From assembly GCF_009601705.1 (NCBI RefSeq), contig NZ_CP045687.1, forward strand, positions 408,630 through 472,629: a stretch of DNA of 64,000 nucleotides. The letters run 5' to 3'. Below are positions 1 through 64,000 of this stretch, piece after piece (positions within the stretch are counted from its first letter, which is position 1; each line of letters opens with the position of its first letter). Origin of the DNA: Sulfolobus sp. E5-1-F (GTDB taxonomy: Archaea > Thermoproteota > Thermoprotei_A > Sulfolobales > Sulfolobaceae). A model generated the notes under the pieces. That model was not told the origin of the DNA. It searched no databases and was given only the letters and a program-made list of their open reading frames with translations. The position numbers and the translations under genes are program-made.

Positions 1-95
1 TGAGCAAGGACATTGAATAGGCTCTCCTCGATGGACCTCCATTTCCCTCGGAGTTCAAATAGGTTAAAGAGTTGGCTCTCTACCTTCTTCCTAAT
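1..95 (-). pseudogene. Possible open-frame remnant running off the left edge
   Basis: Read on the minus strand, positions 95 to 1 are open without a stop and without a start codon. The frame begins directly after a TAG at 98-96 and encodes about 31 residues containing KKVESQLF and KWRSIEESLF. The stretch is visibly richer in G+C than the roughly 30% G+C DNA that follows, which fits a fragment of a foreign gene such as an insertion-sequence transposase. I do not recognise the family, and the rest lies outside the window. Confidence 0.25.
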
Positions 96-357
96 CTACA
101 ACATTCTTTACACTCAAGTGTATTTAGTGGATAGGAGAGTGATAATAAATGCAAATATTTTAAATGCATGAAATTGTTGTTCATGCTCATTCAAAGATCT
201 GTTAAAATTACAAGAATAATTAATGACAGTTAATATAGGTTTCTAGTTGTAGAATAACTATATTTAATTTATTTTTAATATATTCTTGAGATCGTGTATC
301 ACAAGTAATCATGAAGATTTATAACCTATAACTAGTAATATCTATAGGCGGTAATTT
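96..357. other. AT-rich intergenic stretch with promoter of the next gene
   Basis: No gene is visible here. The sequence is very AT-rich and short open frames are broken by stops. A TATA-like element (atttataac, 317-325) sits about 37 nt before the GTG at 358, and a purine-rich ggcggt just before that GTG could act as a ribosome binding site. I see nothing else I can support. Confidence 0.4.
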
Positions 358-576
358 GTGGAAAAGATAGTGAAAGTTAATGATACCACTTATATACTAG
401 AAGATGAACGATCGGTTGTTATAACATTCAAACTGGAAGAGAACTTTTTGAATACAGTCGATGAAATTGTGAAGAAATTAGGCTATGAACGTAGGAGTGA
501 TTTCATTAGGGATGCCATAGAGAAATATATAAAGTATCTTAAGTCAAGCAGTAGTAATAATAACGAGAATTATTGA
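358..576 (+). CDS. Ribbon-helix-helix (CopG/MetJ-type) small DNA-binding protein
   Basis: A 72-residue protein starting at GTG. Residues about 19-60 fit the ribbon-helix-helix fold: a short beta strand (VVITFKL) followed by two helices (FLNTVDEIVKKLG and RSDFIRDAIEKYIKYL) joined by a turn with Arg-Ser. Such proteins are dimeric repressors that bind operator palindromes and often regulate plasmid, virus or toxin-antitoxin genes. The Ser/Asn-rich tail (SSSSNNNEN) is probably disordered. It lies just upstream of the first of three ParA/MinD-like ATPase genes, so it may regulate that cluster or, with a ParA-like partner, act as a centromere-binding protein. The last two ideas are inference from position only. 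Confidence 0.75.
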   Translation: MEKIVKVNDTTYILEDERSVVITFKLEENFLNTVDEIVKKLGYERRSDFIRDAIEKYIKYLKSSSSNNNENY

Positions 577-646
577 TGAATAATTAAGTTTAAGTAAATA
601 TAAATTAAATTTAGCAAGATATATAATAAGAACATAGATAGATTGA

Positions 647-660
647 GAGCTAGAAAGCTC
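647..660. repeat. Small palindrome with CTAGAAAG core
   Basis: GAGCT-AGAA-AGCTC forms a perfect 5-bp inverted repeat with a 4-nt loop, between the ribbon-helix-helix gene and the first ParA-like ATPase gene. The same loop and core (CTAGAAAG) recur in a second palindrome at 4656-4669 after the third ATPase gene. A binding site for the local ribbon-helix-helix protein is one possibility. Confidence 0.3.
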
Positions 661-731
661 CGCATGACTAATATGAGATTCTGAAAAAAGAAATACTCCA
701 TAAAATTTTTATTTTGCTACAGAGAAGTTTT

Positions 732-1481
732 ATGAGGTTTAGAAATATGGAAGTCATTTATGTACTTGGAGTAAAAGGCGGTATAGGTAAAACAACCTTC
801 TCTCTTTATTTTGCTAATCGGCTATCCTCAACCGGTAAAAAAGTATTGTATATTGATCATGATTATTTTTCCTTTGGATCCTTAATATTGGGACATAATG
901 ATCTTGGACTTCTTGAGGAGATCGAAAACAATTTACCAATATTTTCAAGAAGTTTGAAAAATATTGATAATCTTTTAATTTTAAAACTTTTTTCAAACCC
1001 TTTAAATGCCAATAAGGATTATTCTTTATTGAATAACAATATACCTCATATTGCAAGCACCATTGCTAAGATGGGACTTAATTATATTATTTTAGATTCT
1101 TCAGTGGGTATACTTCCAGATAATGATATTGTAATTGCATTACTAGAAAATCTAAATGCAGAGAAAAAAGGAGTATTCATAACTGATATGTTATCAGTGA
1201 ATTCTACTATAAAATATGCTAAATTATGGGAAAATGTGATAAAATATAAGATATTGGCTATAAATATGGTTCCACCAATACCAGAGGACTTATCTGAAGC
1301 TATGGAAATTGCAAATGGAGTCTACTATAATAATAAAGAGTTATTCAACAATGTGATAGTTGTTCCATTTGACGAAAAAATGTATAACTATAAACCTATA
1401 GGCACTGAGTATGAAAACGAGAAACTTAACATTATACTATCATGTATTGTTAAAGGATGTAATACTCCATTAATAAACTAG
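732..1481 (+). CDS. ParA/MinD-like P-loop ATPase, copy 1
   Basis: A 249-residue SIMIBI-class P-loop ATPase. The deviant Walker A motif KGGIGKTT occurs at residues 15-22, with both the signature Lys and the nucleotide-binding Lys. A Walker B-like strand YIILDSS lies near residues 118-124 and a switch-like IDHD near 41-44. MinD and ParA family members dimerise on ATP and position DNA, protein or membrane cargo. No ParB gene or C-terminal amphipathic helix is evident, so the cargo is unknown. The open frame extends to a TTG at 714; ATG 732 lies about 29 nt after a TATA-like cataaaatt (699-707), and ATG 747 gives an N-terminus equal in length to copy 2. Either ATG is plausible. Confidence 0.75.
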   Translation: MRFRNMEVIYVLGVKGGIGKTTFSLYFANRLSSTGKKVLYIDHDYFSFGSLILGHNDLGLLEEIENNLPIFSRSLKNIDNLLILKLFSNPLNANKDYSLLNNNIPHIASTIAKMGLNYIILDSSVGILPDNDIVIALLENLNAEKKGVFITDMLSVNSTIKYAKLWENVIKYKILAINMVPPIPEDLSEAMEIANGVYYNNKELFNNVIVVPFDEKMYNYKPIGTEYENEKLNIILSCIVKGCNTPLIN

Positions 1482-1498
1482 ATATTGTTAAGTTATAT

Positions 1499-1651
1499 AT
1501 GTCAAATATATATGAAAATCATTTTATTTACAATAAAATAGAAGACATAAGATCAGATGCAAAGATTTTCAATCTTAGTCATTATATATACTTGGGTTTA
1601 ATTATGTTTAGTGATCGTACAAAATTGAACTTAGTCTCGGAATATACATAA
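1499..1651 (+). CDS. Possible 50-residue small protein
   Basis: An ATG-initiated frame of 50 codons lies in the gap between the first and second ParA-like ATPase genes. The predicted peptide is mixed in composition (aromatic residues, Lys, Asp) and is not low-complexity. I recognise no family, see no convincing TATA box at the right spacing, and DNA this AT-rich makes chance frames common. Treat it as a candidate only. Confidence 0.2.
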   Translation: MSNIYENHFIYNKIEDIRSDAKIFNLSHYIYLGLIMFSDRTKLNLVSEYT

Positions 1652-1688
1652 TATATTGTAAAGAGACAAGAATATTTTCTAGAGTAGA

Positions 1689-1697
1689 TTTATAAGG
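1689..1697 (+). promoter_or_regulatory. TATA box of ParA-like gene, copy 2
   Basis: tttataagg centred about 27 nt before the ATG at 1720 matches the archaeal TATA consensus and predicts transcription starting at or next to the start codon. Confidence 0.6.
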
Positions 1698-1719
1698 TTG
1701 TTTACGATAGTAAAAATAG

Positions 1720-2487
1720 ATGATAAGGATAAACGTTGTCGGATTTAAAGGTGGTTCTGGAAAATCTACTATAGCATATTATATGGCCAGACAGTTAACT
1801 GAGTATTATAATGTAGCACTTGTAGATAAGACATTTTCTGGAACTATAAGTCGTATATATAACATAAATAATAATATTTTCTCATTTCTAAAAGGAAGGA
1901 ACGAAGTGTTCTATATTAATAGAAATAATCTTTCGGTAATAAATATGTCGTTTTTAAGTGAGGATGATCTGAATGGTCTTGACTTTAATGCATTCAAATA
2001 CTTATATGGAAAATTGATAAAGGATAGTGATATAGTCATTGTAGATCATTCATCTATACCTCATGATTTCGCAACTGAGATAGAGTTGAAGGCATTTATG
2101 GAAAATTTTAGAAACTTTGCATATAACACAGTGCTTGTTCTTAGTGGAGACGAAATTCCAATAAAAAGATATTTAAACTATACCGTGCTGTTAAACGAGT
2201 TTGTAAAGAACTATGCTGAGAATGTCTTAGGTATTTCTTTACCAAGTAGTGTTAAATTTCTAAAAATCATAGCGGTGATTATAAACAAAATTCTTAAAGG
2301 TCAAGAAAGTAGGTTAGAGGAATTTATAAAAGGAGACGAAATACTGCAGAGATCTGCTAGATTTGTCATTCCCTTTTATATTTCTCTCACACAAAGACAT
2401 TTCAAGGATATTGAACCTCCTAAGGAGATAAATGATATCATAAGATACATATTAGACTTCTTAAGAGAGCCAACTTCGATTTTATGA
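1720..2487 (+). CDS. ParA/MinD-like P-loop ATPase, copy 2
   Basis: A 255-residue member of the same family as its neighbours at 732 and 3975 but quite diverged from both. The Walker A motif KGGSGKST is at residues 10-17 and the Walker B-like DIVIVDHSS at 104-112. The usual Asp of the switch I region is followed by Lys (LVDKT) rather than Asp/Ala, so hydrolysis may differ from textbook ParA. The start is well supported: a TATA box (tttataagg, 1689-1697) lies 27 nt upstream of ATG 1720, the spacing of a leaderless Sulfolobus transcript. The 3' end overlaps the convergent dehydrogenase gene by 6 nt. The role is unknown. Confidence 0.8.
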   Translation: MIRINVVGFKGGSGKSTIAYYMARQLTEYYNVALVDKTFSGTISRIYNINNNIFSFLKGRNEVFYINRNNLSVINMSFLSEDDLNGLDFNAFKYLYGKLIKDSDIVIVDHSSIPHDFATEIELKAFMENFRNFAYNTVLVLSGDEIPIKRYLNYTVLLNEFVKNYAENVLGISLPSSVKFLKIIAVIINKILKGQESRLEEFIKGDEILQRSARFVIPFYISLTQRHFKDIEPPKEINDIIRYILDFLREPTSIL

Positions 2488-3477
2488 TATTTGTAGCATT
2501 ATTCGTCCATCTCTATTTTCGCTCATAATTTCTTTCACAGCTTCTACCCCTTCATCTAGTTTGTAAGTTTTATGAACCTTCATCTTGCAATCCCTACATA
2601 GATTAATTAATTCCACCAGCTCCTTTCTAGATCCACCTGTAGTTCCAAGTACCTTTATATGCTTTCCATATAAGGGGCTAAGATTCACTTTCACTTCACT
2701 TCCAGTTAAAGTTCCGAAGAATGCCAATTTGCCACCTACACCTAGAACTTGTAAGCTTTGTTCCCACATAGAGGAGCCTAAGGAGTTTATTACTATATCA
2801 GCCATTTTCCCATTGGTTATTTCTTTAACCTTTTGCACTACATTATCATATCCTATTACATAATCTGCTCCAAATTCCCTTAGCCAGTTCTTTCTTGATA
2901 CAGCAATTACCGTGGATCCGAACTTCTTAGCTAATTGAACTGCAAAGAGACCAGTGTTACCGCTTGCACCAAATACTACTACAATATCGTTTGGGCTTAC
3001 TTCTAATTCTTTTAGAGAGTGGTACGAAGTTAAAGCAGCTACTGGTAAACTAGCTGCAAGATCCCAACTTATATTTTCCGGAATTTTGAAAACATTTTTA
3101 TCTAGAACCGAAAAATATTCTGACCATCCACCATTCGTTATAACGCTCATTATCCCTCCATTTCTACACAACATCTCCCTTCCAGATAGGCATAAATCGC
3201 AAGTCCCATCAAAAACTCTGTTATATACCACTACCTTATCTCCCTTAGCTATTCCCTTTACATGGTCACCTACTTTTTCGACTATTCCAGCTACTTCCGC
3301 TCCGGGTATATGGGGCATTGGAGTAACTGGAATTGCGTTAATCACGAAGTAATCTATAGGGTTTAAACCAGATTTAACTACTCTTATCAAAACGTCATGT
3401 GGACCTAATTGTGGTTCTTGGACTTCTTTTACCTTGAGATTTTCTAAACCACTCTTGTCGAAAACTAGGGCTTTCAT
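2482..3477 (-). CDS. Medium-chain dehydrogenase/reductase (alcohol dehydrogenase or quinone oxidoreductase-like)
   Basis: A 331-residue medium-chain dehydrogenase. It has the GroES-like N-terminal domain and a Rossmann domain with VFGASGNTG at residues 168-176 for NAD(P). The structural-zinc lobe is partly kept (CDLC at 93-96, Cys104). The catalytic zinc ligands look lost: where zinc alcohol dehydrogenases carry Cys this protein has LNPID (38-42), as in quinone oxidoreductases, and the GHE motif is GAE (59-61). I therefore expect an NAD(P)H-dependent oxidoreductase on an enone, quinone or aldehyde substrate rather than a classical zinc ADH. It overlaps the end of the convergent ATPase gene by 6 nt. 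The substrate cannot be read from sequence. Confidence 0.8.
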   Translation of the reverse strand: MKALVFDKSGLENLKVKEVQEPQLGPHDVLIRVVKSGLNPIDYFVINAIPVTPMPHIPGAEVAGIVEKVGDHVKGIAKGDKVVVYNRVFDGTCDLCLSGREMLCRNGGIMSVITNGGWSEYFSVLDKNVFKIPENISWDLAASLPVAALTSYHSLKELEVSPNDIVVVFGASGNTGLFAVQLAKKFGSTVIAVSRKNWLREFGADYVIGYDNVVQKVKEITNGKMADIVINSLGSSMWEQSLQVLGVGGKLAFFGTLTGSEVKVNLSPLYGKHIKVLGTTGGSRKELVELINLCRDCKMKVHKTYKLDEGVEAVKEIMSENRDGRIMLQIS

Positions 3478-3527
3478 AAAATGAAGTTGTTCTCTGCAGT
3501 ATAAATCGGTTACTTAACTTTAGGTAA

Positions 3528-3893
3528 CTATTGTCTTATTCCTATCTTTGCCTTATTCTTAAAGCTAATATATTCATACGCTAAGCTTACGAAGTCTTCA
3601 TCAGCCTCTTCCCCCTTCTTCTTTATTGTAATATATCTCAAGGTCTCTAGTTCCAGTGACGTCAGATTAGTTATGTATAAAAATATATTTGTGGGCTTGT
3701 GCAGTAAGATGGCTTCAGCTCCTTTAAGTACAAATAGGTGCAGTTTTTCTCCATACTCTTCTTCAACAACTTGTAGATTAGTTGGAAAATTAGTTATTTT
3801 TCTCATCCATAGGTTCTCGAGCATTCGTACTTCTTCATCGTCGTTTACCTTTTCGATATCTTTAACAAATTTCTCAATCACATTCATAAGCAT
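3528..3893 (-). CDS. Conserved-looking hypothetical protein, 121 residues
   Basis: I do not recognise this protein. It is mixed alpha/beta in character, with an acidic N-terminal helix (EKFVKDIEKVNDDEE), two predicted hydrophobic strands (LHLFVLKGAEAILLH and NIFLYITNLTSLEL) and a basic KKKGEEADED linker. No membrane segment, metal motif or nucleotide-binding loop is visible. It lies between the dehydrogenase gene and the third ParA-like ATPase gene, divergent from the latter, with the shared upstream region at 3894-3974. Codon use resembles that of its neighbours. Confidence 0.55.
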   Translation of the reverse strand: MLMNVIEKFVKDIEKVNDDEEVRMLENLWMRKITNFPTNLQVVEEEYGEKLHLFVLKGAEAILLHKPTNIFLYITNLTSLELETLRYITIKKKGEEADEDFVSLAYEYISFKNKAKIGIRQ

Positions 3894-3974
3894 TATAAAA
3901 TAGTTTTTTTAATGGTTTTAAGTTTGAAGCGAAAAAATTATTAGATAAGATGTGTAGTATTATGTAGAGAATTA

Positions 3975-4586
3975 TTGGCAACCAATATTGTCAGAGTTTT
4001 GAGTATCAAAGGTGGCGTTGGCAAAACCTCTATAGCTTATGCATTAGCGAGAACCATCTCTAGTTCTGGCTACAAGGTACTGCTTTTAGATATGGATAAT
4101 CTTCATACTATTTCAAGAGTATTGGGAGTTAAGAATTGTGAGTTAACATATGTAAAAAATATTTTCGTATTTGCATGTAACGATTTCAGTAAAATTTCGT
4201 TTAGCAATTATGAGTATGTGATAATTGATACTTATTCTGGGATATCTAATGGAACGCTTTCTGTTATCATGGGGGATCGTATTTACAATATTTTCGTTTC
4301 GGATTTTTCTTCTGTCGATACTACTCTAAATTATGTAAGAGAGTGGAATAGTGAGGAGAATACTAATTTTTTAGTTGTAAATATGGTTATAAGAGAAAAT
4401 AACGAGTATGACGTTATGTTAAGAAAGTTTTTTAATTCCTTGCCTCTTAAAAGTAATGTGAAGATAAATAAAGTATTTTTATTTTTCTTTGATGAAAATT
4501 ATTATGGATCATATAAAGTAGATCTAAATAATATAGAACTCTTAACTAGTTATGTATTAAGTGGAGTGACGGAATCTGATTTTTAG
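3975..4586 (+). CDS. ParA/MinD-like P-loop ATPase, copy 3
   Basis: The shortest of the three paralogous ATPases (203 residues), starting at TTG. KGGVGKTS at residues 12-19 is the deviant Walker A, LLLDMDN at 37-43 is switch-like, and YVIIDTYSG at 81-89 is the Walker B region. Typical MinD/ParA proteins are 250-270 residues, so about 50 residues of the C-terminal half are missing; that part usually forms the adenine pocket and effector surface. The end is clean, with no continuing frame seen downstream. The protein may be a minimal family member or a shortened relic. No start other than TTG 3975 fits the N-terminus. Confidence 0.7.
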   Translation: MATNIVRVLSIKGGVGKTSIAYALARTISSSGYKVLLLDMDNLHTISRVLGVKNCELTYVKNIFVFACNDFSKISFSNYEYVIIDTYSGISNGTLSVIMGDRIYNIFVSDFSSVDTTLNYVREWNSEENTNFLVVNMVIRENNEYDVMLRKFFNSLPLKSNVKINKVFLFFFDENYYGSYKVDLNNIELLTSYVLSGVTESDF

Positions 4587-4655
4587 AAATGCTTAGTAGT
4601 GAAATTTCAATATTCTCTTAAAGATATCTCATAAAGAATAAGCTAGAAAACGTTA

Positions 4656-4669
4656 AGACTAGAAAGTCT
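4656..4669. repeat. Second palindrome with CTAGAAAG core
   Basis: AGACT-AGAA-AGTCT is a perfect 5-bp inverted repeat with the same AGAA loop and CTAGAAAG core as the palindrome at 647-660. In both places an ATGA follows a few bases later. The two copies bracket the three ATPase genes. Confidence 0.3.
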
Positions 4670-4678
4670 GAATGATAA

Positions 4679-4825
4679 GTGAATAATAGTTTTCCAAATA
4701 AAGTGAGCGGATTTGAACTTAAAATAACTACTGATGCTCAAGATTTGCTAAATTACGGCTTTCGTTACAATAAAGATTATAGTTATAATTTAAATAAGTG
4801 GAAATTAAATTCAGAAGATATTTAA
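4679..4825 (+). CDS. Possible 48-residue small protein or gene fragment
   Basis: A GTG-initiated frame of 48 codons ends 39 nt before the 3' end of the tRNA-Leu gene. The peptide is protein-like in composition (SGFELKITTDAQDLLNYGF, later NKWKLNSEDI) rather than simple sequence, which suggests either a real small gene or the tail of a decayed one. No family was recognised. Its place next to the tRNA 3' end fits debris from a past integration event, but that is inference. Confidence 0.25.
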   Translation: MNNSFPNKVSGFELKITTDAQDLLNYGFRYNKDYSYNLNKWKLNSEDI

Positions 4826-4864
4826 TACCAGATTATATGAGAAAATTACGACGAAGTAATTTTA

Positions 4865-4949
4865 TGCGGGGGACGGGATTTGAACCCGTGCAGGCCTTCG
4901 CCAGCGGAGCCTCAGTCCGCCCCCTTTGCCCTGGCTCGGGCACCCCCGC
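4865..4949 (-). tRNA. tRNA-Leu (anticodon GAG)
   Basis: Read on the minus strand, 85 nt fold into a cloverleaf. The acceptor stem is GCGGGGG paired with CCCCCGC, the D stem CCC/GGG, the anticodon stem GCGGA/TCCGC with loop CTGAGGC (anticodon GAG), and the T arm ACGGG-TTCAAAT-CCCGT. The variable region of about 14 nt is long, as expected for the class II tRNA-Leu. The discriminator base is A. CCA is not encoded, and no intron is present. It decodes CUC and CUU. The 3' end faces the accessory region at 1-4864, the side on which archaeal elements usually integrate. Confidence 0.95.
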
Positions 4950-5434
4950 ACACCAATACTTTATATTAACTAGGTATAAAGTTTTACCATAGAATATGAG
5001 AGAGGGAGTTTATGAAGGAGGTAAATGTTCCAAACTTTTAAAATGTAATTCGGGTACGAGACCCAGGTTAAGAAGTTCTTCTTTTGGAGTTAGAATAGCT
5101 TATGTTAGTATGAAGGGATACTCTATGGTTTTGATTTATTTTAAAGTATAAGTAATATAAAAAGAGATTTGTCCTACATAAATATATGAGCATAGGAGAA
5201 ATTCAATAAATTGAGAGTCTAGACAAATACTCAATATTGCTTATGTTATTAATTTGGATTAAAATACGTTAGGGGAAGCTTCATTATCTTGGTGAGGACA
5301 GTTTATTATCTCTACTTTAGTTTAAATTCAGAATCTACAGAAATGTAAAATTAGATAAAGCTAGTTTTGGCTACGTAAAAAGTTTTAGAGTGGTCTCTCG
5401 CTTAGTTGTTCTTTAAACTTAAGTTGAAAGTGCA
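4950..5434. other. 485-nt region between tRNA-Leu and the MFS gene
   Basis: This region carries no confident gene. It holds the possible 51-codon fragment at 4996-5151 and otherwise AT-rich sequence broken by stops in all frames. A TATA-like ctttaaact at about 5412-5420 probably serves the transporter gene at 5435. Confidence 0.4.
4996..5151 (+). pseudogene. 51-codon fragment, possibly the tail of a formylglycine-generating-enzyme-like protein
   Basis: An ATG-initiated frame encodes 51 residues including GVYEGGK and RSSSFGVRIAYV. The pattern of a Gly-Gly turn followed some 20 residues later by Arg-Ser-Ser-x-Phe-Gly-x-Arg resembles the C-terminal end of the formylglycine-generating enzyme/SUMF1 fold, where an RGGSW motif precedes a GFR motif. 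The usual Ser-Trp is replaced by Lys-Cys. If so, only the last sixth of the domain survives. The resemblance is by eye and weak; a chance frame is possible. Confidence 0.25.
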
Positions 5435-6427
5435 ATGTCTTTGTTTGGCAATAAAGTAAAATCCTTTACGTTACCTATTATTTCGTATGCCGTTCCTACA
5501 TTTGTATTAGTTTATCCATCATTCTTTGTAAACTGGCTAAGTGATTCTATGCATTTAGCGTATTGGCAAGTGTTCGCAATAGTCGCTTTACCATTTCTGG
5601 GCAGGATAATAGGGTCTTTCGTATATCAGTTATTCAAAAGTAGTGTAATACCTTACTGTTTTCCATTGCTTGGCTTTTTGGTAATTCTTCAAAACTTTTT
5701 AGGAGAATTAATTTTTGTGAGATTTTTAGTAGGGATAATATTTGGTTTGTTAACGAGCTATGCCGTAGAAAGTGCAGTAAGAAGTGGTAGAAATGTATTA
5801 GTAGGATTTACAACTGCTGGTTGGTCTATAGGTTGGGTGATTAGCTATCTAGCTTATTCCTTCCTTAAAAATTGGAATGTAATTACTATAAGTGGAATTG
5901 CAATAATGCTGTTAGCATTATTTGAATTGAATAAGAAGGAGTTCAGAAGAGATTTAAGTTCTGTATCTTTCCCTAAGCTTTCCTCAATATTGATTTATAT
6001 ATCAGCGTTAACACCAGCTTTCATTTTGCAAGTCATGCCAAGCTTTTTGGAGGCAATAAAGCTTACATGGTTAATTCTTCCATCCTATTTATTATCAATT
6101 CCAACCTATGTGCTTTTACCTATAATTAGTGAGAAAGTAGGAATTAGAAAGGTTTTAGTTATTAGTTCAATTATTGTAATACTTAGTTGTATTATTACTT
6201 TTCTTCTATTGCCCATGGTTGTAATTGTTTTTACTAGTGTAGGTCTTGGTATTTTAGGGATAACGCCAAAATATCTTGCAATGAGAGGGGAAGATCCAAA
6301 GAGGATGGGTTTAGCTTTGAATATTGGTTCAGTAATGGGTCTCATAGTACCGGTATTATATGGGTTAATGCCACTTTCATCAGAGTTTTTATTATCAATT
6401 TTAGTGGTTTTGATGTTATTAATATGA
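5435..6427 (+). CDS. Major facilitator superfamily-type membrane transporter
   Basis: A 330-residue, highly hydrophobic protein with about 10-11 membrane-spanning segments. The arrangement suggests two bundles joined by a charged loop near residues 165-178 (ELNKKEFRRDLSS). A motif-A-like GRIIGSFVYQLF follows the second helix near residue 56, as in MFS carriers. MFS proteins usually have 12 helices and around 400 residues, so this one is short. The substrate is not predictable. A TATA-like ctttaaact about 20 nt upstream of ATG 5435 suggests a leaderless or nearly leaderless transcript. It stands upstream of aRF1 on the same strand, separated by about 90 nt with a separate promoter-like element. 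Confidence 0.7.
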   Translation: MSLFGNKVKSFTLPIISYAVPTFVLVYPSFFVNWLSDSMHLAYWQVFAIVALPFLGRIIGSFVYQLFKSSVIPYCFPLLGFLVILQNFLGELIFVRFLVGIIFGLLTSYAVESAVRSGRNVLVGFTTAGWSIGWVISYLAYSFLKNWNVITISGIAIMLLALFELNKKEFRRDLSSVSFPKLSSILIYISALTPAFILQVMPSFLEAIKLTWLILPSYLLSIPTYVLLPIISEKVGIRKVLVISSIIVILSCIITFLLLPMVVIVFTSVGLGILGITPKYLAMRGEDPKRMGLALNIGSVMGLIVPVLYGLMPLSSEFLLSILVVLMLLI

Positions 6428-6518
6428 AGTTAAATCGGCAGATTTTTAAGATATGAGATTAGTAAATGATAATGATTAGGGATGAGTCTTTGATGAATAT
6501 GCCTTAAATAAACAAGAA

Positions 6519-7592
6519 TTGAAGGCATTAATTAAGGAATTAAAGAAGTGGAAGGCGCCAGCTACTGTACTTCTATCCTTATATATACCTCCTGGTAGGC
6601 CTATTCCCGATGTAGTCAATCTTCTTAGGCAAGAGTACTCAATAGCCCAGAACATAAAGCTTAAGAGGACTAGAGATGCTGTACTTTCTGCTATAGGTGC
6701 AGCAATAGATAGGCTGAATAAGATACCGAAGGTAGATGGTAATGGTTTAGTGCTGTTTTGCGGTGAAAATTTCGATACTGAGGACTTCAAGTGTTTTATG
6801 TTTTCTCCTCCAGATAAAGTTCCATTATTCTTTTATAGAACTGACAAGGAGTTTCATGTAGAATTTTTAGAGGATATGGTGGAAGATACTGCAGTATATG
6901 GTCTTATAATTGTAGAAAGGGATGAAGCCACTATAGGTTTACTTAAGGGAACTAGAATAGAAATTTTAGAGGAAATTGAAGGTTTTGTGCCAGGTAAACA
7001 TATGATGGGAGGGCAATCTCAGAGAAGAATTGATAGAATAATAGACGAGATGTATCATAATTTCTTAAAAGAGGTTGGTGAGAAAGTTAATTCGTATTTT
7101 ATGCCCTTTATTCAGACGGGCAAGATGAAAGGTATACTACTAGGCGGTCCGGGATATGCTAAGGAGGATTTCTATAAAGAAGACTATGTAGACTACAGGA
7201 TAAAGAATTTAATTTTGCAACCTTTAATTGATGTTTCCGATCAAGGTGAGGTTGGTTTAAGGGAAATTGTAATGAAGGCTGAGGATTTATTAAAGAATCA
7301 ACAATACGTTGAGGTGGAGAAATTACTAGAGGAATTAAAATATCATTTGGCTAAGGATGATGGATTAATAATATATGGAAAGGAGCAAATTAAGAAAGCT
7401 ATGGAGATGGGAGCTGTAGAGGCTTTAGTAATTCATGAGGATTCTAGTGATAAGGAGTTAGAGAAAATAGCTCAAGATGCGGAAAATTACGGTGTTAAGG
7501 TTTTTGTGGTAAGTGATAAGGTACCAGAGGCTGAATGGGTTAAAAAAACGTTTAATGGTATAGTAGGTAAGTTAAGGTATAGGATATACTAA
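6519..7592 (+). CDS. prf1: Peptide chain release factor aRF1
   Basis: Archaeal class I release factor, which reads all three stop codons and triggers peptide release. The catalytic GGQ lies at residues 164-166 within MMGGQSQRR and the eRF1-type middle and C-terminal domains follow. The stop-codon-recognition loop reads NIKL (45-48) where euryarchaeal and eukaryotic factors have NIKS. Length is 357 residues from TTG 6519. The frame is open upstream for 11 more codons ([11 protein letters not shown]) back to a TGA at 6483 but contains no ATG, GTG or TTG, so the true start is uncertain. A TATA-like tttttaaga at about 6443-6451 would start transcription near 6470-6480. Confidence 0.92.
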
Positions 7593-7596
7593 ATTA

Positions 7597-8229
7597 TTAT
7601 ATTATTTTTCTTCTTTTCATTTCCATCAATATTTTATCTAATGAGATTGGTGGGTCATCTATACCATAACTTTCAGCGAAATTCTTTTTCAGTTCATTTA
7701 CGTCAATATCCTTTGTTTTCATTTCCGCTAATATTTTGTTAACTAAGTTAATTTCGTCCTCCCAGTAATTCCAAGGGTACATGAACCAGGCCCAGTTTAC
7801 AATTTCTTCCGCATAGTAATCTGGCATAATCTTTGCCGCTGGTTTTATATATTGTAAAGTCGCTGTTTTAACTTCTTTTGGGCTGAAATTTTCAGTTACA
7901 TACTTTCGAGCCAATTCTATACTGTCGCCCGTATCTGTTATGTCATCTACTATAATTACGTTCTTACCTGAAAGGTCAACTTTAAATGGATATTTCACCT
8001 TAGCCTCAGGGGTATGGGATGCTGTTACTATCCAGTGCTCTATCTTTATTGATAATATATCAAAGACGCCTAAGACGTCAGCTACTAATCTAGCTGGTAC
8101 TAAACCTCCTCTGGCTATTGCAACTATCACATCCACATTATAATCATTATCTTTAATTTTCTCAGCCAATTTAGTTGAAAGATTTACTATTTCGTCCCAT
8201 GTGACCACTTTCACTGGTATTTTGGGCAA
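7597..8229 (-). CDS. apT: Purine phosphoribosyltransferase, probably adenine-specific
   Basis: A 210-residue type I phosphoribosyltransferase. The PRPP loop [13 protein letters not shown] is at residues 91-103, and [12 protein letters not shown] at 38-49 binds pyrophosphate. It starts at TTG with GGGAG upstream. It is divergent from the methylthioadenosine phosphorylase gene, 83 nt away. From memory, the Saccharolobus solfataricus gene in this position was annotated gpT-1 but the protein was reported to be specific for adenine. The neighbourhood supports that: the phosphorylase releases adenine and this enzyme would return it to AMP. A 6-oxopurine substrate is the alternative. Confidence 0.85.
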
Positions 8230-8282
8230 AATTAACTCCCTAAAAAATCTCTGTTAAAACTTTATCAAGTTTTTGGTTTATA

Positions 8283-8291
8283 CTTTATAAG
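8283..8291 (+). promoter_or_regulatory. TATA box of MTAP II gene
   Basis: ctttataag is centred about 26 nt upstream of ATG 8313, predicting a leaderless transcript for the phosphorylase gene. Confidence 0.6.
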
Positions 8292-8312
8292 GTACGTTAA
8301 TGTATTTCACTT

Positions 8313-9125
8313 ATGATTGAGCAAAATGAAAAAGCCTCGATAGGAATTATTGGTGGTTCTGGATTATATGATCCGGGTATTTTTTCAGAAAGTAAAGAAA
8401 TAAAAATATATACCCCATACGGGGAACCAAGTGATTTAATAACGATAGGTAAAATTGGAAATAAGACTGTAGCATTCCTACCTAGACACGGGAGGAGACA
8501 TAGAATTCCTCCTCACAAAATAAACTATAGGGCTAATATTTGGGCATTAAAAGAACTTGGGGTTAGATGGGTCATTTCAGTTTCTGCAGTAGGTAGTTTG
8601 AGAATGGATTATAAGCCTGGTGACTTTGTAATACCAGATCAATTTATAGATATGACGAAGAAAAGAGATTACACTTTTTTTGATGGTCCTGTAGTAGCTC
8701 ATGTCTCAATGGCTGATCCATTTTGTAACAGCTTGAGGAAATTGGTATTAGAGACTGCTAAAGAATTAAACATTAGGGCACATGAAAGTGGTACCTATAT
8801 ATGTATTGAAGGTCCTAGGTTTTCTACAAGGGCTGAGAGTAAGATATGGAGAGAAGTTTATAAGGCTGATATAATCGGCATGACGTTAGTACCAGAGGTT
8901 AATCTAGCCTGTGAGGCACAAATGTGTTATGCTACCATTGCTATGGTAACTGACTACGATGTTTTCGCTGAGATTCCAGTTACAGCAGAAGAGGTCACTA
9001 GAGTTATGGCAGAAAATACGGAAAAGGCTAAGAAACTTTTATATGCGTTAATTCAAAAGTTACCGGAAAAACCAGAACAGGGGTCGTGTTCCTGTTGCAA
9101 CAGTCTGAAGACGGCACTAGTATAA
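8313..9125 (+). CDS. mtnP: 5'-methylthioadenosine phosphorylase II
   Basis: A 270-residue trimeric-type nucleoside phosphorylase that splits methylthioadenosine into adenine and 5-methylthioribose-1-phosphate, recycling the by-product of polyamine synthesis. [11 protein letters not shown] at residues 10-20 and [14 protein letters not shown] at 56-69 are the family's phosphate- and substrate-binding motifs. The C-terminal Cys-Ser-Cys-Cys at 259-262 is the disulfide-forming tail known from the Saccharolobus solfataricus enzyme and thought to confer heat stability. The last 40 nt overlap the next gene in another frame. The divergent phosphoribosyltransferase gene completes adenine salvage. Confidence 0.95.
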
Positions 9126-9871
9126 GGAAACTAGTGAAGTTTTTAAATATAAATTTTCCTCAAACAGATTTAATAGTATATGGTCGTGGTCTTGAACTTC
9201 CTGCATTTACTTTTGCAAGAGCTCTTTCTTCCTTGAAGAATAAAATAATCAACATATTAAATATCTACGATTTTCTATTTATTTACAATCCGTATGTTGA
9301 AGTTTCAAACGTGGTAGTATTTACTGCGGATGAAAGTGAATTGCGGGAGCTTTTGGATAGTTTAGAGAGTCTAAGAATAAAAGGAAATATTTATTATTGT
9401 GGTAAGTCAGAGATAAAACCCAGATATAATTTTATTTCAATTATTAATTTGGATAGAACCTTCTGTGAGATTAATCTATCTCTATCCATTTTAAAGATAT
9501 TGTGTAATGATAATACAATAAGAGAAAAAAGGATTTTGGATCAATTAAACGATCTTTCGGATTTAGATGATTATGTTAAGAATTATGCAAAAGTTTTCAA
9601 GCCAGATTTGCCTATTTTCCTGTCTCCGATCATGTTTCCAGCTAAGTCTTTCTTAGAGAGTCTTGGAGTAAATGTTTCAAGTTATTTTGATACTAAAATA
9701 TTAGATGGTGCGCAGATAGTTTATACTGGTGTCGATATGCATATTATTAGAAGAATGATTTTTTCCTTAAAATCTAAGGGGGTAATGGTTACTGACGTTT
9801 TAATAGACGCAGACCCTCTATTAGCACCCATATATTTAAGTATGATTATGTTTTACTTAAAAAAGAAATGA
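9086..9871 (+). CDS. Hypothetical protein, possibly SIS/isomerase-like fold
   Basis: A 261-residue protein starting at GTG inside the 3' end of the phosphorylase gene (40-nt overlap, translational coupling likely). I do not recognise it with certainty. Alternating strands and helices, [18 protein letters not shown] near residues 32-49, and [18 protein letters not shown] near 75-92 recall the sugar isomerase (SIS) layout, and a second similar half follows ([20 protein letters not shown], then VYTGVD). The SIS Ser/Thr-Gly-x-Ser/Thr loop is not visible, so any catalytic role is doubtful. It precedes the hexaprenyl diphosphate synthase gene by 15 nt. Confidence 0.55.
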
Positions 9872-9886
9872 AGGAGGTTCTGCTGA

Positions 9887-10732
9887 TTGGGCATCATAGA
9901 ATTTTGGTTAGAAGCTAAGACTACTATAGACAAATTAATAGAAGAGTTTCTAAATTCTAATAGAGATTGGGATCTAGTTGATATAAGTAGCTATATTCTT
10001 AAGGATGGTAAGAGATTTAGGGGAACTTTAAACATGTTCTTTACTGTTGCTTTAGGGGGAGATATTAAGGACTCTTATGGTGGTGCTTTGGCTATTGAAA
10101 TTTTGCATTCTGCTTCTTTAGCTTTGGATGATATAGTTGATCTAGATACAACTAGGAGAGGTGATAAAGCAGCATGGGTTGTATATGGAAATAGGAAAGT
10201 AATATTCATAACCAATTATCTTATTCCCACTGCTCTTAGGATAATTCAGACCTCTTATGGTGACGATGCGTTAAATATTAGCATTGAGTTATGGAAGGAT
10301 ACTTCAGTTGGTGCTTTAAGGGATATGTATGATAACAGTGACTACATACGAACAATCGAGTTAAAAACTGGTAGTTTATTTAAGCTTTCCACAGTATTAT
10401 CTGCATATGCTTCTAAACATTATAATACGAAACAACAGATGTTGGATGTTGGTAAGTATTTAGGAATAATTTATCAAGTAATAGATGATTTTGTTGACTA
10501 TAAAACTAAGAAAGTAGAGGAAATAAATGGTAGTGCAAAGCAATTATTTAAGTATTATCGAGAAGGAAAGTTGGAAGAGTATGTTAGGTCAGTATATTTA
10601 GAATATAAGCAAAAATATGATGAGCTAATAAGTAACATTCCCTTCCAATCTAAATATATTAGTGAGATAAGGTCTCTTCCAGAGTTCTTAGCTAACGGTC
10701 TTCTAAAGGAGGCTAATATAGATAAGATTTAA
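9887..10732 (+). CDS. Hexaprenyl (long-chain polyprenyl) diphosphate synthase
   Basis: A 281-residue trans-prenyltransferase that adds isopentenyl units to an allylic diphosphate. Both Asp-rich metal-binding motifs are present: DDIVD at residues 81-85 with following RR (90-91), and DDFVD at 200-204. The length and sequence match the Saccharolobus solfataricus hexaprenyl diphosphate synthase as I remember it, including the unusually long N-terminal FWLEA region. The product is probably the C30 side chain of caldariella-type quinones. It starts at TTG 9887 preceded by ggaggt. It is cotranscribed with the upstream gene (15 nt) and probably with the RimK-like gene downstream. Confidence 0.92.
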
Positions 10733-10767
10733 GAAATTTAAATTCAAGGTCTTTTTGGTGGATTATT

Positions 10768-11655
10768 ATTAGATTAGCAGTAATTCATGAATCTGAGAAA
10801 GTAACTAAAGCTTCTAAGCAGCTTTTATTAGAGATAAAAAATAGGAATCATAGTGCCTATTATATAAGAATTTCTAAATTAAACGCGGAAATAACTGAAA
10901 ATGGTATAGAATTCACATATAGTGGAAAGAAGGTTGATATAGATGGTGGATTAATAAGGAACTTAGGCTTCATCTCTACTACTGAACAATTCATAAAAAG
11001 GTTTGATGTATTAAGGGAACTAGAAAGAAGCGGAGTGGTGTTGATCAATAGACCAGATTCTATGTTATTGGCCAGGGATAAATTTGCAAGTTTAATGCGA
11101 ATGAAGAGAATGGGTATTCCAGTTCCGAATACTGCACTAGTAGAAGATCCCTTCGAAGTTATGAGACTAGTCGAAAGGTGGGGTGAAGTCGTAATAAAAC
11201 CCGTAGTAGGAAGTCTTGGTTTAGGATCTGTTAAAGTTTCAGATCCAGATATAGCATTTAGAGTAGCAAAGGCTATCTTATCAGTAAACCAGCCAGTTTA
11301 TGTTCAAAAATATGTTAAGAAACCGGATAGGGATATTAGAGTAATCGTAATTGGTGATAAGGTTTTAGGGAGCATATATAGAATATCTAAGGGCGGATGG
11401 AAGACTAATATAGCTCAAGGGGCTACGGCGCAAGTCTTAATTCCAGATGCAGAATTGGAGGAAATAAGTTTAAAGAGTGCTAAAGTGCTTGGTTTGGATT
11501 ATGCTGGGATAGATATTATAGAAGACGTAGAGGATGGTGGTTATAAGATAATTGAAGTTAACGCTGCACCTTTGTGGGATGGATTTGAAGCAGCTACAAA
11601 CATTAATCCGGCTAAATATATTGTGACACATTTAATAGAAAAGATTAGGAGATGA
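10768..11655 (+). CDS. RimK-like ATP-grasp ligase
   Basis: An ATP-grasp ligase of the RimK/LysX/MptN type, which adds amino acids (usually Glu) to a carboxyl acceptor. The ATP-grasp core spans about residues 95-290: [37 protein letters not shown], and the metal-binding IIEVNAAP. Full-length homology continues upstream of the first canonical start (GTG 11035) for 89 codons, giving the family's N-terminal domain ([15 protein letters not shown]). No ATG, GTG or TTG lies in frame there; an ATT at 10768, 7 nt after GGTG, is my best guess. The substrate is unknown; it follows the HexPPS gene closely. Confidence 0.8.
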
Positions 11656-11705
11656 GGAATAGAAAACCGTCTGAAAAATGTGATGAGGAGCTCTCGCACC
11701 TGATT
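11647..11705 (+). ncRNA. C/D-box small RNA (2'-O-methylation guide) candidate
   Basis: All four boxes of an archaeal C/D sRNA occur in order at standard spacing. They are C box GAGATGA (11649-11655, one mismatch), a 15-nt guide, D' box CTGA (11671-11674), a 5-nt spacer, C' box GTGATGA (11680-11686, perfect), the 13-nt guide GGAGCTCTCGCAC, and D box CTGA (11700-11703). The C box overlaps the stop codon of the RimK-like gene, and the D box ends 1 nt before the 3' end of the convergent lrp gene, so the RNA exactly fills the gap. By the D+5 rule the second guide would methylate the G pairing with the fifth base upstream of the D box. I did not identify the target. Confidence 0.75.
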
Positions 11706-12166
11706 TATAGATCAAGATCTTTCTTATCCTTTATTGATCTAAGTACAAGCATCGTGTAAGTTGATGTAACTCCATCCATATTTCCTATCTTATCTAATAC
11801 TTTTGCTAAATCTTCTCTAGTTGGAACTCTTACTTTCAGCACTGCATAATATTCTCCAGTTACATCATAAATTTCATAAATTTCTTTCATTTCCACTAAT
11901 TGTTTTAGTATATTATCATATTTCTTAGGATCCGCTTTTATTAACACAAAAGCTACAACGCTGAGCCCAATCTTATCGAAATCTATTTCAGTATAAAAAC
12001 CCTTAATGACACCATTTTCTTTTAATCTCTTTATTCTTACATATATTGTAGCCTCGCTTAAATTAAGCATCTTAGCTAGTCTAGAGAAAGGTATTCGTGA
12101 ATCTTGTTGTAGTATATTAAGTATCTTTTTATCAATATCATCAAGATAATAAAATGACGAATTCAA
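11705..12166 (-). CDS. Lrp/AsnC family transcription regulator
   Basis: A 153-residue regulator with an N-terminal winged helix-turn-helix (residues about 8-58: [14 protein letters not shown], then [21 protein letters not shown]) and a C-terminal RAM ligand-binding domain (about 65-145, with [15 protein letters not shown]). Such proteins assemble into dimers and octamers and respond to amino acids. The gene overlaps the flavoprotein gene upstream on the same strand by 4 nt, so it is probably the second cistron of that transcript. Its target is unknown; the linked lipid-type oxidoreductase is a candidate. Confidence 0.88.
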
Positions 12167-13161
12167 ATAAGAGACCTCCCAAAGATCTTTATCAAGTCAA
12201 CTCTATTAAAGTCGCCTATTGCAAATTTTAAAATTATTTGGGGATCATTATTAAGTAAGGCTTTCGAAAGTCTTACAGTACCTGGGTCTCTTTCCTTCGT
12301 CATTTTTATAATTTTTGCATGCCAGTTTAACGACCAATATAGCTTACTCCTTTTAAATTCCTTTTTGAAGTTTTTTCCAGTTAATATGGAATCAGCTAAA
12401 ATTTTTGAAGAAATAATCGATGGTCTTATCCCCTCTCCAGTTATTGCATATACAGTACCCAAAGCCTCACCCGTGTAACTACCGTCTAATCTGTCTTCTA
12501 TCACTCCATAATCTGTAACCCTAGCTCCATGAAACATTTTAATTCTCCCCTTGAGGATCTGTTTTAATCTTTCCTTTAACTCCGGCACCTCAGCGTATCC
12601 TCCAATCCCAATTTTAGATCCCTCTCTATCTGGAAATACCCAAGCATAGCCCAAAAAGCCTGAGTAAAAATAGAATTCCACAACTTCTTTATCTATTTCG
12701 TAATCTGTAATGTACTGGATGGCGGGAATTGACATAGACTTAGTTACACTATAATGCCCTGTTGCAAATATTATCTTATTATGATCTAATGGTTTATCAT
12801 TAACGTAGTACTTATCACCCTTTTTTATAACTTTTGAATTAAATTCTACATTTACTTCATCTGAAAGTCTTTTTAAGAAGAGAGGTTTATCGATAATGTA
12901 TCCTAGCTTGTTATTTGTTTTTATATCAAAAACAAGTTTATTATCAAGATATATTCTAAAACCCTTTATTTCACTAATTATAGTTTCATTGGGTATTGGT
13001 ATTATATTTTCTATTCCAGTAATTAATCCCCATGCACAAGGTTTGAGTCCAGGTTCTTCCATACTCTCGTAGACTGTTGCCTCAACTTTTTTACTCCCTT
13101 TTAAAAAATAAGCTAGAGATAGCCCTGCGGGACCTGCCCCTACTATTGCTATTCTCGTCAT
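12163..13161 (-). CDS. FAD-dependent geranylgeranyl reductase family protein, paralog
   Basis: A 332-residue flavoprotein with an N-terminal dinucleotide-binding [11 protein letters not shown] (residues about 8-18), a central GYAWVFPD motif followed by GIGGY, and the family's C-terminal GEGI-type FAD contact (TGEGIRPS). The YxWxFP pattern marks geranylgeranyl reductase relatives that saturate isoprenoid double bonds. It is shorter than the true archaeol enzyme at 15859 (453 residues) and lacks most of the C-terminal domain, so its substrate is probably different, perhaps a quinone or polyprenyl chain. It is followed by the lrp gene with a 4-nt overlap and preceded by a membrane protein gene 7 nt away. 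Confidence 0.75.
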
Positions 13162-13168
13162 ATATTGT

Positions 13169-13681
13169 TCACTTTTTTCTGAAGTAAAATAAAGCTATAA
13201 TGGCCAAAATTAAAAATCCAGCATATAAGGGTAAGAGCGCGTAAAAGTTTGTTATAAACGCTCTTCCTATTATTGATCCAATAATTAAGACTAATATAAA
13301 TGCAAATAATCCATTTCCTACATACAATATATCTCTCTTTATTATATTAGGTAATACCGATTTTAACACTAGAAACAAGTTATATATAAATGGAATAGAA
13401 AAGGCTAGTGTAACTATTGCGAATTTGTACTCATCTTGATATGCCATAACAAAGAAAACTCCAGCTACATCCGCAAATGTTGATAGAGCGGTGAAGTAAA
13501 GAGTGCTAATAGCGGTTTTTATGTCATTTGCCCAAGGTTTCTCAGAAATTAAGATATAGATTGCAATAATGAAGTCTATTGTAGCTCCTGCTAGAAATGC
13601 TATAAAAGAGTCTACTAAACCTGGAACTATTGGTAAAACTATCATCAATATGGAAAGGGGTAACGTGTAGCTGGCTTTCAT
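13169..13681 (-). CDS. Small integral membrane protein, 170 residues
   Basis: An integral membrane protein with about six hydrophobic segments (for example [71 protein letters not shown]) and a short basic C-terminus (RKK). I recognise no family motif. It heads a three-gene minus-strand unit with the reductase-family flavoprotein and the Lrp regulator. A role in handling a lipid or quinone substrate of the flavoprotein is possible, but rests on position alone. The promoter should lie between 13682 and 13738, shared with the divergent asparaginase gene. Confidence 0.65.
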
Positions 13682-13738
13682 CTTATTCTTAAAGACTATT
13701 AATTAGAAAATAAAAATATCTATTCCTAATAGAAGAGT

Positions 13739-14569
13739 GTGAGATATAATTTACCAGTACTTGTAATACACGGTGGAGCAGGAAGTTGGCAAATAGCTGA
13801 TCAAGATAAGGCTAAATTGACAATAAGTGAAGCGTTAGAAAGAGGATATTATGAGTTTAGGAAAGGTTCTGCGCTCGAAGCAGTAGTAGAGGCTATATAT
13901 TATATGGAGGAGTCTGGGGTTTTTGATGCTGGTAAAGGAAGTGTGAGAAACTCGGCTGGATATATTGAAATGGATGCTGGAATAATGATAGGTAATACAC
14001 TTCAGGCAGGAGGTATCATGGGATTAAGGGAAGGTAGTGCAATAAAAAAGGCTTTAGAGATCTTACTTCAAAATAAGCATGTGTTAATGATAGGCAATAG
14101 TGGTAATAATAACTCTAATAATAATAATATTATTTCAGAGAGCAAAGTTTTTGGAGATACTGTAGGTGCTGTAGCCTTAGACCAGCATGGTAATTTAGTA
14201 GCTGGGACTAGCACTGGTGGGATAAAAGGAAAATTACCTGGAAGAGTTGGGGATTCTCCTATACCGGGTGCTGGTTATTATGCAACGTCCAATGTAGCTG
14301 TTTCTAGTACAGGGATTGGTGAGATAATTTTAAGGATGTTACCCGCTAAAGAAGTGGATATTTTAGTCTCATTGGGTTATACTATTGATGATGCTCTAAG
14401 AGCCGTGATAAACAAAATAACTAAAATTTTTGGAAAAGATAATATAGGAATGATAGGATTAGATAAATATGGGAATGCCTCCGCATACTATAATACAAGA
14501 GGGATGGCTAGAGGTGTTATTTCCTCAGATGGGGTTAAGAGAGTATATGTCTTCGAGGGTGAGATCTAA
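13739..14569 (+). CDS. Plant-type (Ntn) L-asparaginase / isoaspartyl peptidase
   Basis: A 276-residue precursor of the N-terminal-nucleophile hydrolase family that cleaves asparagine or beta-aspartyl dipeptides. HGGAGSW at residues 11-17 and the autocleavage site [10 protein letters not shown] place the catalytic Thr at residue 141; processing yields alpha and beta subunits. Just before that site lies a low-complexity loop ([10 protein letters not shown], 121-130), in the flexible linker usually lost after cleavage. It starts at GTG. The stop codon abuts the ATG of the next gene (14570), so the two are coupled. Confidence 0.88.
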
Positions 14570-15109
14570 ATGAAGATATTAGTAATGAGTAATATTAGAT
14601 TCCCCGAACCTCATGTTGAAAGTACGTTATCAAGTATTATAAAGAAGGAGGAGCCAGAGGTTATAGTATTAAATGGTGATACCACCCAATGTTATTGGGA
14701 TTATGAGTGTCCTAGAGTTATTGATGTACTCTATGTCATTAGGAGTATAGCTCCTTGGGCCCAGATAATTTACGTTCAAGGAGATATGGATCCTCATGCA
14801 ATTAAGTGCATAACTGCAGAGCCCAGATATAGGGAGGAGATAATTGGCACAACTATGTACATTGCGGAAGCAGCTTCTGTTAAATATCATATTATTCATG
14901 GACATCAAGGAGAAATAGATCAGTTAAGGAAAAGTATTGGTGCCGGTCCATGGGATTGGTTAGTAATAGGTCAATATAAGAGACTAGAAATCGATAAACT
15001 AGCAAGGGTATTATATAGTGGGGGTATAACTAGGGAATTCCCACCTGAGGCAAGAGGTTATGTAGTTATAACTGACTCCAATTTTTACATTAGGAATCTA
15101 AGAACTTAA
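14570..15109 (+). CDS. Calcineurin-like phosphoesterase fold protein with altered metal site
   Basis: A 179-residue protein with the YfcE/MJ0936-like metallophosphoesterase layout. GDTTQ (36-40), VQGDMDPH (69-76) and HGHQGE (near 114) correspond to motifs II, III and IV/V. The first motif, normally Asp-x-His, is SNIR at residues 7-10, and motif III has Asp for the usual Asn of GNHD. Two or more metal ligands are therefore changed, and activity may be lost or different. It starts directly after the asparaginase stop. It overlaps the convergent small gene by 4 nt at the 3' end. Confidence 0.7.
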
Positions 15110-15342
15110 CCACATGTTGGAAAATATGTTCTTCTTGCGAGTTCCAGTATTTTCACGTCATATATTTCTTCTACGGGATTCAAATCAGATCCCTCTTCCC
15201 AAATTTTATAGTCATTTGCAAATATGCTATTCTTTTCTCCTCTATAGAATAATATTTCGTTTATAAATGGTATTTTTCTGAGAGAGTTGATAATGTTTCT
15301 TATGTTGTTATCAATTATCCTATACTTGATTACTATAATCAC
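15106..15342 (-). CDS. Small hypothetical protein, 78 residues
   Basis: An ATG-initiated 78-residue protein of unknown function. It reads as a compact alpha/beta domain: a strand (IIVIKYRII), a helix ([13 protein letters not shown]), a strand (INEILFYRG), and a C-terminal helix ending in Thr-Cys-Gly. It is convergent with the phosphoesterase gene (4-nt overlap) and divergent from the gene at 15436. No metal or nucleotide motif is seen. The tight tail-to-tail packing argues that it is a real gene. Confidence 0.5.
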
Positions 15343-15435
15343 ATATTATAATTCTCTCTATATTCTCTTAAGATAATTGATAATAATAAGTGGTATTTTC
15401 ATAAACCATTTAAATTTGAGTCTTACTAATAGCTT

Positions 15436-15819
15436 ATGCAACTTGAAAATAAGCCCATTGTAGTAATCTCTTCAACTAACGCTGAAGAAATACCAAATTT
15501 CGTTAGGACGATGTTTAAGGATTGTAGGTTGAATGGGAGTAAGAAATTAATAATAAATTTCATTTCATCGATTCCTTACCCAGAGTTCATACAAAATGCC
15601 AGGGAGGCTCTTTTAGATAATATAGATTTAGGTACTTATATTTACATTTGGAAGCCCGAAGAGGTTGATCAAATGATGCGAAAGATCTTAGAAAATAGTC
15701 AAGATATGAAAGGTATAATAATATATTGTGATAATGATAATAAACGTTTTATCGAAAAAATACTACCCAAGATTCCTAATTCAATAAAGGCGAATATTAT
15801 AAAGGATTATTGTAAATAA
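15436..15819 (+). CDS. Hypothetical alpha/beta protein, 127 residues
   Basis: I do not recognise this family. The 127 residues alternate strands and helices as in a flavodoxin- or receiver-like fold: PIVVISSTNAEEIPNFVR, KLIINFIS, TYIYIWKPEEVDQMMRKI, KGIIIYCDNDNKRFIEKIL. No catalytic motif is evident. It lies 39 nt upstream of the geranylgeranyl reductase gene on the same strand and may be cotranscribed with it, with a ggaggaa element before the next start. Confidence 0.5.
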   Translation: MQLENKPIVVISSTNAEEIPNFVRTMFKDCRLNGSKKLIINFISSIPYPEFIQNAREALLDNIDLGTYIYIWKPEEVDQMMRKILENSQDMKGIIIYCDNDNKRFIEKILPKIPNSIKANIIKDYCK

Positions 15820-15858
15820 TTTTTTATTCTAAGGAGGAAAGTAGATAGTGGTGCTAAA

Positions 15859-17220
15859 TTGAAAAGAGCGGAATATGATGTTTTAATTATTGGCTTAGGT
15901 ATAGCTGGTGCATCACTTGCCTGGAAATTATCTCAATCTAACCTTAAGGTATTAGCAATAGATAGTAAACCATGGAACAGATTTGGCGATAAACCTTGTG
16001 GAGACGCAATAAGCAAAGAACATTTCGATAACCTAGGAATGCCTTATCCTCAAGGTAAAGAATTAGAGGAGAAGGTAGAGGGTATAAAACTGTATAGCCC
16101 TGATATGAAAACCGTATGGACTGTAAAAGGAGAAGGTTTTGAAATTGATTCTCCCAGTTATGTGCAGAGACTAACCAAAGAGGCTAGAGAAAGGGGAGTT
16201 GAAATTTTAGATCTAACTACAGCAATGAAACCGATAATAGTTGGCAATAAAGTTGAAGGAGCGGTCTTGGTTAATAGAAGGACTAATGAAACTATAGAGG
16301 CAAAAGCTAAAATTACAGTCGACGCTACTGGATATTCAACTAGCTTCAGAAGTAAGCTTCCATTTGAATTTCCGGTGACTGAAACATTAGATGATAAAGA
16401 TGCCGATGTTGCATATAGAGAAGTGTTAAATACTAAGGACGAAATTGAAGAATATCCCTATTTAAGAATATTCATAACACAGAAGGCCTCCCCAGGAGGT
16501 TATTGGTGGTACTTTCCAAAAGGGCCAAATAAGGTTAATGTTGGTCTAGGTATACAAGGAGGTATGGGATATCCTAGTATTCATGAGTTCTATAATAAAT
16601 ACGTTGACTATTATGCTCCAGACATAGATAAGAATAGACTATTAGTTAAAGGTGGAGCGTTAGTGCCTACTAGAAGGCCACTTGCAACTATTGTATGGGA
16701 TGGTATAGCAGTAATAGGCGATTCAGCATTTACAGTTAATCCGGTACACGGAGGAGGAAAAGGTTCTGCAATGATTTCAGCTTATTGCGTTGGTAAAGCT
16801 ATACTTAATGCATTTGAGAATAGCGATTTCTCTGCAAAAGGACTATGGAATGCTAACGAGTGCTATATAGAGAGATATGGCGCTAAGCAAGCTAGTCTTG
16901 ACTTGTTTAGGAGATTTCTACAGAGGTTAAGTGATGATGAGATAAATTATGGAATGAATAAAAAAGTGATAAGAGAAGAGGACTTATTGGAGGCAAGTGC
17001 AAATGGTGATCTTCAACTTTCCACAGCCGAAAAGGCGATGAGAATTATTATGGCCCTTGGAAAACCATCATTACTATTTAAGCTAAAAACTGTTGCCGAG
17101 TATATGAGGAAGATTAAAGATGTTTATAAACACTTTCCAGCGGAGCCTAAGGATTTAATGAAATGGAAATATAATGTGGACTCGATAATTTTAGAATTTA
17201 ATAAAGCTTTGGAAAAGTAG
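15859..17220 (+). CDS. Geranylgeranyl reductase (archaeal membrane lipid saturation)
   Basis: A 453-residue FAD enzyme that reduces the geranylgeranyl chains of archaeal ether lipids to phytanyl chains. GLGIAGAS at residues 12-19 binds FAD, and the substrate motif [11 protein letters not shown] is followed by VNVGLG. Cys47 in DKPCGD matches the cysteine reported in the active site of the Sulfolobus acidocaldarius enzyme; the length is the same as I remember it. [14 protein letters not shown] is the family's second FAD contact. It starts at TTG 15859. The last 30 nt overlap the convergent DUF2070 gene. Confidence 0.92.
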
Positions 17221-18807
17221 TATAACTATAAGTAGAACATATGGTGCTACTAATGGAATCCAAAACGTTTTTGAAGTATAGTTCCCTACGTCTTCTAATG
17301 CCTTTAACATAATGGAAATTATTCTTCCGAGTATCTTTACACCTTTTATCTTAATCACTTTATATTCTATGTTATTTACCTCTTTCATATTCTTTGTGGA
17401 TATTTTAATTAGTTCAGATGCCTTATTCACAAGATCTTCGCAAAAAGTGGCTGGAGAGTATGTAATCCCTAAGCTTATCCCAGTACAAGAATGATCATCT
17501 GGTGTGACTAAAATTACCTTATCAACGACTTGCCTTACTGCATTGGATATAGCGTTATTAAGTTCTTTAGTTGAGTTATTAGCGTAAATATAAACGATAG
17601 ATACTCTCTTTACTCCATCATCAAATGTGAAGACTCGTATTCGGCTATCACATAATCCCTCACATGTTTTATCTAATTTTCCTTCCGCATATCCTACCAA
17701 AAGTTTCCTTACGTTTTTAATCCCTCTTTGATCCATAATGAAGTCCTTTAAGCTGTTTATTTCATGAGCATCATATTCCTTTACCAAAAAAGAGTTATGG
17801 CAATCTATAAGGTAGTTATTTGAGGATAACATATACTTCCATAGGGAGGATGGTAAATCATCAATTCCAAACTCTGGTCTCTCCATAAATGAGACTCTAA
17901 ACTTGTCGAATTCTAATGATGTGACATCAAAAGTAGAGCGTTTTTCAATTGAAATACCGTAAAAAGATGCTTTGTTCCAGTCGTTACGTTCTAGCGTACT
18001 TTTTGAGATTACCTCTATTACTTTATTTACTTCGGCTGATGAGGGTAAATCTAATTCATGACTACCTGGTCCATGAAATATTGTTACTATGTTATTTTTT
18101 AAGGTCTTTTCAATATCATATACGAATCTAGAACTACCAACACTATCAAAAACTCCGAAATGTATTTGTGGTATCATAAAAAGAAAATCGTCTAATCTAT
18201 ACATAAATATACTCAGATTAGTTTTCACAGATATTAGATTTAGAAAATTCTCCAGTGGTACTTTATTTTTTTCAGTTATTGCTGTAATGAAGGGAACAGC
18301 TACTTGAGTTGATTTGAACCCAAGTATTTTTATGCCCTTTCTATTAACCGTATATATATAGAAATGAAATATTAAACCTATCGTAATTATATAGATTAAA
18401 AATATAATTGAGTATTTAAGATAAAATATTATAGGAAGATACGATGTAATTCCAGACAATATTATAGAAGGGATTTCCTTATAACTACCTAGAAGAATAT
18501 ACGCCATAAGTGGCATGAAAAACCCGAATGCATAAAATGGACCTACAGGTAATAGAGAAAGCAGAAGGTAAGGTATCGCAGTTAGATCCATAATAAATAA
18601 GGCTATTTTTATCTTGTTCCTAAAAATTATTGTTAGGAGAATAGAGTAAAGTGTAAATGAAAACAGATAATCAAAAGTTAGTTGGAAACTCCTCAGCACT
18701 ATAAATAATGATTCTGCTGAAAAGGTTGTTGCAAATATTTTTATACTTGGCAGAGTTTTAAGATATCCATAGTATTTCCTTGTTAAGTTTTCAGTATCCA
18801 TGTCCAT
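17191..18807 (-). CDS. DUF2070 family membrane protein
   Basis: A 538-residue archaeal membrane protein of the DUF2070 type. About six transmembrane segments fill the first 180 residues, a soluble domain covers about 185-500, and a final hydrophobic segment ([15 protein letters not shown]) anchors the C-terminus. The soluble part has conserved His/Asp motifs: [22 protein letters not shown] and [11 protein letters not shown]. These suggest a metal-dependent hydrolase, but no function is established to my knowledge. It is convergent with geranylgeranyl reductase (30-nt overlap) and divergent from the small gene at 18838. Confidence 0.8.
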
Positions 18808-18837
18808 GATAAGTTGATGGGGTGAAATAAAATAGTT

Positions 18838-19131
18838 TTGTCAATCAATAAGGAAAAGCTAGGTGTAGACAAAGTTATAAAGAATTCATTAGACTATTGT
18901 GACTTGTATATCCTACAAAAAGGTGATAAAGTGTTTCTCCTATATCTATTTGATAGACAAAAGTATTATTATTTCAAAATAATGCCGGAGATAATTGGAA
19001 AGTGGGAAAATTGTGAAAACATATTCTATACAGCATTCGGACTTTTCGGCTTTGTAAATAAACTAGAAGAATTAGAACAAAAAATTAAGGAGAAGATGGA
19101 GGTGTTAATTAGAAATGTCAACGCTCAATGA
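18838..19131 (+). CDS. Small hypothetical protein, 97 residues
   Basis: An unrecognised 97-residue protein starting at TTG. It has a central predicted beta sheet ([18 protein letters not shown] and KYYYFKIM) and a C-terminal charged helix ([17 protein letters not shown]) that may form a coiled coil. It overlaps the HAD phosphatase gene by 17 nt, so it is probably translated in step with it. Confidence 0.55.
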
Positions 19132-19909
19132 CTACCAATTAATAATAAGTGATATAGACGGGGTAATATTGCGAGAAGGAGAACCGATATGGGAAAATAT
19201 ACAGGCGCTAAGGAATATCCAAAATAATGGAGTTAAGATCATATTTGTAACTAATAACTCTGGATTTAGTAGGATCCTATTATCTAGACAGTTGTCTTAT
19301 CTAGGCCTTAAAGTCACTCCGGATATGATAATTACAAGTGGATTGGCTGCTGCAATTTACATGAAAGAAAAGCTTAATGTAAAATCTGTATTTGCAGTAG
19401 GTGAGGAAGGCCTTATTGAAGAATTGAAAAATCATGGTTTCTCAGTATATTCTAGTACTGAATCAGAGAGAAGTTTACCAGATGCCGTAGTAATGGGCCT
19501 AGATAGGTTAAGTACGTATGATAAACTATCGTTAGCTATGAGGTGTATAAGCAAGGGATCAAAATTCATAGTAACAAATATGGATAGACTTTGGCCAGCT
19601 AAAGATGGGTTAAAGTTGGGTGCTGGAGCATTAGCTAGTTCTATAATTTATGCTTTGAAAAGGGATCCAGACTTTATAGCGGGGAAACCTAACACATGGA
19701 TAATAGAAATAGCCATGCGAATTTCAAGTGTAAAGAAGTTAGATAAGATTCTAGTTATAGGGGATCAAATAGAGACTGATATCCAAATGGGATACAATAT
19801 AGGTGCTGATACTGCATTAGTCTTAACGGGTATATCAACTATTAACGATGTTGATAAAAGTAGTGTTAAGCCGAAATATGTAGTAAATAGCTTATTAGAC
19901 CTTATGTGA
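19115..19909 (+). CDS. HAD-superfamily phosphatase (NagD/4-nitrophenylphosphatase-like)
   Basis: A 264-residue HAD-IIA subfamily phosphatase. Motif I is DIDGVIL with the nucleophile Asp13 and general acid Asp15. Motif II is TNNSG, the Lys of motif III lies in AGKPNTW, and motif IV is [13 protein letters not shown]. The large cap between motifs II and III is typical of NagD-like enzymes that hydrolyse small phosphoesters such as nucleotides, sugar phosphates or phosphoglycolate. The substrate is not predictable. It overlaps the upstream 97-residue gene, and the sdh operon follows after 47 nt from its own promoter. Confidence 0.85.
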
Positions 19910-19925
19910 AATTGTAGAAAGAATA

Positions 19926-19934
19926 CTTAAAAAC
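19926..19934 (+). promoter_or_regulatory. TATA box of the sdh operon
   Basis: cttaaaaac is centred about 27 nt before ATG 19957 of sdhA, predicting a leaderless sdhABCD transcript. Confidence 0.6.
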
Positions 19935-19956
19935 TATTATGCAAATATAAACTTGT

Positions 19957-21657
19957 ATGGAAAAGATAGAATACGATGCAGTTGTAGTTGGAGGAGGACT
20001 AGCTGGTTTAATGACTGCACATGAGATAGCTTCTGCTGGTTTTAAGGTTGCTGTTATCTCAAAGGTATTCCCTACAAGATCTCATTCCGCTGCAGCTGAA
20101 GGTGGAATAGCAGCTTATATTCCCGGGAATTCGGATCCAAATGATAACCCAGATTATATGACATATGATACAGTTAAAGGTGGTGATTATTTAGTAGATC
20201 AAGACGCGGCGGAATTACTTTCTAACAAATCCGGAGAAATAGTAATGCTAATTGAAAGATGGGGTGCGCTATTCAATAGACAACCGGATGGCAGGGTTGC
20301 AGTTAGATATTTCGGAGGGCAAACCTATCCGAGGACCAGATTTGTTGGAGACAAAACAGGAATGGCGCTTTTACATACGCTTTTTGAAAGAACTTCTGGT
20401 TTAAACGTCGATTTTTACAACGAGTGGTTTTCCTTAGATCTAGTTATCGACGATAAGAAGGTAGTTGGTATAGTAGCAATGCAAATGAAGACACTAACTC
20501 CATTCTTCTTTAAGACAAGGGCTGTTGTATTAGCGACTGGAGGAATGGGAATGTTGTATAGGCATACAACGAATAGTTACATCAATACTGGGGATGGATT
20601 CGGAATTGCATTAAGAGCAGGGGCAGCACTAAAAGATCCAGAATTTGTCCAATTTCATCCAACTGCACTATATCCATCAGACGTTTTAATTAGTGAGGCC
20701 GCTAGAGGAGAAGGTGCAATATTGAGAAATATAAAGGGAGAAAGATTTATGACGAGATATGCTCCCAAAAAGCTAGACTTAGCACCTAGGGATATAGTTT
20801 CAAGGGCAATTATCACAGAGATAAAGGAGGGAAGAGGATATCCTGGTGGATATGTTGGTCTAGATCTAACCCATTTAGGTGAAGAATATATTAAAGAAAG
20901 GCTTGCTTTAGCTGTAGAAGCTGCAAAAAGCTTTGCTGGTGTAGATGCGTTTACTGAACCCATCCCAGTTAGGCCTGCTCAGCATTATTATATGGGAGGA
21001 ATAGATGTGGATATAGAGGGTAGGAATCCAGATATTGTAGGACTATTCTCTGCGGGTGAAGCAGCTTGTGTGTCAGTACACGGTGCTAATAGATTAGGCT
21101 CTAATTCACTTCTAGACACTTTAGTATTTGGCCAAGTTACTGGTAGAACTGTCGTACAATTTCTAAAGTCTAATCCAAGCAATCCCACATCAAATTATGA
21201 GAAAGAAGCTGAGAAAGTTGTTGATGAGGCTTATAAGTTCGTAAAGAGTGAGAGTGGTGTACATTTTGGTCAAATATTGGAGAAGCTAAGGGATACGATG
21301 TGGGATTATGTGGGAATATATAGAGATGAAGGTGGTCTACTTAATGCAATGTCCGAGATAAATAAACTAAGAGGTATGATTAGTAATATGTATGTTACAG
21401 ATAAGAGTAAAGTCTATAATACAGAATTCTTTAACGCTCTAGAATTGAGGAATATGTTGGATTTAGCATTGGTAATAGCTAAATCAGCTTTAGAGAGGAA
21501 AGAATCAAGAGGAGCACATTACAGAACGGATTATCCTGAAAGGGATGATAATAATTGGTTGAAACATACTATCGCGTATTTGAGGGGTAATACGGTTGAA
21601 GTTACATTTAAACCAGTTAAGATAACCAGATGGAAGCCAGAACCTAGGGTGTATTGA
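19957..21657 (+). CDS. sdhA: Succinate dehydrogenase flavoprotein subunit
   Basis: The 566-residue catalytic subunit of succinate:quinone oxidoreductase (complex II), oxidising succinate to fumarate. The FAD fold has GGGLAGL at residues 12-18. His43 in [11 protein letters not shown] is the expected covalent FAD attachment site. The dicarboxylate-binding HPTALYPS and the catalytic Arg-containing RGEGAILRN follow, and the C-terminal [11 protein letters not shown] is standard. It is the first gene of a four-gene operon, with sdhB starting 2 nt after its stop codon. Confidence 0.96.
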
Positions 21658-21658
21658 A

Positions 21659-22609
21659 ATGGCCCAAGTGCAAGAGGAAGAAGTTATATTAAAGGTAAAA
21701 AGGTTTAACCCAGAAAGGGGATTCTGGTGGTCAGAATATAAACTAAAGGTTGATAGGTTTACACAATTCACTGAGGCTCTTAGGAGAATAAAGAGTGAGC
21801 AAGATCCTACATTATCCTATAGAGCATCATGCCACATGGCAGTATGTGGAAGTTGTGGAATGAAGATTAATGGTGAACCTAGACTAGCTTGTAAGACGTT
21901 AGTTTTAGATACTGTCAAAAAATATAACAATAATGTAATAACAATCGAACCAATGGATTACTTTAAACCAATCAAAGACTTAATAGTTGACTGGGATGAG
22001 TTTTACGAAAGGATGTTCAAGGTGAAACCAAGACTATATCAAGCTAAAGAAGTATTAGAGGGCAAAGCTGAACATAGACTTAAGCCTGAAGATCAAAAAG
22101 AGTTATGGAAATTCGCTCAATGCATATGGTGTGGGTTGTGTGTTTCAGCTTGTCCAGCTGTTGTAATAGATCAGCAATTTTTAGGACCAGCAGCTCATGC
22201 CAAGGGTTATAGATTCTTAGCAGATCCAAGGGATACAATAACTGAAGAGAGAATGAAAATATTAATAGATAGTGCATGGCGGTGTACTTATTGCTACCAA
22301 TGCTTTAATGTATGTCCCAGAGATATAGAGCCAGTTACTGCAATAAAGAAAACTAGAAGTTTTACTAAACTATACAAGGACAAGTCAGAAGTAGCAGAAA
22401 GAGGTGAAAAACATGTTGAGGCTATTCATGAATCGATACTAAAGACTGGAAAACTTGCAGAAGCACCAGTATATTTGAAGACTTATGGAGTATTGCAGTC
22501 CCTTATAGATCTAGTATATATGTCAAGGACAGGAAAGCTTAAATATGCATTAGTACAAGAGAAACCAGTACAAAATATAAATGAAATCAAAAAGATTATA
22601 GGTGAGTGA
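21659..22609 (+). CDS. sdhB: Succinate dehydrogenase iron-sulfur subunit
   Basis: A 316-residue electron-transfer subunit. Cys58, Cys63, Cys66 and Cys78 ([11 protein letters not shown]) bind the [2Fe-2S] cluster. Cys155, 158, 161 and 165 bind a [4Fe-4S] cluster. The third set, [12 protein letters not shown] (209, 212, 215, 219), has a complete four-Cys pattern where mitochondrial and bacterial enzymes lack one Cys and hold [3Fe-4S]. A second [4Fe-4S] is expected, as reported for Sulfolobus complex II. It overlaps sdhC by 4 nt if that gene starts at GTG 22606, otherwise they are 5 nt apart. Confidence 0.95.
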
Positions 22610-22614
22610 TAAAA

Positions 22615-23487
22615 ATGAAAATAGCTTATTATCCTGGATGTGCTACGCATGGTTTATCTAAAGATGTAGATATAGCAACAAGAAGAGTTGCAGAAGTACT
22701 TGGAATAGAGCTAGTTGAAGTACCAGATTGGAACTGCTGTGGTGGAGGATTTTATGACGAATATGACGAGGTTGGTCATGTTGCTCTAAACTTAAGGAAT
22801 TTATCGCAAGTGGAGAAGTTAGGATTAGGGAAAATGGTAACACCCTGTAGTGTATGTCTTCATAGCCATAGATTGGCTACATACAAATACAAGGAAGATA
22901 AAGATATTAAAAGAAAGACAGACAAACGATTAGAAGGTACTTCAGTTAAATATGAGGGAAAGGCTGATGCTGAACATATTGTTTGGGTTCTAATAAGAGA
23001 TGTGGGTTTAGAGAATATCAAGAAACACGTTAAAAAACCTTTAACTGGACTTAAAGTAGGCACTTATTACGGATGTCAAATGTTAAGACCAGAGCAAATT
23101 ATGGGATTTGAAAAAGCATACAATCCAACTAGTTTATCCGAGTTGGTTGCAGTTACTGGGGCTATACCAGTTCCTTTTCCTACAATGACCTCATGTTGCG
23201 GATTTCCTTTAGTCGGAAGTAATCCTAAAGGTGCTTTAAAGTTAGCGTTTAATGTTCTTAATGGTGCTAAACAAGCTGGAGCTGATTTAGTCATACATCC
23301 ATGTAGTTTATGCCATCTCCAGTTGGACTCTCTACAGCTGAAGGTCAAAGCAGAATTCAACGTAAATTGGACTATGCCGGCAATCTATATAACGCAACTA
23401 TTGGGTTTATCGTTTGGTTTCACCCCCGAGGAATTGGGAATAGGAAGACTTGCTATTGAGATATTACGAAGTAAGGGAGTGATATGA
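22615..23487 (+). CDS. sdhC: Succinate dehydrogenase subunit C, HdrB-like CCG-domain protein
   Basis: A 290-residue subunit of the non-classical (type E) complex II. It has no transmembrane helix. It carries two cysteine-rich CCG domains: WNCCGGG at residues 40-46 with upstream PGC, and SCCGFPLVG near 193-201 with YGCQ and PCSLC. These resemble heterodisulfide reductase subunit B and may hold a non-cubane cluster and contact the membrane peripherally. A GTG at 22606 is in frame, but ATG 22615 gives the conserved N-terminus MKIAYYPGC and has GGTGAGTGAT upstream, so I prefer it. The next gene starts at 23488. Confidence 0.92.
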
Positions 23488-23853
23488 ATGAGTGAGGAAA
23501 TTAAAAAAATAATTCAAGATATTGGTGGTAAATCGGAGGAGTGGATTAGCGTTTCTGAAAGACCTGGAAAGGATCCATTTGCGAAGGAACTCAATTATAG
23601 TTTTAGTGATTATTTCTGGGGTAAGGTTCATGTTAGGAACGAAGGAGAGATTTACGTCCTAGTAATCTCAAAGGACGTATTCAATTGGAAAGATAGAATA
23701 AAGGATTTGAAACTTAGTGGAGAAGTTGTGGACGCAGCTGGAGGTTTAATATGGATTCAAGAGTTTGATATCCAAGGATTAAAAAGAGACTTCGAGTTCT
23801 TAAAGACTTTCATAGAAAACATAAGAAAGCAGAAACAACAGAAAACTTCATAA
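23488..23853 (+). CDS. sdhD: Succinate dehydrogenase subunit D (small non-membrane subunit)
   Basis: The 121-residue last gene of the sdh operon, starting immediately after the sdhC stop codon. It is soluble, rich in Lys and aromatic residues, with no hydrophobic stretch long enough to span a membrane, and so unlike classical anchor subunits. Recognition rests on operon position and resemblance to the SdhD (SdhF) subunit of Sulfolobus complex II. It probably helps attach the enzyme to the membrane surface or to the quinone pool. The tail (RKQKQQKTS) is basic. Confidence 0.85.
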   Translation: MSEEIKKIIQDIGGKSEEWISVSERPGKDPFAKELNYSFSDYFWGKVHVRNEGEIYVLVISKDVFNWKDRIKDLKLSGEVVDAAGGLIWIQEFDIQGLKRDFEFLKTFIENIRKQKQQKTS

Positions 23854-23877
23854 TATGTTTTTATTATATATTAAAAT

Positions 23878-23939
23878 GGCCATACTCAGCAGACACCCAC
23901 GTGTCCCGTGGGAGAGTGAAGTTGAGGCCTCCTCTTTTT
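23878..23939 (+). ncRNA. Structured RNA or terminator with nested hairpin and T tract
   Basis: In the gap between convergent sdhD and the VWA gene, a short GC-rich segment forms nested inverted repeats. The outer pair is GGCC (23878-23881) with GGCC (23926-23929), then ACTC with GAGT, then an inner 6-bp hairpin CCCACG/CGTGGG (23896-23901 with 23907-23912). It ends in CTCCTCTTTTT. A TATA-like ttattatatatt at about 23858-23870 lies before it. It could be a stable terminator for the sdh operon or an independent small RNA. I cannot assign a family. Confidence 0.35.
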
Positions 23940-25292
23940 AACTTTCCACAACTCTTAATAGATCTTCGTGGTCTAATTTGTACGTTATCAGGTACTCATC
24001 AGATACTCTTCTAAGGTCTGCATTATCTCCCCTAATCATGACACTTATTAATTGAGAGTTAGCCTCTTTTAACGATCTTCTCACGGTCGTTTCGGCAATT
24101 TTATCTTCTCCATCTGTTAATAATATTATTTCGCTAACTCCCTTAACATGACCTTCCTTAATGTCCTCACAAGCAGATATTATTGATCTGCTTATATCTG
24201 TACCTCCTCCCCCTCTTATTTTCCCTATGTACTCTATCATCTTTATCACGTCCTTGCTTTTGGCATTCTTCTGAACTTTTATCAATGGATATGGTATATT
24301 ATCGAAAAATCTTAGGTAGAAATCTCTATTTTCTCTTTTTGCTCTACTATACAGTGCTAATGCCACAGCTTTAGCCCATAATATTTTCTCCCCATCCATA
24401 CTTCCCGATTTATCAAGTAATAGGTATATAGGACCTAATGTTTCTTTAATTTGTTTCTGATATAATAATAATTGACCTTCTGCTAGTTTTAAGTAAAAGA
24501 GTATATCTGGTAAGGCTAATTCGGAGTAGACTATCCTCTCAATATCACTTCCCTCTTCGTATCCGTAAAGTTCACCTTTTGAGAACCTAGTAGTTCTTCT
24601 CTTGGTAATGCTACCTAACTTTGGAATCCCACTTAAAAACTCTAATATCTTCTTAATTTCAGTATTTCTAGCAAGTCTTAACACTTCATGAATTTCTCCT
24701 TCAAATGTTAAGACACTTCCTGTACCTGCTCCGTTACCTCCAACAATCTTTTGCATATTTCTAACTGAATTGGCATCCTCTATAGCCTTAGACATCGCCT
24801 TCTCATGAGCCTGTCTAAGGACCTTTTCCATGGACTGCTGATTCGTGTTCCTTTGTTCTTTCCCTTCTTTTGAAGAACTACCTTTCATTAAACCGTTTAA
24901 TATTTCTTCAGCTGCTTCTCTCTCCTCCATAGACTGAGAAGTTTTCTTTATTCTTTCTAACTCCTCAATCAAATTTTGGACGTAACTTACTGTCAAAGCT
25001 AAACTTACGGCTGAATTCACAATTGAGTATTCCCTATTTTTCAGAACCACATCAGAAGATAGAGTGGAATTTACCAATGAATACGCTATTTCTTGGCTCT
25101 TTCCTATTTCACTCTTTCCTTTGGTTATTGGTAAGGGTAGATAGTGAACATAATAGGTATCAACTAAAAATGTTTCATTTAATTGAACATCTCTTCCCAG
25201 TAATTTTTTCAAAGTATAGGAGATTCTCTCTCCTCTATATTTAACCAGAGGATCTTTGTAATCTATTCCTCTTAATACACCTTCCTCTTCAG

Positions 25293-25296
<4 letters not shown>
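23938..25296 (-). CDS. VWA-domain protein (CoxE/ViaA-like) paired with MoxR ATPase
   Basis: A 452-residue protein with a C-terminal von Willebrand factor A domain. The MIDAS metal site LLLDKSGSM is followed by a conserved Thr in [10 protein letters not shown] and an Asp in LLTDGED. The N-terminal 280 residues are helical and charged, with a probable coiled coil around [21 protein letters not shown]. Pairs of a MoxR AAA+ ATPase and a VWA protein are chaperone-like systems for inserting metals or cofactors or remodelling large complexes. The ATPase gene overlaps it by 4 nt upstream. The client is unknown; the adjacent sdh operon is one candidate. Confidence 0.82.
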
Positions 25297-26441
<1,145 letters not shown>

Positions 26442-26882
26442 TTTTATCCCATTCTTTACTTCTCAATTTTAGCTTATAAACAAAAATTAAGAACGGCTCT
26501 CTTACAAGAAAGAGACAACTATCATCTTTTAGTATGAAAAGGAAATAAGATATAATGTGATATCATTGGTGTAACTTTCGATTCTCATAAATTTTATCTC
26601 GTCATACTAAAAATAATGAGAATTTTTATTTGATCTACAGTATATAACAAAAAGAATACATCATAATAAAAAAGTGATTCTTAGTGTTACTCATGTCCAC
26701 CCAACGTATAACTCTTCAGTCGAAATGATTTGTCATCTAGAGTTTTTTACCTAATAGAAGTTAATTTACATATGTCTTCTTAATCCTTCATATTCGCTTC
26801 TTTCTAACGTTCTTTCATTAACACATAGATTTATAAATGGATAAAACGATATTAGAAATAACAAATCTGTGAGTCGAGTCGA
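26442..26882. other. 441-nt divergent intergenic region with SSB promoter
   Basis: No coding frame of convincing length is seen on either strand. It must hold the promoters of the moxR gene (leftward) and ssb (rightward). The ssb TATA box is tttataaat at 26830-26838. On the minus strand a TAGATGA plus 13 nt plus CTGA arrangement around 26720-26745 recalls half of a C/D-box sRNA, but the second half is missing, so I do not call it. Confidence 0.4.
26830..26838 (+). promoter_or_regulatory. TATA box of ssb
   Basis: tttataaat lies 45-53 nt upstream of ATG 26883. A transcript starting about 26 nt downstream would carry a leader of roughly 22 nt, which is unusual here because most promoters in the window are leaderless. 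Confidence 0.55.
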
Positions 26883-27332
26883 ATGGAAGAAAAAGTAGGT
26901 AATCTAAAACCAAATATGGAAAGCGTGGATGTAACCGTGAGAGTTTTGGAAGCAAGTGAAGCAAGACAAATACAGACAAAGAATGGTGTTAGAACTATAA
27001 GTGAGGCTATTGTCGGAGATGAAACGGGAAGAGTAAAATTAACATTATGGGGAAAACATGCGGGTAGTATAAAGGAAGGTCAAGTAGTAAAAATAGAAAA
27101 CGCATGGACTACTGCTTTTAAAGGTCAAGTGCAGTTAAATGCTGGAAGTAAGACTAAGATAGCTGAAGCTTCAGAAGATGGATTTCCCGATTCATCTCAA
27201 ATACCAGAGAACACACCAACAGCTCCTCAGCAAATGCGTGGAGGGGGTGGAAGAGGCTTCCGCGGTGGCGGGAGAAGATATGGAAGAAGAGGCGGAAGAA
27301 GACAAGAAAACGAGGAAGGTGAAGAAGAGTGA
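26883..27332 (+). CDS. ssb: Single-stranded DNA-binding protein
   Basis: A 149-residue crenarchaeal SSB. A single OB fold fills residues about 1-115 ([16 protein letters not shown], then [13 protein letters not shown] and [12 protein letters not shown], with the aromatic residues that stack on bases). A flexible tail of Gly-Arg repeats ([14 protein letters not shown]) ends in acidic residues (EEGEEE) used for protein contacts. It binds single-stranded DNA during replication and repair, and has been studied in detail in Saccharolobus solfataricus. The stop overlaps the GTG start of the next gene by 4 nt. Confidence 0.96.
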
Positions 27333-27610
27333 ATTTTGAGGAAGTAAAGGACAAAAAACCAAAGAAGATAGGAGAATTAATTGATAGAAGCGAGGAAAGT
27401 GATAACTATATAGTAAAAGTAGCTGAAGATAAAGTATATGAGCTTGCTCCCATAGCTTATTATATTTGGGCTATGTGTGATGGTAATAGAAGTGTAGACG
27501 AGATAGTTAATGAGTTAAGTAGAGAGGCGAATTTAGATATATCACAAGTTCGTGATCCCGTAGTAATGGTATTAGACGAGTTAGAAAAAGCGTCTCTCAT
27601 AACTTTTTAA
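27329..27610 (+). CDS. PqqD-like small protein
   Basis: A 93-residue protein starting at GTG that overlaps the ssb stop by 4 nt. The segment [30 protein letters not shown] (in two halves, residues about 37-66), followed by a helix ending in LEKASLITF, matches the PqqD winged-helix fold. In bacteria PqqD binds precursor peptides for radical SAM enzymes and is a stand-alone RiPP recognition element. No radical SAM peptide-modifying enzyme or precursor peptide is adjacent. Here it sits between ssb and moeA, so its partner is unknown. Confidence 0.75.
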
Positions 27611-27635
27611 TCGTATAAGATATTGTTTTTTTTAT

Positions 27636-29279
27636 ATGAGAGTGTTTGTAAAGGACGAATCATTATATTCAATAGAGGAAGCAATAAAGATCTACTTATC
27701 ATCATTAAATTTTAATCCTAAAATCGTAGAAGTAGGAGTGAAGGACTCTTTTGGCTACGTATCTGCAGAAGATCTTAAGTCGCCTATTGATTACCCCCCA
27801 TTTTCAAGATCGAATGTAGATGGTTACGCCTTAAAATCTTCATGCACTCCTGGAGAGTTAAAGGTAATAGATAGAATAGGAATTGGAGAATTTAAAGAAA
27901 TTCGTATAGATGAATGTGTAGCAGTTGAAGTAGATACTGGTGCAATGATTCCAATTGGTGCAGATACTGTAATAAAAGTTGAAGATATCAAAGAAATTAA
28001 TGGGAATTCCATAAGAACAGACAGAAAGATGAGTTTTGGCCAGAATATTGGCTGGATAGGGAGCGATATTCCTAAAAGCTCAATCGTATTAAGAAAGGGT
28101 GAAGTAATTTCCCATGAAAAGATTGCTTTGCTAGCGTCATTAGGGATAAGTAGTGTAAAGGTTTATGAAAAGCTAAAGATATATTTAATTGCAACAGGAG
28201 ATGAGCTAGTTGAACCTGGCAGCCCATTATCTGCGGGTAAAATTTACGAGTCAAATTTACACTACTTATATTCTAAGCTTAAAGAAAATTACAAAATAGT
28301 CGGTCTTTCATTACTTAGAGATGATCTAGAGACCATCAAGAGTGAGATAAAGAGGGCTATCTCAGTGGCTGATGTTTTGATACTTACTGGTGGCACTAGT
28401 GCAGGAGAAAAAGATTTCGTCCATAGAGCTATAAGAGAGTTAGGGAGCATAATAATTCATGGTATAAAGATCAAGCCTGGAAAGCCTACCATTTTAGGAA
28501 TAGTTGATGGCAAGCCAGTAATTGGGTTACCTGGGAACATAGTATCTTCGATTGTCGTATTTGATACTATTATTTCAGAAATTCTGAAAAATCTTTATCC
28601 TTCTCGTAAAGAAATAATTGAATTAGGTAGAATTAAAGCTAGATTAGCACTAAGTGTTAGAGCCGATAAATATAGAAGTACTCTAATTCCAGTTTACTTA
28701 TTTAAGAGTGTTGATAATTCCTACTATGCTCTTCCAGTGAAGTTTGATAGCTATATGGTGGGTACTTTTTCCCTGACTGAGGGCTATATAATGCTTGAAC
28801 CTAACGAAGAAATTGAAGAAGGGAAGGAAGTTGAGGTCAATGTGAAGAAGTATGATAATTCGATATCTATCATAGGAGAGGAAGATATAAAACTCCTTAA
28901 TTTAGATACAAAAAATGTTTTGTTGGGTTCCTTGCCCGCAAGTAAAGCTGTTGAATATAAATTTGGAGATGTTGCAGTTATTAGTTCATTATTTAATGGG
29001 TCTATAGAGAATTATGATAAAGTACTATGTAGACAAATTCTAGTTAATGGTGAGGGAGAAGAAATAGGCTATGATGATTGGGTTGGGATGTCTAAAATTA
29101 TTAAAAATCCGGTAGTGAAGCTAAAATCTCCTTCAACAATTTACTCGTTGTTAGGAAAGGCCAAGGTTTATGCTCCAGAAGGCTATATAGTAGGTGATAA
29201 GGTAGCAGAGGAATGTCTGTATATAATAGGAATCAGCGAGAGGGGTAAGAGGTATCTAAATGCAATAAACATAGTATAA
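27636..29279 (+). CDS. moeA: Molybdopterin molybdenumtransferase MoeA with C-terminal extension
   Basis: A 547-residue MoeA, which inserts molybdate or tungstate into adenylylated molybdopterin. MoeA proper covers about residues 1-405: PFSRSNVDGYAL (domain II substrate loop), LTGGTSAGEKDF (MPT-binding) and GLPGNIVSS, then the C-terminal beta domain. The remaining 140 residues (from SISIIGEED) resemble part of the periplasmic-binding-protein-like domain that many archaeal MoeA proteins carry (LGSLPASKAVEYKFGDVAVI). Archaeal fusions normally have a longer PBP part, so this one may be reduced. It may bind an oxyanion or interact with the cofactor synthesis chain. Confidence 0.9.
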   Translation: MRVFVKDESLYSIEEAIKIYLSSLNFNPKIVEVGVKDSFGYVSAEDLKSPIDYPPFSRSNVDGYALKSSCTPGELKVIDRIGIGEFKEIRIDECVAVEVDTGAMIPIGADTVIKVEDIKEINGNSIRTDRKMSFGQNIGWIGSDIPKSSIVLRKGEVISHEKIALLASLGISSVKVYEKLKIYLIATGDELVEPGSPLSAGKIYESNLHYLYSKLKENYKIVGLSLLRDDLETIKSEIKRAISVADVLILTGGTSAGEKDFVHRAIRELGSIIIHGIKIKPGKPTILGIVDGKPVIGLPGNIVSSIVVFDTIISEILKNLYPSRKEIIELGRIKARLALSVRADKYRSTLIPVYLFKSVDNSYYALPVKFDSYMVGTFSLTEGYIMLEPNEEIEEGKEVEVNVKKYDNSISIIGEEDIKLLNLDTKNVLLGSLPASKAVEYKFGDVAVISSLFNGSIENYDKVLCRQILVNGEGEEIGYDDWVGMSKIIKNPVVKLKSPSTIYSLLGKAKVYAPEGYIVGDKVAEECLYIIGISERGKRYLNAINIV

Positions 29280-29612
29280 TACTTGACTAATAATAGTGTC
29301 AAAGTATTAGTCATAATTGGAATAATACTCTCCACTCCTTAAAGATTTAACATATAATGTGCTCTTAATCTAATGTAAGTTAAATTCCATCCATAAACTT
29401 ATGATGAATGATCCAGAAAACTTCGTTATTTTTTGGTAATACAAGACAAGTTTGAATGGTATATCGTTGCTTTATTATGGGAGAGCCATAACGATAAGAT
29501 AATTTAAGAATTTTATGGAACAACAGAATTTGATTTGCTACATCAAAAATTCATGTTACATAGGGTCTTGTAAGATAATAAGAAATTTATAAGTATTATT
29601 ATTATTTAGGTT
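29280..29612. other. 333-nt intergenic region with two inverted repeats and thrB promoter
   Basis: No gene is visible. Right after the moeA stop there is a perfect 8-bp inverted repeat, GACTAATA (29285-29292) and TATTAGTC (29305-29312), with a 12-nt loop. A second hairpin, TTATGG-GAGAG-CCATAA (29475-29491), is flanked by ATCG/CGAT. A perfect C-box-like ATGATGA near 29402 has no D box after it. The TATA box of thrB (atttataag, 29585-29593) is centred about 24 nt before the GTG start. Confidence 0.4.
29285..29312. repeat. Perfect 8-bp inverted repeat after moeA
   Basis: GACTAATA and TATTAGTC are separated by ATAGTGTCAAAG. The location 6 nt after the moeA stop suggests an RNA hairpin at the transcript's 3' end, but no T tract follows, so a terminator role is unproven. 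Confidence 0.45.
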
Positions 29613-30548
29613 GTGGAGTGTACAAAAGCTAGGGCATATTCGAGTTCAGCTAATTTAGGATCTGGCTTTGATATATTATCAATGGCGCATACTGCGTTTT
29701 TTGACACTGTTGAAATATGTTTTGAGAATAATAATTCGGAAGGTATCGTGATCGAAAGTAATTCAAAAATTCCACTTGAGCCAAATAAGAACTCTGCTAC
29801 TTATCCAATACTTAGAATAATGGAAGAAAAAGGGATAAAGGCTAGTCTTAGGGTTAGGGTAATAAAAGGTATTCCTGAGGGTTTAGGATTGGGTAGTAGC
29901 GGAGCTTCGGCAGCAGCATCTGTTATGGCGTTTGATAATTTATTTAATCTAAACTTATCTAAAGAAGACTTAGTTAGGTATGCGATGTATGGCGAGATCG
30001 CTTCTTCTGGTTCTCCTCATCCAGATAATGTCGCGGCTAGTGTTTTTGGTGGAGTTGTATCTGTAGTTTCCGTTAGTCCGGTTAAGGTTATTAAAATACC
30101 TTTAAATTATTCGTTTGATATTTTGCTTTTCGTCCCATTAAATATACATATTGAAGAGAAAACTAAGAAGGCCAGAGAAATGTTACCCAGAACGGTTAAG
30201 CTTTCTGATTATATAAATAATTCAAGATATATATCCTCTTTACTTGTTGGTTTCATTAAAGGAGAGAGGGATCTGATAAGACTAGGTTTAAATGACGAGA
30301 TTGTGGAGAAAGCTCGCCTTCCTTTATTCCCTTACTATCCTAAAATTAAAGAGATTGCGATAAAATACGATGCTATAGGATCTTGTGTAAGTGGTGCTGG
30401 TCCTTCAATCTTGGTTTTGACCGATAAAATGACCGATGAAAATAAAATTGTAGAAGAGGGAACTAAAACTTGTAATGAATTTAATGTTGAATGTAAAGTT
30501 ATTAAAGCTAAAATTGCTGGAGGTGTAGAGATTGAAAGACGCAACTAA
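29613..30548 (+). CDS. thrB: Homoserine kinase
   Basis: A 311-residue GHMP-family kinase that phosphorylates homoserine for threonine and, in this group, possibly methionine/cysteine synthesis. The N-terminus has SSANLGSGFD (homoserine kinase signature), the GHMP ATP loop is PEGLGLGSSGASAAA near residues 90-104, and the C-terminal GSCVSGAGPSI closes the active site. It starts at GTG 29613 at leaderless spacing from a TATA box at 29585. It overlaps the cystathionine gamma-synthase gene by 17 nt, which implies coupled expression. Confidence 0.92.
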   Translation: MECTKARAYSSSANLGSGFDILSMAHTAFFDTVEICFENNNSEGIVIESNSKIPLEPNKNSATYPILRIMEEKGIKASLRVRVIKGIPEGLGLGSSGASAAASVMAFDNLFNLNLSKEDLVRYAMYGEIASSGSPHPDNVAASVFGGVVSVVSVSPVKVIKIPLNYSFDILLFVPLNIHIEEKTKKAREMLPRTVKLSDYINNSRYISSLLVGFIKGERDLIRLGLNDEIVEKARLPLFPYYPKIKEIAIKYDAIGSCVSGAGPSILVLTDKMTDENKIVEEGTKTCNEFNVECKVIKAKIAGGVEIERRN

Positions 30549-31662
30549 AGCAGTAAGAGAAGATATAGAGGAAACAACTGGTGCTATAACTACTCCCATA
30601 TATCAGACAACTGCATATCACTATCCTGAAGGAGAAAAATATAGATATTCTAGAGAGGCAAATCCTACGGTTCTAGAACTTACAAAGAAAATTGTGGAGC
30701 TTGAAAATGCTGAGATGGGTGTTGCATTTTCTTCAGGTATGGGAGCTATATCCACATCTGCCCTAGCGTTGCTAAAGCCTGGTAATAATGTGTTAGTTCA
30801 TCGTGATATGTTTGGTAGGTCCTATCGTTTCTTTACAGATTATCTTAAAAGCTGGGGTGTTAACGTAGATGCATCAAACCCAGGGAGTGATAACATTATA
30901 GAGAAAGCGAAATCTAAGAAGTATGATCTAATATTTGTAGAAAATATTACAAACCCTTTATTAAGGGTCGTGGATATTATGGAATTATCCAAGGTGGCGA
31001 AGGAAAAAGGAAGCATATTAATTGTAGATGCTACTTTTTCCACGCCAATAAATCAAAAGCCGTTAGAATTAGGTGCTGATATAGTAGTACATAGCGCTTC
31101 AAAGTTTTTGGCTGGTCATAATGATGTAATAGCTGGATTAGCTGCTGGTTATAGTAAATACTTGAATACTATAGATCAGATGAGAAGAACACTAGGTACT
31201 TCTTTAGATCCCCATGCGGCATATCTCACTTTGAGGGGCATTAAAACCCTTAAAATAAGGATGGATGTTATTAATAGGAATGCTGAGCAAATAGCTGAAT
31301 TTTTAGAAGGACATCCTAAAGTTGTAAAGGTTTATTATCCTGGTCTTAAGTCTCATGTAGATTATGAAATAGCCAAAAAGGTTCTTAAAGGATTTGGAGG
31401 TGTTTTAAGTTTCGAAGTGAATGGAGGTCAAGAAAGTGCATTAAAAGTAATGAAATCACTTAAGTTGATAATCCCTGCACAAACGCTTGGTGGAGTGAAT
31501 TCCGTCATATCACACCCAGCTACCATGTCACATAGGACATTGAGTTTAGAAGAAAGGAAGATAGTTGGGATAACTGATAGTCTTCTCAGACTATCTGTTG
31601 GAATAGAAGATGTAAATGACTTGATAGAGGATTTAGATAGAGCATTAAGCACCTTATATTAG
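30532..31662 (+). CDS. metB: Cystathionine gamma-synthase family PLP enzyme
   Basis: A 376-residue Cys/Met-metabolism PLP enzyme. Lys191 in HSASKFLAGH forms the Schiff base, VDATFSTP (165-172) holds the Asp that contacts the pyridine ring, and FSSGMGAIS (67-75) binds phosphate. Coupling to homoserine kinase suggests that it uses O-phosphohomoserine to make cystathionine or homocysteine. O-succinyl- or O-acetylhomoserine sulfhydrylase or gamma-lyase activity cannot be excluded from sequence. It starts at TTG within the thrB 3' end. The 3' end overlaps the convergent zinc-finger gene by 4 nt. Confidence 0.88.
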   Translation: MKDATKAVREDIEETTGAITTPIYQTTAYHYPEGEKYRYSREANPTVLELTKKIVELENAEMGVAFSSGMGAISTSALALLKPGNNVLVHRDMFGRSYRFFTDYLKSWGVNVDASNPGSDNIIEKAKSKKYDLIFVENITNPLLRVVDIMELSKVAKEKGSILIVDATFSTPINQKPLELGADIVVHSASKFLAGHNDVIAGLAAGYSKYLNTIDQMRRTLGTSLDPHAAYLTLRGIKTLKIRMDVINRNAEQIAEFLEGHPKVVKVYYPGLKSHVDYEIAKKVLKGFGGVLSFEVNGGQESALKVMKSLKLIIPAQTLGGVNSVISHPATMSHRTLSLEERKIVGITDSLLRLSVGIEDVNDLIEDLDRALSTLY

Positions 31663-31973
31663 ATTATTGTTCTTATTTCATGTCTTAATTCTTCCTCTAG
31701 CATTTCTCTTATCTCTCTTCTATGAACTCTACTTAAATGCAAATAAAGCCCTTTTTTAGTGAAAGGTCCTCTGTTACATAATTTACAATACAACAGATTG
31801 TTATTCTCATAGACTAACCAAAAAGACACTTTATCTATAACATTTAAGGCTAATTTCTTCGACGAAATTCCAACTAATTTAATTATCTCATCATCTTTGA
31901 CCACCATTTTGCATGCTTTCTTAACACTAGGGTCAATTAATTTTTCTGCGATTATTGTAATTCCACTGTCCAT
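31659..31973 (-). CDS. Small C2H2 zinc-finger protein
   Basis: A 104-residue protein with one classical-looking C2H2 zinc finger near the C-terminus: Cys63 and Cys66 (CKLC), then His79 and His84 (LHLSRVH), with the Gly and Leu spacing of a real finger. The N-terminal 55 residues form a separate small alpha/beta domain. The C-terminus is a charged helix (RREIREMLEEELRHE). Single-finger proteins in Sulfolobus and its viruses are usually DNA-binding regulators. It overlaps the upstream gene on the same strand by 22 nt. Confidence 0.7.
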   Translation of the reverse strand: MDSGITIIAEKLIDPSVKKACKMVVKDDEIIKLVGISSKKLALNVIDKVSFWLVYENNNLLYCKLCNRGPFTKKGLYLHLSRVHRREIREMLEEELRHEIRTII

Positions 31974-32491
31974 TTTTCATCCCATACTGACGCAATACCT
32001 ATTGAAACTGTTGCCAATGCTATTAGCCTGCTAGCCCTTTTCTCTGTGCTGGTGAAGTCAAAGAACTGTCTTACATCATTTATATCTATCCCCAAAACCC
32101 TAAGAACTTTTTCTACTCTAACTTCCAACTCTAATATTTCAGTTTCAAATGTGCCCATATCTAGCTTTCTCTTAACTTCTATGATGAAATCTAATATATC
32201 TCCTAGTTCATTTTCACTTATTTCATTAAAGATACTTGTTATCTTCCTCTTAATCTTAGAACCTATTACTTCTGCCATCCCTGGAGAATAATCAATCGGT
32301 GATAATTTTGAAATCCACAAGTCAACATATTTCATTATGATATTTCTCACTTCCTCACTCTCTCCTTCCAATTCAATTACTATAGATGCAGCTGCTAAAA
32401 TATGAGACAATGCTTCTCCTACTCTTAACTCCTCCTCATAAGTAGTAAACATGTCCGTTAATACGTTTTTATTATCAATTTCTGTGCTCAA
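31952..32491 (-). CDS. Helical hypothetical protein, 179 residues
   Basis: I do not recognise this protein. It is predicted almost entirely alpha-helical, acidic, with LGDILDFIIEVKRKLDMG and ETEILELEVRVEKVLRVLG as likely helices, and no membrane segment or catalytic motif. The Ala-rich region LSHILAAASIVIELEG near residues 29-44 may form a hydrophobic core helix. It is the first gene of a two-gene unit with the zinc-finger protein (22-nt overlap), so the two may form a regulatory complex. This rests on position only. Confidence 0.55.
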   Translation of the reverse strand: MSTEIDNKNVLTDMFTTYEEELRVGEALSHILAAASIVIELEGESEEVRNIIMKYVDLWISKLSPIDYSPGMAEVIGSKIKRKITSIFNEISENELGDILDFIIEVKRKLDMGTFETEILELEVRVEKVLRVLGIDINDVRQFFDFTSTEKRASRLIALATVSIGIASVWDEKWTVELQ

Positions 32492-32597
32492 GTTATATTC
32501 CCTATCAATTTTGGTTTGTGGATGAAAATATGAGAGAGAGATCAGATAATACTAAATCGCCGGATGGTATAACACTGTAGTGGTATTATTAGGATAG

Positions 32598-32606
32598 CTT
32601 AAAGTA
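32598..32606 (+). promoter_or_regulatory. TATA box of the DUF1152 gene
   Basis: cttaaagta is centred about 27 nt upstream of ATG 32629, predicting a leaderless transcript. Confidence 0.5.
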
Positions 32607-32628
32607 TAAAGTAGGAAAAGGTTTAAAT

Positions 32629-33636
32629 ATGAAAGCATTTGTTTTCGGCATAGGCGGAGGAGGCGACATAGTATCTGCAATAGTTGCCTATAATTACTTA
32701 AGAAAGTTAGGCTATGACGTTTTACTAGGTGCAGTAGTTTGGGAGAGATATGTAGAAGATCCTATACCAGGACCCATATGTTTTGATGATTTAAGAGGCG
32801 CTATTCTAGTAAATCGAGGTTTATATAAAGTTAATAAAAATACCTATGCGATTAGAGGTGGTAAGAAAGTAGTGCCTCAACTAGTAAGAGCAATTAGAGC
32901 GTTAAAAATAGATGAAGCTTACGGAATTTGCAATAAAAGTGGAGCCATAGGCCTTTATTCATCACTAAAAGAGTTTGTAAATAAAGAGAAAATTGACTTA
33001 ATAGTTGGAGTAGATGCCGGGGGTGACGTATTAGCTAAGGGTTGTGAGGAAACTTTGGGTAGTCCACTTATTGACTTTATCTCCTTAGCCTCTCTTGTAA
33101 AGCTAGAGGAGGATGGCTATAATGTTATGTTAGGTGTCATAGGTAGTGGTAGTGATGGAGAATTACAATATGATTACTTTCTTAAGCGGATTAGCGAAAT
33201 AGCTTCGTTAAACGGTTTACTAGATATTAAAGGTTACGATAGGGAGACAGCAAATCTAGTGGAGAAAGTTCTAAATGAAGTAAATACTGAGGCATCTAAA
33301 ATACCTTTTGATGCATTTAAGGGGTTATACGGAGAGGTACACATTAGAAATGGTACAAGAAATGTTTTTGTTACACCTGTCTCCGCTGTTATGTTCTTTC
33401 TTGATCCCATCAAAGTAGCCGAGACTAGCCCTCTTTACAGCTTAGTAAAAGATTCCTTTTCAATTGATGATGCTAACAAGAATCTTAATGAAGTTGGTAT
33501 ATATACTGAATATAACTTTGAAATAGATTTGTATAGTCAATTTGGTTTAAACGCTTCCCACGTTTCGGCGTATGATGTAAATAGTATTAGAGTTGAAGGT
33601 AAGAGGAAATTAGGAGGCGTCAAAATAAAGTGCTAG
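32629..33636 (+). CDS. DUF1152 family protein
   Basis: A 335-residue archaeal protein of the DUF1152 type, with no established function known to me. The N-terminus has a glycine-rich loop GIGGGGDIVSA (residues about 7-17) suggesting a nucleotide or phosphate site, followed by GAVVWERYVEDPIPGP. A second Gly/Asp motif is LIVGVDAGGDVLA, and a third is GVIGSGSDGEL. These three acidic Gly-rich loops look like one active site in a Rossmann-like fold. The downstream nuclease-like gene starts 31 nt later and is probably cotranscribed. Confidence 0.75.
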   Translation: MKAFVFGIGGGGDIVSAIVAYNYLRKLGYDVLLGAVVWERYVEDPIPGPICFDDLRGAILVNRGLYKVNKNTYAIRGGKKVVPQLVRAIRALKIDEAYGICNKSGAIGLYSSLKEFVNKEKIDLIVGVDAGGDVLAKGCEETLGSPLIDFISLASLVKLEEDGYNVMLGVIGSGSDGELQYDYFLKRISEIASLNGLLDIKGYDRETANLVEKVLNEVNTEASKIPFDAFKGLYGEVHIRNGTRNVFVTPVSAVMFFLDPIKVAETSPLYSLVKDSFSIDDANKNLNEVGIYTEYNFEIDLYSQFGLNASHVSAYDVNSIRVEGKRKLGGVKIKC

Positions 33637-33666
33637 ATTTTTATTATTGCATATTTATATTGCTAT

Positions 33667-34209
33667 GTGGATCTGATTCATGAGCTGAAGTCCGAATATG
33701 GATTTGATGAAGATGAGATAAATTACGCGTTATCTAGAGCTAGGGGGATAATTTTTGGCTTTGCTATGGAGTATAGGGCTAGGCGAATTTTGCAAGAAAT
33801 GCATTTTGAAAACATAAAGTCTGTAGATATGCCTACACATGATATAGAAGCGGAAAAGGATGGTATAAAATATTACGTAGAAGTAAAGGCTAGTAAAAAA
33901 TCTCCTACAAGGGAATATAGTGCCTACAAGGTAGCGATGATAGCATTATTAGATGGGGTTCATTTAACCTTATCTATGATACCTAGACCAAATCTTCTTT
34001 TAACTGAGGAAATTCTTAGTGAGCCAAAAAGAATATTGTATAGATTCTTTAAACTCGCTTACACGAAACAATCAGAAGAGCTAAAAGTATTTTTAGAAAA
34101 CGAAAAAAATAGAGAAGTTTTAGATTCGTATTCTAATGTGATAAAGACAATTAGTAATAGGTATCACTTACCGATTACTCTTGATCTCGTTAATCTCTTT
34201 TCTTCCTAA
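33667..34209 (+). CDS. PD-(D/E)XK nuclease-like protein
   Basis: A 180-residue protein with the core of the PD-(D/E)XK nuclease fold. Residues THDIEAEKDG (58-65) supply the Asp, YYVEVKAS (69-76) supplies the E-x-K pair, and an upstream helix contains Glu35 (FAMEYRARRIL), as in archaeal Holliday resolvases and restriction enzymes. It is probably a DNA nuclease in repair or defence, starting at GTG 33667. It follows the DUF1152 gene on the same strand and overlaps the convergent KH-domain gene by 42 nt. Confidence 0.7.
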   Translation: MDLIHELKSEYGFDEDEINYALSRARGIIFGFAMEYRARRILQEMHFENIKSVDMPTHDIEAEKDGIKYYVEVKASKKSPTREYSAYKVAMIALLDGVHLTLSMIPRPNLLLTEEILSEPKRILYRFFKLAYTKQSEELKVFLENEKNREVLDSYSNVIKTISNRYHLPITLDLVNLFSS

Positions 34210-34737
34210 CCTAGAGATTTTGTACATCATCAGATTCCTTTCTGCCTTATCTAGAAATTTATATACCGAGGAATGCTCTTTTCCATCAATTAGGAGCTCT
34301 ATGGCCTTCCTTGCTACTTGAACTTGATCGTAAGGTCCTATTATTCCTATGTAATGCTCGTAAATTGATATATCAACCCCGGTATACTCTTGTATTATTC
34401 TTTTAGCTTTTCCACCTTCTCCTATTATTCTTCCCTTTACTCTTCTTATCGCTTCTGGATTACTTCCTATAAGAGCTTTCAAATCGATCTCATCTAAAAT
34501 ATATTCATCGCTAAGTAATCTGAAGGCAGATTGCTCATCGAATCCTAAACCTATAGCTCTTATTACTGAGGCTGCCTTAAGGGCATCATACTGATTTTGA
34601 CCTTTAGGGAGTATATTGAAAGTCTTAGTTCTTTCATCATATATAATCTTAGTGTCTGTAAACTGCTCTAGTTTCTCAATTATTTTTCTAACTACTTCTA
34701 ATCTTTCATCTTCTACCGTGATGAACAAGATTATCAA
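34168..34737 (-). CDS. KH-domain ribosome assembly protein (Dim2/Pno1 homolog)
   Basis: A 189-residue archaeal homolog of Dim2/Pno1, which binds the 3' end of pre-16S rRNA. Two KH-like domains are visible: a degenerate first one (about 5-85) and a second with RIIGEGGKAKRII (103-115), including the GxxG RNA-binding loop. The C-terminal helix (YKFLDKAERNLMMYKI) is typical. It lies downstream of Rio1 kinase with a 4-nt overlap and after aIF1A, forming a small-subunit biogenesis operon. The 3' end overlaps the convergent nuclease gene by 42 nt. Confidence 0.9.
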   Translation of the reverse strand: MIILFITVEDERLEVVRKIIEKLEQFTDTKIIYDERTKTFNILPKGQNQYDALKAASVIRAIGLGFDEQSAFRLLSDEYILDEIDLKALIGSNPEAIRRVKGRIIGEGGKAKRIIQEYTGVDISIYEHYIGIIGPYDQVQVARKAIELLIDGKEHSSVYKFLDKAERNLMMYKISRLGRKEINEIKSNR

Positions 34738-35498
34738 TCCCCGTTAATTCCAAATTCTGCAATTAACTCTTCTGTTGGCTTTATATTTATTCCTTTATCC
34801 TCAAAAAATCTATTTATGTTATCGAGATCTCTTCTCAGTAATGTAATTGCATCCTCGTGATCTATGGGAACTGCTTGACTTACATCAATTATATAGCATT
34901 TATTATCATAAACCATAACATTATACTCACTTAAGTCTCCGTGAACTAATTTAGCTTTTTTAGTCATAATTTTCACTTGTTCAATTAGATCCTCATATAA
35001 TTCTTGGGTAATTTCCTCGTCACTTAATTCCTTTAAAAGGGGAGCTCTTAGGCCATTTTCACCAATGAATTCCATGACGAGAATGTTTTCATAAACCAGA
35101 ATAGGTTTTGGTACTCTAGTTCCAGCCTCATATAGCCTACTAAGGTTTTTGAATTCTTTTTTTGCCCAAGTATTAATAAGTTGCTTAGTGTTGGTTATCT
35201 TTATGTCTTCAAATCTTATATCGCCAACAGTATACTTCTTAATTGCTCTTTTACTTTGGGCTGTAGATGTATAGTATATCTTTACTGCATAATACTTATT
35301 ATCAAAAGTCTTTGCAGGATATATTCTAGCTTCTTTCCCAGACGATATTGCTCCCAGATACTCTTCAATGTTTAATCGTCTAGCTATTTGAATTAGATTC
35401 AGATAAGTCCTATAATCTATCGTGGAATCTACCACTTTAAAAAGATCTTCATCTTTATGTCTTTTTTCATCCTTGGTTCTCTTAGGTAATTCTGTCAA
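34734..35498 (-). CDS. rio1: Rio1-type atypical protein kinase/ATPase
   Basis: A 254-residue RIO kinase that acts in the last steps of small-subunit maturation. The P-loop GAISSGKEA is at residues 49-57, the invariant Lys73 is in AVKIY, the catalytic loop HGDLSEYN at 186-193 has Asp188 and Asn193, and the metal-binding IIDVSQ is at 203-208. STAQ near 78-81 and the Rio1-type flexible loop assign it to the Rio1 group. It lies between aIF1A (2-nt gap) and the Dim2-like gene (4-nt overlap). Confidence 0.93.
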   Translation of the reverse strand: MTELPKRTKDEKRHKDEDLFKVVDSTIDYRTYLNLIQIARRLNIEEYLGAISSGKEARIYPAKTFDNKYYAVKIYYTSTAQSKRAIKKYTVGDIRFEDIKITNTKQLINTWAKKEFKNLSRLYEAGTRVPKPILVYENILVMEFIGENGLRAPLLKELSDEEITQELYEDLIEQVKIMTKKAKLVHGDLSEYNVMVYDNKCYIIDVSQAVPIDHEDAITLLRRDLDNINRFFEDKGINIKPTEELIAEFGINGD

Positions 35499-35500
35499 AT

Positions 35501-35827
35501 CTATCCTCTTAACTGATCAATTACTTCTCTACTTATGATATTCTCGTTTACAAGTCTCTTTATTTCATCATTTCCGTATTTATACAATATATCGCAACGA
35601 TTAGGTTGAAAATCCCAAATACCAACAAGCACTACATCTCCTTCTCTCATCCACATTTTCTTCCTTATTTTGCCAGGTATTCTTGCTAATCTCTCCTTTC
35701 CATCCATACACAATACTGTTAAATGATCTCCACCTAACATTTTCTTAACTACACATATAGTCTGTCCCTCTTCGGGCTTTGGAACATCCTTACTAGGCGC
35801 TTCCTGGGCCCTATCTTTCTTAGGCAA
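35501..35827 (-). CDS. eif1A: Translation initiation factor aIF1A
   Basis: A 108-residue archaeal IF1A with the S1-type OB fold (residues about 25-95: CVVKKMLGGDHLTVLCMDGKE is its first half, RIPGKIRKKMW its RNA-contacting loop). It promotes scanning-competent small-subunit binding and start selection. It starts at TTG. It is the first gene of the aIF1A-Rio1-Dim2 unit, so translation initiation and small-subunit assembly are co-expressed. The N-terminal tail is basic and Pro-rich, as usual. Confidence 0.94.
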   Translation of the reverse strand: MPKKDRAQEAPSKDVPKPEEGQTICVVKKMLGGDHLTVLCMDGKERLARIPGKIRKKMWMREGDVVLVGIWDFQPNRCDILYKYGNDEIKRLVNENIISREVIDQLRG

Positions 35828-35874
35828 CTTATTTATTCACCTACAATAGTCTATTGTTATAAATGCATAAAAAA

Positions 35875-37068
35875 TTACTTCATCTCTTTCAAGAGCTCGA
35901 TAGCAATTGCAGTTGATCCTCCAATTCCATGGCAAATACTAGCAATTCCTCTCGTTCCGCGCATTCTAGATAGCACATTTAAAAGCGTTACTATAATCCT
36001 TGCACCGCTTGTACCTATTGGATGGCCTAACGCTATAGCCCCTCCAAATACGTTAAGTCTATCATAAGGTATTCCTAGGTACCTATTTACTAGAACATTA
36101 TTTACAGCAAATGCCTCATTATTCTCAAAATAATCGAAACGATTTATATTAGTATCTAATTTGCTTAACAATTTTTTAATAGCAAAAATCGGTGCCTCAG
36201 TGAACCTCCAACTCTCTATACCCACCCAACTATATCCTAGAATTCGGGCCAAAGGTTCTATTTTAAGTTCCTTAACTGCTTTTTCACTCATTAATACCAA
36301 AGCTGAAGCACCATCTGATATCTGTGACGAATTCCCAGCGGTATGTAGACCATCATTAGTAAATGCTGGAGGTAAAGTAGAAAGCTTATCTAAGGTGGTG
36401 TCAGCTCTTATTCCCTCATCAGCGTTAATTACTTTTGCATCAGTTTTAATCTCGACGATTTCTGACTTAAAGTACCCATTGACCGTAGCCTTATGAGCCC
36501 TTTGATGACTTTGATAAGCGACTTCATCTAACTCTTTTCTTGAAATATTATGAGCTTTTGCAACCATATCCGCCTCTTGTCCCATTACTTTCAGCAAGAA
36601 GGGATCAGTTAATCCATCATATAGCATAGTATCAATAAGCTCAATGTTTCTATTCATTAACATTTTCACACCCCATCTAATATCAGATTTTATTGCGAAC
36701 ATTGCTTGGCTCATACTTTCTGTTCCTCCCGCGACTATTATGTCGGCATCTCCAGATTTGATCATCTGTGAAGCAGTGATTATACTTATCATCCCTGAAG
36801 AGCAAACCATATCTACGGAAAATCCATCTATTTCGTATGGAATTCCGGCTCTAATTGCACACTGTCTAGCTATATCTTGGCCATGCCCAGCTCTCAACAC
36901 GTTTCCCATAATTGCAATGTCTACTTTACTTGGTTCTACATTAGCTCTTCTTAACGCTTCTTTAATTACTATTGAACCCAAATCCACTGCTGAGAAATTT
37001 TTTAAAGCACCACCAAACTTTCCAATAGGCGTTCTAACAGCTGATACAATATATACACTTTCTGGCAT
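35875..37068 (-). CDS. Acetyl-CoA C-acetyltransferase (thiolase)
   Basis: A 397-residue thiolase. The nucleophile Cys89 lies in DMVCSSGM, the catalytic His in GGAIALGHPIGTSGAR, and the second catalytic Cys in ASICHGIGGSTA, where the usual Cys-Gly-Gly-Gly is Cys-His-Gly-Ile. It condenses two acetyl-CoA to acetoacetyl-CoA at the entry of the mevalonate pathway, or runs in reverse in degradation. No DUF35 partner gene is adjacent, unlike many archaeal acetyl-CoA acetyltransferases, but the loop-containing length suits a self-sufficient biosynthetic or degradative enzyme. Confidence 0.88.
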   Translation of the reverse strand: MPESVYIVSAVRTPIGKFGGALKNFSAVDLGSIVIKEALRRANVEPSKVDIAIMGNVLRAGHGQDIARQCAIRAGIPYEIDGFSVDMVCSSGMISIITASQMIKSGDADIIVAGGTESMSQAMFAIKSDIRWGVKMLMNRNIELIDTMLYDGLTDPFLLKVMGQEADMVAKAHNISRKELDEVAYQSHQRAHKATVNGYFKSEIVEIKTDAKVINADEGIRADTTLDKLSTLPPAFTNDGLHTAGNSSQISDGASALVLMSEKAVKELKIEPLARILGYSWVGIESWRFTEAPIFAIKKLLSKLDTNINRFDYFENNEAFAVNNVLVNRYLGIPYDRLNVFGGAIALGHPIGTSGARIIVTLLNVLSRMRGTRGIASICHGIGGSTAIAIELLKEMK

Positions 37069-37103
37069 ACCAAATATACACTCATTTATTAGGTTTAAAT
37101 TTT

Positions 37104-38369
37104 TTAAGCAGTGACTCCACGCAGGTCATAAAATGATGCTTCGGTTATTTTAACATCGTACCACTTTCCCAGTTCTACATTTTCAGATCTAATTACAACC
37201 GGAATGTAATTGATTAATCTTCCTATTACTGATCCTTTACGACCCAATTCTGTGGTAATAGCTCTGCAAGTACTTCCCACATAATCTAAATGAATAGACA
37301 ATGCGATATCCTCATATAGTTTGTTAGCTATTTGAATTCTCTTTTTCTTTATACTATCTGGAACTTGAGGCATTGATGCACTTCTAGTATTTGGCCTTAT
37401 AGAGTACATTGCTAGGTGTATTCTCTCAAACCTTAGTTCTTTCATAAGCAATAAGGTATTATTAAACGCCTCGTCATCTTCTCCAGGATGACCTATAATT
37501 ATATCAGTAGTTATATTAACAAATGGTATTTTACTTCTTATTTCTCTAACCAACTCCTTATATTCGTCTATTGTATATTTCCTATTCATTAGCTTTAATA
37601 CCCTATCATCTCCACTTTGGACTGGTAAATGTATAAACTTAAACACTTTAGGGTTTCTCATAACTTCTATTAAGTCATCTATTATCCTCATAGCTTGTTC
37701 TGGTGTCATCATACCTATCCTTATCATATAGTCTCCATCTATTTCCGTTACCTTATTTACCACATCAACTAAACTTATAGATCCCCCTAAATCTAACCCA
37801 TAAGCTGCAGTATCTTGACCAGTTAATTCTATTTCTTTAGCACCAGCTTGTATGGCATCCCTTGCAGCATTAACTATTTCTCTTAATGGATAGCTCCTCA
37901 ATTTTCTTCTTGCTAGCTTAGTTATGCAGAAGCTACAATTGCCCGCACATCCATCAGCTACTGGAATTATCGCTATTTTTCCTTCGAAAGTTCTAGGAGT
38001 TATAAGCGCTCTTTCACCTTCAAGGATAATTTTACGTTCTTCTGATTTTATTACATCTACTATTCTTTCAACAGATTGCGGACCTATTAATGACGCGTTT
38101 GGAGCTATGGAAAGGACTGTTGCTGGTTCTGCGCTACTCATACATCCTGCTACTACTAATTTTTTTGATAACGTGTTTAATTCCTTAATTCTTTGTTTCA
38201 TCCTCTCTTCAGTTTCTAGTCTCACAGCGCAGGTATTGAGTATAATTATATCCGCGTTCTCAGGTTTCTCTACAAAAGTATAACCCTCACTTTTAAGCAG
38301 TGTCATCATTACGTAAGTATCTGCTTTATTTAATGCGCATCCATATGTCTCAACGTAAATGCTTTTCAT
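37104..38369 (-). CDS. tRNA t6A37 methylthiotransferase (radical SAM, e-MtaB/CDKAL1 type)
   Basis: A 421-residue methylthiotransferase that converts t6A37 of tRNA to ms2t6A. The N-terminal UPF0004 domain provides Cys11, Cys47 and Cys76 for the auxiliary cluster. The radical SAM motif CAGNCSFC gives Cys141, 145 and 148. A TRAM RNA-binding domain ends the protein (from about 360). The insertion pattern and lineage fit the archaeal/eukaryotic e-MtaB group. It is divergent from the aIF2-beta gene with a 44-nt shared promoter region. Confidence 0.92.
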   Translation of the reverse strand: MKSIYVETYGCALNKADTYVMMTLLKSEGYTFVEKPENADIIILNTCAVRLETEERMKQRIKELNTLSKKLVVAGCMSSAEPATVLSIAPNASLIGPQSVERIVDVIKSEERKIILEGERALITPRTFEGKIAIIPVADGCAGNCSFCITKLARRKLRSYPLREIVNAARDAIQAGAKEIELTGQDTAAYGLDLGGSISLVDVVNKVTEIDGDYMIRIGMMTPEQAMRIIDDLIEVMRNPKVFKFIHLPVQSGDDRVLKLMNRKYTIDEYKELVREIRSKIPFVNITTDIIIGHPGEDDEAFNNTLLLMKELRFERIHLAMYSIRPNTRSASMPQVPDSIKKKRIQIANKLYEDIALSIHLDYVGSTCRAITTELGRKGSVIGRLINYIPVVIRSENVELGKWYDVKITEASFYDLRGVTA

Positions 38370-38382
38370 ATTCTTCAGTAGT

Positions 38383-38391
38383 ATTTTAAAC
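38383..38391 (+). promoter_or_regulatory. TATA box of the aIF2-beta operon
   Basis: attttaaac is centred about 27 nt upstream of GTG 38414, supporting GTG as the leaderless start of aIF2-beta. Confidence 0.55.
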
Positions 38392-38413
38392 CCTATGTGC
38401 TTATAGATTTAAT

Positions 38414-38833
38414 GTGAGTTCAGAAAAAGAATACGTAGAAATGCTTGATAGGCTATACTCAAAATTACCAGAAAAAGATCGTAAGCAAGGTACACAAACA
38501 TTACCTAATTTGATAATACTTAATATAGGAAATACTACAATGATCAGAAACTTTTCTGAATATTGTGATAGAATTAGAAGAGAAGATAAAATATGTATGA
38601 AATACTTACTAAAGGAATTGGCTGCACCTGGTAATATAGACGATAAAGGTGAACTTATAATTCAAGGAAAATTCTCCTCACAAGTAATAAATACCTTAAT
38701 GGAAAGATTCTTGAAGGCATACGTCGAGTGTAGTACTTGTAAAAGTCTAGACACGATTCTAAAGAAAGAGAAGAAAAGCTGGTATATAGTCTGCCTAGCT
38801 TGTGGAGCGCAAACGCCAGTGAAACCATTATGA
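38414..38833 (+). CDS. eif2B: Translation initiation factor aIF2 beta subunit
   Basis: A 139-residue beta subunit of the initiator-tRNA-carrying factor aIF2. It has the N-terminal gamma-binding helix (residues about 3-20), the central alpha/beta domain, and a C-terminal zinc ribbon with Cys106, Cys109, Cys127 and Cys130. It starts at GTG 38414, at leaderless distance from its TATA box. It is the first gene of a tight run with DUF424 (ATGA overlap), NMD3-like, RNase HII and the TGS protein. Confidence 0.94.
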   Translation: MSSEKEYVEMLDRLYSKLPEKDRKQGTQTLPNLIILNIGNTTMIRNFSEYCDRIRREDKICMKYLLKELAAPGNIDDKGELIIQGKFSSQVINTLMERFLKAYVECSTCKSLDTILKKEKKSWYIVCLACGAQTPVKPL

Positions 38834-39126
38834 AAGTACTTCTAAATATAATTCGAGCGCAAGGCATGACACTAATAAATATATGTCAAGAGGAATTATT
38901 AGGAAAAGTCTTTAGAGATGGAGAAATAATACTTGATATTAGTGAGAAATTTTACGGAGGAGATTCTGTAGAATTAGATTATGCATTTTCATTAATCGAT
39001 GAGGCTACAGTGATGAGCATTGTGGGGAATTATGTGGTAGAAGAGGCAATAAAGAGAGGACTAGTTCATAAGGACTCTGTAATCAGTGTAGCTGGTATAA
39101 AATTTGCCCAAGTTTATAATGTGTGA
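38830..39126 (+). CDS. DUF424 family protein
   Basis: A 98-residue archaeal protein of the DUF424 type, found next to aIF2-beta in many archaea and of unproven function. ATG 38830 overlaps the aIF2-beta stop (ATGA) and gives the typical N-terminus MKVLLNIIRAQG. ICQEELLGKVFRDGEIILDIS and GIKFAQVYNV are the conserved family segments. A frame extension to 38800 exists but lies inside aIF2-beta and is unlikely. Context suggests a role in translation. Confidence 0.82.
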   Translation: MKVLLNIIRAQGMTLINICQEELLGKVFRDGEIILDISEKFYGGDSVELDYAFSLIDEATVMSIVGNYVVEEAIKRGLVHKDSVISVAGIKFAQVYNV

Positions 39127-39845
39127 AATTTATGTCAGGGAAATTCTGTGTATTATGCGGAAAACAAAATGTCGAGCTATTAGACTCACTATGCGTGGAT
39201 TGTTATATAAAATCTAAAAAATTGATAGAAGTACCTAAAAGAATAAGCGGAAAGTATTGCAAAATCTGTGGTGCACAATGGATTAAAGGTAAATGGATAA
39301 GAACTTCAGCAACGTCGCTAGCCACTGTTGTGGAGGATATTATAGTAAGAGAATTGGGGAGTAAGATAGATATTGACAAAAACGTGGAAGAGTTTGCGTT
39401 CGATATAAAGAGCATATGGAAGGATCCGAGTGGTAATTCTTTTGCAACTATTGAGTTTAGAGGGAAGGTAAGAGGTAAACCCTTTTCTCAAGAAGCTATA
39501 ATTAGTTTAGAAATGGAAAGGGAATTATGTGATTCGTGTTTTAGGAAAAAGACAAAATACTATGAGGCTATAATTCAATTAAGAAGTAAAGGTAAAATTA
39601 GGATTGACGATAAGAAAAGAGCGTTCTTTGAATCCTTTTTCTCTACAGATATAGTGGATAATATTTCTGATATTATTGAGGGTAGAGAGGGTGTAGATTA
39701 TTATTTCATGAGTAAAAGTGTAGCAAGAAAGTTAGTATCGATGGTATCTTCTATTGTTGACGTTGAAGTCAATGAGAGTTATCAGAATGAAAAGATGAAA
39801 AACGGTAAAAGGGAGGCAAAACTAGTTATTTCATTGAGGATATGA
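39123..39845 (+). CDS. NMD3-like ribosome export/assembly factor homolog
   Basis: A 240-residue archaeal homolog of NMD3. The N-terminus has zinc-binding pairs: CVLC (9-12), then CVDC, CKIC and, further on, CDSC. The rest is the mixed beta domain that in eukaryotes binds the 60S subunit; the nuclear-export tail of eukaryotic NMD3 is absent, as expected. It starts at GTG 39123 overlapping DUF424 by 4 nt, or at ATG 39132. It ends with an ATGA overlap with RNase HII. It probably acts in large-subunit assembly or recycling. Confidence 0.85.
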   Translation: MKFMSGKFCVLCGKQNVELLDSLCVDCYIKSKKLIEVPKRISGKYCKICGAQWIKGKWIRTSATSLATVVEDIIVRELGSKIDIDKNVEEFAFDIKSIWKDPSGNSFATIEFRGKVRGKPFSQEAIISLEMERELCDSCFRKKTKYYEAIIQLRSKGKIRIDDKKRAFFESFFSTDIVDNISDIIEGREGVDYYFMSKSVARKLVSMVSSIVDVEVNESYQNEKMKNGKREAKLVISLRI

Positions 39846-40480
39846 GAATAGGTATAGATGAGGCAGGTCGTGGAGCATTAATAGGTCCAATGGTTGTTGC
39901 AGGCGTAGCTATAAGTAATACAAAACTAAAATTCCTTAAAGGTATTGGAGTAAAGGATAGTAAGCAACTAACTAGGGAAAGAAGGGAGAAATTGTTTGAT
40001 ATTATTACCAGTACCGTGGACGCTTTCACAGTAGTTAAAGTATTTCCTTACGAAATAGATAATTACAACTTGAATGATCTAACATATGATGCAGTATCTA
40101 AGATTATTTTATCACTTTCGGTTTTTAACCCTGAGATAGTAACAGTTGATAAAGTGGGAGAAGAAAAGCCTGTTATAGAACTTATCAAAAAGTTAGGTTA
40201 TAAGTCTAATGTAGTTCACAAAGCAGACGTCCTATTTGTCGAAGCAAGCGCAGCAAGTATTATTGCTAAAGTAATAAGAGATAATTATATTGAGGAGTTG
40301 AAACAAGTTTACGGTGATTTTGGAAGTGGATATCCGGCTGACCCTAGAACAATAAAGTGGCTTAAGTCCTTTTATGAGAAAAATACAAATCCACCTCCTA
40401 TTATCAGAAGATCATGGAAAATTTTACGTTCTATTGCTCCATTATATTATATTAGTAAAGAGGGTAGAAGACTATGGTAA
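39842..40480 (+). CDS. rnhB: Ribonuclease HII
   Basis: A 212-residue RNase HII, which cuts the RNA strand of RNA/DNA hybrids and removes misincorporated ribonucleotides. The N-terminal GIDEAGRG gives Asp6, Glu7 and the GRG loop; further catalytic Asp residues lie in VTVDKVG and VVHKADVLF. GSGYPADPRT is the family's C-terminal motif. It overlaps the NMD3-like gene by 4 nt and the next gene by 7 nt, so all are one operon. Confidence 0.95.
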   Translation: MRIGIDEAGRGALIGPMVVAGVAISNTKLKFLKGIGVKDSKQLTRERREKLFDIITSTVDAFTVVKVFPYEIDNYNLNDLTYDAVSKIILSLSVFNPEIVTVDKVGEEKPVIELIKKLGYKSNVVHKADVLFVEASAASIIAKVIRDNYIEELKQVYGDFGSGYPADPRTIKWLKSFYEKNTNPPPIIRRSWKILRSIAPLYYISKEGRRLW

Positions 40481-41529
40481 CGAATTTACCTGCTGAAGCT
40501 AAGGCTAAGTGGCTAAAGGTAATGGATGCAAAGACGCCAGAGGAGAAGTATCTAGCCTTGCAAGAATTTCTTAAGGAAGTTCCTAAACACAAGGGAACCG
40601 AAAATTTGGTATATTGGGCTAAGAGGCGAATGGCTGAGTTAAGAGAAGAAATGGAGGTAAGAAAGAGTAAGAAAAGCGGAGGTTTTTCATTATTTGTTGA
40701 GAAAGAGGGCGCTGGTCAAGCGATTTTGATAGGAGATATACTCCTAAGATCCTTAATAATGAGAAAACTTACCAATGTAAAACAAGAATTCAATGAGTTA
40801 CCGGTCCCTGGTATGGTTAAATATGAGGATGTTCAAATACAGTTAGTAAATCCACCCAAGAGCATACCACTTACTAAGACAATAGGTCTAATAAGGAATG
40901 CTGATGAGGTAATTATTGTTGTAAATAACAAGGAAGAACTCTCCTTTATAAGGAACCTTTTAGAAGATAATAATGTCTTATTGAGAAGACCTAAGGGAAG
41001 GGTTATAATAGAGAGAACTAGGTATGGAATTTCTGGAATTAGGATAGTAAATTTAGGTAAACTGGTAGACGTTGATGAAAAAACCGTAAGGGAGTATATA
41101 GAGAGTTTTGGGATTAAATCAGCAATAGTGAAGATTATAGGTGAGGTTACCTTAGATGATATAGAGAAATCTATGTTCGAAGCAGTTAGCTACAAGCCTA
41201 CAATAGTTGTCTCTAAGGAGACGTTCGATACTGGTGAGTTGCCGATATTGACTATCGATCAAATAGATAGGTTACCTAAACTTCTGTTTGAAATGTTAGA
41301 GGTGATTAGAATTTACACTAAGGAACCTGGAGAAGAACCAACTAAGGATCCTTTGATACTAAAAAAAGGCTCTACTGTTTTGGACGTAGCAAGGAAACTA
41401 CATTCATCATTGGCTGAAAATTTTAGATATGCTAGGGTTTGGGGGAAGTCAGTGAAGTTCCAAGGACAAAAAGTAGGACCGTCACATATTCTTGAAGATA
41501 AAGACATAGTTGAGATACATGTAAAGTAG
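40474..41529 (+). CDS. TGS-domain protein related to DRG/Obg GTPases, G domain degenerate
   Basis: A 351-residue protein laid out like archaeal DRG GTPases. It has an N-terminal helical region (EEKYLALQEFLKEVPKHKGTENL), a core corresponding to the G domain, and a C-terminal TGS domain (about 280-351, ending DIVEIHVK). The GTP-binding motifs are gone: the expected GxPxxGKS loop reads FVEKEGAGQAIL, the DxPG motif reads VNPPKSIP, and no NKxD is seen apart from VVNNKEE. It probably no longer binds GTP but may keep the ribosome-contacting role. It is the last gene of the aIF2-beta operon. Confidence 0.8.
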   Translation: MVTNLPAEAKAKWLKVMDAKTPEEKYLALQEFLKEVPKHKGTENLVYWAKRRMAELREEMEVRKSKKSGGFSLFVEKEGAGQAILIGDILLRSLIMRKLTNVKQEFNELPVPGMVKYEDVQIQLVNPPKSIPLTKTIGLIRNADEVIIVVNNKEELSFIRNLLEDNNVLLRRPKGRVIIERTRYGISGIRIVNLGKLVDVDEKTVREYIESFGIKSAIVKIIGEVTLDDIEKSMFEAVSYKPTIVVSKETFDTGELPILTIDQIDRLPKLLFEMLEVIRIYTKEPGEEPTKDPLILKKGSTVLDVARKLHSSLAENFRYARVWGKSVKFQGQKVGPSHILEDKDIVEIHVK

Positions 41530-41578
41530 ATTTTTCTATATAAATTTAAGTATAGGTTTATGAGAAAGTAATAATAGA

Positions 41579-43432
41579 ATGAGCATATTTAATAGTAGGA
41601 AAAATAACAAACAGTCTGTAAACAATCAAGGTCCATCTAAAATTGAATTACTATTTTACAATTCTAGTATAATCAATGGCTTAGTTAAAAGCATAGATAT
41701 GAAGATAAAGAAAGCAGGTATAAGTCAAGATCCTCGTTTATTCGCATCTAGGCTGTTTCTTACTATGATACTTTCGATTGCCATTTCCATAATATTAATA
41801 GTGTTTTCTATAAGGTTCTTTGAACTATATAGATTAACATTGCTTACAAAATATTTGGCAGGATTTTTAACAATGATAATATTTGGCATAATAATACCAC
41901 CTGTTATTTATTTATTGCAAATTCTCCAATTATCACAATCAACCGAAAATAGAAGGATAGGTCTAGATAGTGAAGCCCCAGCATTCGCTGCAGTATTTAA
42001 TGTTTTCTTAAGATCTGGTCTAAGTGCAAGATATGTTTTCGATTACTTGTCTAAATCTACAGCAATGCAATATGCTAGTCAAATCGCCTCATATGTTAAT
42101 AAGAGAGTTAAGTACTTAGGAGAGAGTGTAGAAAGCGCAATTGTCGAATCATTAAATTACTCGCCTTCTAAAATATTCAATGAGTTTTTAATAACTTACG
42201 TTACTGCTGTAAGAACTGGAGCGCCAGTATTAGATACAATGGAGGCTATGACTAAAGATATCCTTAAGAATATAGAAACTTTAGCGTCTACTGCTGCAGA
42301 TAACTTGTCCGGAATAGCTGAGGGTTTCGTAATTTGGCTTTCCTCCGGTTTCATAACATTCTTTCTCGTTCTGTTGTTACAAGCAATATTTCCATCTCTC
42401 TTTGGTTCAGTCCCATTTCCAATAATGGCGCTTTTCGCAATGGTTATGATACCATTAATAAATCTATTATTTATATGGGTTGTTGATCAGACTCAATTTA
42501 GATTTCCAGAGAAGTCATTAAAAGCGTACAAGGTATTTTATATTACATTCCCCTTAGGGTTAGTTATATCATTTATCATACTGTATTTGATAAAGGAACC
42601 AATTCCTCTTCTTTTATACCTACTATTCCTAAATGCGGGTGTACAGCAAATACCATTATCTGTATTAGCATTTACAGTAGGTCTATTAATAGCCGTTATA
42701 CCTCCAGCAATAGTTGCCGTGAGGGAATTAAGGGAAGGTACGGGATATGATGTGTATGTTGTCTCTTTTCTAAGAGCAGTTGCTGAGGGACTTAGAGCTG
42801 GGCTCAATCCAGCTACAGTAGTTAAAAACCTAAAGGATTCACCAGAAATGGGAAAGTTTAGAGATATACTGAATACTATTTACGCTTATTCTCTGTTAGG
42901 TGTTCCTATAAAGGATGCTTTTAAAATAGCTTCAGAAAGAATATTGGACTTTTCTAGTAAGGTTTCCTTAATTTCATTAGCGGATATGATAGAAATCGGT
43001 AGCTTAACTCCAGAAACAGTTGAATCGTTGGCAGAACAAGTTGATGCTCAAATAAGAATAAGGAGAAACTATAATGCTAAAATAAAGGTATTACTATATG
43101 CTCCTTATATCGGTATTATTTTGGCATTAGTGGCTTCTATTCTATTAGGTAACGCTATGTTTACTTTAATTTCGCATCAATCATATTCTCTATCTTATGG
43201 ACCATTGTCAAATGCTACTATAATCTTACCTAAATCCCTCTACGTAATCTCGATTTCTGCACTCTTTAATTCATTTTTGGCCGGATTACTAGTAGGGAAG
43301 ATAGGTTATGGTAAAACAGCAGCTGGTTTCGTTCACTCAGCAATTTTAGTAGTTATAACTGCTATCTTAGTTGTTATATCATTACATATATCACTAATAC
43401 CTTCTATATCTCCTTCGTCAACATCTTTATAA
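41579..43432 (+). CDS. TadC/FlaJ-like secretion platform membrane protein
   Basis: A 617-residue integral membrane protein with two T2SSF/TadC-type modules. The first cytoplasmic domain is around residues 125-230 (SEAPAFAAVFNVFLRSGLSARYVF, in pieces) and the second around 385-490 (VYVVSFLRAVAEGLRAGLNPAT, in pieces). Each is followed by groups of transmembrane helices. Such proteins form the inner-membrane platform of type IV pili, archaella and related machines. The partner ATPase gene starts 23 nt downstream. No prepilin gene is seen in the window, so what the machine assembles is unknown. Confidence 0.8.
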   Translation: MSIFNSRKNNKQSVNNQGPSKIELLFYNSSIINGLVKSIDMKIKKAGISQDPRLFASRLFLTMILSIAISIILIVFSIRFFELYRLTLLTKYLAGFLTMIIFGIIIPPVIYLLQILQLSQSTENRRIGLDSEAPAFAAVFNVFLRSGLSARYVFDYLSKSTAMQYASQIASYVNKRVKYLGESVESAIVESLNYSPSKIFNEFLITYVTAVRTGAPVLDTMEAMTKDILKNIETLASTAADNLSGIAEGFVIWLSSGFITFFLVLLLQAIFPSLFGSVPFPIMALFAMVMIPLINLLFIWVVDQTQFRFPEKSLKAYKVFYITFPLGLVISFIILYLIKEPIPLLLYLLFLNAGVQQIPLSVLAFTVGLLIAVIPPAIVAVRELREGTGYDVYVVSFLRAVAEGLRAGLNPATVVKNLKDSPEMGKFRDILNTIYAYSLLGVPIKDAFKIASERILDFSSKVSLISLADMIEIGSLTPETVESLAEQVDAQIRIRRNYNAKIKVLLYAPYIGIILALVASILLGNAMFTLISHQSYSLSYGPLSNATIILPKSLYVISISALFNSFLAGLLVGKIGYGKTAAGFVHSAILVVITAILVVISLHISLIPSISPSSTSL

Positions 43433-43455
43433 TCTAAATGGAGAAGTGATATATA

Positions 43456-45189
43456 ATGAGTAAAGTTTTCAGATCTCTTTTGCCAAAAGGCAAACCTAGC
43501 GTTAAGCAATTATCTATCTCAGAGTTACCTATAACACTCTATCCAGTTAGCCCTTTTCCAGAAGAGGTAACTACTATAGTAGCTGACTATGAAGTAAATA
43601 TACTGAATTTAACTCCAGAGGACGTTAGGTCCAACATAACCAAAAATAATATCGAGTTAGTATTACCAAATCCTCATGTCTTCATTACCTTTGATGAAAG
43701 GAAGGGTATATATAAATACGTTTTGTTAGAACCACCAGTTAATGAAACAATTTACAATATGTATAATATATTCATAGAAGAAGTAGAGAGAGAATTACTT
43801 TCTAAAACACCCACACTTGACCTTGCAAAAATTATATTTGAGCTTAATAAGAAAAGATCTAATCTTAATATTATTCAAGAGAAAAGAGGAGACATATATG
43901 TTTTAAGTACGAACGCAAGAGTTACGTTATATTACCTATTAAGGAACATGTTCGGATACAATGTATTAACTCCATTAGTTGCTGATAAGAACATAGAAGA
44001 TATTTCTGTTTCTGGTTTGAATAATCCAGTTTATGTATATCATAGAAGTTATGAATACGTTCCAACTAATATTATGTTTAGTAAGAATATGCAAATATCT
44101 CCGCAACTTAATATTACGATAGATGGCGAGGAGTTGCTAGATCAATTAGTTCTAAGAATGCTATCATCTACTGGTAAGTCTATTTCAGTCGCTGAACCGA
44201 TACAAGATGGTATGTTACCGAATGGTGATAGGATTGCTGCAACATTTAGACGTGAAGTATCAGCCAGTGGTTCTTCAGTAGTGATAAGAAGATTTAGTGA
44301 AAGGCCTATCACAATTCTAGATTTAATCAATTCCGGCACATTATCTCCAGAGTTAGCTGCATATCTATGGTACGGAATGGATCTGAGAATGAGCATCATG
44401 TCGATAGGAGTTACTGGTGCTGGAAAGACCACTTTACTTAATGCAGTTCTGAATCTAGTAAAAGAAAGTATGAAGATTGTCTCCATAGAAGATATTCCGG
44501 AAATTAGATTAGCACATACTAATTGGGTCCAATTGTACGCTAGGCCAGCATACGCAGGTGTAGGCAAAGAGATTTCATTGATGGACCTGCTAAAATTATC
44601 CCTTAGATATAGGCCAGATATAATAGTAGTAGGTGAGATAAGAGGACAAGAGGCTTACGTACTATTCCAAGCAATATCAACTGGACATGGAGGTGCTACG
44701 ACATTCCACGCTTATAATACTGACTCTGCAATAAAGAGGCTTATGAATGAGCCCCTTAACATTCCACAAGAGTGGATACCTATGATGAACATAATGATGA
44801 CAATTAGGAGGTTACCGGTATATATAGGTGAGAAGATAGTTCTAAGGAGACGTGTTGTGGCAGTCGATGAAATAGTCAGTTGGAACGATTATAGAAGGGT
44901 CGCGAGTTGGGATCCGAAAAGTGACGCATTTACAATTAATCTTGATTCTGCAAGAGTATTAAGAAATAGAATAGAAGAGGCTGGCCTTAATATAGATGAT
45001 GTTAAGAGAGAAATTGAGAGGAGAGCATTATTCCTAAAGCTGTTAGCATCTTCCAGAGAGATAATACAGAGTGAAGAGAGCTATAAGCTCGTGAAGAACT
45101 ATATAATAAAATATAGTTTAAAGCCAGAAGAAGCCTTGAAAGAAGCTCAAGCAATGGCCAAGATAAAATCTATAGAATTAAAAGAATAG
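43456..45189 (+). CDS. Type II/IV secretion (GspE/TadA/FlaI-like) ATPase
   Basis: A 577-residue hexameric secretion ATPase. Walker A is GVTGAGKTTLL (near residue 315), the Asp box is VSIEDIPEIRL, Walker B is DIIVVGEIRGQEAY, and the His box is TGHGGATTFHAY. The long N-terminal domain is typical of the archaeal group. It pairs with the membrane platform protein upstream. In Sulfolobus, ups, aap and archaellum loci carry similar pairs together with pilins; this pair stands alone, so it may use pilins encoded elsewhere or serve a different export or uptake function. Confidence 0.88.
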   Translation: MSKVFRSLLPKGKPSVKQLSISELPITLYPVSPFPEEVTTIVADYEVNILNLTPEDVRSNITKNNIELVLPNPHVFITFDERKGIYKYVLLEPPVNETIYNMYNIFIEEVERELLSKTPTLDLAKIIFELNKKRSNLNIIQEKRGDIYVLSTNARVTLYYLLRNMFGYNVLTPLVADKNIEDISVSGLNNPVYVYHRSYEYVPTNIMFSKNMQISPQLNITIDGEELLDQLVLRMLSSTGKSISVAEPIQDGMLPNGDRIAATFRREVSASGSSVVIRRFSERPITILDLINSGTLSPELAAYLWYGMDLRMSIMSIGVTGAGKTTLLNAVLNLVKESMKIVSIEDIPEIRLAHTNWVQLYARPAYAGVGKEISLMDLLKLSLRYRPDIIVVGEIRGQEAYVLFQAISTGHGGATTFHAYNTDSAIKRLMNEPLNIPQEWIPMMNIMMTIRRLPVYIGEKIVLRRRVVAVDEIVSWNDYRRVASWDPKSDAFTINLDSARVLRNRIEEAGLNIDDVKREIERRALFLKLLASSREIIQSEESYKLVKNYIIKYSLKPEEALKEAQAMAKIKSIELKE

Positions 45190-46453
45190 TTGAAATCAAA
45201 ATTAACAATAAAGATGAAACAGTGTTATAGAAAAGACTATTAATATATGCTATAATTCCGAGAATAACTCCCAATATTTTTATACTCAAGATTTCTTCTT
45301 CTCTTACAATGAGATTCTTTGGCGTTATCTTCCATTTAAACTTGAGTTTTAATAATCCTTGTATATAACCTATAATAGAAGCTATTATTGTTACAATACC
45401 ACTTCTATAATCATCCTTTGGTTTTATTAGAGTTATATAAATTCCATTTGAGACTAGTATGGGGATTAGTGAACCAAAGATGTAAAAATAGTTTATATTC
45501 AATATAAACTGTAATGAGAGGACAATCAAAAATATTAATAAATATAAGGGATATATTCCCCATTGTTGGGAATAAATGAATCCCTCAACTCCCTTTACTC
45601 CTAATTTAAACAGTCTCATACTGAAGGCAAGTAATTCAGCAGAACCATAGGCCCATCTTTTAATTTGGTTATATAAATCAGTTAAGGTATAAGGGGCTAA
45701 GGTATAAACTATAATATCATCAATATATTTCACTCTAATACCATTTAGAGCAAGTCTAATACCTAGCTCTAAATCTTCTGCTACACTATTTTCTTTCCAT
45801 CCGCCGACCTTCCTTAGGATATCTCTCCTTATTGCAAATGCCGAACCATTTGCAAAAATTATTAGGCCTAACCTCTCTCTAGCTTTAAATAGGGTATTCA
45901 TTACGAATTCATTGGTGTGAGAGTATATCTTTTGGACTGATGTCTTAGGATCTCTAACTTTTAGCCTAAACGCAACTGCATCATAATTAAGTTGAGAAAT
46001 TTTACGTAAAAAGTCTCTTTCTACTCTGGCTTCGGCGTCTAGAAACACTAACAATTCCCCATCAGAGAGGTTCAAGGCGAAGTTTAGTGCTCCAGCTTTC
46101 CTCCCCCTATTTTGTGGTCTCCTTATTATTGTGAAATTCGCTGGAATTTTGTCTGTAATTTTCATAATTTTCTCAAAATTTTCCGCTGTATCATCTGAGA
46201 TTATTATAACTCTATAGGATCTGTAATCCAATTCTGATAAATTATCGATTAACTCTTTTATGGTTCTCTCGTTTTCGTCCTTTATAGCTACTATTATATC
46301 TATTCTCTTATTATTACTATTATTGTTATCATGATTCGTGAATTGGATCACTTTTTTATCGGAAATTTTATAGTAGAATGCTTGAAGGAGTATCCATAAA
46401 GACGTAATAAATGAGGATATAAAAAGCAGAATTTCAAAAATTTCCCTTATCAT
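45170..46453 (-). CDS. Membrane-bound family 2 glycosyltransferase
   Basis: A 427-residue processive-type glycosyltransferase. An N-terminal membrane helix precedes the GT-A domain ([12 protein letters not shown] near residues 51-62, FLDAEARV as the DxD-like metal site, [11 protein letters not shown] as the catalytic base region, QIKRWAYG as the QxxRW-type motif). Four or more C-terminal helices form a membrane channel. It resembles cellulose/hyaluronan-synthase-like enzymes and could build a surface or lipid-linked polysaccharide. An Asn-rich stretch ([11 protein letters not shown]) before the catalytic domain is low-complexity. It overlaps the pyrophosphatase gene by 4 nt. Confidence 0.85.
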
Positions 46454-46968
46454 CCTTGTTTCTTTCTCTCAATTGCTTTTTTAATTCTTTCCTTAGCCTC
46501 AGCTACCCCTCCCCATCCACTTATTTTTACCCACTTATTTGGTTCTAATTCTTTGTAGTGTTCAAAGAAATGTACAATCTTATTCCTTATAGCCTCTGGA
46601 AGATCTTTAACATCGTTGATATTAGAAAATGTAGGATCTGTCTTATTCCTTGGCACTGCTATTACCTTTGCGTCTTCCCCTTCCTCATCTCTCATATAAA
46701 TCATTCCTATAGGTCTTGCCTCTATTACTGTACCAGGCAATAATGAGTAATTTCCTAGAACTAATACGTCTAACGGATCTCCATCTTCTTCTAAAGTCTC
46801 TGGAATAAAGCCATAATTAAACGGATATACCATTGACGTATATAATACTCTATCTACTTTAATAACCTCTTCCTCTTCATCGTATTCATATTTAATGTTT
46901 GAACCCATAGGTATTTCTATGAATACATTTACTTCATCTGGGGCTTTTTTCCCCGGACCTAATTTCAT
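46450..46968 (-). CDS. ppa: Inorganic pyrophosphatase (family I)
   Basis: A 172-residue soluble pyrophosphatase. The signature [11 protein letters not shown] holds the three metal-binding Asp residues, with KYEYDEEE and YPFNYGFIP upstream and [11 protein letters not shown] downstream. It pulls biosynthetic reactions forward by hydrolysing PPi. The length is typical of the hexameric family. It overlaps the glycosyltransferase start region by 4 nt and is preceded by the HD-hydrolase gene after a 16-nt gap. Confidence 0.96.
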
Positions 46969-46984
46969 ATCCTTTCACTACTTA

Positions 46985-47533
46985 TTATTTTGGATTCACC
47001 TTATTTAAACTATTCATTATTTTAGTAACCAGTTCTTTTATCTGATTCAAAGGCTCTATGGAAAGTAATTTATCTATTTCCTCCGCATAGCTTGAGATTA
47101 TCTCATCAACGTTAAATCCTAATCTCTTGTATCTTAATCCTTGTAGATATGTTGAGAGCCTATCTGATAGCTTAGCTACTTTAGCTTCATTAGTCTTTAA
47201 CTCCTTAAGTTCTAGGAAAAGTTCTTTTCCTACTCCTAATTCATCAAATGCCTCAATCTCAGCATCCCTTTTATTAATTCTATTAGTAGTCCACTTTGGC
47301 AAATCTCCCAGTAAAGTCTCCCCTGCGTCATGAAATAAGGCAATAACTGCACTATGTTCCGGATCAATTTCTACTCCTTTTTTCTTAAGTTCAGTAGAAA
47401 GTACGTACGCTAAGATTGATGCTTCGAAACTGTGTGAAGCTACTGTTTCTCCTATTGCTGATGGTATTCCATTCTGCATCCAACCAGTTCTAACTAAATT
47501 TTTAGCACCCTCTAACAATCTCTCGAGTTTCAT
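46985..47533 (-). CDS. HD-domain phosphohydrolase (YfbR/HDDC2-like 5'-nucleotidase)
   Basis: A 182-residue HD-superfamily hydrolase. VASHSFEAS gives the first His, ALFHDAGETLLGD the His-Asp pair, and KLSDRLSTYLQG the last Asp. The GWMQNGIP segment near residues 17-24 matches the deoxynucleoside monophosphate 5'-nucleotidases of the YfbR/HDDC2 group. It probably removes phosphate from (deoxy)nucleoside monophosphates. It lies in a minus-strand run with pyrophosphatase, ThiDN and MoaD-MoaE. Confidence 0.85.
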   Translation of the reverse strand: MKLERLLEGAKNLVRTGWMQNGIPSAIGETVASHSFEASILAYVLSTELKKKGVEIDPEHSAVIALFHDAGETLLGDLPKWTTNRINKRDAEIEAFDELGVGKELFLELKELKTNEAKVAKLSDRLSTYLQGLRYKRLGFNVDEIISSYAEEIDKLLSIEPLNQIKELVTKIMNSLNKVNPK

Positions 47534-47550
47534 CTTAAATTTAAATAAGG

Positions 47551-48885
47551 TTATAGCATTTTTAATAAATTATCTAAAGCTTCTATCATCTCCTCCATAC
47601 TTTTTGTCCAAAATCTAATCATTGCCTCTTTTCCTTTCGCTCCTTTATCATAAATTACATTAGGTATCTTGCCGTATTCACTACTTATGTACTCAATGAT
47701 CCACTGCATTGTCTTTCCCTCCCCATGACTAGGTTCTAATTCCCTATTAACCTCAATTGTCTCATACCCAATTTTCTTCAAACTCTCAACTAGCTTCTCA
47801 TCATATCTAATATTCATTAAGCAAGAACTATTCGTTCCCTTGAGAATAATCGATAACAGCATTCTGGCTGTGTGGGTCGGATTTCCAAATACAACTGGAT
47901 GACCGACAATTACCTTTCTATCCCATCTCCTTATTATTCTACCTCTAAATGTAGCAATATCGCTTAGATCCCTAACGTATTCCGGTTTTATGCTATGTGC
48001 TAAATTCGATTGCACTTCGGGTATTAAAATCCAGAATTTCTCATTATTTTCAGCAAAATCTGCAAATCTTCTCATTTCCTCAATCACCTCATACTTCATA
48101 GACTTCTTCATGATATCAACGCTTACGTTAACTGGTCCCACACCTTTCCCTATACTGAGTCCATATTCTATTGAGAATTGAACAAAATCTCTTGCTTTCC
48201 TAAAGGCTAATTTCACATCTTTAGTCTTTATATACTCTGCAGTAAATGCAGTCGCAAATACGCTCCCAGTACCATGTGTATCTTTTGCTTGTATCCTCTG
48301 ATAACCTATCTTGTGTATTCCCTCTTCATTACACATGTAATCAAAGCTATAATCTCCTTTACTATGACCTCCTTTGATTATCACATGGGCAATATTGTAA
48401 GTCTCTCTTAGCTTTTTACATACAACAACCACATCGCTTTCCTTTTCTATTTTAATACCGCTAATTGCAGATGCTTCTATTATATTTGGTGTTATTACCT
48501 TAGCAATAGGTAAAATTATCTTCTTGTAATCTTCAATATCTTTTATTAATTGAGTTCCATCTTTTGCGTACAATACTGGGTCTACTACTAAAAAATAGTT
48601 GTGTAATAATTCATTAACAATTTGAAACTGTTCTTTAGTATATATCATTCCTATCTTTACAGCTTCTATATTGAAATCGTCAACCAATGTTTCTATCTGT
48701 TTTTTAAGGAATTCAGGACTAACAACGTTGATATCTTTTATACCTCTCGTAGTTTGAGCTGTTATTGCAGTAAGTGCAAAAACTCCGTGAATTCCTAATA
48801 CTTCAAAAACTCTTAGATCAGTTTCTCCTCCAGCCCCATTTCCAGTGTCTAATCCAGCCACTGTCATTCCAACTGGTTTAATCAT
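47551..48885 (-). CDS. thiDN: Bifunctional HMP/HMP-P kinase and thiamine-phosphate synthase ThiDN
   Basis: A 444-residue fusion. Residues about 1-255 are ThiD ([17 protein letters not shown] at the N-terminus, [13 protein letters not shown] as the anion hole), which phosphorylates hydroxymethylpyrimidine twice. Residues about 270-444 are ThiN, the archaeal thiamine-phosphate synthase that replaces ThiE ([14 protein letters not shown], and [15 protein letters not shown] near the end). The usual Cys after GTG in ThiD is Ser here. The start overlaps the 3' end of moaD-moaE by 8 nt. Confidence 0.93.
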
Positions 48886-49576
48886 TTCTTTTCACTCTCG
48901 TATTTCCAGCTACTACCCAATATTCTCCATCATCTCTTATTTCTAATTTCCAAATTCCAGTGCTATGTTTAACTAATTCCAATGTTTCTTTTACAGCATC
49001 GATGGCATCTTTTCTTCCCTTACCTATAGCCATTATAAGTAAGACATTCTCTCCAGGTTTCATGGACTCTATTACATGTATTATCTCAAGGTCAATTAGG
49101 TCATTATATTTTCTCTTCATTTCTTCTTTTATCTCTAGAAACCTTTTTCTAGTATACTCTTCATATGCTTCATATCTTAGTTCCAAGACTCTATGATTGT
49201 CTACTATACCTTTAACAAAACCTACATAAACAACTAAAGAACCCGCTTCCGGAGGGGCTTTTTCCCTAAATTTTCTGATTTCCTCGAGTAAGTCAAACCT
49301 TTTCCCTATTATTAAATCTCCACCCGAAGGTGGTGGTAATAGTGCTATCTCATCTCCGTCTTTAATATTCTTTGTTGACGCCGAACCATTTACTAAAATT
49401 GAAACTTTTATCCCATTTATTCCGTTCTTTAAAATATTTACTAATTCATTTCCGTAAATTTTATCAAGTTGTGAAATAAGGCAGTCAACGTTTTCACACT
49501 CAGTTTCCACAATTTCATTCGACTTATGGGTTATGTCTTTAATGAACGCGAAATAGAGGACTTTCACTTTTTTCAT
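48878..49576 (-). CDS. MoaD-MoaE fusion, molybdopterin synthase
   Basis: A 232-residue fusion of both subunits of molybdopterin synthase. Residues 1-86 form the ubiquitin-like sulfur carrier MoaD ending in PPPSGG (Gly85-Gly86). Residues about 95-232 form MoaE ([21 protein letters not shown], and AIGKGRKDA with the catalytic Lys, then WVVAGN). A MoaD carboxy-terminal Gly must be free to carry the thiocarboxylate, yet here the chain continues (DLIIGK). Cleavage after Gly86 is therefore likely, as reported for Mycobacterium MoaX. It belongs to the same pathway as moeA at 27.6 kb. Confidence 0.92.
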
Positions 49577-49612
49577 ACACTCACCATTATTAATTTTTAG
49601 CCTTTAGATAGT

Positions 49613-50058
49613 ATGAGTGAAGACGAGATAATAGATTTAATATTTAATAATCAACGTGATATAAGGCAAGGTACGACATTAAGAAAGGAAAGTAATGAAG
49701 TCCTAAATAAATTAAATGAGATTGAAAAGCTTCTTCAATATCTAATTAAGAGTAAGGAAAGAGTAGTCCAGGCAAACGGTAGTTTATGCGATCAAGTTCT
49801 TTCATCATCCTATCTTATTATTGATGAAAATATAAGGAACATAAGTAAAAATTACTTTGTAGTTGAGCTGGATAGCTCACGAAAATTTATCACTTTTAAG
49901 GATACAATAGAACTTCTTAACTTTTACTTTTCTCAAACTATAAATGAGCAAGATTTAGATGATAAGCTTCCTAAAAGGCTTGTCCCACTATTTAGATTCA
50001 TGAGAAGAAATGGTTTAATATATTTCGACTACGATAAGAAACGATATTTTATTATCGA

Positions 50059-50068
<10 letters not shown>
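49613..50068 (+). CDS. Hypothetical protein with N-terminal coiled coil, 151 residues
   Basis: I do not recognise this family. The first 50 residues are a charged helix with heptad-like spacing (SNEVLNKLNEIEKLLQYLIKS). The rest is a compact domain (YFVVELDSSRKFITFKDTIELLNFYF, in pieces, then RLVPLFRFMRRNGLIYFDYDKKRYFI) that could be a winged helix. A DNA-binding or adaptor role is possible but unproven. It is divergent from moaD-moaE and overlaps the convergent oxidoreductase gene by 10 nt. Confidence 0.55.
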
Positions 50069-52317
<2,249 letters not shown>

Positions 52318-52365
52318 AACTGCTCTTAGTAAAGATTATTAAATAACAATTTTATAGTTTTAGGC

Positions 52366-53115
52366 GTGGAGATTAAAGTACCAATTTCTATTTCCGGTAT
52401 ATGGTACCCAGTAATAGATAAAGAGAATTTGATAGAATCCGGATCCATAGGGTTAACCTTAACACTAGAACCGTACATAACTGCTGAAATTAGAGGTGGC
52501 AGTGGAATAGAATTTAATGGGATAGAGATAAAACTTCCCAATTATGAAATATTAAAGAAAAAATTAGGAGAATATAGGCTATCTGTATATTCTGAAGTAC
52601 CATTAGGTTATGGCTATGGTTTAAGTGGAGCTATAAGCTTAGCGTATGCCCTAGGAGTTAAGGAACTAACTCCAATAAGTGAGAAAGATGCAGTTAACGT
52701 AGCTCATTTAAGTGATGTTATAGCTGGTAATGGATTAGGGGATGTAATAGCACAGTATTATGGTGGAGGTTTAGTTTATAGGAGAAAGACAGGAGGTTTA
52801 GGTTATGGTGAAGTTGAGGTGATAAATATTGATTGGTCAAGCTATCCAATTTTCTCTCAGCCTATTAGTCAACTTCCAACTAAGAGTATTATAAAAAGAT
52901 CAGAAATAGCCCTTAAGCTTATAGACGAATTTCTTAAAAGTCCGTCTCCGTTAAAATTTATCGAGGTTGCTCAAAAATTTACAAGTAGTTTGGGCTTTAA
53001 CTCAGAATATCCTTTTTCATATAGAAAGAAGGGGATAATTGTTAAAATCTTTGATCCAGAGTATGGAGTATGGATAAAGCACAAGATAGCAAGCCGTGGA
53101 GCATACGTGACATAA
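52366..53115 (+). CDS. Pantoate kinase
   Basis: A 249-residue GHMP kinase of the archaeal pantoate kinase family, which makes 4-phosphopantoate. The GHMP ATP loop is [19 protein letters not shown] (near residues 80-98), with the N-terminal SISGIWYPV and a central [13 protein letters not shown]. Archaea use pantoate kinase plus phosphopantothenate synthetase instead of PanC and PanK, and the next gene is that synthetase, overlapping by 46 nt. It starts at GTG 52366. It is divergent from the FAD oxidoreductase gene. Confidence 0.9.
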
Positions 53116-53870
53116 TACCAGAAAATCATCCTAGAAGAGAATCCCTACTGATCAGGGAAAAACTAATTGAAGCGATGGAGAAAAATATCATAGTTCCTCA
53201 AGGATTAATTGCTCATGGAAGGGGAGAGTGTTTCGATTATTTAATAGGAGAGAAGACTCAAGATTTTGCTGAAAAGGCTATAGAAGTCGCAGCAGCTACC
53301 CTACTATTAGCTAAAACACCAGTTATTTCTATAAATGGGAATATGGCTGCATTAGTTCCAGAAAGTCTAGTAAAATTAGCAGAGGAGACAAATGCCAAGC
53401 TTGAAGTTAACTTATTCTATAGGGATGAAAGAAGAGAAAAAGCAATAGCTGAAGTCCTTTATAAGGCAAATGCCAAGGAGATTTTAGGAATAGGCGAGGA
53501 GGCATCAGCAGTCATACCAGAACTATTTAGTCAGAGGAGAAGAGTAAGCCCTAAAGGCATCTATGTGGCAGATGTAGTATTATTAGGTTTAGAAGATGGA
53601 GATAGAACTGAGGCGTTAGTGAAAATGGGTAAAAAAGTTATAGCTATAGACATTAATCCACTATCAAGGACTTCTAGAACAGCCACAATAACTATAGTTG
53701 ATAATATAATTAGGGCGGTTCCGAGATTAGTGGAAAAGGTTAGAGAGCTAAAGTCTAAAAGTAAAGAAGAATTAGAACGTATAGTCATAAATTATGATAA
53801 TAAAGCTGTCTTATCTGAATCATTGAGGTTTATAGCTAACAGATTAACTCAGCTCTCTCTTTCCTTATAG
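53070..53870 (+). CDS. 4-phosphopantoate--beta-alanine ligase (phosphopantothenate synthetase)
   Basis: A 266-residue enzyme of the former DUF137 family that joins 4-phosphopantoate and beta-alanine with ATP to make 4'-phosphopantothenate. [18 protein letters not shown] (residues about 15-32), [17 protein letters not shown] (45-61), NGNMAALVP and [12 protein letters not shown] are the conserved blocks. Its start lies 46 nt inside the pantoate kinase gene. The 3' end overlaps panB, read from the other strand, by 22 nt, so three successive CoA-pathway genes are packed together. Confidence 0.93.
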
Positions 53871-54652
53871 TGTTGTTTTTCTGGGAACTTATTATTTTTT
53901 ACGTCAACTATGTACTGATTTATTGCGTTTGAAATAATTTCTTTCAAATTAACATATGATTTAGCGAAGTAAGGGGTGAAGTCAGATAGCCCCAGTAAAT
54001 CGTTTATTACTAACACTTGTCCATCACAATATGGTCCAGCTCCTATACAGATTGTAGGTATGCTTACTTTTTCTGTAATTCTTTTAGCTATATCTGCATA
54101 CGTGTTTTCAATGACTATTGAAAATACTCCTGCATCTTCTAGTTCTAAACAATCCTTTATTAATTGTTCCTCCTCCTGCTTAGTTTTTCCGATTGTCCTA
54201 AATCCTCCCAGCCTTAAAAACCTTTGAGGTGTTAAACCTATATGTCCCATTACGGGTATTCCAGCTTTTATGATTGCTCTAATAATGTCTTTGATTTCCT
54301 CTCCACCTTCTAGTTTTACTGCATCGCTACCAGCCTTAACAAGGAGTCCTGCATTCTTTACTGCAGTTTTAGCATCTATCTCATAACTTAGGAATGGCAT
54401 GTCTGCAACTATTAGCTGAGGCGGATTTGCTCTTGCTACTGCTCTCGTGTGGGAAATCATATCTCTCATGGACACATTGAGCGTATTTGTATATCCTAGA
54501 ACAACCATTCCTAAGGAGTCTCCTACAAGTATGGAGTCTAGCTCAGTATTAGATATTATCTTTGCTGTCGGATAATCGTATGCTGTTAACATCGTAATCT
54601 TCTCTTTCACTGATTTCTTCTTTATGAAGTCCCTTATTGTCACCTTTTTCAT
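53849..54652 (-). CDS. panB: 3-methyl-2-oxobutanoate hydroxymethyltransferase
   Basis: A 267-residue PanB, which makes ketopantoate from 2-oxoisovalerate and a methylene-pterin cofactor. [10 protein letters not shown] near residues 23-32, [10 protein letters not shown] near 41-50, KLEGGEE with the catalytic region, and GHIGLTPQ are the conserved blocks, and [18 protein letters not shown] completes the metal site. The cofactor here would be a sulfopterin-type carrier rather than folate. The start lies 104 nt inside the upstream gene on the same strand, an unusually long overlap, but the N-terminus is the family's standard one. Confidence 0.94.
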
Positions 54653-55232
54653 TGCTAATTCTAGAGCTTATTCTCTTAGCTAAATTTATAATTTTTTTCA
54701 ATTTTTCGGCAATCTCAAAGGTTTCTTCATGTTGTGAAGCCTTGTAATACAATTTGACTATTAACGGTAAAATCTCAAATGAAAATTTCATAAAATTTTT
54801 CTTATCGAAGTCAAGTAGTTTAGGTTTCTTTAATAAGAATAGCAATTTTTTCTCTATCTCTTTAGGATTTAAACTATTATATTGAATCATTATAAGTGAA
54901 ATTTCGGGATCTTCCTCGTTGTTCTCTATTTCGCCAATAAGTGCTAGCTTAGTCTGTTCAATGTCTATAAACTTCCACCAATGCTGATTAGCAGATTTAT
55001 AAGTGGTCTCTATTATACCAAAATCCTTCTCTAACGCTCTCAATATCATTCTAGGGTCATAGTTGACTCCTAACTCCCCTAGTTTTTCAACTAATTGTTT
55101 ATAGCTAAAGTCTCCGAGTTCCCTATTTTCATTCTCCTCAGTAATTTCTATTATAGCTTTTAAGATATATTTAGCCTTATCACCGTACTTCAGCAAAGCC
55201 TCTAATGTTCTATCCCTTACCGTGCCAATCAT
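54549..55232 (-). CDS. Hypothetical protein, possibly winged-helix regulator
   Basis: A 227-residue protein not assigned to a named family. The first 90 residues look like a winged helix ([21 protein letters not shown], then [13 protein letters not shown] and [16 protein letters not shown]). The following region is helical ([21 protein letters not shown], in pieces; [20 protein letters not shown]). The last 34 codons overlap panB in another frame and are rich in Asp, Glu and Ser, which is typical of an overprinted tail. It is divergent from the ABC transporter genes and could regulate them or panB. Confidence 0.6.
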
Positions 55233-55287
55233 TTTATATATTACTTCGAAAATACATAATAAGTTCCTTAGCTATAATAGCATAAGT

Positions 55288-56025
55288 ATGACAGAAAAGC
55301 AATTCGCGGTTAGTGTTACCAATTTACGAAAGCGAATCGGAAATAAGGAGATACTTAAGGGGTTATCATTTAATGTAGAGAACGGAGAAGTTTTTGGAAT
55401 TGTTGGTCCTAATGGAGCCGGAAAGACAACTACACTAAGAATACTATCCGGTATTATTAAAAATTTCGATGGAAATGTAAAAATCTTCGGCCTTAGTCCA
55501 GTTGAGGCAAAACAAAAGGGGTATATCTCATATATGCCAGAAGACGCTTTCCCGTATGAGAAATTAACTGGCTACGAAAATTTAGATTTCTACGCTGAAC
55601 TATACGCTAAAGGTGACAAGGAGTTAAAGGAAAAATACTTGAAAATAGGTATTGAGATTTCCAATTTAGGTAAGAGAATTTACGATAAGACAGCTGAGTA
55701 TAGTAGAGGTATGAAAAGAAGGCTCATTATAGCAAGAACTTTAATGGTGATGCCTAAACTTTCAGTTCTAGATGAACCGACTTCAGCCCTAGATGTAGAG
55801 TCTGCAGTAAGAATAAGGAATATAATTTTAGATATGGCGAGAAGATATAATATGACAATAATACTCTCTTCACATAATATGCTAGAGGTCGAATACTTGT
55901 GTGATAAAATCACGCTGATTAACGATGGAAGAGTAATTGCTAATGGAAAGCCTGAAGACATCGTCAAAAGTGCTAATTCTAAGAACCTGGAAGAAGCTTT
56001 CATAAAACTCGTGTTCGGTGAGTAG
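55288..56025 (+). CDS. ABC transporter ATP-binding protein
   Basis: A 245-residue ATPase of an ABC-2-type exporter. Walker A is [10 protein letters not shown], the Q-loop region ends in SYMPEDAF, the signature is YSRGMKRR, Walker B is LSVLDEPTS, and the switch His is in LSSHNM. ATG 55288 (MTEKQF) is the natural start; the frame is open upstream to 55222 but would encode an unlikely N-terminus. The stop codon abuts the permease gene. Drug, lipid or polysaccharide export are all possible. Confidence 0.9.
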
Positions 56026-56027
56026 TG

Positions 56028-57218
56028 ATGCTAAAGACAATGATAAAGAAAGAGATATTGGATCTAAAAAGGGATAGAAAGTTAGTACTTGGGGCCATAA
56101 TTCTTCCTTTCATATTACTACCGCTGATAGGCATTATACTTTACGCTTCTGTAGCTGTATCTCCACCTGTGATTGAAATAGTAAACTATAATCAATCAAA
56201 CTTACCTTATGTTCAAGTTGTTTCACACTATATTAGTCAAAATGGGGGAAATGTAATTTACAACGATTCGAATGGAAGTATAATACCCGATGCTGTGATA
56301 ATATTTCCCGGCGACTTTAACATAAATGCTAGTAATATCTCAAGACAAGCCTTTGTATATGTAAAGATTCTAATTTCCTCTAACCAGGAAGCTTCGAATT
56401 TAGTTAATAATGCATTAGGCTATTTATCTTATTATCTAATTTACAATAGAACTGAATTCTTGATAAATTCCTCTAATTTACAGCATAAGGTTAATCCTAG
56501 TGATATTCTAAGCCCCCTACTGGTTAAAAACTTCGTAGTTACTATAACTGGTAAAAGTGCATCGCAGTCTCAAGCTAACTTAAGTGAAATAGCTAGGATA
56601 ATAACTCTAGTTCTCTTCCCCAGTGCTACTCCGGTAATATTTTATGTAACAGATGGGATAGTTGGCGAAAAGGAGAGGAAAACTTTAGAATCTTTACTGG
56701 CTTCACCAATATCAATAAACTCCTTTATATTCTCCAAGGTAATTATAGCTATAATTTTGGGAGTACTCTCATCATTGGGTGATATTCTAGGAGTGATACT
56801 ATTTTCCTCCTTAATGTCATTCATGTTTGGTTTATCGTTATCCCTTAGTGCGTCATTTACTCTAATTGTTATCCTAGTCTACTTATTGGCTGTATTGCTT
56901 ACCGCAGCCCTAAGTGTAATTTTACTCTTAGCTCTAGGTGGATCCATGCGTAATATGCAAATAATAAACTTTCTCATTTTATCGTTCGGTCTAATTGCCT
57001 CCTTTTCTGCTTTATTTATAAATGTAGCTAACTTACTGCCTCCACTTAATTTGATATTAATAATACCTTATGAGCAATTAAGTCTCTCATTACTTTACTT
57101 CGTTTCCGGTTCTACTTTTATTTCGTTATATCTTATATTGGGTGTGTTGATAGTAGCAGTGATAATTCTATTAGTGTCCTCAAAACTATTCAATTCAGAA
57201 AGATTACTGCTAAAGTAA
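56028..57218 (+). CDS. ABC-2-type transporter permease
   Basis: A 396-residue permease partner of the preceding ATPase. One helix at residues about 20-43 (LGAIILPFILLPLIGIILYAS) is followed by a large extracytoplasmic domain rich in Asn and Ser with several N-x-S/T sites (for example NASN, NSSN), as expected for a glycosylated Sulfolobus surface domain. At least five further helices follow after GEKERKTLESLLASP, the conserved coupling segment of ABC-2 exporters. A GTG at 56025 overlaps the ATPase stop; ATG 56028 is equally possible. Confidence 0.87.
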   Translation: MLKTMIKKEILDLKRDRKLVLGAIILPFILLPLIGIILYASVAVSPPVIEIVNYNQSNLPYVQVVSHYISQNGGNVIYNDSNGSIIPDAVIIFPGDFNINASNISRQAFVYVKILISSNQEASNLVNNALGYLSYYLIYNRTEFLINSSNLQHKVNPSDILSPLLVKNFVVTITGKSASQSQANLSEIARIITLVLFPSATPVIFYVTDGIVGEKERKTLESLLASPISINSFIFSKVIIAIILGVLSSLGDILGVILFSSLMSFMFGLSLSLSASFTLIVILVYLLAVLLTAALSVILLLALGGSMRNMQIINFLILSFGLIASFSALFINVANLLPPLNLILIIPYEQLSLSLLYFVSGSTFISLYLILGVLIVAVIILLVSSKLFNSERLLLK

Positions 57219-57220
57219 AC

Positions 57221-57229
57221 CTTTAAATA
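57221..57229 (+). promoter_or_regulatory. TATA box of the RAM-domain gene
   Basis: ctttaaata is centred about 26 nt upstream of ATG 57251, predicting a leaderless transcript. Confidence 0.6.
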
Positions 57230-57250
57230 TTGAGTCGTAATTAATATTTT

Positions 57251-57484
57251 ATGGCAGAAGTTGTAAGAGCCTATATTCTCGTCTCTACTGCTGTTGGAAA
57301 GGAAATGGAAGTAGCGGATATGGCTAAAAAGGTATCTGGTGTTGTAAGAGCAGATGCAGTCTATGGTGAATATGACGTAGTAGTAGAAGTTGAAGCTAAG
57401 TCATCTGACGATTTAAAGAAAGTAATATATGAGATAAGAAGGAATCCGAACATAATAAGGACCGTGACTTTAATAGTAATGTAA
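57251..57484 (+). CDS. Stand-alone RAM (Lrp/AsnC ligand-binding) domain protein
   Basis: A 77-residue protein made only of the RAM domain found at the C-terminus of Lrp/AsnC regulators (AYILVSTAVGKEMEVADMAKK, in pieces; VYGEYDVVVEVEA; IRTVTLIVM). No helix-turn-helix is present, so it cannot bind DNA alone. Such proteins may form mixed oligomers with full Lrp regulators, including the one at 11705, or bind amino acids directly. It has its own leaderless promoter and ends before an RNA-rich intergenic region. Confidence 0.85.
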   Translation: MAEVVRAYILVSTAVGKEMEVADMAKKVSGVVRADAVYGEYDVVVEVEAKSSDDLKKVIYEIRRNPNIIRTVTLIVM

Positions 57485-57541
57485 TTTTTTCTTAATCTAT
57501 TTATCATCTCCCTGTATTTCCACTGTATTGAAAATACATGT

Positions 57542-57600
57542 TAGATCAGTCTTTTAATTTTTCTACATTAACTTCAGTTCGTCCCTGCCACATCACTTGA
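57542..57600 (-). ncRNA. C/D-box small RNA candidate, possible 16S rRNA methylation guide
   Basis: Minus strand, in order: C box GTGATGT (57596-57590, last base off consensus), the 12-nt guide GGCAGGGACGAA, D' box CTGA (57577-57574), a weak C'-like TAATGTA, an AT-rich second guide, and D box CTGA (57549-57546). The first guide contains GCAGGGACG, a 9-nt complement of CGUCCCUGC, which from memory occurs in archaeal 16S rRNA just before the conserved CACACCGCCC segment. The D+5 rule would place methylation on the U of that CGU. The spacing suits a C/D sRNA of about 51 nt. The weak C' box is the main reservation. Confidence 0.55.
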
Positions 57601-57610
57601 TAATCACAAA

Positions 57611-57680
57611 ATCCGGGGGTGACCCTCCTGCGATCATTTTACCCCGGTACTCGGGGATTGACCTAAAAATCACGCAGGCC
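57611..57680. ncRNA. GC-rich structured element, RNA family unknown
   Basis: About 70 nt of strikingly GC-rich, self-complementary DNA lie in an AT-rich gap between two genes that converge on it. An outer stem, CCTGCG (57627-57632) with CGCAGG (57673-57678), encloses a perfect hairpin, CCCCG (57642-57646) with CGGGG (57652-57656). A competing pairing, CCGGGG (57613-57618) with CCCCGG (57642-57647), would break the inner hairpin. The C/D-box candidate is immediately adjacent. On the minus strand a TATA-like aatttaatc near 57701-57709 would start RNA at about 57680. I cannot match it to tRNA, H/ACA or other known folds. Confidence 0.4.
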
Positions 57681-57712
57681 AATAAAATTAGTTTAAGGAT
57701 AGATTAAATTTT

Positions 57713-58030
57713 TTATCCTCGATTACTATCAACTACCTCTACTTGTTCCTCTTCCTCATCTTTTTCCTCTTCTAACATCTGTAACTTCTTTAACACCTCT
57801 ACTAGCAACGCATCTAATTGTGCAACTTTAGCCTCTAAAAAGGCTATGCTCTCATCATACTTAGCATTCCCTTCTTTTTCCTTATTTTCCTCTTCTCTCT
57901 CAAAGTCTCCTTCGAGTCCTTTCTTTATAAACAATTTGACTAAATCAGTCATTTGAATGCCTAATTCATCAGCTTTCTGTTTAAGTTCGTCATACATCCA
58001 CTCTGGTAATGAAAGATGTATAGTTGGCAT
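57713..58030 (-). CDS. Ribbon-helix-helix protein with C-terminal coiled coil
   Basis: A 105-residue protein. Residues 1-40 look like a ribbon-helix-helix domain (TIHLSLPEWMYDELKQKADELG, in pieces; QMTDLVKLFIKKGLEG), followed by a very acidic linker (EREEENKEKEG) and a heptad-patterned helix (ESIAFLEAKVAQLDALLVEVLKKLQMLEEEKDEEEEQ, in pieces) suited to dimerisation or tetramerisation. It is probably a DNA-binding regulator of unknown target. A second, smaller ribbon-helix-helix gene lies divergent at 58180. Confidence 0.72.
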   Translation of the reverse strand: MPTIHLSLPEWMYDELKQKADELGIQMTDLVKLFIKKGLEGDFEREEENKEKEGNAKYDESIAFLEAKVAQLDALLVEVLKKLQMLEEEKDEEEEQVEVVDSNRG

Positions 58031-58179
58031 CTCTGTACATTCCTCTAAATATTAATATTGAAATGCGAGTATATTAATCTTTATTTTCCATTATATACTC
58101 CTCTTCATAGAAGAATCCGGGAATACTGATCCAGAGAATACTTAAACCCTACTGATGACAAGTTTATATATGATAAAAG

Positions 58180-58356
58180 ATGAGAGTTGTAACATTTAAG
58201 GTAGAAGAAGATTTGTTAGAACTATTAGATAGATATGCCATAAAATACGGTTTAAATAGATCTGAAGCTATAAGGAAAGCCATAGAAAAAATGGTAAGAG
58301 ATGAGTTATCAAAGGAGAGAGTTCCAGTGGCGAGAGTGGAAAAGATAAAGCTTTAA
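58180..58356 (+). CDS. Small ribbon-helix-helix (CopG-like) protein, 58 residues
   Basis: A 58-residue ATG-initiated gene. [23 protein letters not shown] and [20 protein letters not shown] (both given in pieces in the text) are the beta strand and the two helices of a textbook ribbon-helix-helix, with the conserved R-S-E-A turn. Tail [14 protein letters not shown]. The stop overlaps the end of the convergent metallo-hydrolase gene by 4 nt. A TATA-like tttatata directly before the ATG is too close to be its own promoter; cttaaac near 58141-58147 fits better. Probably a repressor. Confidence 0.8.
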
Positions 58357-58988
58357 TAAGATAAAGCGTAAACCACTTTCTTGCTCTCCTCTATGTTTTC
58401 ATCTATGAGATTGTTTTTCAGATCTATTCTTCTTATCTCATATTTTAAGTTGGATAAGAACTCTTCTGGGGGATCTAATGGCATGTAATGCCCTTTTATC
58501 CAATAGTGTATTGGAATTATTATTTTGGGCGAAACTTTATTAATTATTTCTAGTGCTTCCTTGTAATTTATTGTGATAACTCCACCTATAGGTATTAAAA
58601 GCACATCTGTTCCATATAATTCCTTATAAATATTTTCATCTGGAAGGTGACCTATATCTCCAAGATGAGCTATTTTCTCACCATCATTATTTTGTATTAT
58701 GTATATGCTATTTTGTCCTCTTACTTTACCGTTATATTTATCATGATAACTCTTTATTCCCTTTATGATGTAATTGCCGTAATTAAAAGACCCATAGAAG
58801 TTTATTTTAACATCTTTAGATTCGAAAATTTGGTATGCGTTATGATCATAATGATCATGAGTTATTAAAATTAAATCTACCTTTTTTATATCTGGTTTAG
58901 ATAAACCAATACTTCCTCCATCATGTGGATCAATTAATATTTTATCATCAATTAAAACACAAGAATGTCCAAAATATTTTAGTACCAT
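58353..58988 (-). CDS. Metallo-beta-lactamase-fold hydrolase (UlaG-like)
   Basis: A 211-residue zinc hydrolase. The metal motif THDHYDHN is at residues 43-50, with further ligands in HLGDIGHLP and IPIHYW and an N-terminal FGHSCVLI. The pattern matches the UPF0173/UlaG-like group of metal-dependent hydrolases. The substrate is unknown. It follows leuA on the same strand, 8 nt downstream of that gene's end, so it is probably cotranscribed. Confidence 0.87.
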
Positions 58989-58996
58989 ACAATCGT

Positions 58997-60156
58997 TTAA
59001 GAATTCATTAATTTAAGTGCAATGTTTTTCGCATCCTCTACTGTTACCTTATTACCGGATTCAGCTAATTTCTTAATCTCAGCTAGGACTATCTTCAATT
59101 TATCATCAGATAAGTATATTCCTTGTTCCTCTAATAATTTCCTTAAGCCATGTATCCCACTATGCTTACCTAGTGCTAATCTTCTGAAATTACCTACTTC
59201 TTCTGGCGAAATTGGCTCATATGTGAAGGGATTTTCTATCACTCCATGAACATGTATCCCAGATTCATGACCAAATGCATTATCGCCAACAATTGCCTTG
59301 AAATAGGGTACTGGTACGCCAGTCATTTCAGCTACAAATCTACTTACCTCATACAATTTCCAAGTTTTCACATTTGTCTCGTAATTTAGCAATTTCTTTA
59401 TACCCATTACCACTTCTTCTAACGACGCATTTCCAGCTCTCTCGCCTATACCATTTACAGTAACGTGGACCTGTCTAGCGCCGGCATATACACCAGCTAG
59501 TGAATTCGCTGTCGCCAAGCCGAAGTCGTTATGACAGTGAACACTCACTATTATTCTCTCACCTACGAAGTTTACAATCTTCTTTATCATATCGTAATAC
59601 TTGAAAGGATGCATAATTCCTACTGTATCCGGTATATTTATCCTTTCGGCTCCAGCTTCTATTGCAGTTCTAATTGCCGTAAATAAGAAATCTTCTTCAG
59701 TCCTTGTTGCATCTTCTGGACTAAACTCCACTACCATACCGTGATCCTTTGCATATTTTACACTTTCATAGATCTTATCTAGGACCTCTTCCTTTGTCAT
59801 CTTTAATTTATACTTCATGTGCAATTCTGAAGTGGCTATGAACAAGTGTATACTTGAGATTCCAGTGCTTATCGTCTTATCTATATCGTTCTTATTTGAT
59901 CTAGATAATCCAATAACTTCTACTTGATCTCCTACCTCTTCGAAAATCCTTTTAGTAGATATGAATTCTCCTTCTGAGGATGCAGGAAAACCTGCTTCAA
60001 TTACATCAACTCCTAAATCGGCTAACTTTTTCGCTATCATTACTTTTTGCTCAACTGTTAGATCTATACCTGGAGCTTGCTCACCATCTCTTAAAGTAGT
60101 ATCAAATATTCTAATTTTTTTAGGCGTAGAGAATACTCATACCTCGTACGCACCAT
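58997..60156 (-). CDS. leuA: 2-isopropylmalate synthase-like enzyme, 5' end in another frame (-1 shift)
   Basis: DRE-TIM acyltransferase joining acetyl-CoA to a 2-oxo acid. [34 protein letters not shown] and [14 protein letters not shown] point to 2-isopropylmalate synthase; the C-terminal regulatory domain is missing, so homocitrate or citramalate synthase remain options. The first in-frame canonical start (60040) would cut off the essential N-terminus. Full homology runs up to 60115 but the frame has no start. ATG 60156, about 23 nt after a TATA box (60175-60185), opens a frame that reads into A-AAA-AAA at 60121-60115. A -1 slip there joins 14 codons to the enzyme (about 386 residues). Confidence 0.82.
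60115..60121 (-). promoter_or_regulatory. Slippery heptamer A-AAA-AAA in leuA
   Basis: Seven consecutive A on the minus strand, read in the frame of ATG 60156 as ctA-AAA-AAA-tta. This is the canonical X-XXY-YYZ form for -1 ribosomal frameshifting, and the run is also long enough for RNA polymerase slippage. Slipping -1 (or adding one A) connects to the frame of the enzyme. Confidence 0.55.
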
Positions 60157-60174
60157 GATAACTACGGTATAATG

Positions 60175-60185
60175 CTATTTAAAAC
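60175..60185 (-). promoter_or_regulatory. TATA box of leuA
   Basis: On the minus strand GTTTTAAATAG is centred about 24 nt before ATG 60156. It predicts a transcript starting at or next to that ATG, which is not in the frame of the main leuA body. Confidence 0.5.
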
Positions 60186-60188
60186 TTA

Positions 60189-60818
60189 CTACTCATCATA
60201 ATTTAAAACTTGTTCAATTATCATTCTAGCTATTTCTAACTTTTTTCTTTTTATCATCGAAGCTGGTACGTCCTTCTTATAGTACGGTTTAGAGAATTTT
60301 CCAATAATCCCAGACTCAAAATCCATAGCATACAATCTTATCTTACTAGCTCCCATATACTTCGCCAAAACTACAGCCCTATCCCCGTCACTGAACCCCC
60401 CATATAGTCTTAAACGACCGAAAGGCATTACTTGTGAATTCGGGATCACCTTATCCATCTCCTTGACCTTATGTAACAAATTAATATTATCACCATGAGC
60501 CAATACCACGTATATTGAGTTTTTAGGGAAAGTTTGAAGACCGTCTAAATCAGTTACTATAATGTCAGGGGTAACTCCAATATTTATGAGATAGTTTGTA
60601 GCACCATCGGCTGCTATTATTACATCCTCTTTTAGCCTACTTATTTTATCCAACTGAGGGCCAGCTCCAACTACTGCAATTTCCCTTCCCCTTACGAGGT
60701 CTCTTAATTCAGACTCGTCATACTCCTTAGATATTAAACAGTTTAGTATTGATGCAGAGATATAGTCATCTCTTTCTTTGAATCCAAGCCAACTCCTTAT
60801 TATTTTATAAAAGTTCAA
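60189..60818 (-). CDS. mptE: 6-hydroxymethyl-7,8-dihydropterin pyrophosphokinase, MptE-like
   Basis: A 209-residue member of the archaeal MptE (DUF115) family that pyrophosphorylates 6-hydroxymethyldihydropterin, replacing bacterial Fol[13 protein letters not shown] (residues about 49-60), [20 protein letters not shown] and [11 protein letters not shown]-like blocks (here [11 protein letters not shown]) are the family motifs. It belongs to the pterin cluster with the PTPS and DHPS-like genes. In Sulfolobus the end product should be the sulfopterin carrier. It overlaps the upstream 68-residue gene by 4 nt. Confidence 0.85.
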
Positions 60819-61021
60819 CCACCAGAATGTATTATAAAGTAAATCGTATCACCTTCTTGCTTAATGATCTTAATGATATATTTGTGTTTTATTATCTCGA
60901 AATACGGATTTGTCAAATTTATCTTAAACATTATATTATTGTTATTGAGCAAATACTCTATTGCCTCTAGTGGATCACTTGAGCATGTATAAGAGTCTAG
61001 GTCAATCGTGGTATTCGTCAT
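60815..61021 (-). CDS. Small hypothetical protein, 68 residues
   Basis: An unrecognised 68-residue protein starting at ATG. It has a possible beta-rich C-terminal half ([27 protein letters not shown]). It overlaps mptE by 4 nt at its end and the HEPN-like gene by 20 nt at its start. The tight coupling supports a real gene. The -GG C-terminus (HSGG) recalls ubiquitin-like sulfur carriers, but the length and fold are not convincing, and I do not assign it. Confidence 0.5.
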
Positions 61022-61403
61022 ATGCTTTTTCGACCTCCTCTAGAATTTTAGATATTTCATCAACTAGCATTTCTGCTTCCTTATTCCTTATTACTACGGT
61101 AGGAGTTTTCAGAGAGGATTCGTTAATTAGAGTTATTGGAATTAATTTATATTCAAGATCTCTTAATTTCTTTTCTAATGCATTCTCGTCATTAAGTAAC
61201 ATCGTGGTATTCCAAAAAAGGTCATGCCTAAATATATCTTTCAAGGATAATAGTACTTTAGCTAAATTTTCTACAGTGTCTAAGGTTCTTATTACGGTAT
61301 AATAAAGATCCCCATCCTCAAAAGCTATTTGTGCCTCTTTTAACGTCCTTCTAGCTCTGAGTAAATATTCAGCAGCTACTAAACTTTTATCCATTTTTCT
61401 CAT
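61002..61403 (-). CDS. HEPN-domain-like protein
   Basis: A 133-residue helical protein with the HEPN pattern: AAEYLLRARRTLKEAQIAFEDG, then YYTVIRTLDTVENLAKVLLSL, then FRHDLFW. In nucleases of this group an R-x4-6-H motif is catalytic; here no such pair is placed correctly, although the His-Asp of the substrate-side helix is present. The upstream gene resembles a minimal nucleotidyltransferase and overlaps it by 17 nt, which is the order of MNT-HEPN pairs. The active site looks lost, so it may be structural or regulatory. It overlaps the 68-residue gene by 20 nt. Confidence 0.68.
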   Translation of the reverse strand: MRKMDKSLVAAEYLLRARRTLKEAQIAFEDGDLYYTVIRTLDTVENLAKVLLSLKDIFRHDLFWNTTMLLNDENALEKKLRDLEYKLIPITLINESSLKTPTVVIRNKEAEMLVDEISKILEEVEKAYDEYHD

Positions 61404-61764
61404 CCTCTACCGAATATATTACTTTTCCATGAATATTAAGATATTCGAGTACTGGTATTTCATATTCCAATTCCTTAGGAGATAATATTAATCCATAAAT
61501 TTTAGGTAAAGCTCCATAGTTCAAGATAAAATCTCTTGTGCTCTCCTTATTCTTAACTTTATTGTAGAAGAACGAAAATATCTCACCTCTAGCATAAAGT
61601 GAGATTTTAGAAACTTTATCTAATGCTATCAAATAAATTGTTTCCTCAGTCTCATCATTTTTCTCAAAAGATTTTCCGCCAACTATAATCTTTTTCACGT
61701 AATCTCTATACCATTCTATAAAGAGAGAGGATAAGTCTTCAACTACATTTAGAAGTAACTTCAT
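61387..61764 (-). CDS. Degenerate minimal-nucleotidyltransferase-like protein
   Basis: A 125-residue protein laid out like MNT antitoxins. VKKIIVGGKSFEKNDETEETIYLIAL (in pieces, residues about 24-48) corresponds to the strand, GS loop and second strand of a nucleotidyltransferase, and YGLILSPKELEYEIPVLEYLN to the C-terminal strand and helix. The catalytic Gly-Ser is Gly-Gly-Lys-Ser and the metal-binding Asp-x-Asp is absent, so activity is unlikely. The pairing with the HEPN-like gene (17-nt overlap) is the strongest support. The identity is inferred by eye. Confidence 0.5.
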   Translation of the reverse strand: MKLLLNVVEDLSSLFIEWYRDYVKKIIVGGKSFEKNDETEETIYLIALDKVSKISLYARGEIFSFFYNKVKNKESTRDFILNYGALPKIYGLILSPKELEYEIPVLEYLNIHGKVIYSVEDEKNG

Positions 61765-61796
61765 GTTTAATAGTTAGTTGCTCAATATAAAAAATT

Positions 61797-62300
61797 ATGA
61801 ATGAAGATGCTGAAAGGTACTTGAAAGAGAGAATTAGTATTACTTTACCAATTCTAGATATATCTGTACCTTGTAATACTACTTGTATAATGATGAGTAA
61901 GTATAAACATCTCCTCTCAATAGAGAATTTCAAGGCACAATTAGAAATATTAGATAGCTTAATTAATCTAATTGAAGATAAAATATATACGCTGAAATAC
62001 GAGATTGAGGATAAGTTCTCTCAGTATAAGGCTAATATTAACATAGATAATCTAGTGTATGCGATTTACAAGATGGTCGAGGAGGGTGGAAATATGGTTC
62101 TAGGTGAAAAGATATATTTCGGAAGTAAAGAAGTAGCTTATGGTGATTATACAGTTTTAATAGGTTTCCACAATCTTGTTGAAAAGATTGTGAAGAGCGA
62201 TTCTAACATCAGATCATTATGTGATGAGATAAGATATTTAAGCGAGTCCACATGGGAACATTTTGACAAGAATATAAGGAGGTCTTTAAATGAAAGTTAA
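61797..62300 (+). CDS. Hypothetical protein upstream of PTPS, 167 residues
   Basis: I do not recognise this protein. The first half is helical with a coiled-coil-like stretch ([28 protein letters not shown], in pieces), preceded by a Cys pair (CNTTC at about 26-30). The second half is mixed and includes [19 protein letters not shown]. It overlaps the pterin synthase gene by 11 nt, so the two are cotranslated and a pterin role is possible. It is divergent from the nucleotidyltransferase-like gene, 32 nt away. Confidence 0.5.
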
Positions 62301-62706
62301 AGTTGGTATTGAAGGAATCACGATGGATTCAGCTCACTATACTTTATCATCTTATACTGATAGCCAAATTCATGGCCATACATATATCGTTAATGTGGAA
62401 GTTGAAGGGGAAGTCAATGAGAAATCTGGGTTTGTAGTAGATTTTAACTTACTCAAAAAAATAGTTAAGGAGACAATACAAGAATGGGATCATAAACTTA
62501 TCATACCCAAGGCTGATTTAGATAAGTCGAAATTGGAAGGTCCATTCAGGGTGGATTATAAGGTAATAGATGCTCCATTTCCCACTGCTGAATATATAGG
62601 TATTGAAATAGCAAAGGACATATATCTCAAACTGAATAAGAAGTACAGAATACTTTTGAAGATATATGAAGGAAAGGACTCTTATGCAATTATAGAGTAT
62701 CCGTAA
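62290..62706 (+). CDS. 6-pyruvoyltetrahydropterin synthase family enzyme
   Basis: A 138-residue PTPS-fold enzyme. The zinc ligands are His in DSAHYT (near residue 16) and the pair in IHGHTY (near 28-30). The Cys that serves in mammalian and PTPS-III enzymes at the loop before HGH is absent (SSYTDSQ). The C-terminal [11 protein letters not shown] and [12 protein letters not shown] contain the conserved Glu. It probably acts early in pterin synthesis, as expected beside MptE and the DHPS-like gene. It overlaps the 167-residue gene by 11 nt. Confidence 0.85.
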
Positions 62707-62713
62707 TAGGAGA

Positions 62714-63181
62714 TTACGATAAACCTTGCCCATTTAGTTGGGAATGGACCAAAAAGCGTAAACCTATATTGTCTATCCATTTACATTCTTCAGATTCCTT
62801 TACTTTCTTGTAACAAAGTATAGAATTGTCATCAAATCTGAAACACCACTCTTTACCTTCTTCTAGTTGCTTAAATAGCTGATTTACATTTTTCACAGTT
62901 TCTTCTTTACCATTGCACAAATATCCAGTGAGCTCGTATCTTTTTATGATTACGTCGTGATTAAATATAAATATCCCACCGAATATTGCAGGATAACATA
63001 ACTGTTTGTCCTTATTTTCACATGCAATTTCTATACTAAAAGATTTAGACAATTTAGAGAGAAAGTCCTTTACATCTCCGTCTGAATTTTTAAGTGTAAT
63101 TATTGGGGGAATTACACAGAAGATAAACGTAAAATCATGAATCCTTTTTCTTATCATGCTCGGTATGGAAAGAATCATCAA
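62714..63181 (-). CDS. Hypothetical protein downstream of the DHPS-like gene, 155 residues
   Basis: An unrecognised 155-residue protein with several Cys (for example [37 protein letters not shown]) spread without a clear metal motif. It has a predicted beta-rich core ([16 protein letters not shown]). The start overlaps the DHPS-like gene by 47 nt; an in-frame ATG at 63157 would shorten it by 8 codons and the overlap to 23 nt. It is convergent with the PTPS gene, and probably the last gene of the pterin transcript. Confidence 0.5.
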
Positions 63182-64000
63182 TTATCTTTTTGAACAATGG
63201 TTTATCTTGAATATAATTTTTATCGAGTTGGTAAGCAATCTCGGCCTTGGCTAGTTCGTATCCTATGTAAACCGCATGCTCTTTGCTGATATCCTTAACT
63301 CTTCTAACCAATTCTCTCCCAATACTTAGCCCATCTTTTCCTTTTATTGTTATCTTATTTTTTCCAATCCATTTTACTCCGAATCCATCTTCACTGACAA
63401 AAATTTTTGCAAATCCACTTTTATCCATATCAGGCTTTATGTGCTCATTAACAATTACGTCAGCATTGAAATCCTCCCTAAATCTTCTCTTATCCTTAAG
63501 TACGAGCAAATCTATCCCTATATCTTTTGGAAGTCTATTTTCTTTCAAAGCTATACTTATCATCTTTGTAGCCCGCGATAATTCCCAACTACTCCACCTC
63601 GTTTTCCCCTTTTCCATAATCAATAAGTTAGAAATTCCCAACTCGCCTGCAATGGCAGATAGAAGTGCGTTAATTCCCAGACTATCTGCATCAATAAGTT
63701 CAGTTACGTTAAGAATTCCCATTAGAATCGGTATATCTTGCAACGTGTTCCTTACGTATTTATACTCAATTATACTATTTACCAGCCCTCTTAGAGGTGG
63801 TGATAACACTGGGTCTGCTATCAATTTATCGAATCCCTTCTGTTTTGCTTTTTTAACTAGATCAACAGTTGTCTCTCCTCTATTTTCAGTTTTGAATGGG
63901 GCTACAATAAATGCAGCTTCTCTTCTAATTTCCTCAAGTTCCTCTAAGTTATTTTCATTTAAGTTAAATACGAATGAAGCTCCTGCTCTTACACCCTCTT
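63135..64000 (-). CDS. Dihydropteroate synthase-like protein, 5' end outside the window
   Basis: Partial gene: the frame is open to the window edge on its 5' side. Visible residues carry [38 protein letters not shown] and a later [17 protein letters not shown], which match the archaeal DHPS-related family (MJ0107-like), whose pterin-binding TIM barrel joins the pterin diphosphate to an aminobenzoate-type partner. [11 protein letters not shown] is the phosphate- and pterin-binding loop, and MGxLNVTELxDxD-type motifs mark the family. About 289 codons are inside the window; family members exceed 450 residues, so much of the N-terminus is missing. Confidence 0.8.

Follow-up and report, generated by a model that had tools for sequence, protein, structure and literature searches.

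An unannotated small RNA gene of the Sulfolobales, probably an H/ACA-like guide related to Pyrobaculum sR205

Results

A conserved small RNA gene on the minus strand

The 64,000-nt stretch of Sulfolobus sp. E5-1-F DNA analysed here (the window) carries a small RNA gene that is unannotated and occurs in most genomes of the order Sulfolobales. Judging from sequence comparison, the product of this minus-strand gene is probably a pseudouridylation guide of the H/ACA-like kind, the counterpart in Sulfolobales of Pyrobaculum sR205, acting on U1917 in helix 69 of 23S rRNA (rRNA positions are in E. coli numbering, set by alignment of the 21-nt helix 69 segment). Coordinates of the element and its parts are given in Table 1.

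The first-pass annotation of this DNA had pointed to a GC-rich, self-complementary patch at 57601-57690, lying between two convergent genes and adjoining a C/D-box candidate. All of this was borne out: the GC fraction is about 0.51 at 57580-57669 compared to roughly 0.27-0.38 in the surroundings, the flanking genes are of Lrp/AsnC type (57251-57484, plus strand) and RHH type (57713-58030, minus strand), and a C/D-box sRNA candidate adjoins the patch. The RNA-coding strand of the patch is the minus strand. Its folding energy is modest (z of -1.2 on the plus strand and -2.0 on the minus strand) and by itself is no proof of a structured RNA; the proof is comparative. In the window, Rfam and ARAGORN report a single RNA gene, a tRNA-Leu (GAG) at 4864-4950 on the minus strand.

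By DNA search, the interval is present in 7/7 genomes of the window's genus, with weak matches in other genera. The narrow covariance model R1, built from 8 sequences, matched all 31 Sulfolobaceae genomes searched, with one strong place per genome, and 123 of the 197 genomes of the order; some of the weaker order-wide matches appear to belong to a different guide type with the tail AGGCUCCAC. Model R2 was built from 25 sequences, the matches of families f8, f6 and f11 with that tail being left out. At E<=0.001 it matched 53 of 299 phylum genomes, strongly across the order and with no match outside it. A pattern scan of genome contigs returned unrelated records only, and one of viral contigs for 16S returned no match.

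Table 1 Features of the putative guide RNA locus. Positions are those of the window; all features lie on the minus strand.
Feature	Position	Strand	Basis or remark
Putative H/ACA-like guide RNA element	57610..57682	-	R1 match 57618-57682, R2 match 57610-57682; covariation; Rfam link
TATA-like box AAATTTAATC	57702..57711	-	26-27 nt upstream of the conserved 5' end of the RNA
5' guide arm UUGG	57679..57682	-	Proposed pairing with 23S 1919/1920-1923, putative and short (2-4 bp)
GA stem, 5' strand CCUGCG plus U	57672..57678	-	Both-sided changes in 6/7 pairs
GA, one side of kink-turn-like loop	57670..57671	-	Alignment
Apical hairpin, 5' strand CCCCG	57652..57656	-	Both-sided changes in 3/5 pairs
Apical hairpin, 3' strand CGGGG	57642..57646	-	5-nt loop with invariant GU between the strands
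AUGA, bulged strand of kink-turn-like loop, putative L7Ae site	57634..57637	-	Conservation
GA stem, 3' strand U plus CGCAGG	57627..57633	-	Covariation
3' guide arm GGGUCACCCCCGG	57613..57625	-	Complementary to 23S helix 69 CCGGGGGUAACUC, 12/13 positions paired
C/D-box sRNA candidate	57543-57600	-	Boxes in sequence; D' guide conserved
C/D sRNA, C box GTGATGT	57590-57596	-	Sequence
C/D sRNA, D' guide GGCAGGGACG	57578-57589	-	12 nt, conserved
C/D sRNA, D' box CTGA	57574-57577	-	Sequence
C/D sRNA, C' box TAATGTA	57564-57570	-	Sequence
C/D sRNA, D box CTGA	57546-57549	-	Sequence

Structure and covariation

In the conserved anatomy, a stem of 6-7 layers leads through a GA / AUGA kink-turn-like loop to an apical hairpin, and a 3' tail follows. 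In the 25-sequence alignment, double-sided changes occur in 9 of the 12 pairs, with 51 double-change cells and 98% of the cells paired; none of 500 shuffles was as high, and slid controls were 25-59% paired. Rows of family f2 were excluded from this count because MAFFT shifted the f2 stem by one column. The first-pass annotation had proposed covariation across Sulfolobales homologs as a check, which the minus strand of 57610-57682 passes, and the two nested stems it described are recovered as the conserved stem of 6-7 layers and the 5-bp apical hairpin.

The xGA / AUGAn loop between the covarying stems has the tandem G.A and the bulged strand of an embedded kink-turn. Its GA side is GA in Sulfolobaceae and variable (GA, AA, others) in other families, AUGA is unchanged in the 10 nearest relatives with its UG unchanged in 25/25 sequences, and the G and U of the apical loop are likewise invariant (25/25). 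The lower stem is truncated or absent, with no closing lower stem in Sulfolobaceae; outside this family the two arms can pair together, as in locus L169. The isolated MFE structure of the window differs from the conserved fold in some of the sequence windows tried.

The earlier suggestion of two alternative folds finds no support in conservation. A competing third pairing, UUGGCCU/AGGUCAA, is present in the window sequence and forms part of the MFE structure, but its partner strand is missing from near relatives, L037 and L034 among them, so it is no conserved alternative fold. Part of the self-complementarity of the patch is better explained by two guide arms that complement the two strands of the rRNA helix 69 hairpin. 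The complementarity between 5' and 3' arms in distant families was also considered as a conserved pseudoknot and dropped, the arms being complements of the rRNA hairpin strands.

Relation to sR205

Bernick et al. 2012 is reportedly the source for PyrR205 / sR205, an H/ACA-like sRNA of Pyrobaculum. The corresponding Rfam family, RF02803, gave no match in the window even at E<10, and Rfam as a whole found nothing relevant for the element there. In family f10, RF02803 matches the same loci as R1, several of them below the cut-off; its score at the R1 loci of G190 and G196 is 37.3 against a cut-off of 35.6, and it is above the cut-off also in G226, three genomes in all, whose tails read GGGUCACUCCCGGCCAUA. 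The assignment of the window element to sR205 therefore follows a chain from the window through R1/R2 and f10 to RF02803. As the window fails the RF02803 cut-off that the loci in these three genomes pass, we file its element as a divergent homologue and not as a scored member; and as the link runs via f10 and R2 is without matches outside the order, no Pyrobaculum genome was reached directly. The sR205 RNA is discussed by Toffano-Nioche et al. 2015 (PMC4652768), where H/ACA-like guides are described as detected specifically in Pyrobaculum. The first-pass reading of the patch as an undescribed structured RNA is thus right as to a structured, covarying RNA on which Rfam is silent in this genome, but the RNA is not of a new kind, since it links to Pyrobaculum sR205.

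An ANA/ACA box is expected about 14-16 nt 3' of the pocket; NCA at 13-17 nt was found in only 1 of 24 Sulfolobaceae loci and in 16 of 25 loci outside the family. A canonical H/ACA arrangement with the pocket inside the hairpin was rejected, the 5' strand of the inner loop varying in both length and sequence. A further H/ACA-like RNA, L181 (G094 C1:582411-582469), has an RF02803 score of 35.1 and a different tail, GGGACUCCCCUGGGCAAA, and its target is therefore probably different.

Complementarity to helix 69

The tail GGGUCAC(U/C)CCCGG is complementary to helix 69, beside U1917. Unconstrained two-arm scans of 16S and 23S rRNA ranked many chance sites; it was the 3' arm that pointed to helix 69, which was then tested. 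The 23S rRNA at helix 69 reads GGCCGGGGGUAACUC-UG-ACCCUC in G000 and GGCCGGGAGUAACUC-UG-ACUCUC in f10, f8 and f7 genomes, and the tails GGGUCACCCCCGG and GGGUCACUCCCGGCC pair with the respective 5' strands apart from a single conserved mismatch, C x A1912. The pairing extends to 13-14 of 15 positions in 14 genomes, the window's own 23S included, with duplex energies of -22 to -26 kcal/mol (0/200 shuffles as low), and no rRNA site ranks above helix 69 for the tail in G049, G147, G087 and the readable part of the G000 23S. Guide position 8 and rRNA position 1909 match in all 14 intact-tail genomes, as U with A in 8 genomes and as C with G in 6. On the 23S tree this exchange seems to amount to about one evolutionary event (two exchanges were counted, a number that oddly placed long rows may have inflated); it is thus evidence for the pairing but not a set of many independent proofs.

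The two-arm arrangement of a guide, which leaves U-N unpaired in the target, is strong on the 3' side; on the 5' side, pairing is 2-4 bp with A1919 often unpaired. The 5' arm reads UGGG / GGAG / CGGU in relatives, and f10 members with GGAG place an A opposite U1921 where Sulfolobaceae place a G opposite C1921.

In L060 (G016), L034 and L039 the 3' guide arm is about 2 nt short (GGGUCCCCC(C)GG), and the G016 arm pairs well with helix 69 in a bulged register (-20.5 kcal/mol). The second H/ACA-like guide type of f8/f6/f11 (L160 1501-1556, L161, L162, L163 1501-1556, L154 and L175) has the 3' arm AGGCUCCAC, which complements 16S GGGUGGAGCC beside a U (position 912 of the G087 16S). In several Sulfolobaceae (G012, G013, G010, G015) the distal 3' arm is lost and pairing with helix 69 is no better than that of shuffles.

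Gene context and the neighbouring C/D-box sRNA

The shared gene order is ABC - Lrp-like - element - RHH - RHH - metallo-hydrolase. At locus L007, the element and the C/D sRNA are inverted as a pair relative to both neighbour genes, and at L002 and L003 the element is retained although the RHH gene is displaced; the element thus behaves like a transcription unit of its own. The distance from an upstream TATA-like hexamer to the element is 25-31 nt in 17 of the 24 Sulfolobaceae loci; in other families (14/25) the hexamer is farther away, at about -35 to -44, fitting the longer 5' arm there.

These arrangements bear on the possibility that the patch is a riboswitch-like or 3'-UTR element of the neighbour genes, with the two alternative folds of the initial suggestion. 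Although the competing hairpin is possible in the window sequence and some f6 elements appear to sit just 5' of a putative NTPase gene, that hairpin is without conservation, the L007 element is turned against both neighbours, L002 and L003 keep it with the RHH gene displaced, and it has a TATA-like box of its own; we regard this explanation as very improbable. The related element in family f6 (L151, L152, L153, L155) lies just upstream of a same-strand frame with a start like that of a P-loop NTPase (LGTAGAGKST in L152), for which it is possibly a leader or shares a promoter.

The neighbouring candidate has the C/D and D'/C' boxes of a C/D-box sRNA and an rRNA-complementary guide: its D' guide pairs with 16S ACGUCCCUGC, the 16S being read in relatives, and would direct 2'-O-methylation of 16S at ACG-U-CCCUGC. 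Twenty of 24 Sulfolobaceae loci have it downstream of the element, as against 0 of 25 other loci, a lineage-specific pairing of an H/ACA-like and a C/D guide. In Sulfolobaceae the element is probably co-transcribed with this sRNA, the two RNAs then being separated.

Discussion

Helix 69 is an intersubunit bridge with universally conserved pseudouridines. In the mechanism that we favour, L7Ae would bind the kink-turn and Cbf5-Nop10-Gar1 would assemble on the stem. The helix 69 strands would be captured by the single-stranded 3' arm together with the short 5' arm, and Cbf5 would then isomerise U1917, U1915 being less likely. Helix 69 and the peptidyl transferase centre are the sites of archaeal pseudouridines (PMC7991803), and those at 1915/1917 in haloarchaea are assigned to Cbf5 plus sRNA (PMC2584109).

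Alternatively, an L7Ae-bound RNA could assist the folding of helix 69 as an antisense chaperone, by means of the long 3' arm, and guide no pseudouridylation. With a 3' duplex of 13-15 nt, longer than the usual H/ACA arm, a very short 5' arm and, in Sulfolobaceae, no visible ACA box, the RNA would suit such a role. However, the end of the duplex directly adjoins U1917, where a pseudouridine is universally conserved (PMC2584109), and an H/ACA-like guide is what the family link points to, so that we consider a chaperone unlikely.

The loss of the distal guide arm in G010, G012, G013 and G015, where the hairpin and the C/D neighbour are retained, raises another alternative, namely that in Sulfolobaceae outside the window's genus guiding has ceased and the RNA is a structured leader aiding the processing of the downstream C/D-box sRNA. 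We give this little credence, as GGGUC is retained in all four of these genomes and genus g3 carries the RNA without a C/D neighbour; it is moreover inapplicable to the window, where the arm is intact. It is also doubtful that both guides of Sulfolobaceae stay on one transcript and act as a single hybrid RNP modifying both ribosomal subunits; if true, Archaea would have an equivalent of the hybrid C/D-H/ACA scaRNAs of eukaryotes.

An H/ACA-like guide family of the kind hitherto described for Pyrobaculum probably extends across the Sulfolobales, including genetically tractable relatives, with helix 69 as its likely target, and the mechanism of guides having no lower stem or clear ACA box becomes directly testable.

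Compared to sR205, the element has the same stem - kink-turn - hairpin layout, equally without a proper lower stem, and its loci coincide with those of RF02803 in f10. The 3' tail is nearly identical, GGGUUACCCCGGCC versus GGGUCACYCCCGGCC, the Pyrobaculum arm being known here as the Rfam consensus only. The window member differs in that it lies below any reported RF02803 score, lacks an NCA box, has a shorter tail of 13 nt and is followed directly by a C/D-box sRNA.

Among canonical archaeal H/ACA sRNAs (Pyrococcus, Haloferax, Sso1), Sso1 of S. solfataricus is the H/ACA sRNA for Psi35 of tRNA-Tyr. The element resembles these RNAs in a kink-turn placed about 9-10 stacked layers above the target-binding region and in a predicted target that is an rRNA pseudouridine, whereas in Sulfolobaceae it has no pocket-closing lower stem, no ACA box and very unequal arms. 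The neighbour, in turn, is like archaeal C/D-box sRNAs in its C, D', C' and D boxes and in a D' guide of 12 nt that complements 16S rRNA. Dicistronic precursors have been described with tRNAs or other C/D sRNAs (PMC7994747), and the neighbour differs in being apparently co-transcribed behind an H/ACA-like guide.
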